From the NCBI GenBank assembly GCA_903929475.1, contig CAIYUV010000086.1, positions 1 through 32,830 on the forward strand: a DNA stretch of 32,830 bases, in the 5' to 3' direction. The translations under genes were made by a program, and so were the position numbers. Positions 1 to 32,830 of the stretch are shown here, piece after piece. Numbering within the stretch: position 1 is the first letter of the stretch; the number at the start of each line of letters is the position of its first letter. This stretch comes from an uncultured Spartobacteria bacterium (GTDB lineage Bacteria > Verrucomicrobiota > Verrucomicrobiia > Chthoniobacterales > Chthoniobacteraceae). The notes below the pieces were generated by a model that was not told the origin of the DNA, did no database searches, and saw only the letters and a program-made list of their open reading frames with translations.

Positions 1-212
1 ATGCCGCCGCCGCCCCAATACGCCAAGGTTTGAAATCAGACACTTTCCGCTCGACAGAAAACTCCCGCTCCATTTCCGTCTGCATCCGCAAACGCCACCT
101 CCATGATGCCAACATTCATACACCAACAACCCCAGTCCGTTTGCGGCATAAAAGGATGTTAGGCGCATCTCAGGCTCAACCCGTTCTGAATCTCCAGCAA
201 TTCACCATTTCC
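1..212. other. left-edge non-coding stretch
   Basis: No gene is supported here. A ten-codon reading ends in TGA at 31-33 and could be the tail of a gene entering from the left, but it is too short to judge. A longer in-frame extension of the next gene starts at 30, but its residues are unlike a bacterial N-terminus and a proper signal peptide begins only at 213. Confidence 0.3.
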
Positions 213-746
213 ATGCGTTTCCTAATAACAGTCGTTCTGTTCCTCTTCAGCTTTGCTTATCTGGCGTTCGCCGGAGACCAGAAACTGGTTTCGCCCCGCG
301 GCACATTTGCCATCACGCAGCACGAGGCTCGTGACCTCTGGACGATTAAGTTCCATTTCACCAAGCCCGGCATTGCGGACATCACATTCAAGGATACTTA
401 CCTGTGGGCAGCGCTCTTTTATGTTTCGCCTGACGACCAGTGGATATTTCGGATTCAGAAGAACGTGTCAGGCGACAACATCTCTTTTCTGTATCGCCTC
501 GATTCCAACGGACACCTTCGGTGCATGGAGGAGCATTTTGACAAACGTGCCTTCGAGTTTTTGGAGCATTCGCTCAGCATCGATGTGGCAGCGTTTTATC
601 ACACCAAAATTGAGTTCACCGATTGGGACCTCAAAGCAGGCATTCTGCGCTTCACCGCCATCGGCTCCTCACCCGCGAATCTAGGACCGAGCATGAGACG
701 GAAACTGATTTATGACCTCGATGAGCACAAGTTCCGCACCCCGTAA
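213..746 (+). CDS. small secreted protein of unknown function
   Basis: A 177-residue protein that I do not recognise. The start at 213 was chosen because it opens directly on a signal peptide: MRF, a hydrophobic run to about residue 19, then an AFA-GD cleavage site. An upstream in-frame ATG at 30 would bury this signal behind 61 polar residues. The mature part is mixed and rich in aromatic residues (Trp, Phe and Tyr in beta-like stretches) with no cysteine pairs or known catalytic motif. It is therefore probably periplasmic or exported. No partner gene is adjacent: a hairpin follows 75 bases downstream and the next gene begins almost 400 bases away. It could be a lineage-specific orphan. Confidence 0.6.
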   Translation: MRFLITVVLFLFSFAYLAFAGDQKLVSPRGTFAITQHEARDLWTIKFHFTKPGIADITFKDTYLWAALFYVSPDDQWIFRIQKNVSGDNISFLYRLDSNGHLRCMEEHFDKRAFEFLEHSLSIDVAAFYHTKIEFTDWDLKAGILRFTAIGSSPANLGPSMRRKLIYDLDEHKFRTP

Positions 747-820
747 TGCGCCTCTCAAATAACATGAAAGCAGTGTTTCTCTGTAGAAGTGATTGGTGAG
801 GGCTGGGAAATGGGAACACA

Positions 821-865
821 AAAAGACCGTTCCGCTCTTTTTCTTAAAAAGTGCGGCGGTCTTTT
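821..865. terminator. nested hairpin, probable bidirectional terminator
   Basis: AAAAGACCG at 821-829 pairs with CGGTCTTTT at 857-865. Inside that pair, CCGC and TTTTT pair with AAAAA and GCGG. The outer stem ends in T-runs on both strands, so it could stop transcription from either side. It lies 75 bases after the stop of the small secreted protein. Confidence 0.5.
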
Positions 866-969
866 CGCGGAGGGCGGGTGGACACAAGTGCCCGCAGCGG
901 GATCAGGACATTCGCCGGATGCGGACAGCAAAGCGCGGCGTTAGGATTTAGAAACGCTGTTTTAAACTA

Positions 970-1096
970 CAGAGAGCACGGAGAACGCGGAGATACTATT
1001 GGGCGAATTTGGGCCATGAAGCCACGAAGCTGAGTAAGGATTCCTGCCTTCCTGATTTCCAAATTCAAACCACCCTTGTGCTTTCCGTGCTCGCAG
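970..1096. repeat. degenerate inverted GAGCACGGA repeat
   Basis: The left arm at 970-984 reads CAGAGAGCACGGAGA and continues with a second imperfect ACGCGGAGA copy. The right arm at 1082-1096, read on the other strand, shares the core GAGCACGGA. About 100 bases of AT-richer, gene-free DNA lie between. The arms look like a decayed copy of a dispersed repeat of the same general design as those at 5169-5251 and 2302-2790. Confidence 0.35.
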
Positions 1097-1140
1097 TAGT
1101 TGTATCCGTGCCGCCACAACATTCGGCGCCCTTGACTAAA

Positions 1141-2304
1141 ATGGGCGCGCTCGGTTTGTTTCGCGGCCTCATGCTCCGGCTTGCGCTCAAGATGCTCTAT
1201 GGCGATGTGGCGAAGTTTCTTATGCTCGTCGGCGGTCTCACTTTTTGTGCGCTGCTGATGACGCAGCAGTCCGGCGTTTTCTGCGGCCTCATGCGCTGGA
1301 CGACGGCGACGATTCGCAACGTGGATGTGCCCATCTGGGTGTGCGACGCGAAAGTCGAGCAAGTGAACGAAGTCGTGCCGCTGCGCGACATCGAGGTGGC
1401 GCGCGTGCGCAGCGTCGAGGGTGTCGAATGGGCAGTGCCGCTGTATTGGGGAATCATTCAGGCGCGTCTGCGCGACGGGTCTTTTCAGCAGGTGCAGATC
1501 ACGGGGCTTGATGCCTCCACACTCGTCGGGCGACCTCCACGCATGACTGCGGGAAATGTGGAAGACCTTCGTCTGCCGAACGCGGTGATCGTGGATCAGA
1601 TCGCGGTGAAGAAATTCAAAAGCAAAGGCTACGATTTGAAAGTGGGCGACACGTTCGAGATGAACGACAAGGAGGCGCGTGTCGTCGGGCTGTGCATCGC
1701 AGAGCCGAGCTTCATGGGGCAGCCCTACGTCTACACGACCTACGAGCGCGCGCTCGAATACGCACCGCCGCAGCGCAAACAGCTTTCCTTCGTGCTCGTG
1801 AAGCCGAAGTCCGATGTGCCGGCGACGGAAGTCGTCGCGCGCATCCGCAAAATCCCCGGCGTTGCGGCATTCACATCGGATGAATTCAGCGACCGCACGA
1901 TGGCGTGGTATTTCAAATACACGGGCATCCCGACTTCATTCGGCTTTGTCGTGCTGCTCGGCGCGGTCGTCGGCATCGCGATTGCCGGGCAGACGTTTTA
2001 TCTCTTCGTCCACGAAAACATCAGAAATCTCGCCGCGCTCAAGGCGATGGGCGCAAGCAATACACTCGTTGCCGAGATGGTTTTGTTGCAGGCGTTCACG
2101 GTAGGCATCACCGGCTACGGTTTGGGCGTGGGTGTCGCATCCATGCTGGGACGTGTGTTCATGAAGTTCGGCGAGCCTCCATTTTATCTTCCGTGGCAGG
2201 TGCTGGCGTTCGCGGGCTCGGTGATAGTTTTCATCTGCCTGCTCGCAGCGTGCATCGGGCTGCTGAAAGTCTTCCGTGCAGAACCTGCGGTGGTGTTCAG
2301 ATGA
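1141..2304 (+). CDS. ABC transporter permease, FtsX/DevC type
   Basis: A 387-residue inner-membrane subunit of a DevBCA/MacB-type exporter. It has an N-terminal membrane helix (about residues 20-45), a long extracytoplasmic domain, and three C-terminal helices (about 270-300, 320-345, 355-378). The conserved FtsX pattern [17 protein letters not shown] precedes the second helix. The protein ends [14 protein letters not shown], a usual DevC-type end, so the gene is complete. The start at 1141 was preferred to an in-frame ATG at 1009 because the intervening codons cross repeat-like DNA; ATG 1171 is another possibility. With the ATPase and adaptor downstream it should form an exporter that bridges towards the outer membrane; the substrate is unknown. 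The stop codon TGA at 2302-2304 is also the first three bases of a 34-bp inverted repeat. Confidence 0.85.
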
Positions 2305-2335
2305 TGCTGGATGCTCGATACTGGATGCTCGTCAC
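2302..2335 (+). repeat. left inverted repeat of the S23 unit
   Basis: Begins TGATGCTGGATGCT. It differs from the complement of the right arm at four positions. It includes the permease stop codon. Confidence 0.8.
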
Positions 2336-2356
2336 ACAAGGTGCGATTCACCCGAA

Positions 2357-2731
2357 ATGAGTTACGAAACACTTGAGATTTGGCAGATGGCTCGGACGCT
2401 TTCGGTGGATGTCCATCGAATGACCCTTGCGGATTTGCCGCGTTTTGAACTCCACGAGGAGGGAGGGCAGATTCGCCGCTCCGTAAAATCCATGCGCTCC
2501 AATATAGTCGAAGGCTACGGGCGAAGGCGCTACAAAGCTGATTTCATCAAGTATCTCGTCTATGCGCAGAGTGAATGTGACGAGACACGCGACCACTTAA
2601 AAGTGCTTTGGGAAACTGGCTCGCTGAAAAACGAACCGCTATACCTTGACCTGCTCGAACGCATCGAACACCTCGGTCGGAAAATAAATCTATTCACCCA
2701 AAGCGTCGAGCGCAGCCACCGCACCAAATAG
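2357..2731 (+). CDS. four-helix-bundle protein, S23 / 23S rRNA IVS family
   Basis: A 124-residue protein of the family first named from proteins encoded in intervening sequences of 23S rRNA genes and structurally related to the Avd accessory protein of diversity-generating retroelements. Family signs: the N-terminal [20 protein letters not shown] helix, the central [20 protein letters not shown] signature (about residues 43-62), the F-x-x-YL-x-x-AQSEC-x-E helix (about 67-82), and a C-terminal amphipathic helix. Start 2357 was chosen because the family begins at this methionine; the in-frame ATG at 2276 would run through permease codons and repeat DNA. The role of stand-alone copies is poorly understood; nucleic-acid binding is plausible because the protein is basic. 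It is not an expected part of an ABC transporter. Confidence 0.85.
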
Positions 2732-2752
2732 CGAGCGATAAACTAAAACTCA

Positions 2753-3502
2753 GTGAGCGACCAGCATCCAGCATCCAGCATCCAGCATCAGCCCGTAACT
2801 GCCGTGCGCACGCGCGGTGTCATCAAGACTTTTGGCCGTGGCGACAATGCTGTGCAGGCGCTCAAGGGCGTGGATTTCGACGCGCATTGTGGCGAGATGA
2901 TCATGATCGTCGGACCGTCGGGCTGCGGAAAAACGACCTTTCTCAGCGTGGTCTGCGGCACCATGCGTGCGGACGAAGGCAGCATCGAGGTGTTCGACAC
3001 CGATCTGCTCAAACTCAGCTCCGGCAAGCTCACCGCGTTTCGCGGCGCAAACGTCGGCTTCGTCTTTCAGCAGTTCAATCTCATCCCCACTTGGAGCATC
3101 CTGGAAAACGCCAGCGTTCCCCTTCTTCTCAACGGCACCAGTCGCCGCAAAGCCGAGGAGGAAGCGGCGCGATTGCTCACCGAAGTCGGCCTCGGCAAAC
3201 GTCTCAACGCCTACCCCAGCCAGCTCTCCGGCGGGCAGCAGCAGCGCGTCGCCATCGCGCGCGCTCTCGTTCATCAACCACGCCTGTTGATTTGCGACGA
3301 ACCCACTGCTTCGCTCGACGCCGCGACCGGACGCAAGGTGATGGAGCTTCTCAAAGCCAGCGCATGCCGGGCCGACCGCTGCGTCATCGTCGTCACGCAC
3401 GACAGCCGTATTTTTTCATTCGCCGACCGCATCGCGGAAATGGAAGACGGTGTGGTAAAAGCCATCCACGCCGCCGGCGACTACAAAGCTCAATACGTCT
3501 AG
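2753..3502 (+). CDS. ABC transporter ATP-binding protein, DevA/LolD/MacB type
   Basis: A 249-residue cytoplasmic ATPase that powers the exporter. Walker A GPSGCGKTT lies at residues 54-62, the Q-loop in VFQQFNL near 104-110, the signature LSGGQQQR at 158-165, Walker B LLICDEP at 178-184, and the H-loop in VVTHDSR. The only upstream initiators are GTG codons. GTG 2753 is used here, but then residues 2-13 come from the right inverted repeat. GTG 2803 would begin at VRTRGVIK, closer to where family proteins normally start. No ATG precedes the Walker A region. The gap to the adaptor gene is three bases, so the two are co-transcribed. The original start was probably displaced by the inserted unit. 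Confidence 0.88.
   Translation: MSDQHPASSIQHQPVTAVRTRGVIKTFGRGDNAVQALKGVDFDAHCGEMIMIVGPSGCGKTTFLSVVCGTMRADEGSIEVFDTDLLKLSSGKLTAFRGANVGFVFQQFNLIPTWSILENASVPLLLNGTSRRKAEEEAARLLTEVGLGKRLNAYPSQLSGGQQQRVAIARALVHQPRLLICDEPTASLDAATGRKVMELLKASACRADRCVIVVTHDSRIFSFADRIAEMEDGVVKAIHAAGDYKAQYV
2757..2790 (-). repeat. right inverted repeat of the S23 unit
   Basis: On the plus strand it contains three perfect CCAGCAT steps in tandem. Its bases are translated as codons 2 to 13 of the downstream ATPase (SDQHPASSIQHQP). Confidence 0.8.
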
Positions 3503-3505
3503 CCT

Positions 3506-4447
3506 ATGTTCAAACGTCTCTTCTTCTGGCTCCTTCTCGCCGCCGCCCTCATCGGTGCCGTATCCGCCGTGCGCCTCGTCCTCGCGCAGCGCAAATCATT
3601 ACCCGAGGCAAAGCTGCTCGCCGAGCCGCCGCGCGCTCCTTTCGCATCGAGCATCGGCGCACGCGGGCTCGTCGAGAGCGTGGATGAAAACGTCCACATC
3701 TCCCCCGCCCTGCCCGCGCTCGTCACGAAAGTGCTCGTGCAAGTTGGCGACGAGGTGAAAGCGGGCGATGTGCTCGTCGAACAGGACACCCGCGAAGCCC
3801 GCGCCATCATCACCGCGCAGGAAGCGGAGATCGCCGCTCTCACCACGCAAGTGAAGGAAGCCGAGGTGACGCTCGCCGAGAAACGCGACATGTGGACGCG
3901 CGTGGAAAAACTCATCGCCACCAAAGTCGCCAGCGATGAGGAAAAACAGAAAACGCTCTTCGCCGCGCAAGCCGCAGAAGCCCAGCTCGCCAGCATGAAA
4001 GCGCGCATCGCCAGCGCGGAGGCGATGCTGGGCCGGATGAAAGTGCAACTCGATTTGCTCAGCATTCGCGCGCCGCGAGACGCACGCGTGCTTCAAGTCA
4101 ACACGCGCTCCGGCGAGTATGCCGACAACAAATCGCGCGACCCCATCATCCTCCTCGGACAAGTGGAGAAGCTCCAGCTCCGCGCCGATGTGGACGAGGA
4201 CAACGCCTCGCGCGTCACCACCAACATGACCGCCGTCGCCTACATCAAAGGACGTCGCGATATCAAAATCCCGCTCACCTTCGTCCGCATCGAGCCTTAC
4301 ATCCTGCCGAAGAAATCCCTCACCGGCGAAAGCAGCGAGCGCGTGGACACGCGCGTCCTGCAAATCATCTACCGCTTCGATCGGCCCGCTGGCGCGAGCG
4401 TCTATGTCGGCCAGCAGATGGATGTCTTTCTCGACGCGGGAAAATAG
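3506..4447 (+). CDS. HlyD/DevB-type membrane-fusion adaptor
   Basis: A 313-residue periplasmic adaptor anchored by one N-terminal helix (about residues 5-28). It continues with a first biotinyl-lipoyl-like half (about 50-90, ALVTKVLVQVGDEVKAGDVLVEQD), a coiled-coil hairpin rich in Ala, Glu and Lys (about 95-180), and a second lipoyl half (SIRAPRDARVLQVNTRSGEY). A beta-barrel domain follows and ends VYVGQQMDVFLDAGK. This is the usual order in DevB/HlyD proteins, where the adaptor links the permease to an outer-membrane channel; no TolC-like gene lies in the window. It starts three bases after the ATPase stop and converges with the epimerase gene, leaving three bases between their stops. Confidence 0.87.
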   Translation: MFKRLFFWLLLAAALIGAVSAVRLVLAQRKSLPEAKLLAEPPRAPFASSIGARGLVESVDENVHISPALPALVTKVLVQVGDEVKAGDVLVEQDTREARAIITAQEAEIAALTTQVKEAEVTLAEKRDMWTRVEKLIATKVASDEEKQKTLFAAQAAEAQLASMKARIASAEAMLGRMKVQLDLLSIRAPRDARVLQVNTRSGEYADNKSRDPIILLGQVEKLQLRADVDEDNASRVTTNMTAVAYIKGRRDIKIPLTFVRIEPYILPKKSLTGESSERVDTRVLQIIYRFDRPAGASVYVGQQMDVFLDAGK

Positions 4448-4450
4448 GCG

Positions 4451-5101
4451 CTACGCCCGCAGCGCACGGATCGCGACAGCCATGTCCTTCGCACCGAAAA
4501 CGCTCGTTCCCGCGACAAGCGTATCTGCACCAGCGGCGATGCTAGTCGTGCCGGTCGTCGCATTGATTCCGCCATCCACTTCGATGCGATACCCGAGACC
4601 GCGAGCAGTGCGCGCGTCCCTCGCTGCACTCACTTTCGGCATCATGTCGTGCATGAAAGATTGGCCGCCGAAGCCCGGCTCGACTGTCATCACCAAAACG
4701 AGATCCACATCGCCGAGATACGGCGCCAGTTTTGAAAATGGCGTCCCCGGCTTCAGCGAAATGCCCGCCGTGCAACCAGCGGCGCGGATGTCGCGCAGAG
4801 TAGCTGCGACATCGCAATCCGCTTCGACATGAATGGTGATATTCGCAGCGAGCTTTGCGTAGCGCGCCCAGTATTTGTCGGGGCGCGTGATCATCAGATG
4901 CACATCGAGCGGCACCGTCGCGACCTTCGCCACGCACTCGCAGAACGCGGGGCCGAACGAAATGTTTTCGACGAGATGACCGTCCATCACATCGAGATGC
5001 AGCCAGTCCGCGCCGGCACTCTGCACGTCGCGGATGCTCTCATGCAAACGCCCCCAGTCGGCGGCGAGGACGGACGGCGCGATGATCAAAGGATGCTGCA
5101 T
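4451..5101 (-). CDS. rpe: ribulose-phosphate 3-epimerase
   Basis: A 216-residue TIM-barrel enzyme that interconverts D-ribulose 5-phosphate and D-xylulose 5-phosphate in the pentose phosphate pathway. The family blocks are all present: IIAPSVLAADW with the substrate-binding Ser, WLHLDVMDGHLVENISFGP carrying a metal-binding Asp and a catalytic Asp, DVHLMI with a metal-binding His, MTVEPGFGGQSF, and IEVDGGI with the second catalytic Asp. The start at 5101 gives the normal N-terminus (MQHPLIIAPS); an in-frame ATG at 5137 adds 12 atypical residues. The length is normal. It is separated from the upstream chrA gene by 188 bases that hold a repeat, so it may have its own promoter. Confidence 0.95.
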   Translation of the reverse strand: MQHPLIIAPSVLAADWGRLHESIRDVQSAGADWLHLDVMDGHLVENISFGPAFCECVAKVATVPLDVHLMITRPDKYWARYAKLAANITIHVEADCDVAATLRDIRAAGCTAGISLKPGTPFSKLAPYLGDVDLVLVMTVEPGFGGQSFMHDMMPKVSAARDARTARGLGYRIEVDGGINATTGTTSIAAGADTLVAGTSVFGAKDMAVAIRALRA

Positions 5102-5168
5102 AGCGCAGAGAAAAGCGCGCACGCCCGTGTGTGGCAAGCCTGCCAGCCCTCGGATTCCGCAGATGATT

Positions 5169-5251
5169 GACCACGGATAACACGGATTATCACGGATGGG
5201 CTTCGCGACGCTTCATACATCTATCCGTGTCCATCCGCGTCATCCGTGCTC
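5169..5251. repeat. inverted CACGGAT tandem repeat
   Basis: The left arm (5169-5200) contains three CACGGAT-like steps about ten bases apart. The right arm (5220-5251) is its imperfect inverse, matching at about 24 of 32 positions by eye. The loop is 19 bases. It fills the gap between chrA and rpe. The design, short tandem steps within an inverted pair, is like that of the S23 unit arms, but there is no gene inside. Confidence 0.7.
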
Positions 5252-5289
5252 AAAACCATCCGAGGCATCCCCGTTTGGAAATCAGCGTG

Positions 5290-6585
5290 CTACCAGCCGA
5301 GCCACATTTTCAGCGCGCCGAGTGCGCCGGATGCGAGCACGACGGGGATGACGCCCCATTTCCACCGCTGCATCCCAATGAACGCGGCGACTGCAAGCAC
5401 AATGCCGAACCAATTTACCGGCCCACCTTTTGGAAACAACACCGCCACTCCGAACCACAGCGCGAGATTGAAGATGACGCCGACCACGGCGGCGGTGATT
5501 GCCGAGAGCGCGGCGGTGAGTGCGCGGTTTTCGCGAAGGCGCTCGATGTGCGGCGCGCCGAGGAAAATCCACAGGAAGCATGGCACGAAAGTCGTCCATG
5601 TCGTGATGGCCGCGCCGAGCGTCGCGGCGAGCAGCGGCGGGAGCGGGCCAGGAAAATTCCAGCCGCCGAGGAATCCGACAAATTGCAACACCATGATGAG
5701 CGGCCCCGGCGTCGTCTCTGCGAGGCCGAGACCGTCGAGCATCTGCGGCGCACCCAACCAGCCCGTCGCCACCGCTTGTTGCGAAACATACGGCAGCACC
5801 GCATAGGCCCCGCCGAAAGTCACCATCGCCGCCTTGCTGAAAAACAACCCCTCCTGCGGGACCGCGTGCGTCCAGCCGAGCCACCATCCCGCCAGCAAAA
5901 CCGGCGTCCACCAAATCACGAGACACAACACACAAACCCGCAATGCCCGCCCAACTGTCGGCCTCACCGTCGAGACATTCGTCATTCCACATTCGACATC
6001 CGTCATTTTCCCCGCGTGTCCTTTCAGCACCGCAAACATCGCCGGCCTCCACTTTCCGCCGAGCCAGCCGAGCACACCCGCACCGAGCACGATGAAGGGG
6101 AACTGCGCATTCAGAAAATAGATCGCCGCAAATGCCGACACCGCCAGCGCCCACATCGCCGGATTCTTCAGCACCTTTCCGCCGATGCGCAGCGCCGCCG
6201 CGCCCACGATCGCCAGCACCGCCGGCTTCAGCCCCCCAAACACCCCGACCATCCACGCCTGCGCGCCAAAGCTCACATACAGCCAGCTCAGCCCCCACAG
6301 CAGCACCGCCGACGGCAGCACAAAGAACGCGCCCGCCACGATGCCGCCCCACGTCCTGTGCAACAGCCAGCCAAGATAAATCGCGAGCTGTTGCGCCTCC
6401 GGCCCCGGCAGCAACATGCAGTAATTCAGCGCGTGGAGAAACCGCTCCTCGCCCACCCACCGTCGCTTTTCCACCAGCTCCGCGTGCATGATCGCAATCT
6501 GCCCCGCCGGCCCGCCGAAGCTGATGCAGCCCAGCTTCACCCAAAAGCGAAACGCCTCAGCAAAAGTCGGACGTGCAGTCTCCAT
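5290..6585 (-). CDS. chrA: chromate transporter, ChrA family
   Basis: A 431-residue inner-membrane protein of the CHR family with two homologous halves. The N-terminal half opens FWVKLGCISFGGPAGQIAIM and contains LPGPEAQQLAIYLG. The C-terminal half repeats the pattern as FFSKAAMVTFGGAYAVLPYV and TTPGPLIMVLQFVGF. Characterised members export chromate; others may move other oxyanions, so the substrate is inferred. The linker between the halves (about residues 190-215) is odd: residues 194-206, MTDVECGMTNVST, are encoded by an AATGACGAATGTC-type repeat and look like an in-frame insertion. The gene starts three bases after the phosphate transporter stop, so the two are likely co-transcribed. Confidence 0.93.
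   Translation of the reverse strand: METARPTFAEAFRFWVKLGCISFGGPAGQIAIMHAELVEKRRWVGEERFLHALNYCMLLPGPEAQQLAIYLGWLLHRTWGGIVAGAFFVLPSAVLLWGLSWLYVSFGAQAWMVGVFGGLKPAVLAIVGAAALRIGGKVLKNPAMWALAVSAFAAIYFLNAQFPFIVLGAGVLGWLGGKWRPAMFAVLKGHAGKMTDVECGMTNVSTVRPTVGRALRVCVLCLVIWWTPVLLAGWWLGWTHAVPQEGLFFSKAAMVTFGGAYAVLPYVSQQAVATGWLGAPQMLDGLGLAETTPGPLIMVLQFVGFLGGWNFPGPLPPLLAATLGAAITTWTTFVPCFLWIFLGAPHIERLRENRALTAALSAITAAVVGVIFNLALWFGVAVLFPKGGPVNWFGIVLAVAAFIGMQRWKWGVIPVVLASGALGALKMWLGW
5968..6006 (-). repeat. AATGACGAATGTC repeat inside chrA
   Basis: Two near-identical direct copies, AATGACGGATGTC and AATGACGAATGTC, lie on the minus strand, separated by eight bases. They fall in the linker between the two CHR domains and keep the frame open. 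They code for MTDVECGMTNV, polar residues in an otherwise membrane-type protein. Confidence 0.6.
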
Positions 6586-6588
6586 ACG

Positions 6589-7701
6589 CTAGCGGACGCC
6601 CAGCGCCCACGCGGCGAGCGCGGCAATCGCTGCGGCGCACGGGAGCGTGACTACCCACGAAAGCAGGACGCCGAGCACGGGCTTCCAATGGACGCGGCGA
6701 GTGACTGCGCCGATGCCGACGATGCTGCCGACGCTGACGTGCGTGGTGCTCACAGGGAGTTGCGAATAATTCGCGGTGCTCACGAGGATCGCCGTGGCGA
6801 GGTTGGCGGCGCAGCCCTGGCCGGGGTTCATGCCGGAGAGTTTGTGCGACATGGTCTCGGCGACGCGGCGGGAATTGAGCAGGCCACCCGCAGCCATGGC
6901 GACAGCGACGGCGAGGAATCCCCATCGGATGTCGAGCGCGGTGGCGACGAGGAGGAGGGCGGCGATTTTCGGCGTGTCGTTCAGCCCGCGCGCAAAACTC
7001 ACCGCGCCCGCGCTGATGGTGTGCAGCACATCCACGAGGCCCCCCGCGCTGACACCGAGCATTTTCCCCGCGTAGCGCTGACGGCATTCCGCAGTGGTGC
7101 CAGTCGTGGCGGTGATGACGGGCAGCATTTCCGCTGTAAAAATCCCAGCAGGACGCACGATGGGAATCACCTGCGTCTCGCAGCCGACACAGACGCACAT
7201 ATTTTTCTCCACGCCCATCCCCAGCCGCACTGCGCGCAGAACGAGGTAGATGAAGGCGCCCACGGCGACGGCGAGAAGCGGCGCGAGCAGGAGCGGGGTG
7301 AGAAAGTTTTTGCCGAGCGCGGAAAAGTTCACACCGCCCGGCGCTGCGACCATGCCCGCGCCGACGAGTGCGCCAGTGAGACCGTGTGTGGTGGAGATGG
7401 GAAAGCCGAGCCGCGTGGCGAGCATGACGGTGGCCCCCGCCGCGAGCGCTACGACGAGCAGGAATTCCGGCTGCGTGGTGAGGGCATCGGGCACAAGTCC
7501 CTTGCCAGAGAATTTCTTCATGAGCGCCTGTGCGAAGAACAATGCGGTAATCCCGCCCGCCGCCGTGGTGATGGTCGCCCACGTGAGCGCGGGGCGGAAT
7601 TTCGCCGTGCCCGATCCATATAGGCTGGCCACGCCCTTGAAGTTGTCATTCGCGCCGTTGGACCACGCGAGGAAGCATACGATGAGAAAGAGGAGCGTCA
7701 T
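6589..7701 (-). CDS. pit: inorganic phosphate transporter, Pit family
   Basis: A 370-residue multi-helix transporter for phosphate (or metal-phosphate) uptake in the inner membrane. It shows the two Pit signatures, one per half: SNGANDNFKGVA near the N-terminus and RGLNDTPKIAAL in the second half. It also has GFPISTTHGLTGALVG and its partner LPVSTTHVSVGSIVGIG. The start at 7701 gives MTLLFLIVCFLAWSNGAND, the normal beginning; an ATG at 7749 would add 16 basic residues. The central loop carries a cysteine cluster, CVCVGCE, that is not part of the core signature. It lies between the halogenase-like gene (103 bases upstream) and chrA (three bases downstream) on the same strand. Confidence 0.93.
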   Translation of the reverse strand: MTLLFLIVCFLAWSNGANDNFKGVASLYGSGTAKFRPALTWATITTAAGGITALFFAQALMKKFSGKGLVPDALTTQPEFLLVVALAAGATVMLATRLGFPISTTHGLTGALVGAGMVAAPGGVNFSALGKNFLTPLLLAPLLAVAVGAFIYLVLRAVRLGMGVEKNMCVCVGCETQVIPIVRPAGIFTAEMLPVITATTGTTAECRQRYAGKMLGVSAGGLVDVLHTISAGAVSFARGLNDTPKIAALLLVATALDIRWGFLAVAVAMAAGGLLNSRRVAETMSHKLSGMNPGQGCAANLATAILVSTANYSQLPVSTTHVSVGSIVGIGAVTRRVHWKPVLGVLLSWVVTLPCAAAIAALAAWALGVR

Positions 7702-7804
7702 GGGCCGTGTGCTATCTCCAAACCGCGCGCCACGCAAGCGGAGGCACATTTTCGTTTATGGTTGCTCCCCGGCTTTCGTATCGCGTTCCTGGGACGCTTG
7801 CTTT

Positions 7805-9292
7805 CTAGCTTCCGGGTTTGATCCAGAAAAGTGCGGCCAACTCCATTTTCAGCCAGAGCCAGATGCCTTTGAAAAGGATGCGTCCGCTTACGCCGGGTTC
7901 GGGGGTGAAGCCGCCGACGAGGAGACGCCAGCCGGCGTTGCGCTGGCCGTATTTTCCAGCGGCGATTTTCTTTTTGGCGAGGCGGGCGAGACGGCGGTTG
8001 TAGAATGCGATGAGACTGGCGGCGATGCGCCCGGGGCGTCCGTCGAAGGGGAATGCGGCGAACATGGTGGCGGGATCTTTATAAACCTGCGCGACGGGGC
8101 CGAGGTGATAGGTGGCGATGTCCATGAGGAATGCGGCGGCCATGATTTCGGCATCGCCGAGGTAAAAGTATTTGTCGCGGTAGATGCACTCGAACCAACT
8201 GCGGAAGCAGAACGCAAAGCGCGCGTGGTATTCGGCGGGGTCGGCTTTTTCGCCCGCGAGTGCACGGAGGATGAGGCTGCTCACGCCCTGCGCGGTGAAA
8301 GCGCAGAAGTCGAGGCCGGGGCTGTAAAGCGGATCGAGGAATCCGGCGGCGTCGCCGACGCAGGCCCATCCGTCGCCGGCAGTCTGCGTGACACGATACG
8401 GGAGTTGGGAAAGTGCGCGCTGGTCGCCTTCGATGGCGCGGGCGTCGGCGAGCATTTCGCGACCGACAGGATGGGTGCGGCAGTGCGTGAGGATGCGTTC
8501 ACCGATGGTCGCGCCTTCGGGCGGGCTAACGAGGCGGCTGTCATAGACGAGGCCGATGCTGACGTCGCCGCCCTTGAGCGGGATGACCCAAACCCACCAG
8601 CCGAGTCCGCAGAGGTGGTTCGTGGCCCAGCCGCGTGCGGTGAGCGTGGCTTCCATCCAAGCGGGAAATTTTTTCCGCAGCGCGATGCCGTCCCAATCGC
8701 CGACGCCGGTGAAGCGCGCCCAAAGCGTGTTCGTGGGATGCTCGGTCATCGGCTCGAAGTTACCGAGTTTGCGAGCGAGGACTGCGGCGCGTCCGCTCGC
8801 ATCCACGACCCATTTGGCGCGGAGTTGGCGCGTTTCGTCGGCGATTTTGATGTCGAGGATGTTGTTGCCCGCGCCGCCGAGTTTGATGGAGACGAGCTTG
8901 GCGGGGCGCAAAATTTCGCAGCCCTCGGCGACGGCGGTGGCGAGGATGTGTTCGTCGAGCGTGGCGCGATCCACTTGGAAACCGGCGAGGCGGGAGTTGT
9001 AGCGCGCGCCGATTTCCGCGCACTCGTCGAAAGGCTCATCGGGCGTTCGCGCAAACCACATGCGGAGGCCCTGCTTGGGGAGTTGGTGATGGCCGAGGTA
9101 GTTCGTAAGGCCGAGCACGCGCGTGAGAAAACACGAGCTGACCTCCGTGGTGCTCTCGCCAACTTTGCGATCAAATTCCGCCGCCTTCTCAATGATGACA
9201 ATGCGCAGCGAGGGCGTGTGTCTTTTCAAAAGCAAGGCCGTGGCCGCGCCCGTAAAGGCACCGCCGATGATGGCCACGTCACATTCAGTCAT
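7805..9292 (-). CDS. flavin-dependent halogenase-like FAD oxidoreductase
   Basis: A 495-codon protein whose FAD-binding fold starts at once: DVAIIGGAFTGAATALLL with a GxxxxG turn (residues 5-22), then VGESTTEV (44-51), VVDASGR (162-168) and CVGDAAGFLDPLYSPGLD (311-328). The hexapeptide WVWVIP at 233-238 fits the WxWxIP motif of flavin-dependent halogenases. The lysine in LPKQGLRMWF (K73) sits roughly where the halogenase catalytic lysine is expected, but I cannot prove equivalence. It may halogenate a small aromatic or carrier-bound substrate, or be a related hydroxylase or geranylgeranyl-reductase-type enzyme. Start 9292 was chosen because the Rossmann strand follows directly and GAGGGGGG lies just upstream; ATG 9493 would add 67 unconserved residues. 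No carrier protein or biosynthetic cluster is nearby. Confidence 0.75.
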   Translation of the reverse strand: MTECDVAIIGGAFTGAATALLLKRHTPSLRIVIIEKAAEFDRKVGESTTEVSSCFLTRVLGLTNYLGHHQLPKQGLRMWFARTPDEPFDECAEIGARYNSRLAGFQVDRATLDEHILATAVAEGCEILRPAKLVSIKLGGAGNNILDIKIADETRQLRAKWVVDASGRAAVLARKLGNFEPMTEHPTNTLWARFTGVGDWDGIALRKKFPAWMEATLTARGWATNHLCGLGWWVWVIPLKGGDVSIGLVYDSRLVSPPEGATIGERILTHCRTHPVGREMLADARAIEGDQRALSQLPYRVTQTAGDGWACVGDAAGFLDPLYSPGLDFCAFTAQGVSSLILRALAGEKADPAEYHARFAFCFRSWFECIYRDKYFYLGDAEIMAAAFLMDIATYHLGPVAQVYKDPATMFAAFPFDGRPGRIAASLIAFYNRRLARLAKKKIAAGKYGQRNAGWRLLVGGFTPEPGVSGRILFKGIWLWLKMELAALFWIKPGS

Positions 9293-9362
9293 GCCCCCCT
9301 CTAACGAGCCGCGCGTGCATCGGCAAACAATGACGCGCCTTTCGTTGATATTACCCGCCCGC

Positions 9363-9391
9363 TTGACGCCGCCCCGCCCCGCGACTAGCTT
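9363..9391 (+). promoter_or_regulatory. candidate sigma-70 promoter for the APC permease operon
   Basis: TTGACG at 9363-9368 and TAGCTT at 9386-9391 have 17 bases between them. This leaves a leader of about 170 bases before the ATG at 9569. The leader has no convincing riboswitch or terminator; it contains a 35-codon open stretch from 9409 that is not supported as a gene. Confidence 0.45.
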
Positions 9392-9568
9392 CCGCGCACA
9401 TTTGAATATGGAAACATCCATCGGGCGGCGGGCAGCCGCTCTACACTGTGGGCAAGCAAAGACGATTGCGAGCCACTCCCCATTTAGACTCACACCCTGC
9501 GCTCTCGTGCGCTGACCGCGACCGCGCCGCCTCTCTGGCCGCGCAAATTTTCCTGACTATTTCACCGT

Positions 9569-11446
9569 ATGGGACCGTCCCTTGATGTCACTCGCCCCCG
9601 CAACCTCGATTGGAAACGCGCCGCCGCGCTGCTTTACGGCGACTGGGGCACGAGCAAGGCCTACGTCATCGGCTACGCATTCCTCGCCCTCCAATTTGCG
9701 TCGCTGCACACGATCATCGCAGTGTGCGCGGTCACCGGTCTGGTCGGGCTGAATTATCTCGTCATCTGCAAACATTTTCCCGACGGCGGCGGCGTTTATT
9801 CGGCGGCGCGTTCGCAAGGCAGGGCGCTGGCGGTTGTCGGCGCGCTTTTGCTCGTAGCGGATCTGACGGTGACAGCAGCTCTGAGCGGCTACGATTCGCT
9901 GAAGTATTTTTTCCCCTCGATGCCAAACATCTGGGTGCCGGGAATCACCATCCTCGTCGTCATCGCTTTTGGTGTGCTGAATTCATTCGGCCCGCGCCAT
10001 AGTGGCGGACTTGCCGTCGGGCTGGCCGTGCCGATGGTGCTACTCGTAGTCGTGCTCGTCGCGCTGGCGATTCCTCATTTCACCACCGACCTCCAGCCGC
10101 CGCCACCCGGTCATTCCTTTGGAAATGCCTGGGCGTCGTTCGTGAGTTCCATCCTTGCACTGAGTGGCGTGGAGGCCATTGCGAGCCTCACCGGCGTGAT
10201 GAAACTCGATCCCGGATCCACGCCGGAGAAGCCTCGAGTTGGCCGCGAGGCGAAGCGGGCGATTATCCCGGTGGCGATCGAAGTTGTTTTCGGCACAATC
10301 CTCCTCGGCTGGGCGACCATGTCATTGTGGAAATGGAGCCACTCGGCTTTTGCTCCGGAGCAGACGATGCTCACCCGCCTCACCGAGGACAGCTCGCATA
10401 TCCTGCGCGTGCTCGGCGAAGAGTTCGGCACAAAAATGTTCGGCCTCGGCTTTGGCACTGGAATGGGCATTGTCGTCGGTATCGTCGTCGGCCTGCTGCT
10501 GCTCAGCGCCGTGAACACAGCAATCGCCGCGCTCATCGGAATGCTCTACACGCTCGCCCGCGATGGAGAAATGCCACGCGGCTTCCTTGTGCTAAACCGC
10601 CACGGCGTGCCGAAGCTCCCGCTCATCGCCGCCACAGTCATGCCCTGCGTGGTGCTGTGCATCACCTATTTCAACCCCGACAGCGCGCTCGAAAAACTCG
10701 GTGAGCTTTACGCCATCGGCGTCGTCGGCGCGATCACCGTGAACCTCGGCTCCTGCACTTTCAACAAGCAGCTCACCCTCAAAAAATGGGAGCGCAGCCT
10801 TTTTGCGATCACGTTCTTCGTGCTTTTCTGCGTCGAGGTTTCGCTCGCATACGAAAAACATCTCGCGCTTTTCTTCGTCGTCATCGTGCTCAGCGTCGGC
10901 TTCTGGCTGCGCTCACTCTCCCACAAGGCCAGCGGCCTGGCCACCGTCACCGTGGCAAGGGATTTGGCCGAGATGGTTTCGCCAGAAACGATCGAGATGC
11001 TCCGCCCGCAGCCGCTCATCGAAGGACGGAAATTCCTCGTCGCCGCACGTGGCGCAACACCAGTGCTCAAGTTTGCACTCAACGAAGCCAAGCTCCACAA
11101 GGCCGTGCTGTGCGTGCTTTATGTGAAGGAGGTCGCTGTGCTTCTCGGCAGCGCGCAGCCCTCGCAAAGCCGCCGCCTGCGCTGGCAGGACGACCCGCAG
11201 GCCGCCGGTATCATGTCGCTCATGATGAAGCTCGGCGAAGAAGAGGGCGTTTGTGTGCAGCCGCTTTACGTCGCTTCAAGCGACCCCGCAGGGACCATCG
11301 TGGATCTAGCAGCAACACTCGGCGCAGACATGGTGATGCTTGGCTCCACACACCGCATCAACATGGCGCGTTTGCTCAAAGGCAACATCGCCGAACGTGT
11401 CTCCAGCCAACTGCCCGAGAACATCGAACTAATCATCCACGGCTGA
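9569..11446 (+). CDS. APC-superfamily permease with C-terminal UspA domain
   Basis: A 625-residue inner-membrane transporter. It has about 12 hydrophobic helices over residues 20-450. The early motif is YGDWGTSKAYVIGYAF and a later loop reads GVEAIASLTGVMKLDPG, as in amino-acid permeases of the APC superfamily. The C-terminal 140 residues are soluble: RKFLVAARGATPVLKFALNEAK, then VCVQPLYVA, then ADMVMLGSTHRINMARLLKGNIAERV. That is the strand and nucleotide-loop order of universal stress protein (UspA) domains, which may bind ATP and regulate transport. The substrate is unknown. It lies 27 bases upstream of the dehydrogenase gene on the same strand, so the two probably form one transcript. Confidence 0.85.
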   Translation: MGPSLDVTRPRNLDWKRAAALLYGDWGTSKAYVIGYAFLALQFASLHTIIAVCAVTGLVGLNYLVICKHFPDGGGVYSAARSQGRALAVVGALLLVADLTVTAALSGYDSLKYFFPSMPNIWVPGITILVVIAFGVLNSFGPRHSGGLAVGLAVPMVLLVVVLVALAIPHFTTDLQPPPPGHSFGNAWASFVSSILALSGVEAIASLTGVMKLDPGSTPEKPRVGREAKRAIIPVAIEVVFGTILLGWATMSLWKWSHSAFAPEQTMLTRLTEDSSHILRVLGEEFGTKMFGLGFGTGMGIVVGIVVGLLLLSAVNTAIAALIGMLYTLARDGEMPRGFLVLNRHGVPKLPLIAATVMPCVVLCITYFNPDSALEKLGELYAIGVVGAITVNLGSCTFNKQLTLKKWERSLFAITFFVLFCVEVSLAYEKHLALFFVVIVLSVGFWLRSLSHKASGLATVTVARDLAEMVSPETIEMLRPQPLIEGRKFLVAARGATPVLKFALNEAKLHKAVLCVLYVKEVAVLLGSAQPSQSRRLRWQDDPQAAGIMSLMMKLGEEEGVCVQPLYVASSDPAGTIVDLAATLGADMVMLGSTHRINMARLLKGNIAERVSSQLPENIELIIHG

Positions 11447-11473
11447 TTTTTCCACACACACCATTCAAAACCC

Positions 11474-13057
11474 ATGCAACTCCACGGACACAGCCTCATC
11501 GCCGGAAAACTCGCGCCGATCAGCAGCAAAACCTTCAACGCATTCAATCCTGCTGACGGCGCGAAATTGGAACCCGCATTCCTCGAAGGGACACACGCAG
11601 ACGCTGATCATGCGATGCGTCATGCAGAGGATGCGTTCGAGATTTACCGCCGCATCGGCGATGTCGCGCGGGCGGAATTTCTCGACGCCATCGCGGAGGA
11701 AATCATGGCGCTCGGCGAAGAACTCCTCCAGCGTGCAAATCTCGAAACCGGCCTGCCATTCGACCGGCTCACGATGGAGCGCGGGCGCACCTGCGGGCAG
11801 CTCAAGGCTTTCGCCGCGCTCATCCGCGAAGGCTCGTGGGTGGATGCGCGCATAGACACCGCGCTGCCCGACCGCCAGCCATTCCCCCGCCCCGATCTGC
11901 GCCGGATGCTCGTTCCACTCGGCCCCGTCGTCGTGCTCGGCGCGAGTAATTTCCCCCTCGCATTCTCCGTCGCTGGCGGTGACACCGCCTCCGCGCTCGC
12001 CGCTGGCTGCACTGTCGTCGTGAAAGCGCATCCCGCGCACCCCGGCACCTCCGAACTCACCGCCGCCGCGATCTATCGTGCGATTGAAAAGTGCAAGCTG
12101 CCCCACGGTGTCTTCTCGCTCATCCATGGCACCGGCGCGGACGCCGCGCTCGCACTCGTGCGCCATCCGCTCGCAAAGGCGCTCGGCTTCACCGGCTCGC
12201 TGCGCGCAGGTCGTGCGCTCTTTGACGCAGCCGCCGCGAGACAGGAGCCCATTCCTGTCTTCGCAGAAATGGGCAGCCTGAATCCCGTCTTTCTCCTCCC
12301 CGGCGCGCTGCGCGAACGCAGCGAACAAATCGCCGCCGGTTTGAAAAACTCATTCACCATGGGAGTCGGCCAAATGTGCACCAAGCCCGGCCTCGTCTTC
12401 GCTCTCGGCGGGCCGGACTTCGATTCCTTCGCGCAAAAATTCCGCACGCAACTCCAGTCCGCCGCCTGCGGCACGATGCTGCACCGCGGCATCTGCGAAA
12501 ATTTTCACGCAGGCATCGAGCGCGTGCGTTCATTGAAAGGAGTGGTCGTCCTCGGAGAAAGTGACGCCGACGCCGACGCGGCGAAGACACAGGCCGAGCC
12601 GGTCGCATTCGTCACCGACGTGGAAAATTTTCTCCTCCACCGAGAATTGCAGGAAGAAGTCTTTGGCCCATACACACTGCTCGTCACCGCACGCAGCACG
12701 GCTGAACTCGAAGCCGCCGCGCGCAGCCTCGCAGGCCAGCTCACCGGCACGCTCCACGGCACGCCCGAAGATCTCGCCTCATTCCGCAGCCTCGCGGAAA
12801 TCCTCGAACGCAAAGCGGGACGCGTAGTTTTCAACGCCTTCCCCACCGGCGTCGAAGTCTGCCCTTCGATGCAACACGGCGGCCCCTACCCCGCAACGAC
12901 CGATTCGCGCAGCACGAGCGTCGGCACCGCAGCGATTCAGCGATGGGTGCGCCCCGTGTGTCTGCAAGGATTCCCGCAGTCCGCACTGCCGCCCGAACTG
13001 CTCGACGACAACCCGCGCAAAATCATGCGCATCGTGAACGGCGCCCTGACGCGCTAA
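11474..13057 (+). CDS. alpha-ketoglutarate semialdehyde dehydrogenase (2,5-dioxovalerate dehydrogenase)
   Basis: A 527-residue aldehyde dehydrogenase that would oxidise 2,5-dioxopentanoate to 2-oxoglutarate with NAD(P)+, the last step of non-phosphorylating pentose, hexarate or hydroxyproline catabolism. Catalytic residues: Asn in GASNFPLAFS (N159), Glu in VFAEMGSLNPVF (E265) and Cys in GVGQMCTKPG (C302). These contexts are those of the ketoglutarate-semialdehyde subgroup rather than betaine-aldehyde types, as is the C-terminal GVEVCPSMQHGGPYPATTD. The upstream permease suggests an amino-acid source such as hydroxyproline, but no other enzyme of that route is here. The stop abuts the stop of the convergent anti-sigma gene with no base between. 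Confidence 0.9.
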   Translation: MQLHGHSLIAGKLAPISSKTFNAFNPADGAKLEPAFLEGTHADADHAMRHAEDAFEIYRRIGDVARAEFLDAIAEEIMALGEELLQRANLETGLPFDRLTMERGRTCGQLKAFAALIREGSWVDARIDTALPDRQPFPRPDLRRMLVPLGPVVVLGASNFPLAFSVAGGDTASALAAGCTVVVKAHPAHPGTSELTAAAIYRAIEKCKLPHGVFSLIHGTGADAALALVRHPLAKALGFTGSLRAGRALFDAAAARQEPIPVFAEMGSLNPVFLLPGALRERSEQIAAGLKNSFTMGVGQMCTKPGLVFALGGPDFDSFAQKFRTQLQSAACGTMLHRGICENFHAGIERVRSLKGVVVLGESDADADAAKTQAEPVAFVTDVENFLLHRELQEEVFGPYTLLVTARSTAELEAAARSLAGQLTGTLHGTPEDLASFRSLAEILERKAGRVVFNAFPTGVEVCPSMQHGGPYPATTDSRSTSVGTAAIQRWVRPVCLQGFPQSALPPELLDDNPRKIMRIVNGALTR

Positions 13058-14122
13058 TTAATTCCCAAGCTCCGGCTCGAAGTAGGGCTTTGTGATAATG
13101 CGAATCTTCGCATCTGGCGCGATGGGCCACTCGGCTTCCGCGTTGTCCTTTGTCACAAAAGAAACACCCACTTTGATGGAAGGACAACGGATCATCACGA
13201 AGCGATGGACGCCGTCCGCGTAGGATTCGTGGCGAAAAATTCTAGCGACTTCCGCGTAGCTGGCACCTTCATGCAGGCTTCCCGCCTCGCGCAGGCGGAC
13301 ATCGAGATACTCACGCACTGAGAAGTAGCGATTTGCCTCCTCGCCCGTCAGCTTCACCTCGCCGTTGTCCGTGCGCAGCACCACCTGTTCATGCGGTCCC
13401 GGAACGGAGGTGTTGGGCGAATGAGCCGCTGCCTTCGTCTGCACTTTCCCGATGTCGGCACCGGCCCTCATTTGCGCAAGCGGATCGTTTGTCCCCACGA
13501 CTTGTGGACGCTTCGGTGCAATGGGCTGCAGTTTATTCGTCAGGTCGTTCGGCACCGATGCAATGTGGAGCGGATTTGTCTTCGTGCCATTCAAGTCAAC
13601 AGCCACAGAAGTCACACCGCTTGGATCCACGTTCGACGGCACTTTCAGGCTTGGAGCCGAATCCACATTCCCGCCGCCTTCATCGGCAAGATTTCCGATT
13701 GTGACCTTTTGCTCAGTGCCCGTTTGCACGACGCCTGGGGCTTTTTGCGCACTGCCGCCAAGGTTCACACTGAGCGCATACACGCCAAAACCAAAGACCA
13801 GGCACGCCGCTGTGAGCTGCCAGAAACCCACGCGCTGCCACCACGCCTGTTCCGCCGGAGCCGCAAAATTTTCCAACGCGGGCTGCGATGCTTTTCCCGC
13901 AATCGCAGCCGCGCGCAGCACCGCGTCGCGGCGGCGTTCGCAAAGCGCAGGCGCTGCCTCCGCCTTCAATGTGTCGCGGAGAATGTCCGCCATTTCGCGC
14001 GTCTCGGCGACCTCAGCGTTTACGTGAGGGTGCTCCAGAATGGTGCGTTCAATTTCGGCACTCTCATTGGAGTGGAGTTCGTTGAGAACGTAGGCTGTGA
14101 ATTTTGGATCGTCGTGGCTCAT
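13058..14122 (-). CDS. membrane anti-sigma factor-like protein
   Basis: A 354-residue protein that I assign by position and layout. The N-terminal part (residues 1-60, FTAYVLNELHSNESAEIERTI) resembles the cytoplasmic domain of anti-sigma factors, without a clear zinc-binding HxxxCxxC. One membrane helix follows at about 100-119 (WQLTAACLVFGFGVYALSV). The outer part has a low-complexity linker (about 120-240) and then a compact C-terminal domain (about 245-350) that I do not recognise. It begins with an ATGA four-base overlap with the upstream ECF sigma gene, as expected for a sigma/anti-sigma pair. It probably holds the sigma factor at the membrane and senses an envelope signal. Confidence 0.7.
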   Translation of the reverse strand: MSHDDPKFTAYVLNELHSNESAEIERTILEHPHVNAEVAETREMADILRDTLKAEAAPALCERRRDAVLRAAAIAGKASQPALENFAAPAEQAWWQRVGFWQLTAACLVFGFGVYALSVNLGGSAQKAPGVVQTGTEQKVTIGNLADEGGGNVDSAPSLKVPSNVDPSGVTSVAVDLNGTKTNPLHIASVPNDLTNKLQPIAPKRPQVVGTNDPLAQMRAGADIGKVQTKAAAHSPNTSVPGPHEQVVLRTDNGEVKLTGEEANRYFSVREYLDVRLREAGSLHEGASYAEVARIFRHESYADGVHRFVMIRCPSIKVGVSFVTKDNAEAEWPIAPDAKIRIITKPYFEPELGN

Positions 14123-14736
14123 AGTGCGGTGCGCAGGCGGGTTGGAATGGCATCGAGCGGCGCCTCGCGCAGGAGGGTGCGCAGTTTTTTCAGGCCGATG
14201 TGGAGCAGGAAGCCCACGTTCGTGACCGTGAGGCCCGTGATGTCGGAAATTTCCTTGTAGCTGAGATCGTTTTGAAACTTGAGGCGGATGACCTCGCGCT
14301 GGTTCGGCGTCAGCGCATCGAGCAATTTCAACAGCCAGTCTGCCGCGTCGCTGGATGCAAGTTCTTCGTCCGGGCCAGGCTCTTCACTCATGCGCTCCTC
14401 GGGCATCGGCATGGGAATGATGCGGCTGTATTTCCGCACATGATCGAGTGCACGGTTGCGTGTCACGGTGAAAAGCCACGCCTCGATATGCCGTGTGTCG
14501 GACGGATCGAGTGCGGCTTCGCTCACTGTCTCGGCGTCGTTTGTGGAGCGTGCAGGTTGCATGGCATCGTCGCCCCCCTCCTCTCCGCTGATGATGCGCA
14601 CATAGCGGATGAACGCATCCTGAACGACATCGCGGGCACTCTCGAGATCCCCCACTATGCCCATGGCATAGCGGACGAGCGGCCGTTCGTAACGGTCGAG
14701 CAGCCCGCGAATATCAGTAGCGGGTGGTGGCGTCAT
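14119..14736 (-). CDS. ECF-type RNA polymerase sigma factor
   Basis: A 205-residue sigma-70 family protein. Region 2 runs from about residue 10 to 50 (RYERPLVRYAMGIVGDLESARDVVQDAFIRYVR), with its continuation at EAWLFTVTRNRALDHVRK. Region 4 covers about 140-195 (LLDALTPNQREVIRLKFQNDLSYKEISDITGL), with the helix-turn-helix TVTNVGFLLHIGLKKLR. The acidic 50-residue linker between is longer than usual. It would direct transcription of its own regulon when released by the anti-sigma protein encoded immediately after it (ATGA overlap). The 90 bases upstream, after tatC, may contain its promoter, but I could not assign one securely. Confidence 0.93.
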   Translation of the reverse strand: MTPPPATDIRGLLDRYERPLVRYAMGIVGDLESARDVVQDAFIRYVRIISGEEGGDDAMQPARSTNDAETVSEAALDPSDTRHIEAWLFTVTRNRALDHVRKYSRIIPMPMPEERMSEEPGPDEELASSDAADWLLKLLDALTPNQREVIRLKFQNDLSYKEISDITGLTVTNVGFLLHIGLKKLRTLLREAPLDAIPTRLRTAL

Positions 14737-14826
14737 AACTTTCTGTATTTTGGAGACGGCTCTGCTTGGGGATTTCTTAGAGCTAGCGCAAAAAAGCAGG
14801 CAAGTCCTTCACTTTCGCAGTCCAAC

Positions 14827-15669
14827 TCAGTCAATCGGCTCGTTACGATCGTCCCCGCGCGTGGCTTTTGCCTCCTCAAGCGCCTCACGTCGCGCACGGC
14901 GTCTCTCAAGCACCCATACAAGCCAGATGCACGCTTCAAAAAGCAACATTATCGGAAGGGCGAACACAAACAGCATGAATAGATCGGGGGTGGGCGAAAT
15001 GATTCCCGCCAAAACGAGGGCGATCGCGTAGCCGTAAGTGCGCATCCCCTTTAGCCACGCATAGCTCACCAGTCCTACGGCATTCAGTGTTACCATCACT
15101 ACCGGCAGTTCGCACACGAGACCGATGGCGATGCTCAAGTGCGTCACAAAACCGTAGTATTCGCGAATCGTCCAACTCGGCCTACCAAAAGCGGCGGCAT
15201 CCGTAAGCAGCCAGCGCAGCGTCACTGGCAGCACTAAGAAATAGCTGATTAACACCCCGACCAAAAACAGTCCGAATCCCACCGACACAGCCGGCAGCAC
15301 GTATTTTTTCTCCTTCCTCGTCAGTGCCGGGAGCACGAATTCCGCGAGAAAGAAAAAGAGCAACGGAAACGAAGCGACGATGCCCGCGTAGAATGAAAGC
15401 GTGAACGAAACGGTGATTGAATCCACAGGACCCGTGATGATCAGCACATTCTTCACGTCACCCACAATCTGCTCCAGCGGGTGATTGAGCACCTTCGCAA
15501 GCGTCGTGCGAAATGCGAACGCCAGCACCATCGCAATCGCCAGCGTAGAAATCATCTTGATCAACGTCCAGCGCAAGTCCTCCAAATGATCGAGAAATGG
15601 CTTCACCACTTCTCCATCAGCGACCGCAGACTCGTCGCGCTTTTTAAATAACTTCGTTAAAAACCACAT
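14827..15669 (-). CDS. tatC: twin-arginine translocase subunit TatC
   Basis: A 280-residue, six-helix inner-membrane receptor that binds twin-arginine signal peptides and, with TatA/B, exports folded proteins. Family marks: FLDHLEDLRWTLIKMI near residue 25 (the HLxELR-like motif), FRTTLAKVLNHPL, and the cytoplasmic loop VSFTLSFYAGIVASFPLLFFFLAEFVLPALTRKEKKY. Later come YFLVLPVTLRWLL, SIAIGLVCELPVVM and SYAWLKGMRTYGYAIALVLAGIISPTPD. It is slightly longer than E. coli TatC because of short charged tails. No tatA or tatB lies beside it. Two likely Tat substrates, with RR signals, are encoded at 20090-22339. Confidence 0.95.
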   Translation of the reverse strand: MWFLTKLFKKRDESAVADGEVVKPFLDHLEDLRWTLIKMISTLAIAMVLAFAFRTTLAKVLNHPLEQIVGDVKNVLIITGPVDSITVSFTLSFYAGIVASFPLLFFFLAEFVLPALTRKEKKYVLPAVSVGFGLFLVGVLISYFLVLPVTLRWLLTDAAAFGRPSWTIREYYGFVTHLSIAIGLVCELPVVMVTLNAVGLVSYAWLKGMRTYGYAIALVLAGIISPTPDLFMLFVFALPIMLLFEACIWLVWVLERRRARREALEEAKATRGDDRNEPID

Positions 15670-15723
15670 GGGCGGCGGAAGATGCTGAGTCGGGTTCGAT
15701 GTGTGAAGCGCAATCCCATCGCA

Positions 15724-16350
15724 TCAAAAATTCATCACGCCCATCGCCACCATCCGTGCAAACGCCGCCAGCGTATTTGCATCGCGCACTTCACCGCTCG
15801 CGATCATCCCACGCAGCTCGGCAGGCGAAAATGAGCGGCACTCCGTAATCGCCTCCGCCTCGTCGGGCCGCGCACCCCCATCCACTGCAACAACCGGACG
15901 CGCGAGCAGCAGATGACTGTGCTCATCCGTAAAACCCGCACTCGGGAAAAAATGACCGAGCGAAATCATTTCCCCTCCCGGCGCGAGCGTGTGCCCGGCC
16001 TCCTCGTGCAGTTCGCGCAGCCCCGTCGCGCGAACCGCATCCAGCCCTTCGTTCTCATCAATCTGCCCCGCCGGAAATTCCCAAATCGTCGCACGAATCG
16101 GAACTCGCTCCTGCCGCACGAGCAGGAACTTCCCCTCCACGGTCAGTGGCGCGACCACCACTGCGCCTTTTCGGTGCGTCACCGTCCAGTCAAACGGCGT
16201 CGCGCGCGTCGGCGAAGTCACCGTGACCTTGTGAACTTCGAGATACGGATTTGCAAAAAGCGTGTCATCGCCGACCAACTGCCAGCCTGCCGAATCGCGG
16301 ATAAAATCATGAAAGCGCATGAACAGGCAGTGATTCGGTAATTGCCGCAT
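15724..16350 (-). CDS. Nudix hydrolase, ADP-ribose pyrophosphatase-like
   Basis: A 208-residue protein of the Nudix superfamily, closest in layout to ADP-ribose/nucleotide-sugar pyrophosphatases: an N-terminal strand domain, then WEFPAGQIDENEG and RELHEEAGH. The Nudix box is unusual because the stretch between the first conserved Glu and REL is ten residues instead of seven; the metal-binding RELHEEAG core is intact. A late PSAGFTDEHSHLLLAR motif also fits the ADP-ribose group. The start could be 16350 or the internal ATG at 16320; neither has a clear ribosome site. It lies 54 bases upstream of tatC and may head that transcript. It is divergent from yceD. Confidence 0.85.
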   Translation of the reverse strand: MRQLPNHCLFMRFHDFIRDSAGWQLVGDDTLFANPYLEVHKVTVTSPTRATPFDWTVTHRKGAVVVAPLTVEGKFLLVRQERVPIRATIWEFPAGQIDENEGLDAVRATGLRELHEEAGHTLAPGGEMISLGHFFPSAGFTDEHSHLLLARPVVAVDGGARPDEAEAITECRSFSPAELRGMIASGEVRDANTLAAFARMVAMGVMNF

Positions 16351-16382
16351 GCATTCCAGACAAAAAACGCCGCGCTCACACT

Positions 16383-16412
16383 TTGCTGGAAATCCTCACA
16401 ATGCTGTTTAAT
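16383..16412 (+). promoter_or_regulatory. candidate promoter for yceD-rpmF
   Basis: TTGCTG at 16383-16388 and TTTAAT at 16407-16412, 18 bases apart, lie 10 bases before the yceD ATG. The leader would be very short. Confidence 0.35.
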
Positions 16413-16422
16413 GTCCCGCGCC

Positions 16423-16881
16423 ATGAAGGTTCATGTTTTGCAGATTCCGGAGGACGGGAAGCACTACGAAGGCGAAGAGTCGTCCGACGTGCTCGATCTC
16501 AAAGACCCGCACGCGCGCGCACGCGCTGTGGGGCCGATCCACTACAGCCTCGATGTAGGGCTGAGTGAGAGCGGGCTTTTTGCCACCGGGACCGTCTCCG
16601 CCGAGGTGGAGTGCGAATGTGTGCGCTGTCTGACGAAATTCCGGCAGGTGTTGGAGGTGCCGGATTTTGCCTGCCAGATCGAACTCGAAGGTCGTGAGAC
16701 GGTGGACTTGACAGAACATATCCGGGAAGACATCTTGCTCGCCCTTCCGGCCCATCCGCACTGCGACTGGAGCGGTGAAAACGTCTGCAAGGCCGATTTT
16801 CTCACTGATAAAGTCGCCGAAGTCGAGCCACTCGACGACAAGCGGGATGTCTGGAAGTCACTCGATAAACTGAAACTTTAA
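16423..16881 (+). CDS. yceD: YceD-family protein (DUF177)
   Basis: A 152-residue protein of the family almost always encoded directly upstream of ribosomal protein L32, with a suggested role in ribosome or rRNA accumulation. Family features seen: a conserved CECVRCLTKF motif (about residues 64-73), an acidic strand region with DLTEHIREDILLALPAHP, and a later cysteine in GENVCKADF. The start at 16423 gives MKVHVLQIPEDG; in-frame codons upstream to 16342 are unlikely because they overlap the promoter region. rpmF starts 12 bases after its stop, the classic yceD-rpmF pair. Confidence 0.9.
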   Translation: MKVHVLQIPEDGKHYEGEESSDVLDLKDPHARARAVGPIHYSLDVGLSESGLFATGTVSAEVECECVRCLTKFRQVLEVPDFACQIELEGRETVDLTEHIREDILLALPAHPHCDWSGENVCKADFLTDKVAEVEPLDDKRDVWKSLDKLKL

Positions 16882-16893
16882 CCACACCAAAAC

Positions 16894-17073
16894 ATGGGCG
16901 TCCCAAAACGTAAGAAATCCAAGATGCGTCTCCGCACGCACAAAGCATCACTCCGCTGGCACGCACCGCTGCTCAATAAATGCAGCAAGTGCAGCAGCAC
17001 CTGCCAGAGCCATCGCGCGTGCCCGAGCTGCGGCTACTATGCCGGACGCCAGGTGCTCACGATTGGCGCGTAA
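16894..17073 (+). CDS. rpmF: 50S ribosomal protein L32
   Basis: A 59-residue basic protein of the large ribosomal subunit. It begins MGVPKRKKSKMRLRTHK, the usual VPKRK-x-S start. It has a zinc-ribbon with Cys pairs at 30/33 and 43/46 (CSKC and CPSC), plus extra C37 and H40. The length is normal. It follows yceD by 12 bases and precedes a strong terminator, so yceD-rpmF is transcribed largely apart from plsX-fabH downstream. Confidence 0.97.
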   Translation: MGVPKRKKSKMRLRTHKASLRWHAPLLNKCSKCSSTCQSHRACPSCGYYAGRQVLTIGA

Positions 17074-17091
17074 GCGAATTTTTCAAAACCC

Positions 17092-17136
17092 CTCAGCCGC
17101 CCCGCTTCATTGCGCGGCGGCTGAGTTGTTTTTTGG
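17092..17136 (+). terminator. Rho-independent terminator after rpmF
   Basis: CTCAGCCGCC at 17092-17101 pairs with GGCGGCTGAG at 17116-17125, a perfect 10-bp stem with a 14-base loop, followed by TTGTTTTTT. Confidence 0.88.
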
Positions 17137-17187
17137 CTTGATGCAATTTCGCCTTTGCCTACGCATGGGCACCCCCGCTTACACCTG

Positions 17188-18213
17188 ATGAAAATCGCGC
17201 TAGATGCAATGGGCGGCGACTACGCCCCGGAAAATATCATCCACGGCGCAGTGCTCGCTCTTCGCGAGTTCCCCCACATCACAAAGCTCTTCCTCACCGG
17301 CGACACCCCGCGCATCGAAGCCGAGCTGCGCAAGCACGGCTGCAACGACTCGCGCATCGAAATCGTCCACACCACGCAAGTCGTGGACATGGCGGACAGC
17401 GGCCTCGATTCCGTGCGGCGCAAAAAAGACAGCTCCGTATCGCGCGCCGTGGATTTGGTGAAGGACGGCAGTGCGCAGGCCGTCGTCAGCGCGGGGCACA
17501 CAGGCGCGGCGGTCACAGCGTCGCTCATTAAATTGCGCTGCCTCCCCGGCATCGAGCGGCCCGCGATTGCGAGTATCATGCCATCGCTCGGCAAGCACTG
17601 GGTGCTCATTGACGCAGGCGCGAATCCCGACGCCGAGCCCGCGCACATCGTGCAAAACGCATTCATGGGCGCGGCCTACGCGCAGCGCGTGCTCGGTCGC
17701 AAAAATCCCGAAATCGGCCTCATGTCCAACGGCACCGAGGAGGAAAAAGGAAACGCAGCCACGAAGGAAACCCGCGCACTGCTCCGAGCCATCCCCGCGC
17801 TGAACTTCCGAGGCAACGTCGAGGGGCACGATCTTTTCAACGACCCGCCCGACGTGATCGTGTGCGATGGATTCGTCGGCAACATCCTCCTCAAGACATG
17901 CGAAGCCATGGCCCACGCGATGTTCTCCATGATCAAGACGGAGCTTTACTCCAGCCTACGCACAAAAATTGGCGCGCTTCTCGCGAAGCCCGCATTCAAG
18001 CGCGTTCATACCAAAACCAACGCCGACGAATACGGCGGGATGCCGCTGCTCGGCGTCAATGGAGTCACCATCATCTCCCACGGCGGCGCGTCCGCGCTCG
18101 CCATGAAAAACGCACTGCGCATGGCCTGCGAAACCATCCGCCACGAAGTCAACCCGCACATCATCGAAGCCGTCCAGCGCCACCATGATCACGCCACAGC
18201 CACGCCAGCGTAA
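17188..18213 (+). CDS. plsX: phosphate acyltransferase PlsX
   Basis: A 341-residue peripheral-membrane enzyme that converts acyl-ACP and phosphate to acyl-phosphate, feeding PlsY in phospholipid synthesis. Family blocks: MKIALDAMGGDYAPENIIHGAV at the start, DSSVSRAVDLVKDGSAQAVVSAGHTGA, LIDAGANPD, IGLMSNGTEEEKGN, GNVEGHDLFNDPPDVIVCDGFVGNILLK and NGVTIISHGGASA. Start 17188 matches the family exactly; the ATG at 17155 would add 11 residues. It overlaps fabH by 29 bases, indicating coupled translation. A terminator separates it from rpmF, so it needs its own promoter; TTGATG (17138) and TACGCA (17160) are weak candidates. Confidence 0.97.
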   Translation: MKIALDAMGGDYAPENIIHGAVLALREFPHITKLFLTGDTPRIEAELRKHGCNDSRIEIVHTTQVVDMADSGLDSVRRKKDSSVSRAVDLVKDGSAQAVVSAGHTGAAVTASLIKLRCLPGIERPAIASIMPSLGKHWVLIDAGANPDAEPAHIVQNAFMGAAYAQRVLGRKNPEIGLMSNGTEEEKGNAATKETRALLRAIPALNFRGNVEGHDLFNDPPDVIVCDGFVGNILLKTCEAMAHAMFSMIKTELYSSLRTKIGALLAKPAFKRVHTKTNADEYGGMPLLGVNGVTIISHGGASALAMKNALRMACETIRHEVNPHIIEAVQRHHDHATATPA

Positions 18214-19204
18214 CAACTCACCCAAACGCACCGTCTCCATCATCGGCACGGGCAGCTACGTGCCGGAGAAAATCCTCACCAACGCCGACCTCGAAAAGAG
18301 CGTCGAGACCACCGACGAGTGGATCACCACGCGCACCGGGATCAAAGAGCGCCGCATCGCCGCCGATGGAGAATTCACCAGCGACATGGCCGCAAAGGCC
18401 GCGCTCGCCGCTTTGGAAAATGCGGGCATCACCGCCGAGGAAATTGACCTCATCATCGTCGCCACCGTCACGCCCGACATGTTCTTTCCCAGCACCGCGT
18501 GCTTCGTGCAGACAAAAATCGGCGCGAAAAACGCCGCGTGCTTCGACGTCAGCGCCGCATGCTCCGGCTTTCTCTACGGCATCGAAATCGCCCAGCAATT
18601 CATCACCTCCCACACGCACGACACCATCCTCGTCATCGGCGCGGAAAAACTTTCCAGCATCGTCAACTGGACCGACCGCAACACATGCGTCCTCTTCGGC
18701 GACGGCGCGGGCGCGGCCATCCTCCGCCATCGCGCACACGGCCACGGCGTCATCGCCACGCGCATGGGCAGCAACGGCGAACTCGCCGACATCCTCAAAA
18801 TCCCCGGCGGCGGCTGCGCCCTTCCCACCACTGTGGAAAACGCCGCCGAGCGCCACGCCACCATCCAGATGAACGGACGCGAGACCTACAAACACGCCGT
18901 CACCGCCATGGTCGAAAGCGCGCGCCAGGTCCTCGACGACGCCGGCCTCACTCCCGCCGACCTCGCCTGCATCATCCCGCATCAAGCCAATCTCCGCATC
19001 ATCGAAGCCATCGCCGACCGCCTCGAAGTCCCGATGGATCGCTTCATGATCAACCTCGACCGCTACGGCAACACCAGCGCCGCAGCAGTCGCCATCGCCC
19101 TCGACGAAGCCAACCGCACCAGCCGCATGAAAGTCGGCGACTACGTCCTCCTCGTCGTCTTCGGCGGCGGCCTCACTTGGGCCAGTTCCGTCGTCCAGTG
19201 GTAG
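18185..19204 (+). CDS. fabH: 3-oxoacyl-[ACP] synthase III (KAS III)
   Basis: A 339-residue condensing enzyme that starts fatty-acid synthesis by joining acetyl-CoA with malonyl-ACP. The catalytic triad is visible: Cys126 in DVSAACSGFLYG, His266 in IIPHQANLRII and Asn296 in DRYGNTSAA. The opening SIIGTGSYVPEKILTN and TDEWITTRTGIKERRIA are typical. The ATG at 18185 is the only start before the conserved core; it lies inside the last codons of plsX (29-base overlap). A further eight bases separate it from tatD, so plsX, fabH and tatD form one unit. Confidence 0.97.
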   Translation: MITPQPRQRNNSPKRTVSIIGTGSYVPEKILTNADLEKSVETTDEWITTRTGIKERRIAADGEFTSDMAAKAALAALENAGITAEEIDLIIVATVTPDMFFPSTACFVQTKIGAKNAACFDVSAACSGFLYGIEIAQQFITSHTHDTILVIGAEKLSSIVNWTDRNTCVLFGDGAGAAILRHRAHGHGVIATRMGSNGELADILKIPGGGCALPTTVENAAERHATIQMNGRETYKHAVTAMVESARQVLDDAGLTPADLACIIPHQANLRIIEAIADRLEVPMDRFMINLDRYGNTSAAAVAIALDEANRTSRMKVGDYVLLVVFGGGLTWASSVVQW

Positions 19205-19212
19205 CGGCGCCC

Positions 19213-19992
19213 ATGCTCACCGACACCCACGCCCATCTCGACTACCCCCAGTTTCAGGCAGACTTCCCCGGCGTCCTCGCTCGTGCGGAAAGTGCGGGCG
19301 TCAACCGCTTCGTCGCCATCGGCACCGGACTGGAAAGTAGCAGCCGCGTTCGCGACCTCGCTATCCAGTCCCCAAAAATCTTCGCCGCCGCAGGCATCCA
19401 CCCCAACCACGTCCCCGACGAACGACCCGACTTTCTCCCTTCGCTGCGCGAAATCGCGCAACATCCTCGCGTAGTCGCCATCGGCGAAACCGGACTCGAC
19501 TACTTTCGTCTCGCCAAAGACGACACAGCCTCGCGCATCGCACAAGCCGCCGCCTTTCGCACGCAGCTCGATCTCGCCGTCGAACTTCGCAAACCCGTCG
19601 TCATCCACGAGCGCGCCGCATGGGACGACACCCTCGCCATCCTCCGCGAATACACAGGCCGCGTCCGCGCCGTCTTCCACTGCTTCGGCAAATCCCCCGC
19701 GCACGCCGCCGAAGTCATCGCCCTCGGCCACCTCGTCAGCTTCACAGGCATCGTCACTTTCAAAAACGCCCCCGACGCCCAAGCCAGCGCCGCCACCGTC
19801 CCCGCCGGAAAATTCATGCTCGAAACCGACTGCCCCTACCTCGCCCCCGAGCCCCATCGCGGCAAAGTCTGCGAGCCCGCCCACATCCGCAACATCGCCG
19901 AGCGCATCGCCACCCTCCGCAATATTTCCCTCACCCAACTCGCCGCCGAAACCGAAGCCACCGCCAGCGCGTTCTTCAACTTCCCCGCGTAG
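19213..19992 (+). CDS. tatD: TatD-family metal-dependent hydrolase
   Basis: A 259-residue TIM-barrel deoxyribonuclease/hydrolase. Metal ligands are in place: THAHLD at residues 4-9, the catalytic Glu in AIGETGLDYFR, His in PVVIHERAAWDD, His in AVFHCFGKS and Asp in LETDCPYLAPEPHRG. The start at 19213 gives the usual MLTDTHAHLDYP; the same frame is open further upstream only as a shadow of fabH. It is the last gene of the plsX-fabH-tatD group. The name does not imply a role in protein export. Confidence 0.95.
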   Translation: MLTDTHAHLDYPQFQADFPGVLARAESAGVNRFVAIGTGLESSSRVRDLAIQSPKIFAAAGIHPNHVPDERPDFLPSLREIAQHPRVVAIGETGLDYFRLAKDDTASRIAQAAAFRTQLDLAVELRKPVVIHERAAWDDTLAILREYTGRVRAVFHCFGKSPAHAAEVIALGHLVSFTGIVTFKNAPDAQASAATVPAGKFMLETDCPYLAPEPHRGKVCEPAHIRNIAERIATLRNISLTQLAAETEATASAFFNFPA

Positions 19993-20089
19993 GAACACAC
20001 ATTGAATCGGAGTCAGAACGTTCCGAACTGTGGCTCTGAACAAACCTCAGAAGGTTACAGCAGATCGTCCGCCTTCAAGTTTGCTGCGT

Positions 20090-20989
20090 CTATAACGCGA
20101 AAATCTTGTCCGTGCGTTCGGCGAGGAACTTCAGCCGTGTGGCGTCGCCGCCACCGACTTCGAGGATGCCGTAGCCTTCGTAGCCGACTTCATCGAGGGC
20201 CTTCATCACAGCGGGCCAGTCGTTTTCTCCCTCCATCAATTCCACCTCGAAGCCGGCGAAGGGGCCGTGTTTGTCGCGCTTGGAGCGGCTGTATTCCTTG
20301 ATGTGGAGGTTGAAGAGATATTTCTTCCCGAGGGTGCGGACCCAGTGTTCGGGCCAGCCGAAGGTAATGCAGTTGCCGATGTCGAAATGCCAGCCGACCC
20401 ACGGGCTGTTGATTTCTTCGAGGTAGCGTTTGGCGGCGACTGGTTCGTTGATGAAACGATTCCAGACGTTCTCGACGGCGATGGCGCATTTGGATTGCTC
20501 GGCGGTTTCGATGCAGCGTTTGATGCCTTCGATACTGCGCTGCCAGCATTGCTCATAGGTCACGTCTTTTTCCACCGTGCCGGGGACGAGGAGGACGCGC
20601 TTGCAGCCGATTTCGCCGCCTTGTTTGAGCGCAAACTTGAGTCCGTTGACCGTGCGCTCGCGCTTGCCCGGATCGGGCGAGCTGAGCGGGAAGCTCCAGT
20701 GCGGTGTGCAAATGATGCCAGCGACTTCGAGTCCGCTGGCGTCGCGCGCCTCGATGATTTTTTCCGTCGTGAGTCCGTCGTCGGGGAGGTTGAGTTCGAT
20801 GCCGTCGAAGCCGGCGTCCTTGATCGCTTTGAAGCGATCCGTGAGCGAGCCTTTGACGTTGCACATTCCGAGATTCACAGCCTTCTTCAGCTTCGGGCGT
20901 TTTTTCGCTGGCGCATCCTGCGCGTTGGAAAGGAGCGCACTTCCCGCGAGGGCGGCGCTAGTGGTGAGGAACGTGCGACGGTTGATCAT
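20090..20989 (-). CDS. Tat-exported sugar phosphate isomerase/epimerase-like TIM barrel
   Basis: A 299-residue protein of the xylose-isomerase-like TIM-barrel family (hydroxypyruvate isomerase / IolE-like). The N-terminus is a twin-arginine signal, MINRRTFLTTSAALAGSALLSNA, so the enzyme acts outside the cytoplasm. Barrel marks: DAGFDGIELNLPDDG, IAVENVWNRF with the catalytic-type Glu, WVGWHFDIGNC with metal-binding Asp/His, HIKEYSR and YGILEVGGGD. The metal-binding set looks intact, so it is probably active; the substrate is unknown. Its start is 15 bases beyond the stop of the Gfo/Idh/MocA gene on the same strand, so the two are one transcript. Confidence 0.87.
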   Translation of the reverse strand: MINRRTFLTTSAALAGSALLSNAQDAPAKKRPKLKKAVNLGMCNVKGSLTDRFKAIKDAGFDGIELNLPDDGLTTEKIIEARDASGLEVAGIICTPHWSFPLSSPDPGKRERTVNGLKFALKQGGEIGCKRVLLVPGTVEKDVTYEQCWQRSIEGIKRCIETAEQSKCAIAVENVWNRFINEPVAAKRYLEEINSPWVGWHFDIGNCITFGWPEHWVRTLGKKYLFNLHIKEYSRSKRDKHGPFAGFEVELMEGENDWPAVMKALDEVGYEGYGILEVGGGDATRLKFLAERTDKIFAL

Positions 20990-21004
20990 GGAAGTGGGGG
21001 TTGC

Positions 21005-22339
21005 TTACGCGGGGAGCTTGTAGCGTCCGGGCATGGCGACTTCGGGAACGGGCACCTTGGAGTCCATTTGAAGAGTGTTCACGTCCACGGGCGCCCATGT
21101 TTCATTGGAGTTGACCACATCGTCCCACTCGATGGTGCGGCCTGTGTAGGCGCTCATGCGGCCCATGATGGCGAGGCGCGAACTGTGTGCGAGCTGCTCT
21201 CCCATGTTCACGGGTTTGCCTGCGAGGATGCTTGCGATGAGTTCCTTGTGCTCCTCGACATACATCAGATTTTTTTCGCCGGGCGATTTGCCGTCTGCGC
21301 CGCCGTTCTTTTCGTAATACCAGCGGTCGCCGTTCGCATTATCGAGGACGTGCAGGGGCTTGAAACCGTTCACCTGCCCGGTGCCGTTCGCGCCCATGAT
21401 GTAGTCCGCATTTTCCGGCGAGCAGCCGCCCTGCTGGCGGGCGAAGATGAAGCCGCGTCCGCCATTCGGGAACTCATACATCACGGCGAAGTGGTCATAC
21501 ACATTGCCGAATTCCGGCTCGATGCGTTGCTGGCGACCGCCGAGAGCGACGCATTTCACGGGCGGCACGTCCTTGAACGCCCAACTCATCTTGTCCACGC
21601 TGTGCACGGCCTGCTCGACGATGTGATCGCCGGAAAGCCAGGTGTAATAAAGCCAGTTGCGGAGTTGGTATTCCACGTCGCTCCAGTCCTTCTTGCGCTC
21701 GTGCGGCGCCCAAGGGCTGTTGGTGAGATAGGTGCCGTAGTAGGCGCGGATGTCGCCGATGAAACCCGCGTGCATCTTGGCCCACGTCGCGCGCTCGGCG
21801 AAATTGTAGCGCCAGCAAAAGCCCGTCTGGATTGCGAGGTTCTTTTCCTTCGCCTTCTTCACGGCCTCCAGCGCGTGGCGAATGGCCGGTGCGTCCACGC
21901 CCAGCGGTTTTTCACAAAAGACATTCTTTCCCGCGTTGATGGCCTTATGCAGATGCGCGGGGCGGAATCCCGGCGGTGTGGTGAGCAACACGATGTCAAT
22001 GTCCGTCGCCAGCACTTTGTCCACGGCGTCAAAGCCGATGAACTTCTGGTTGTCCGGCACTTTCACCTGATCCGGCTTGGCGGTCTTGATGTTAGTGTAG
22101 CTCGTCTCGAGTCTGTCCGCGTGGACATCGCCCATCGCGACAAGCACCACGTTCGGGTCGGCGTTCATCGAGTCCGTCAGCGCCCCCGAGCCGCGACCGC
22201 CGCAGCCGACGATGCCGATCTTGATGGCCTTCGCGGCCTGCGCATTGACGATGTGCGGGAAGGCAAGCACTGCTCCACTAGCGAGCGCGGTGCGGCCAAG
22301 GAAGGAACGACGGGTGACTGGATTATTGGGTGTATTCAT
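21005..22339 (-). CDS. Tat-exported Gfo/Idh/MocA family oxidoreductase
   Basis: A 444-residue NAD(P)-dependent oxidoreductase with a twin-arginine leader, VTRRSFLGRTALASGAVLAFPHIVNA. The Rossmann turn is IGIVGCGGRGSGAL (about residues 37-50). The EKP motif of the family is in NVFCEKPLGVD, and the catalytic-region His is in GDHIVEQAVHSVDKM. Start 22339 gives MNTPNNPVTRRSF; the ATG at 22423 would add 28 unlikely residues in front of the signal. Such proteins are abundant in Verrucomicrobiota and Planctomycetota and are thought to modify glycans or sugars outside the cytoplasm with pre-bound cofactor. It is the first gene of a two-gene operon with the TIM-barrel protein. Confidence 0.9.
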   Translation of the reverse strand: MNTPNNPVTRRSFLGRTALASGAVLAFPHIVNAQAAKAIKIGIVGCGGRGSGALTDSMNADPNVVLVAMGDVHADRLETSYTNIKTAKPDQVKVPDNQKFIGFDAVDKVLATDIDIVLLTTPPGFRPAHLHKAINAGKNVFCEKPLGVDAPAIRHALEAVKKAKEKNLAIQTGFCWRYNFAERATWAKMHAGFIGDIRAYYGTYLTNSPWAPHERKKDWSDVEYQLRNWLYYTWLSGDHIVEQAVHSVDKMSWAFKDVPPVKCVALGGRQQRIEPEFGNVYDHFAVMYEFPNGGRGFIFARQQGGCSPENADYIMGANGTGQVNGFKPLHVLDNANGDRWYYEKNGGADGKSPGEKNLMYVEEHKELIASILAGKPVNMGEQLAHSSRLAIMGRMSAYTGRTIEWDDVVNSNETWAPVDVNTLQMDSKVPVPEVAMPGRYKLPA

Positions 22340-22470
22340 GTGCGTTTGGAAAAGAGTCGGTGAAATTAGTGGCGAAGCGACGCATGTCGAGCGCAGCATT
22401 CGCGGAAAGTGAAACCATTCCACCCTCAGAGTCTTTGCGGGATTCTACAGAAAGTTGCGGGACTTTTTGT

Positions 22471-22498
22471 TTGCACAACGCGGATGTGCCGCTAGTTT
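22471..22498 (+). promoter_or_regulatory. candidate promoter for rpmE
   Basis: TTGCAC at 22471-22476 and TAGTTT at 22493-22498, 16 bases apart, lie 24 bases before the rpmE ATG. No Shine-Dalgarno site is obvious in between. Confidence 0.45.
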
Positions 22499-22522
22499 GG
22501 GCGCCCTTTTCCGCACATCATT

Positions 22523-22753
22523 ATGAAAGCCGACATCCATCCTGACTACAAAGAGACGACCATCCACTGCGCTTGCGGTTCCAGCTACCGCACCAGCTCC
22601 ACACGCCGCGACTTGAAGGTCGGCATCTGCGCGGCGTGCCATCCTTTCTTCACGGGCGAGCAGAAATTCGTGGATACCGCAGGCCGCATCGAGAAGTTCT
22701 CGAAGCGCTACGGCACCGCGCCTCTTCGTGCGACGAAGGCCGTCAAAGCCTAG
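22523..22753 (+). CDS. rpmE: 50S ribosomal protein L31, zinc-binding form
   Basis: A 76-residue ribosomal protein. It begins MKADIHPDY and has the zinc-type cysteines at residues 16, 18, 37 and 40 (HCACGS and [11 protein letters not shown]), so this is the C+ form that can also store zinc. It is followed by a 12-bp hairpin with a T-rich tail, so prfA downstream is only partly co-transcribed. The rpmE-prfA order is common in bacteria. Confidence 0.96.
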
Positions 22754-22776
22754 CTCGTTTTAATTTGATTTCCGGG

Positions 22777-22816
22777 ACGGTGGAGGTGCTGTGGCACTTC
22801 CACCGTTTCGTCTTTC
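22777..22816 (+). terminator. terminator or attenuator between rpmE and prfA
   Basis: ACGGTGGAGGTG at 22777-22788 pairs with CACTTCCACCGT at 22795-22806 (12 bp, one G-T pair, six-base loop). The tail is TTTCGTCTTT. It ends just before the prfA ATG at 22823, so it could also limit prfA translation. Confidence 0.65.
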
Positions 22817-22822
22817 CTGCAC

Positions 22823-23896
22823 ATGGATTTTGCACCGCTCATCGCCAGAAAACGCGAACGCTTGCTTGAAATCGAGAAGGCCATCACCGAGCCGAATCTC
22901 TATGACAACCCGAAGCGTGCGCAGGAGCTTTTGCGTGAAAACACTCGGCTGAAGCAGACAGTGGCGACATGGGATGCCTTTGAAAAAACGGCCCGCGAGT
23001 ATTCCGAGAACCTCGAAATGGCGAAGGGCACGGATGAACTGGCCGAGATGGCGCAGGCGGAATTGCCGGAGCTGGAAAAGCGCACCAAGCAGTTGGAGCG
23101 CGAGATGCAGGTGACTCTGCTGCCGCCCGACCCGAACGAGGACCGCGACGCCATCATGGAAATCCGCGCGGGCACAGGCGGCGACGAGGCGGCGATTTTT
23201 GCGGCGGACCTTTACCGGATGTATTTGCGCTACGCGGAGACGGCGGGGCTGACGATTGAGAGCATCGAAAGCAGCCCGAGCGTGCTCGGCGGTTATCGCG
23301 AGATTATTTTCAAGGTGAGCGGCGAGAATGTGTTTCGGAAGCTGCGCTACGAAAGCGGCGTGCATCGCGTGCAGCGCGTGCCCGCGACCGAGGCCCAGGG
23401 GCGCATCCACACGAGCGCGGCGACGGTGGCGGTGCTGCCGGAGGCCGAGGAGGTGGACTTTGAACTCAAGCAAGAAGACTTGCGCATCGAGGTGTGCCGC
23501 TCCGGCGGACCGGGAGGTCAGGGCGTGAACACGACCGACTCCGCAGTGCAAATCATGCACATCCCCACGGGGACGATTGTGCGCTGTCAGGACGGACGCT
23601 CGCAGTTGAAGAACAAGGAAAAGGCGCTGACAGTCCTGCGTTCGCGACTGCTGGAAAAAAAGCAGCGCGAGGAAGCCGAGAAGCACGCCGCAGCGCGCAA
23701 GAGCCAGGTCGGCGGCGGAGATCGTTCGGAAAAAATCCGCACCTACAATTATCCGCAGAACCGCGTGACCGATCACCGCATCGAGATGACGCTCTACAAT
23801 CTGGATCGCTTCATGGAAGGCGAAGTGCAGCAGATGTTCGACGCCCTCGCGCAAGCCGACCTCGACGAGCGTCTCGCCGCAGCGAGCATCGAATAG
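22823..23896 (+). CDS. prfA: peptide chain release factor 1
   Basis: A 357-residue class I release factor that reads UAA and UAG. The codon-recognition tripeptide PAT is in RVQRVPATEAQGRIHTS, which marks it as RF1 rather than RF2. The peptidyl-hydrolysis GGQ is in SGGPGGQGVNTTDSAV; the residue after GGQ is Gly where E. coli has His. The C-terminus has RTYNYPQNRVTDHRIEMTLYNLDRFMEGE, as usual. The common partner prmC, which methylates the GGQ glutamine, is not adjacent; instead a terminator and a secretin-like gene follow. Confidence 0.97.
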   Translation: MDFAPLIARKRERLLEIEKAITEPNLYDNPKRAQELLRENTRLKQTVATWDAFEKTAREYSENLEMAKGTDELAEMAQAELPELEKRTKQLEREMQVTLLPPDPNEDRDAIMEIRAGTGGDEAAIFAADLYRMYLRYAETAGLTIESIESSPSVLGGYREIIFKVSGENVFRKLRYESGVHRVQRVPATEAQGRIHTSAATVAVLPEAEEVDFELKQEDLRIEVCRSGGPGGQGVNTTDSAVQIMHIPTGTIVRCQDGRSQLKNKEKALTVLRSRLLEKKQREEAEKHAAARKSQVGGGDRSEKIRTYNYPQNRVTDHRIEMTLYNLDRFMEGEVQQMFDALAQADLDERLAAASIE

Positions 23897-24258
23897 CAAA
23901 AGCAGCTCGTGATGCTGCCGCGAGGCTTTGGAACCGAAGGTAGTGCATCCATCTCTTATTTATTCAAAGGCACAATGCGGCGGCTTGACGCCGCTTTTCT
24001 ATCGCAATGCGGGAGAGGCGTGAACGTCGGGCAGGCTTCCTTGTTTCGCACACCGGCCCCCACCCGCACTACCAACCAAAGCGGCGCCAGCGCCGCCGCA
24101 CGCCAAAGGCTGCGCCACTCGCCACGCTTGCCAGCTCGGCAGCGTCCTTGCCCTCTGCGGCCATGATGCTAAACAGCCCCGTGAATAAATCGGACGCCAC
24201 CCGCGTCTGAACGCGCGACACCACACCGTTCCTCACCAGCAAGCCCACACCCGCAGCC
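23897..24258. other. intergenic stretch with terminator and doubtful antisense reading frame
   Basis: 362 bases between prfA and the secretin-like gene. It contains a terminator at 23977-24000 and, on the minus strand, a 63-codon open stretch (24069-24260) whose start codon overlaps that of the plus-strand gene. No promoter was identified. Confidence 0.5.
23977..24000 (+). terminator. terminator after prfA
   Basis: GCGGCG at 23977-23982 pairs with CGCCGC at 23989-23994 across a six-base loop, then TTTTCT. It lies 80 bases after the prfA stop. Confidence 0.7.
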
Positions 24259-24260
24259 AT
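24069..24260 (-). CDS. doubtful 63-residue reading frame
   Basis: It begins MAAGVGLLVRNGVV and ends GVRRRWRRFGW. Codon third positions are about three-quarters G or C and the composition is plausible for a protein, with a basic tail. Against it: its start codon (24258-24260) overlaps the start codon of the divergent secretin-like gene, and the frame simply continues into that gene's antisense. It may be the remnant of an older gene or part of a dispersed repeat. I do not recognise it. Confidence 0.2.
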   Translation of the reverse strand: MAAGVGLLVRNGVVSRVQTRVASDLFTGLFSIMAAEGKDAAELASVASGAAFGVRRRWRRFGW

Positions 24261-25035
24261 GAAAACCATCCCGCTAACCACCGCCGCCATTTTTGCGACT
24301 GCCGTCTTCACGATGCTCGCCACCGCCGAGGATAAAGCGCCCGCCGAGCCGAAGCTGCCGCCCGTCGAGCCAATCCCGGAAGTTGTCATGCCCGAAAAGT
24401 CGCCTTGGAATGTCCGTGTGGAAGTCCTCATGGTCGCGATGCCGCAGGAGATGGCGCTGGATTTTCTTCCCGAACTGAACGACCGCGCCAGATGCGAAGC
24501 CGCCTTCATCAAGATCCTCGCCGCCATCAAAGACAAAAAGGCCACGCTGACAGGATACCCGATGTTGGAGACTTTGGACGGCAATAGAGCAGTTGCCGAA
24601 AGCAATGTGGAAGTGAGATACCCGACCGAATTTTTCAGCCCTGCGACGCCGCAAAAGGGATATGAGTTAGCGCAGACCTCAAAAGACAAGGCGGTGGAAG
24701 CAGCCGCCGACAATGCAATCCCCGCTGTCTTTGAGACTCGTAACACCGGCCCTATGTTGGAAGTCGCACCGATTGTCTTGGAAAAGGGGGACAGAATCAC
24801 GATGCAGATTGCTCCCTCTCGGACTGAATTGCTCGGTTTCGACTCCTTCTACGCCAAAAATCCGAACGGGAAAGTGGACAAGATGGACCAGCCGCGATTT
24901 TTCACTCCGAAGGTAACCACCAACATCACCGTCCGCAGTGGCGAGCATCGCCTCATCGGGGTTTTCAAGCTGACAAAACCCGAGGGCTTCATCGAGCTAT
25001 TCATCCTCCAAGCGGTCGCGACGCCGGTGAAGTGA
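24259..25035 (+). CDS. secreted protein with a secretin-like C-terminal domain
   Basis: A 258-residue protein with a signal peptide (residues 1-23, cut near ATA-ED) and a proline-rich linker (about 27-48). The rest follows the strand order of the secretin C-terminal region: NVRVEVLMVAMPQE (51-64), a helix, then LTGYPMLETLDGNRAVAESN (97-116) and VRYPTEF. Next come GPMLEVAPIVLEKGDRITMQI (164-184) and PRFFTPKVTTNITVRSGEHRLIG (212-234). It lacks N0/N1/KH domains, and the first signature is short, so it is unlikely to form an ordinary multiring secretin. It may be a stand-alone component of a verrucomicrobial type II secretion or type IV pilus system, or a decoy fold. The domain call is by eye. 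Confidence 0.55.
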   Translation: MKTIPLTTAAIFATAVFTMLATAEDKAPAEPKLPPVEPIPEVVMPEKSPWNVRVEVLMVAMPQEMALDFLPELNDRARCEAAFIKILAAIKDKKATLTGYPMLETLDGNRAVAESNVEVRYPTEFFSPATPQKGYELAQTSKDKAVEAAADNAIPAVFETRNTGPMLEVAPIVLEKGDRITMQIAPSRTELLGFDSFYAKNPNGKVDKMDQPRFFTPKVTTNITVRSGEHRLIGVFKLTKPEGFIELFILQAVATPVK

Positions 25036-25165
25036 AGCGGACGGGGTAAGGCTGCTGGCGCAAAGCCGGGGGTGGGTGAGACGGCGACCAAGGAGGGGGG
25101 CCGTCTCGGCCCCCGGAGTCTCTGGTTTTGGGGGCGGCTGTCCTTATTGGCGGCGGGCGCGGGTT

Positions 25166-25837
25166 CGGGAGGGCTCTTCTCTATGGGAGGGGCCCCCATT
25201 CCTTGCGGGGGCGGTTTTCTCTGTTGGAGGGGTTTCCCCATTTCTTGCGGGGTGTTCCCTGCGCGTTGCGGGGTCGTCCATGGACGGTGCGGGGGCGCCC
25301 CCATTTCTTCCATGGACGTCCATGGATGCTGCGGGGGCGCCCCCATTTCGCGCGGGGTCGTCCATGAGCGGTGCGGGGTGACCCCCATTTGCTGCGGGGG
25401 CGTCCATGGACGGAATGGGGCGGCCCCCATTTCACGCATGGACGTCCATGGAAGGCGGAGGGACGTCCATGGACGGCGCGGGGAAGCCCCCATTTGGTGC
25501 GGGGTCGTCCATGAAAGGCGCGGGGACGTCCATGAAAGGCGCAGGGACGTCCATGAACGAGCCGTGGACGTCCAAGAACGGGCCATGGACGTCCAAGAAC
25601 GAGCCGTGGACGTCCATGAATGAGCCGTGGACGTCCAAGAACGAGCCATGGACGTCCAAGAACGAGCCGTGGACGTCCAAGAACGAGCCGTGGACATCCA
25701 AGAACGAGCCGTGGACGTCCAAGAACGAGCCGTGGACGTCCAAGAACGAGCCGTGGACGTCCAAGAACGGGCCGTGGACGTCCAAGAACGAGCCATGGAC
25801 GTCCAAGAACGAGCCGTGGACGTCCGTCAAAACCTCT
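25166..25837. repeat. 21-bp-periodic repeat array, 31 units plus a partial
   Basis: Every unit from 25166 to 25816 is exactly 21 bases and no unit shifts the register. Three unit types are seen. Type A has GGGGCGCCCCCATTT (for example 25292 and 25334). Type B has GGGTCGTCCATGGACG or TGGACGTCCATGGA (25271, 25313, 25355, 25439). Type C, from 25565 onward, is TGGACGTCCAAGAAC plus GAGCCG, twelve nearly identical copies to 25816. Types A and B mostly alternate between 25208 and 25501, giving a 42-base higher-order unit. The array carries the palindromes TGGACGTCCA and CCATGGACGTCCATGG. Because 21 is a multiple of three, seven-residue repeats appear in all six frames. Confidence 0.9.
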
Positions 25838-25987
25838 GCTCCCTGTCGCAGAACATCACTCCCATCAATGATGCCCCGCTCGTCGCCCTCGCCGAGGATG
25901 TGGCGGTCGGCGCGCAACAAAACGAGGCCACCATCGGCCTTCTGCACAACACCTCAACGCGCATCCACGACGACAGGACGGCGCTGA
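25406..25987 (+). CDS. possible heptapeptide-repeat protein (uncertain)
   Basis: A 193-residue reading of the array in the frame giving the heptad NEPWTSK (twelve copies) after PPF and GAGTSM steps. For this: all seven codons of the heptad end in G or C, and several differences among copies are silent here (CCG/CCA, ACG/ACA, AAC/AAT). Against it: the minus strand offers an equally GC3-rich heptad (GSFLDVH) with the same silent changes, an in-frame TGA at 25379-25381 cuts the upstream part, no ribosome site is visible, and the C-terminal tail is unremarkable. It may be non-coding. Confidence 0.2.
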   Translation: MDGMGRPPFHAWTSMEGGGTSMDGAGKPPFGAGSSMKGAGTSMKGAGTSMNEPWTSKNGPWTSKNEPWTSMNEPWTSKNEPWTSKNEPWTSKNEPWTSKNEPWTSKNEPWTSKNEPWTSKNGPWTSKNEPWTSKNEPWTSVKTSAPCRRTSLPSMMPRSSPSPRMWRSARNKTRPPSAFCTTPQRASTTTGRR

Positions 25988-26118
25988 CTTCGGCAGAAAG
26001 TGCGCCGCGCGCGCGCCGGGCGGCGAATCCAGTCACTCCCTCATTGTCAGAAATCTCCGTGACAGAAGAATGCCAACGGCGTTCACCAGCCGTCGTGCAA
26101 CTCGACTTCAGAAACAGT

Positions 26119-27213
<1,095 letters not shown>

Positions 27214-27267
27214 GGTGCGAAAAAGGGGCGGACTATTCCGCAGACGCGGCGTCGGCGGCAAGCGGGA

Positions 27268-28626
27268 TCATGAAGTTCGTGGCGTGCGCTTGAAGTGCAC
27301 TTCGTGGACGCGGCGTCCGTCGGCCTTCGTGACGGTGATCTCGAAGTCCTCGATGCGCGCCTTTTCGCCGCCCTGCGGAAGATGGCCGATGAGTTGGGTG
27401 ACGTAGCCGCCGACTGTGCTCACGTCGTCGCTTTCTAGATCGAGGCCGAGCATTTCGTTGAGTTCGTAAAGGCCGAGCGAGCCGTCCACGTTGAATTCAT
27501 CCTGCGTGACGCGGCGCATCTCGGGCTTCTCGGCGTCGAACTCATCCTGGATGTCGCCGACGATTTCTTCGAGCACATTGTCGAGCGTGACGATGCCGGC
27601 GGTTCCGCCGAATTCATCCACGACGAGCGCGAGGTGCGCGTGGCGGCTGAGGAAAAAGCCGAGGAGTTTTTCCAGCGGCATCATCTCCGGGACGTTGTGC
27701 AGTTCACGCTTGATGTTCTCGAAATTCGCAGCGGGCTCGCGCATGAGCTTGAGCAGATCCTTGATGTGGACGAGGCCGATGGTGTCGTCGAGATGCCCGC
27801 GACAAAGCGGGAAGCGCGTGTGGCGGCTCTCGGTCGCACGCTTGAGGTTTTCCTCGAAGCTGTCCTCCGTATTTAGAAACACGACCTCGCCGCGCGGCGT
27901 GGTGATGTCGCGCACGACGCGATCTTTAAGATCGAGCGCGTTGATGAGCAGTTCCTTCCCAAGCGGCGAAACTTCATCCGCACGCGCGCTCTCGGCGAGG
28001 ATCACGCGCAACTCTTCCTCGCTGTGCGCAAGTTCCCCCTCACCCACGGGACTGATGCGGAAAAGACGACGCAGGATCAAATTTGCCGAGACGTTCAAAA
28101 GCCAGATGAACGGCTTGAAGACGGTGACGAAAAGCTGGAGCGGACGGACAAGCAGCAGCGCCATGCGCAGCGGGTGACGGATGCTGAGATACTTCGGCGC
28201 AAGCTCGCCGATGATGATGTGGAGAAACGTGATGAAGGTGAGGCCGAGGCCCCATCCCGCACCTTTAATGATGGCCGTGCTTTGCACGCCGAGCGCGACG
28301 AAAAGCGGCTCCAGCAAGCGCTCCATGTATGGCTCGCCGATGGCGCCGAGGACGAGGCTCGTCACCGTGACTCCAAACTGCGTCGCGGAAAGATACGAGT
28401 CCATGTGTCCCAGGACGTGCTTCGCGATGTTCGCGCTTTTGTGGCCCTCCTCGATGAGCGGGTCGAGCTGGCTGGCACGCACTTTCACCAGCGCAAATTC
28501 CGCCGCGACAAAAAAGCCATTCAGCAGCACAAGAAAGAAGATGCCTATCAGGTGCAACGCGATGGAACTGATGGCATCCCACTGCATGGCGATGTCGTGG
28601 GTTTGTGCTAAAAGCGGCATCAACAT
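27268..28626 (-). CDS. CNNM/CorC-like membrane protein with CBS pair
   Basis: A 452-residue protein of the family often labelled hemolysin or magnesium/cobalt efflux. Layout: an N-terminal DUF21 membrane domain with about four helices (residues 20-190; LLNGFFVAAEFALVKVRASQLD and SATQFGVTVTSLVLGAIGEP are typical), two CBS domains (about 220-345, including TTPRGEVVFLNTEDS and HLALVVDEFGGTAGIVTLDNVLEEIVGDIQDE), and a C-terminal CorC_HlyC domain (about 365-445). It probably moves divalent cations or senses nucleotides through the CBS pair. It follows rpsN after a terminator on the minus strand and precedes thrC. Confidence 0.93.
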   Translation of the reverse strand: MLMPLLAQTHDIAMQWDAISSIALHLIGIFFLVLLNGFFVAAEFALVKVRASQLDPLIEEGHKSANIAKHVLGHMDSYLSATQFGVTVTSLVLGAIGEPYMERLLEPLFVALGVQSTAIIKGAGWGLGLTFITFLHIIIGELAPKYLSIRHPLRMALLLVRPLQLFVTVFKPFIWLLNVSANLILRRLFRISPVGEGELAHSEEELRVILAESARADEVSPLGKELLINALDLKDRVVRDITTPRGEVVFLNTEDSFEENLKRATESRHTRFPLCRGHLDDTIGLVHIKDLLKLMREPAANFENIKRELHNVPEMMPLEKLLGFFLSRHAHLALVVDEFGGTAGIVTLDNVLEEIVGDIQDEFDAEKPEMRRVTQDEFNVDGSLGLYELNEMLGLDLESDDVSTVGGYVTQLIGHLPQGGEKARIEDFEITVTKADGRRVHEVHFKRTPRTS

Positions 28627-28666
28627 TAAAAAGCAACGAGTCGCAGACCCTTCGGCCTGCGACTCG
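28626..28666 (-). terminator. terminator between rpsN and the CBS-domain gene
   Basis: On the minus strand a perfect 10-bp stem, CGAGTCGCAG / CTGCGACTCG (28637-28666), is followed by TTGCTTTTTA, reaching the start codon of the next gene. Confidence 0.75.
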
Positions 28667-28690
28667 GTAAAAGGTTCGGCGCGGGCCGGA

Positions 28691-28960
28691 TTACCAGCTC
28701 GATTTGGTGACGCCCGGAATGAGGCCGTTGCTTGCCATTTCGCGGAACTGGATACGCGAAAGTTGGAAGCGTCCGATGTAAGAGCGCTTGCGTCCGGTTG
28801 CGTTGCAGCGACGGCTCAGGCGCACGGGGCACGCATTGCGCGGGAGCATGGAAAGGCCGATGTAATCGCCCTTCTTTTTCATTTCAGCGCGAATGGCGGC
28901 GTATTTCGCCACAGTTTTTCCTTTGCGTTTTTCGCGTTCGAGCCAGCAGGTTTTTGCCAT
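28691..28960 (-). CDS. rpsN: 30S ribosomal protein S14
   Basis: An 89-residue small-subunit protein of the long S14 type. The diagnostic ending is GRKRSYIGRFQLSRIQFREMASNGLIPGVTKSSW. The centre has CPVRLSRRCNATGR, lacking the two-CxxC zinc knuckle of the short form; single cysteines remain. It stands outside the large ribosomal-protein operon, with its own promoter and terminator. Confidence 0.97.
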   Translation of the reverse strand: MAKTCWLEREKRKGKTVAKYAAIRAEMKKKGDYIGLSMLPRNACPVRLSRRCNATGRKRSYIGRFQLSRIQFREMASNGLIPGVTKSSW

Positions 28961-28984
28961 AGATATTTCTAAAGTGAGGCGCGG

Positions 28985-29012
28985 AAAGTAGGGGGTGAAC
29001 CAAAGAAGGCAA
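28985..29012 (-). promoter_or_regulatory. candidate promoter for rpsN
   Basis: Read on the minus strand: TTGCCT (29012-29007), 16 bases, then TACTTT (28990-28985), about 24 bases before the ATG. Confidence 0.45.
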
Positions 29013-29047
29013 GCCAGATTTCAGCTATTTGTTCACTGAAGATACCA

Positions 29048-29064
29048 TTCGCCAAATTGGCGAA
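29048..29064. promoter_or_regulatory. 17-bp palindrome upstream of the CotH/lamin-tail gene
   Basis: TTCGCCAA-A-TTGGCGAA is a perfect 8+8 inverted repeat around one base. A partial copy, GCGCCAAG, lies at 29078-29085. It sits in the divergent region between rpsN and the giant secreted protein and has the size of a dimeric repressor operator. The regulator is unknown. Confidence 0.4.
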
Positions 29065-29136
29065 CATATTGTCCAGTGCGCCAAGATGGTTTCTCCTGAC
29101 TTTAGCAGCGCCATCACCCACTACTTCAAAATTTCC

Positions 29137-32100
29137 ATGATCCTCCGGGCTTTGATCCTCCTACTGTCGCTGCTCCTTCCCCTCGCAGGGCAGGCAGGCG
29201 TTGTGGTCAACGAGGTCCATTACAATGGGGCGGACAACACGGTGAGCGACGAATTCATCGAACTCTACAACACAGGCACATCCCCGGTGAGCCTCACGGG
29301 TTGGAGGATTTCGGGTGGGGTAAATTATGACTTTCCGGCGGGCACGAGCATTGCAGCCGGTGGATACGTTGTCGTCGCGCAAAAGCTCTCCAGCTTTCAG
29401 ACGAAATTCGGATTTGCGCCGCTCGGGCCTTGGACGGGAACTTTGAAGCACAGCGGCGATCAGGTCACGGTGAAGAATGCGACCGGGGGGATCGAGGACG
29501 ATGTGAATTTTGGCGCAGGTTTTCCATGGCCCACGGCGGCTAAGGGAACGGGGGCTTCCATGGAATTGATCAATCCTTCGCTGGATAATGATCTCGGTGC
29601 TTCGTGGCGCAGTTCTGTCTTGCCCGGAAATCCGACGCCGGGTGCTCAAAACTCCGTCTTTGCGACGAATGCCCCACCCGCAGTGAGGCAGGTTGACCAT
29701 TCTCCCGCCCAGCCTACGGCCAATGTCCCGGTGACTATCACGGCCAAGGTGACGGACCCGGACGGGGTCACATCCGTGACACTCGACTACCAGTCGAATG
29801 ATCCCGGTGCCTACATTCGCAAGAGCGATGCAGCCTACACAACCACATGGACGAGCGTCGCGATGCACGACGACGGATTGAACGGCGACCTCGTGGCGGG
29901 CGACTCGATATTTACCGTGGTGCTGCCCGCAAGTGTGCAGACGCACCGCCGGCTTGTGCGTTATCGGATCAATGTCGCCGATGCCGCCGGGAAAACTGCC
30001 CGAGTGCCCTACGCCGACGACGAGCAACCAAACTTTGCCTACTTCGTTTATAATGGCGCGCCGGCCTGGACCGGTCGCAATCAACCGCCGAACAGCACGC
30101 CGACGACTTTTCCAGCGTCGCTGATGACGACGCTGCCGACGTATCACCTCATCGCCAACGAAACCGATGTCACGAACAGCCAGTGGAACGGTGCATACGA
30201 CACGGTGCGAATGTGGGGCACGCTCATTTACGACGGGAAGGTCTATGACCACATCGCATATCAAAACAAAGGGAGCGCCTCAACCTACGTAAGTGGAAAA
30301 AACAAATGGCGTTTCCATTTCAACCGGGCGCGGGATTTCGAGGCGCGGGATTCGTGGGGACGCCGTTACTCGCAAACGTGGGATACCTTTGAGATGCATG
30401 GCTGTTCAAGCCCGTGGAATCCGTGTTTCCGTGGCTGGGCCGGGCTGGACGAGGTCGTTTCCGCGCGCATCTTTGCTTTTGCTGGCGTGCCCGCGCCGGC
30501 CATGCACCACCTGCATTTCCGCGTGATAGACAACGCAGCCGAAGCGCCGACGGATCAGTATGCCGGTGATTTATGGGGGCTCTACACGGCAGTCGAAGAT
30601 CCCAGCGGTTCGTTTCTCGATGAACGCGGACTGCCGGACGGCAACGTCTATCACATCGCGGGAAATAGCGGCGACAAAACACATCAGGGGGCGACTCAAC
30701 CGACAGATACGAGCGACTGGGATTCATTCCGTAATCTCTCGCAAAGCAACACGGCCAACACCTCCGCCAACGAAACGTGGTGGCGTGCGAATCTCGACGT
30801 GGATGCCTATTCGAGCTTCCACGCCGCGAATCGCATCACCGGCAATGTTGATTTGCGCGAAGGCTGGAACCATTATTTTTACCATCGCGGCACGGATAAC
30901 CGCTGGCTCCCCATCCCGTGGGATCTCGACATGATGTATTTCCCGGAGACGCACTGGAGCGGGACGATCGATCAAAAAAATGCACTGCTCATGTCGGGCA
31001 TCAATATTGATTTCAAAAACCGCTGCCGGGAACTTCTGGATTTGATGTGCGCGGATGGCACGGCGACCGGCGGGCAGATCGGCCAGCTCGTTGATGAATA
31101 CAAACGCATCGTCAGGCCTGCCGGTCAGGCGGCGGGGTGGGATTTGCTGGATCAATATATGTGGAACTACAACCCGCGCACGACCGGCGGACACACCGGC
31201 GCATTTTACCTCCCGAATCCGACGAACGATTCACGAATCGGCGGAACGTGGACGCGAACATACACCACCGCAGATTTCAACGGCATCTGCGATTTCCTCG
31301 TCAACTACGTCACCGACACCGACCCGAACAGTTTTTCCGTGGGCGACGGCGACCAGCGCGGCTACGGCTACAATTATCTCGAACTCGAGGCCGCCGACAC
31401 TGCAGCTCCAAACCGCCCGACGATCACCTTCAGCGGAACGGCGGGCTTCCCCGCGAACGACCTGCGCTTCACCGCAAGCGCTTTCAGCGATCCGCAGGGC
31501 AACGGCACTTTCGCCGCGATGCAGTGGCGCATTGGTGAAATCTCAGCACCGGGAGTCGGCGCGTATGTCGCCGGCGAACCGTTCAAATACGAAATCACGG
31601 AAATTTTTCGCACTGCGGAAATCACGACGTTCGCCGCCGAATACCGCTTCCCACTTTCCACGTGCGAGACAGGCCACGCCTACCGTGTGCGTGTGAGGAT
31701 GAGGGACAACACGGGGCGCTGGAGCCGTTGGAGCGAAGCGGTGCAATTCACCGCGCAACCAGCGAGCAGCCAGCAAGACCTCTCCCGGCTCATCGTGAGC
31801 GAAATCAACTACAACCCGCCGGATCTGGGCGCTGTCTCGGGCGATGAGTTTGAATTTATCGAACTCAAAAATACCGGCCCCGGCACACTCGATCTCGGCG
31901 GGCTCAGTTTCACCAATGGCATCAGCTACACTTTCCCGCTCAACACCACACTGGCGCCCGGTGGTTTTTTTGTGCTCGCGCGGGATGCAACGGTGGGACA
32001 GACGAATTTTCACACACGTTATCCCGGCGTGACGGTGGGCGGGGTCTACACTGGCAAGCTCGACAACAGCGGGGAAAAAATCACCCTCACCGCACTCTCG

Positions 32101-32830
32101 GGAGAAAACATCTTCTCGTTCACCTACAACGACACCACGCCGTGGCCCACTTCGCCGGACGGGAATGGCAATACGTTGGTCCCGAAATCCACCGCCTACA
32201 ATTCCGACAGCGGCGTGAACTGGCGAGCAAGCGCCAATATTTTCGGTTCGCCCGGTGCGGATGATCCGGCTGTGACGACGAGTGTGGTCATCAATGAAAT
32301 CCTCACCAATTCCGCGCCGCCGCTCAAGGACACCATCGAGCTTTTCAACCCCACCAATGCCAGCGTGAACGTCGGCTATTGGTGGCTCTCCGATGATCCG
32401 AACGTCCCGAAAAAATACCAAATCCCGGCGAACACCGTGATCCCGGCGGGCGGCTATGCGGTGTTTGATGAGACGAACTTCAACCCAACGCCGGGAGTAG
32501 GAAACAGCTTCGCGCTCAATTCGGCTGGTGATGACGTGTATCTTTTCTCCGGCGATACCGCCGGAAATCTCACCGGCTACAGCCACGGCTTTACCTTCGC
32601 TGGAGCAGAACAAAACGTCTCCTTCGGGCGCGTCGTCACCAGCGCGGGCGATGAATATTTTCCTCGACAAATAAGCAATACCTTCGGCTCATCAAACAGC
32701 GGCCCGCTCGTGGGCCCGCTCGTGATCAACGAGATCATGTATCACCCCTACACGGGCTACGATGAGTTCATCGAAATCCGCAACATCAGCAACGCAACCG
32801 TCCCGCTTTACGACCCAGCCAACCCCGCCA
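29137..32830 (+). CDS. large secreted lamin-tail / CotH-kinase-like protein (cut by window end)
   Basis: The frame is open for at least 1231 codons to the right edge, so the gene is partial. A signal peptide is clear (MILRALILLLSLLLPLAGQA-G). Domains by eye: lamin-tail (LTD) domain 1 at about residues 22-165 (VVVNEVHYNGADN, DEFIELYNTG); an Ig-like segment about 180-300; a CotH-like region about 335-610 with NKWRFHFNRARDF and a catalytic-type PWDLDMMYF (D596, D598); a fibronectin-like segment about 770-870; and further LTD starts near 885 (LIVSEINYNP), 1050 (VVINEIL) and 1194 (LVINEIMYHP). CotH proteins are secreted protein kinases in spore-formers; here the role is unknown, perhaps surface adhesion or protein modification. 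An in-frame ATG at 29086 would add 17 residues before the signal. Confidence 0.88.
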   Translation, partial: MILRALILLLSLLLPLAGQAGVVVNEVHYNGADNTVSDEFIELYNTGTSPVSLTGWRISGGVNYDFPAGTSIAAGGYVVVAQKLSSFQTKFGFAPLGPWTGTLKHSGDQVTVKNATGGIEDDVNFGAGFPWPTAAKGTGASMELINPSLDNDLGASWRSSVLPGNPTPGAQNSVFATNAPPAVRQVDHSPAQPTANVPVTITAKVTDPDGVTSVTLDYQSNDPGAYIRKSDAAYTTTWTSVAMHDDGLNGDLVAGDSIFTVVLPASVQTHRRLVRYRINVADAAGKTARVPYADDEQPNFAYFVYNGAPAWTGRNQPPNSTPTTFPASLMTTLPTYHLIANETDVTNSQWNGAYDTVRMWGTLIYDGKVYDHIAYQNKGSASTYVSGKNKWRFHFNRARDFEARDSWGRRYSQTWDTFEMHGCSSPWNPCFRGWAGLDEVVSARIFAFAGVPAPAMHHLHFRVIDNAAEAPTDQYAGDLWGLYTAVEDPSGSFLDERGLPDGNVYHIAGNSGDKTHQGATQPTDTSDWDSFRNLSQSNTANTSANETWWRANLDVDAYSSFHAANRITGNVDLREGWNHYFYHRGTDNRWLPIPWDLDMMYFPETHWSGTIDQKNALLMSGINIDFKNRCRELLDLMCADGTATGGQIGQLVDEYKRIVRPAGQAAGWDLLDQYMWNYNPRTTGGHTGAFYLPNPTNDSRIGGTWTRTYTTADFNGICDFLVNYVTDTDPNSFSVGDGDQRGYGYNYLELEAADTAAPNRPTITFSGTAGFPANDLRFTASAFSDPQGNGTFAAMQWRIGEISAPGVGAYVAGEPFKYEITEIFRTAEITTFAAEYRFPLSTCETGHAYRVRVRMRDNTGRWSRWSEAVQFTAQPASSQQDLSRLIVSEINYNPPDLGAVSGDEFEFIELKNTGPGTLDLGGLSFTNGISYTFPLNTTLAPGGFFVLARDATVGQTNFHTRYPGVTVGGVYTGKLDNSGEKITLTALSGENIFSFTYNDTTPWPTSPDGNGNTLVPKSTAYNSDSGVNWRASANIFGSPGADDPAVTTSVVINEILTNSAPPLKDTIELFNPTNASVNVGYWWLSDDPNVPKKYQIPANTVIPAGGYAVFDETNFNPTPGVGNSFALNSAGDDVYLFSGDTAGNLTGYSHGFTFAGAEQNVSFGRVVTSAGDEYFPRQISNTFGSSNSGPLVGPLVINEIMYHPYTGYDEFIEIRNISNATVPLYDPANPA

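Follow-up and report, generated by a model that had tools for sequence, protein, structure and literature searches.

A lone verrucomicrobial gene for a predicted flavin-dependent halogenase and its relatives beside aryl-polyene-type genes

Flavin-dependent halogenases (FDHs) use FADH2, O2 and a halide to form hypohalous acid (HOX). Two Azoarcus arcuflavin clusters, as portrayed in excerpts of PMC3949708, each bring a halogenase (arcA) together with a chorismatase (arcB), an acyltransferase, a glycosyltransferase, an ArgC annotation, a methyltransferase, a polysaccharide deacetylase, an exporter and LolA. In the xanthomonadin clusters, according to part of PMC3691225, a halogenase occurs with XanB2. 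Here we describe P0001, the product of a gene in a 32,830-nucleotide stretch of DNA (hereafter the window) from an uncultured Spartobacteria bacterium (contig CAIYUV010000086.1 of assembly GCA_903929475.1). The neighbour kinds of these clusters recur around the relatives of the window gene, including an ArgC-like gene; the likeness meant here is one of gene content, as given in the same excerpts. By contrast, the window copy is unlinked to chorismatase or aryl-polyene genes, and a chorismatase, sought in its own genome as the missing starter-unit enzyme, gave no match there. Lacking this linkage, P0001 is classed as an FDH and not as a cluster halogenase of the arcuflavin/xanthomonadin type. 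Judged from its sequence, it is by mechanism an ordinary FDH, from a verrucomicrobial FDH subfamily, and its predicted function is very probably that of a flavin enzyme adding chlorine or bromine to an aromatic compound.

The reading frame consists of 495 codons and a stop, with an ATG start at 9292 on the minus strand (Table 1). A GTG start 201 bases upstream is possible; the ATG is preferred because the matches of relatives start at residues 1–5. The initial annotation had singled out a WVWVIP stretch and an early lysine at a suitable place. The stretch (residues 233–238) does match the WxWxIP halogenase motif, which is said in excerpts of PMC8407142 to hinder monooxygenation, and it is accompanied by Fx.Px.Sx.G, described in the same excerpts as a tunnel motif of FDHs. 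The lysine proves to be K73, which in a phmmer alignment lies opposite both the PltA lysine (residue 75 of the deposited chain sequence) and MalA residue 108; in MalA', K108 is the chloramine-bearing lysine (PMC8461649, in part). The FAD loop of P0001, GGAFTG, departs from strict GxGxxG, with the strand–helix correctly placed in the AlphaFold model. The CmlS lysine, at chain index 90 given a tag length that we presume, was excluded from the evidence.

In a family alignment (A2) of 63 members that are 47–94% identical to the window protein, W233, W235, I237, P238, F318, P321, S324 and G326 do not vary. K73 is conserved in each of the 62 members that cover its position, which is gapped in L144. 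Invariance of the catalytic positions over this range of identity argues for a working enzyme, and on the evidence of the alignment the family motifs are not due to chance.

Table 1 Features of the window and further FDH-like genes of the same genome. Coordinates are those of the window unless a locus is named.
Feature	Position	Strand	Basis or remark
Flavin-dependent halogenase-like protein P0001, 495 aa	7805..9292	-	Reading frame, profiles, predicted fold
WxWxIP motif (WVWVIP), residues 233-238	8579..8596	-	Sequence and family alignment
Second FDH motif F-P-S-G (Fx.Px.Sx.G, tunnel), FLDPLYSPG, residues 318-326	8315..8341	-	Sequence and family alignment
K73, predicted catalytic lysine, opposite MalA K108	9074..9076	-	Alignment
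FAD-binding loop GGAFTG, residues 10-15	9248..9265	-	Ala at second Gly of GxGxxG
Chromate transporter (ChrA), outside the proposed pathway	5290..6585	-	Neighbour; does not track the halogenase
PHO4 phosphate transporter	6589..7749	-	Neighbour
Amino-acid permease with Usp domain	9569..11446	+	Neighbour; does not track the halogenase
TatC and NUDIX genes, synteny anchor common to soil Chthoniobacterales halogenase loci	14827..16350	-	Locus comparison
Further FDH-like flavoprotein, own genome (C122)	L059:9808-11067		Both motifs
Further FDH-like flavoprotein, own genome (C190)	L061:5881-7146		Both motifs
Further FDH-like flavoprotein, own genome (C44)	L153:1836-3086		Both motifs

Profile and structure comparisons point the same way. 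The Pfam Trp_halogenase model scored P0001 at 59.8 bits (cut-off 21), and a PHROGs tryptophan-halogenase model matched it at 5.3e-9. A profile of the 63 members, searched against the PDB, placed CmlS (2.6e-31) and PltA (2.3e-28) on top, followed by CtcP, CndH, Mpy16, Bmp2, ChlB4, RadH, MalA and PltM. For the AlphaFold model (pLDDT 93.3, pTM 0.92) the best Foldseek match was PltM (TM 0.74/0.74, over most of the length), and ranks 1–45 were all FDHs or 3nix, an FDH-like flavoprotein. The first 18 entries of VIA-align, likewise FDHs and 3nix, had Z from 32.5 to 28.8 (Bmp2 32.5, PltM 31.8 over 431 residues, PltA 31.1), with monooxygenases from 26.7 down and CmlS at 26.2. In a viral structure library, an FDH of an uncultured phage came at rank 5, with none closer. 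Motifs, lysine, profiles and fold together bear out the description of the enzyme as halogenase-like.

Each of the solved enzymes nonetheless differs from P0001 in some respect. PltM, the phenolic FDH of Pseudomonas protegens, is the best Foldseek match but only 18% identical, and belongs to another organism and pathway. The natural-product FDHs PltA, CmlS, CtcP, CndH, Bmp2 and Mpy16 are top profile matches that share WxWxIP, F-P-S-G and the lysine, but they are about 20% identical to P0001 and several of them use carrier-bound substrates. The malbrancheamide FDH MalA has K108 opposite K73 and shares the local stretches K-x-G-L, TNHLC...WVWVI and PLYSPG; by contrast, it is fungal, has 667 residues versus 495, and acts on an indole alkaloid.

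The initial annotation had also described the gene as standing next to phosphate and chromate transporters and without a biosynthetic cluster. The transporters are indeed its neighbours, and carrier-related genes were identified in the window only at 17155–19204 (PlsX and FabH); these are taken as housekeeping fatty-acid genes. The missing cluster is a correct description of the window itself but does not extend further: relatives occur in aryl-polyene-type clusters, and the own genome has a KS/CLF/ACP/AMP-ligase cluster on another contig, C122. This aryl-polyene-like type II KS/CLF cluster comprises genes for a KS, a CLF-like KS (with matches spanning its N-terminal part only), LolA, an ACP, a FAD oxidoreductase, an AMP ligase, a methyltransferase and an FDH-like protein; an acyltransferase-like protein encoded there had no Pfam or NCBIfam match in the scans made. 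A further contig (C190) carries an MMPL exporter, an FDH-like protein and a polysaccharide deacetylase (37% homologue). Of the LpxL-type acyltransferase the own genome has only a weak homologue, on C271 (27% identity, 3.9e-14), and matches of at least 50% were found in 2 of 57 genomes. With three further flavoproteins bearing both WxWxIP and F-P-S-G (Table 1), the own genome has four FDH-like genes in total.

Gene neighbourhoods were compared over 101 labelled loci, of which 92 are distinct, nine that repeat the same contigs (L021–L028 and L030) having been set aside. Genes were taken from an ORF picker, which missed the halogenase in L026, where the coordinate was entered by hand. A locus was called cluster-linked if at least two aryl-polyene-type genes, or a chorismatase, lay within 10 kb of the halogenase. 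On this definition 26 of the 92 loci are cluster-linked (nine of them with a chorismatase), a further 11 have no more than the acyltransferase, 35 lack these genes altogether, and 20 have flanks too short to judge. The recurring neighbour kinds are chorismatase, LpxL-type acyltransferase, glycosyltransferase/methyltransferase, polysaccharide deacetylase, MMPL exporter and LolA; the probes were drawn from halogenase loci, so that the counts express recurrence and not enrichment. The names UbiD, NagA, MGDG synthase, prepilin peptidase, FabZ and patatin, and those of some ACPs, come from sequence reading and not from family search.

Individual loci serve as examples. In L140 the halogenase is surrounded by an LpxL-type acyltransferase, a polysaccharide deacetylase, a glycosyltransferase–methyltransferase, an MMPL exporter, a chorismatase and a FabZ-like gene. 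In L038 an ACP-like frame overlaps the halogenase by 4 bp and is followed by KS-, LPAAT-, glycosyltransferase-, deacetylase-, FabZ- and CLF-like genes, and in genome G030 ACP-, KS-, FabZ- and CLF-like frames follow the halogenase within 13 kb. L036 and L039 contain LolA, MMPL, an AMP ligase and a second FDH-like protein. The link between the verrucomicrobial FDH subfamily and aryl-polyene-type genes is well supported. In L031, L032 and L033 the chorismatase and halogenase have a gene for an ArgC-like semialdehyde dehydrogenase close by, like the ArgC annotation of the Azoarcus arc cluster. At five of 80 loci (L131, L133, L135, L143 and L146) the gene directly after the halogenase reads as a UbiD-like decarboxylase, which hints at hydroxybenzoate chemistry.

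The link is also visible at the level of whole genomes. Among 57 related genomes, 43 have some match to the halogenase and 35 a strong homologue (E below 1e-100). Homologues of the C122 KS are present in 29, at a cut-off of at least 50% identity that was chosen only once the listed identities had been seen to jump from 51% to 46%, and with G033 counted via a fragment, and 27 of these genomes have the halogenase. Both genes thus occur in 27 genomes, the halogenase only in 8, the KS only in 2 (G016 and G036) and neither in 20; put otherwise, the KS is found in 27 of 35 halogenase carriers versus 2 of 22 non-carriers (Fisher p 4e-7 by genome, 0.004 by genus). Window genes used as controls did not track the halogenase (chromate transporter, p 0.27 by genome and 0.22 by genus; permease-Usp, 0.79 and 0.42). 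Over the same 57 genomes a methyltransferase marker showed no significant tracking (p 0.10 by genome, 0.67 by genus), and a further marker, F6, gave p 0.01 by genome and 0.10 by genus. F6 (L059:3073-4620) is a cluster protein of about 500 residues with no NCBIfam match, and its homologue in L036 is without a Pfam match; of the 13 genomes (out of 57) that have it, 12 also have a strong homologue of the halogenase. Eight other KS loci (L161–L168) have a KS and a CLF-like gene; six lack the other genes of the C122 set and two also have a GtrA-like gene. From these loci the pathway genes seem to be scattered in this group; the KS product there is not certain because few genes of the C122 set were found.

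The initial annotation held that a free-standing flavin halogenase in this phylum would be of interest for its substrate. Halogenases turn out not to be rare in the phylum, as the 35 genomes with a strong homologue and the three further flavoproteins with both motifs in the own genome indicate. In a genome collection, 329 stretches encode relatives; the best 80 of these 329 are all from Verrucomicrobiota by record title or tree label, the nearest named records among them being two MAGs, one of Chthoniobacteraceae (94%) and one filed under the name Prosthecobacter debontii (92%). A plasmid collection yielded 72 records, all below 60% identity, the best from Janthinobacterium (27.8%). No description of this verrucomicrobial halogenase family was found in a literature search that mostly lay outside subscription journals.

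Within the own genus (10 genomes, own included), seven genomes carry the window type (at least 72% identity) and three (G001, G006 and G009) a type that is 46% identical; none has both types and none has neither. In these three genomes the ORF of the 46% type overlaps that of an FkbO/Hyg5-like chorismatase by 4 bp, with an ArgC-like gene nearby. We read this pattern as replacement, within the genus, of one halogenase version by another with a similar role.

How the window copy came to stand alone is suggested by its surroundings. A tree of 93 rows, from which the short proteins L129 and L144 were dropped, was built with a quick method and without bootstrap; long branches lead to its outgroup. 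The window falls in a 12-row clade beside a 44-row soil group. Aryl-polyene neighbours were found in none of the 12 rows of the window clade, 7 of which have short flanks. In the soil group 10 rows are cluster-linked and 10 have the acyltransferase only, and the other linked rows lie in two further groups. The TatC–NUDIX pair occurs within 10 kb of the halogenase at 29 of the 92 loci. Of these, 27 belong to the sister soil group, in which the acyltransferase and its partners also occur, and the other two are the window and G007. The pair lies downstream and on the other strand in the soil loci, and upstream and on the same strand in the window and G007, as would follow from a single inversion of the halogenase gene. 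These positions suggest that the window and the soil loci are the same ancestral place, from which the acyltransferase, deacetylase and methyltransferase have been lost in the window. Since genes for yellow aryl-polyene pigments surround relatives elsewhere in the phylum, the lone copy is most likely a displaced component of a pathway of this kind rather than an enzyme that has none; a missing cluster in one window is weak evidence for stand-alone function.

P0001 may thus well be a catalytically competent FDH that acts on the phenolic head group of an aryl-polyene-like product and whose gene has drifted from its cluster. FAD, reduced by a separate reductase, would react with O2 and halide to give hypohalous acid, which would reach K73 through a tunnel that WxWxIP and F-P-S-G line; from K73 the halogen would be delivered as an electrophile to an electron-rich aromatic ring. 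The substrate would most likely be the head group of an aryl-polyene-like pigment that a type II KS/CLF system produces; this group would be phenolic, derive from hydroxybenzoate, and be either free or attached to a carrier. We infer that it is phenolic because of the chorismatase partners of relatives and because PltM is the nearest whole-length fold. Scattering of the pathway genes in the lineage would have left the halogenase gene alone, as it now is. From the comparisons above we infer the catalysis, halide and substrate of P0001, and likewise that the product of C122, or the same pathway, is still what the window copy serves. Against this account stand the own genome, without a chorismatase, and the location of the KS cluster on another contig. 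The same holds for the window clade with its lack of aryl-polyene neighbours, the two genomes with the KS only, the weaker tracking of the methyltransferase and F6 markers, the sparse gene content of the eight other KS loci, and the departure of the FAD loop from GxGxxG. An orphan enzyme becomes testable in this way, with hydroxybenzoate-derived aryl polyenes suggested as its substrate by what surrounds its relatives.

It is possible, if unlikely, that P0001 is instead a true stand-alone phenol halogenase like PltM, RadH or MalA, unconnected to the pigment cluster and acting, without a carrier, on a phenol that is small and diffusible. Such an enzyme would fit the nearest whole-length structural match being a phenolic halogenase, the local sequence likeness to MalA, a window clade without cluster neighbours in any row, and the gene, UbiD-like by sequence reading, that adjoins the halogenase at five of 80 loci. 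It is harder to reconcile with the tracking of type II KS by the halogenase, with the cluster linkage of relatives, and with the one-for-one replacement, within the genus, by a chorismatase-linked version.

A flavin monooxygenase related to QhpG, LodB and GoxB, which would hydroxylate an aromatic ring or a tryptophan side chain, is improbable. Every NCBIfam model remained below its cut-off for P0001, and the top score was that of the QhpG peptidyl-tryptophan dihydroxylase model (NF049967), followed by LodB and CmlS; however, the QhpG score of 82.7 bits is far under the cut-off of 240, and the 63-member profile matched the solved QhpG-type enzyme, a peptidyl-Trp dihydroxylase, at 1.2e-6 versus 2.6e-31 for CmlS. 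A QhpG/LodB identity was rejected on these grounds. In addition, K73 and WxWxIP, the motif that hinders monooxygenation according to the excerpts of PMC8407142, are kept throughout. A prenyl reductase of the geranylgeranyl-reductase type, from the same large flavoprotein superfamily, is scarcely credible and was likewise rejected, as the family model TIGR02032 gave 57 bits (cut-off 158.8), the GGR-like structure ranked 46th with Foldseek behind 45 chains (VIA-align Z 25.5; PDB profile 2.9e-8), and both halogenase motifs and the lysine are present, so that the grouping with geranylgeranyl reductases, which the initial annotation had named as counting against the halogenase reading, was not borne out.

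A broader and rather doubtful proposal can be put forward tentatively: soil and freshwater Verrucomicrobiota, including relatives of Candidatus Udaeobacter, might make an undescribed class of halogenated aryl-polyene-like pigments via a chromosome-dispersed pathway, with this halogenase family as its hallmark and as an unrecognised source of soil organohalogens. Should aryl polyenes indeed be the substrate of P0001, members of an abundant phylum that is hard to culture would be makers of halogenated pigments, a matter of relevance to how organohalogens form naturally in soil.

The soil Chthoniobacterales loci (L080–L126) have one more feature in common, a conserved run of genes upstream of the halogenase that read as NagA-like, MGDG-synthase-like and YihY-like. 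These genes make up families N2, N3 and N4, which are present in 41, 37 and 35 of 80 loci, respectively.

Follow-up and report, generated by a model that had tools for sequence, protein, structure and literature searches.

In the window (the whole 32,830-bp stretch of DNA analyzed here; contig C86 in the 295-contig, 4.5-Mb assembly G000), region 25166 to 25825 consists of units repeated in tandem every 21 bp, and related genomes hold many more arrays that keep this unit length in unrelated sequences. Tandem repeats normally form sequence families; in these arrays, the sequence is replaced but the length and the symmetry are kept. With slightly less than even confidence, we assign the array to a structure-constrained 21-bp minisatellite family, whose invariant is structural rather than sequence based and which is tied to a probably mobile gene cassette. 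The descriptive part of this analysis is well supported; the function and mechanism of the arrays are inferred.

Units cut at 25166 + 21n align through 25816, and the array extends over 31 units plus 9 bp. The C unit type stops at about 25825, and just the first 9 bases of 25817 to 25837 fit the unit; hence, there is no full final unit. In the older half of the array (25166 to 25543), the identity is 0.52 at lag 21 and 0.62 at lag 42, the latter being higher because the A and B unit types alternate; the other lags in this half have a mean of 0.28 and do not exceed 0.37, and the best value from 500 shuffles was 0.35. In the newer half (25544 to 25837), the lag-21 identity reaches 0.90, compared with a mean of 0.25 for the other lags. 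In both halves, the register lies far above what chance would give (no value from the 500 shuffles exceeded 0.37), which confirms the run of in-register 21-bp units claimed by a first-pass annotation of this DNA. Additionally, TRF reported 0% indels in the array-bearing rows at periods 42 and 84 and 1 to 2% in some alternative rows. The unit boundaries which that annotation had drawn through 25817 stand as far as 25816, but the last unit is reduced to its 9 matching bases and the register is not unbroken at the left end: the first two units (25166 to 25207) are leader-like, and their TTCTCT(A/G)T(G/T)GGAG motif lies 40 bp, not 42 bp, ahead of the next copy, so that the register slips internally by 2 bp and is then restored. 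The transition from the A/B types to the C type is gradual, with units 25502, 25523, and 25544 as intermediates. The identities also fit the proposal that the 3' half was recently amplified and the 5' half is older, although the copy number of the C units is unreliable in this assembly because C-type units also occur at the start or end of contigs C11 and C183; the 21-bp step is unaffected by this doubt. The parts of the array and the other features are collected in Table 1.

Table 1. Coordinates of the window array, its flanking genes, and related features at other loci
Feature	Position	Strand	Description
Left flanking gene	24259..25035	+	258-aa protein, secretin-type C-terminal domain (PF00263)
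Leader-like first units	25166..25249	+	Include TTCTCTATGGGAG at 25177-25189; leader motif TTCTCTGTTGGAG at 25217-25229
Older A/B part	25250..25543	+	21-bp units, A and B alternating; dyad at unit positions 1-10
A and B units	within 25250..25543	+	A unit, GGGxCGTCCATGGACGGxGCG; B unit, GGGGCGCCCCCATTTCxxGCG
Homogenized C part	25544..25825	+	Unit TGGACGTCCAAGAACGAGCCG; palindrome TGGACGTCCA in every unit
Right flanking gene, convergent	26119..27213	-	PLP-dependent enzyme (PF00291)
Cassette gene loci, multicopy	L253:10320-11015, L264, L044, L206, L061, L256; G286 loci L311-L339		
Heptamer repeats	L253:9667-9699, 11022-11053; L264:8900-8931, 10131-10163; L263:1323-1354, 2420-2451		
LRR genes beside arrays	L251:9194-9389, L261:8176-8351, L244:15758-16161, L053:1-418, L060:1004-1513		

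The array is intergenic and flanked by convergent genes, and the nearest genes around it match the secretin, PALP, and RF-2 families. For the left flanking protein, the best counterpart in the genus has no more than 42% identity, while the right flanking enzyme is probably threonine synthase (thrC). No Rfam family (at gathering thresholds) and no tRNA was found in the window. In the sister genome G007, the DNA is 91 to 93% identical on both sides of the array, and on the left side synteny is lost after the RF-2 gene. The closest named relative, judged by threonine synthase, is a MAG labeled Prosthecobacter debontii (99% protein identity and 86% DNA identity over the shared 3.3 kb), in which no array was found beside the threonine synthase gene. 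At the far end of the window, positions 31789 to 32830 belong to a repeated gene family, because two 79%-identical copies are present in G007 (L246 and L248).

The window's genome, which is Prosthecobacter-like and belongs to Verrucomicrobiota, contains more than 35 arrays of the 21-bp kind. A search with the window array returned about 25 further ones, and more came to light when 369 kb (length after masking) was sampled without bias. The units of these arrays differ, for example, GTTATTGGACGGCGGAATAAC, AAAGGTGGCGCCCCCGCGCCG, and TGACTCCGTTTGCCGTCGGAC, and the period is still 21; the array at C138:53096-53558 is paralogous to the older A/B part (82% identical). Comparison genomes were the sister G007, G001 of the same genus, G019 of the same family, and G286 of another order. 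Among the tandem arrays of the unbiased samples, period 21 was found in 8 of 14 in G000, 8 of 15 in G007, and 7 of 13 in G286, while it was rare in G019 (1 of 11) and in loci of other phyla (1 of 36), where both single cases lie within coding-like ORFs. It is on these samples that the case for the period itself should rest, because the 79 arrays that we pooled from related genomes were selected for period 21. The pooled arrays fall into 40 unrelated unit-sequence clusters, all of period 21, and what they speak for is regularity: by an alignment-free count within arrays, 19,563 of 19,738 repeated 9-mer pairs (99.1%) are separated by exact multiples of 21, and 456 of 458 unit steps in these preselected arrays measure 21 bp. 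Clear shifts of +/-2 appeared in one array only by the same alignment-free count. Compensating indels within units were also considered and set aside: the large gapped count was mostly an alignment effect, and the comparison of arrays with flanks was not significant. In the literature searched, no description of such arrays was found.

The sister genomes reveal how the arrays change. The orthologous arrays on C22 (G000) and C48 (G007) differ by three indels, each of exactly 21 bp, which, for this pair of arrays, agrees with the suggestion that copy number changes in multiples of 21. Directly at the 3' end of the G007 thrC orthologue, we found a 21-bp array of GGACTGGGAGGTCGTTCATGT, which is unrelated to the window units. 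Between C5 (G000) and C70 (G007), the flank is 94.6% identical, the cassette gene described below is 76% identical, and the unit sequences are unrelated, and the array at locus C2 (G000) is missing in G007. According to these comparisons, the sequence turns over fast while the length stays. The arrays gain and lose whole 21-bp units, homogenize locally, and change their sequence freely at a constant 21 bp. The first-pass view that such strict spacing exceeds that of an ordinary minisatellite gains weight from the 40 unrelated units at 21 bp, the exact 21-bp indels, and the retention of 21 bp at one locus under a different sequence. With indels in steps of 21, the arrays also offer typing loci.

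Several observations concern the neighbors of the arrays. Between L052 (C22) and L261 (C48 of G007), the region of the array and a pfkB-like gene exceeds the usual 90 to 93% DNA identity by far, the pfkB-like protein being 98% identical, and this high similarity may reflect recent exchange. In L048 (C177), L251, and L261, array types and neighboring genes (TPR, LRR, and pfkB) are combined differently in the two genomes, which suggests recombination between arrays or misassembly. Leucine-rich-repeat genes with 69-bp repeats often adjoin 21-bp arrays.

Most other G000 arrays share the leader motif of the window array, which has 31 sites in this genome at up to 1 mismatch versus 3 for the reversed pattern and stands almost always at one array end, in the fixed orientation leader to array. 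Several arrays directly precede a gene for a protein of about 230 aa without database match, which we call the cassette gene. Among 36 cassette loci with enough upstream sequence, drawn from the genus and other orders, 33 had their best upstream lag (of 10 to 60) at 21 or 42, with the array upstream in the same orientation; the other three comprise one decayed array and two loci without an array. Some genomes also have a small ORF (MALWSNG...) ahead of the cassette gene and an 85-aa ORF (MPFDPSLP..., ORF2) behind it. Searches for the cassette gene in phages, plasmids, viral contigs, PDB, Pfam, NCBIfam, PADLOC, and PHROGs returned nothing convincing. Of 289 genomes sampled across the phylum, 6 carried this gene family; within the taxonomic family, it was present in 15 of 40. 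Its best identity is 66% between G000 and G286 of another order versus 48% between the congeners G000 and G001, whose threonine synthases are 85% identical; judged from sequence, these incongruent values suggest horizontal transfer or differential loss of paralogues. The cassette gene and abundant 21-bp arrays co-occur in genomes, as seen in four sampled genomes, and G019 has neither the gene nor, in its sample, noncoding 21-bp arrays. Most G000 arrays do not adjoin the cassette gene; neither this gene nor ORF2 was found beside the window array, which is therefore a solo array. Some G007 cassettes are bracketed by tandem repeats of heptamers (CAATCCG and relatives), 32 to 33 bp in length.

Besides the unit length, symmetry recurs in the units. 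In the 35 unit families whose consensus is clear, the longest arm of an inverted repeat has a mean length of 5.29 bp, compared with 3.55 +/- 0.15 bp in shuffled units (0/200), and a mirror-repeat control stayed at chance level. Whole arrays also fold better than their column-permuted versions, with mean z values of -1.7 for one strand and -1.9 for the other (standard error, 0.16). The like behavior of the two strands suggests a DNA symmetry as much as an RNA one. The arrays at L264, L335, and L244:16880 show no dyad above chance. Covariation within arrays was dropped as proof of RNA structure, being weak or unspecific: the window units scored above shuffles, but a slid structure scored higher still, and no covariation was found in another single array.

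The period might in principle reflect coding. The first-pass annotation had offered selection on seven-codon peptides as one cause of the spacing, and in the C part, such repeats would read VDVQERA or WTSKNEP. It agrees with this proposal that 21 is divisible by 3, that no array lacks an open frame, and that a 315-aa minus-strand ORF spans the array. However, variability across array positions has no 3-base phase (0.492 versus 0.490 +/- 0.013), open frames are not significantly above expectation (P of about 0.14), and both frames are broken, that of VDVQERA by a TGA in the unit at 25607 to 25627 and that of WTSKNEP by GGG-TGA at 25376. Other multiples of 3 are, moreover, rare as periods in the intergenic arrays of the sampled genomes. 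We therefore consider peptide repeats very improbable. An origin of the array or its regular register in repeat collapse or misjoining during metagenome assembly seems to us scarcely credible, even a shade less so than coding. The assembly does have 295 contigs, many of them ending within arrays, and C units are common to three contigs; such errors could alter copy number and neighbors, but not the period. The recurrence of period 21, with different sequences, in several independent assemblies speaks against assembly collapse, which the first-pass annotation had itself named as the case against its view. Contigs C11, C22, C140, C153, C183, C184, C200, C233, C276, and others of G000 begin or end within 21-bp arrays, so that the arrays are a main cause of its fragmentation and explain breaks in such metagenome assemblies.

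The strongest rival to a structural constraint is descent with whole-unit turnover. Here, the arrays would be neutral or selfish minisatellites, in which 21 bp is inherited rather than selected, copy number changes by slippage or unequal recombination of whole units, and homogenization swaps the sequence; descent of this kind could preserve 21 bp with little selection. The common leader motif, the copy-number differences in whole units, the lack of a coding signal, and the array types common to several loci (such as the C units, seen at two places, and the GTTATT type, seen at several) all agree with it, and we hold it to be a real possibility, though one we lean against. Unit-length variants (20 bp, +/-1) exist, but not one of the 79 period-21 arrays has shifted to such a length, 21 bp is common to orders of the phylum whose units are unrelated, and descent alone would not predict the enrichment of dyads, unless hairpins promote slippage. 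The spacing, the dyads, and the leader motif might also suit arrays that serve as clustered binding sites of a dimeric DNA-binding protein, set at intervals of two helical turns as in plasmid iterons or operators. Sequence-specific binding is nonetheless unlikely because about 19 unit families, too many for one such protein, occur already in the arrays sampled from the sister genomes G000 and G007, and no rep or regulator gene adjoins the window array; we regard protein sites as improbable. Only a little better placed, and still rather improbable in our judgment, is an array that serves as the 5' untranslated region of the cassette gene, its unit number tuning expression and the solo arrays being remnants. 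The upstream, same-orientation position in 33 of 36 cassette loci and the good folding on both strands speak for such a tract, but most G000 arrays are not beside a cassette gene.

In the structural reading that we prefer, the module would be a 21-bp unit, equal to two turns of B-DNA and usually carrying a short inverted repeat; two helical turns would fit one inverted repeat per unit. The period may be held by DNA geometry or by hairpin formation, with dyads on one helix face or with a tract of tandem hairpins in single-stranded DNA or RNA. Initially, the array may have been a cis-acting tract belonging to a cassette that moves horizontally; the solo arrays, including that of the window, would be separated or independently spread copies. 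It seems possible, though on balance unlikely, that the cassette and an upstream 21-bp hairpin array defined by its geometry make up a new class of mobile element in Verrucomicrobiota, which seeds solo arrays chromosome-wide. The tie to a gene family with a scattered occurrence among orders hints at an undescribed element of some kind. Meanwhile, the question of what sets the length of a repeat unit becomes testable by genome comparison.

Among known systems, plasmid iterons are direct repeats about two helical turns long. The arrays described here are chromosomal, number dozens per genome, and have units that are not conserved, and the window array has neither an adjacent replication initiator gene nor a conserved iteron sequence. 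CRISPR loci combine constant repeats with unique spacers, whereas the C units are contiguous, 90% identical, and without spacers. Small dyads, intergenic position, and many copies recall REP and BIME elements; in contrast to a conserved, dispersed palindromic sequence, the arrays consist of 21-bp head-to-tail tandem units that are not conserved between loci and form 40 unit-sequence clusters. The heptamer STRR repeats of cyanobacteria have a fixed short period, are intergenic, and are defined by the sequence of their units, and 7 divides 21; the present arrays keep period and symmetry alone, not sequence. In freshwater Planctomycetes MAGs, intergenic tandem repeats are the site of many noncoding deletions in lake bacteria (PMC9426551); they belong to another phylum, and that passage mentions neither a constant unit length nor a dyad or an associated gene. 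The arrays resemble VNTRs or minisatellites in that they are intergenic, with head-to-tail units within the 10- to 100-bp range, and whole-unit copy number changes between close genomes (C22/C48; the G007 counterpart of the window array has other units). The usual definition of these repeats includes no leader motif, dyads, or cassette link, and, unlike them, the present arrays hold one length across 40 unrelated unit families and different orders.
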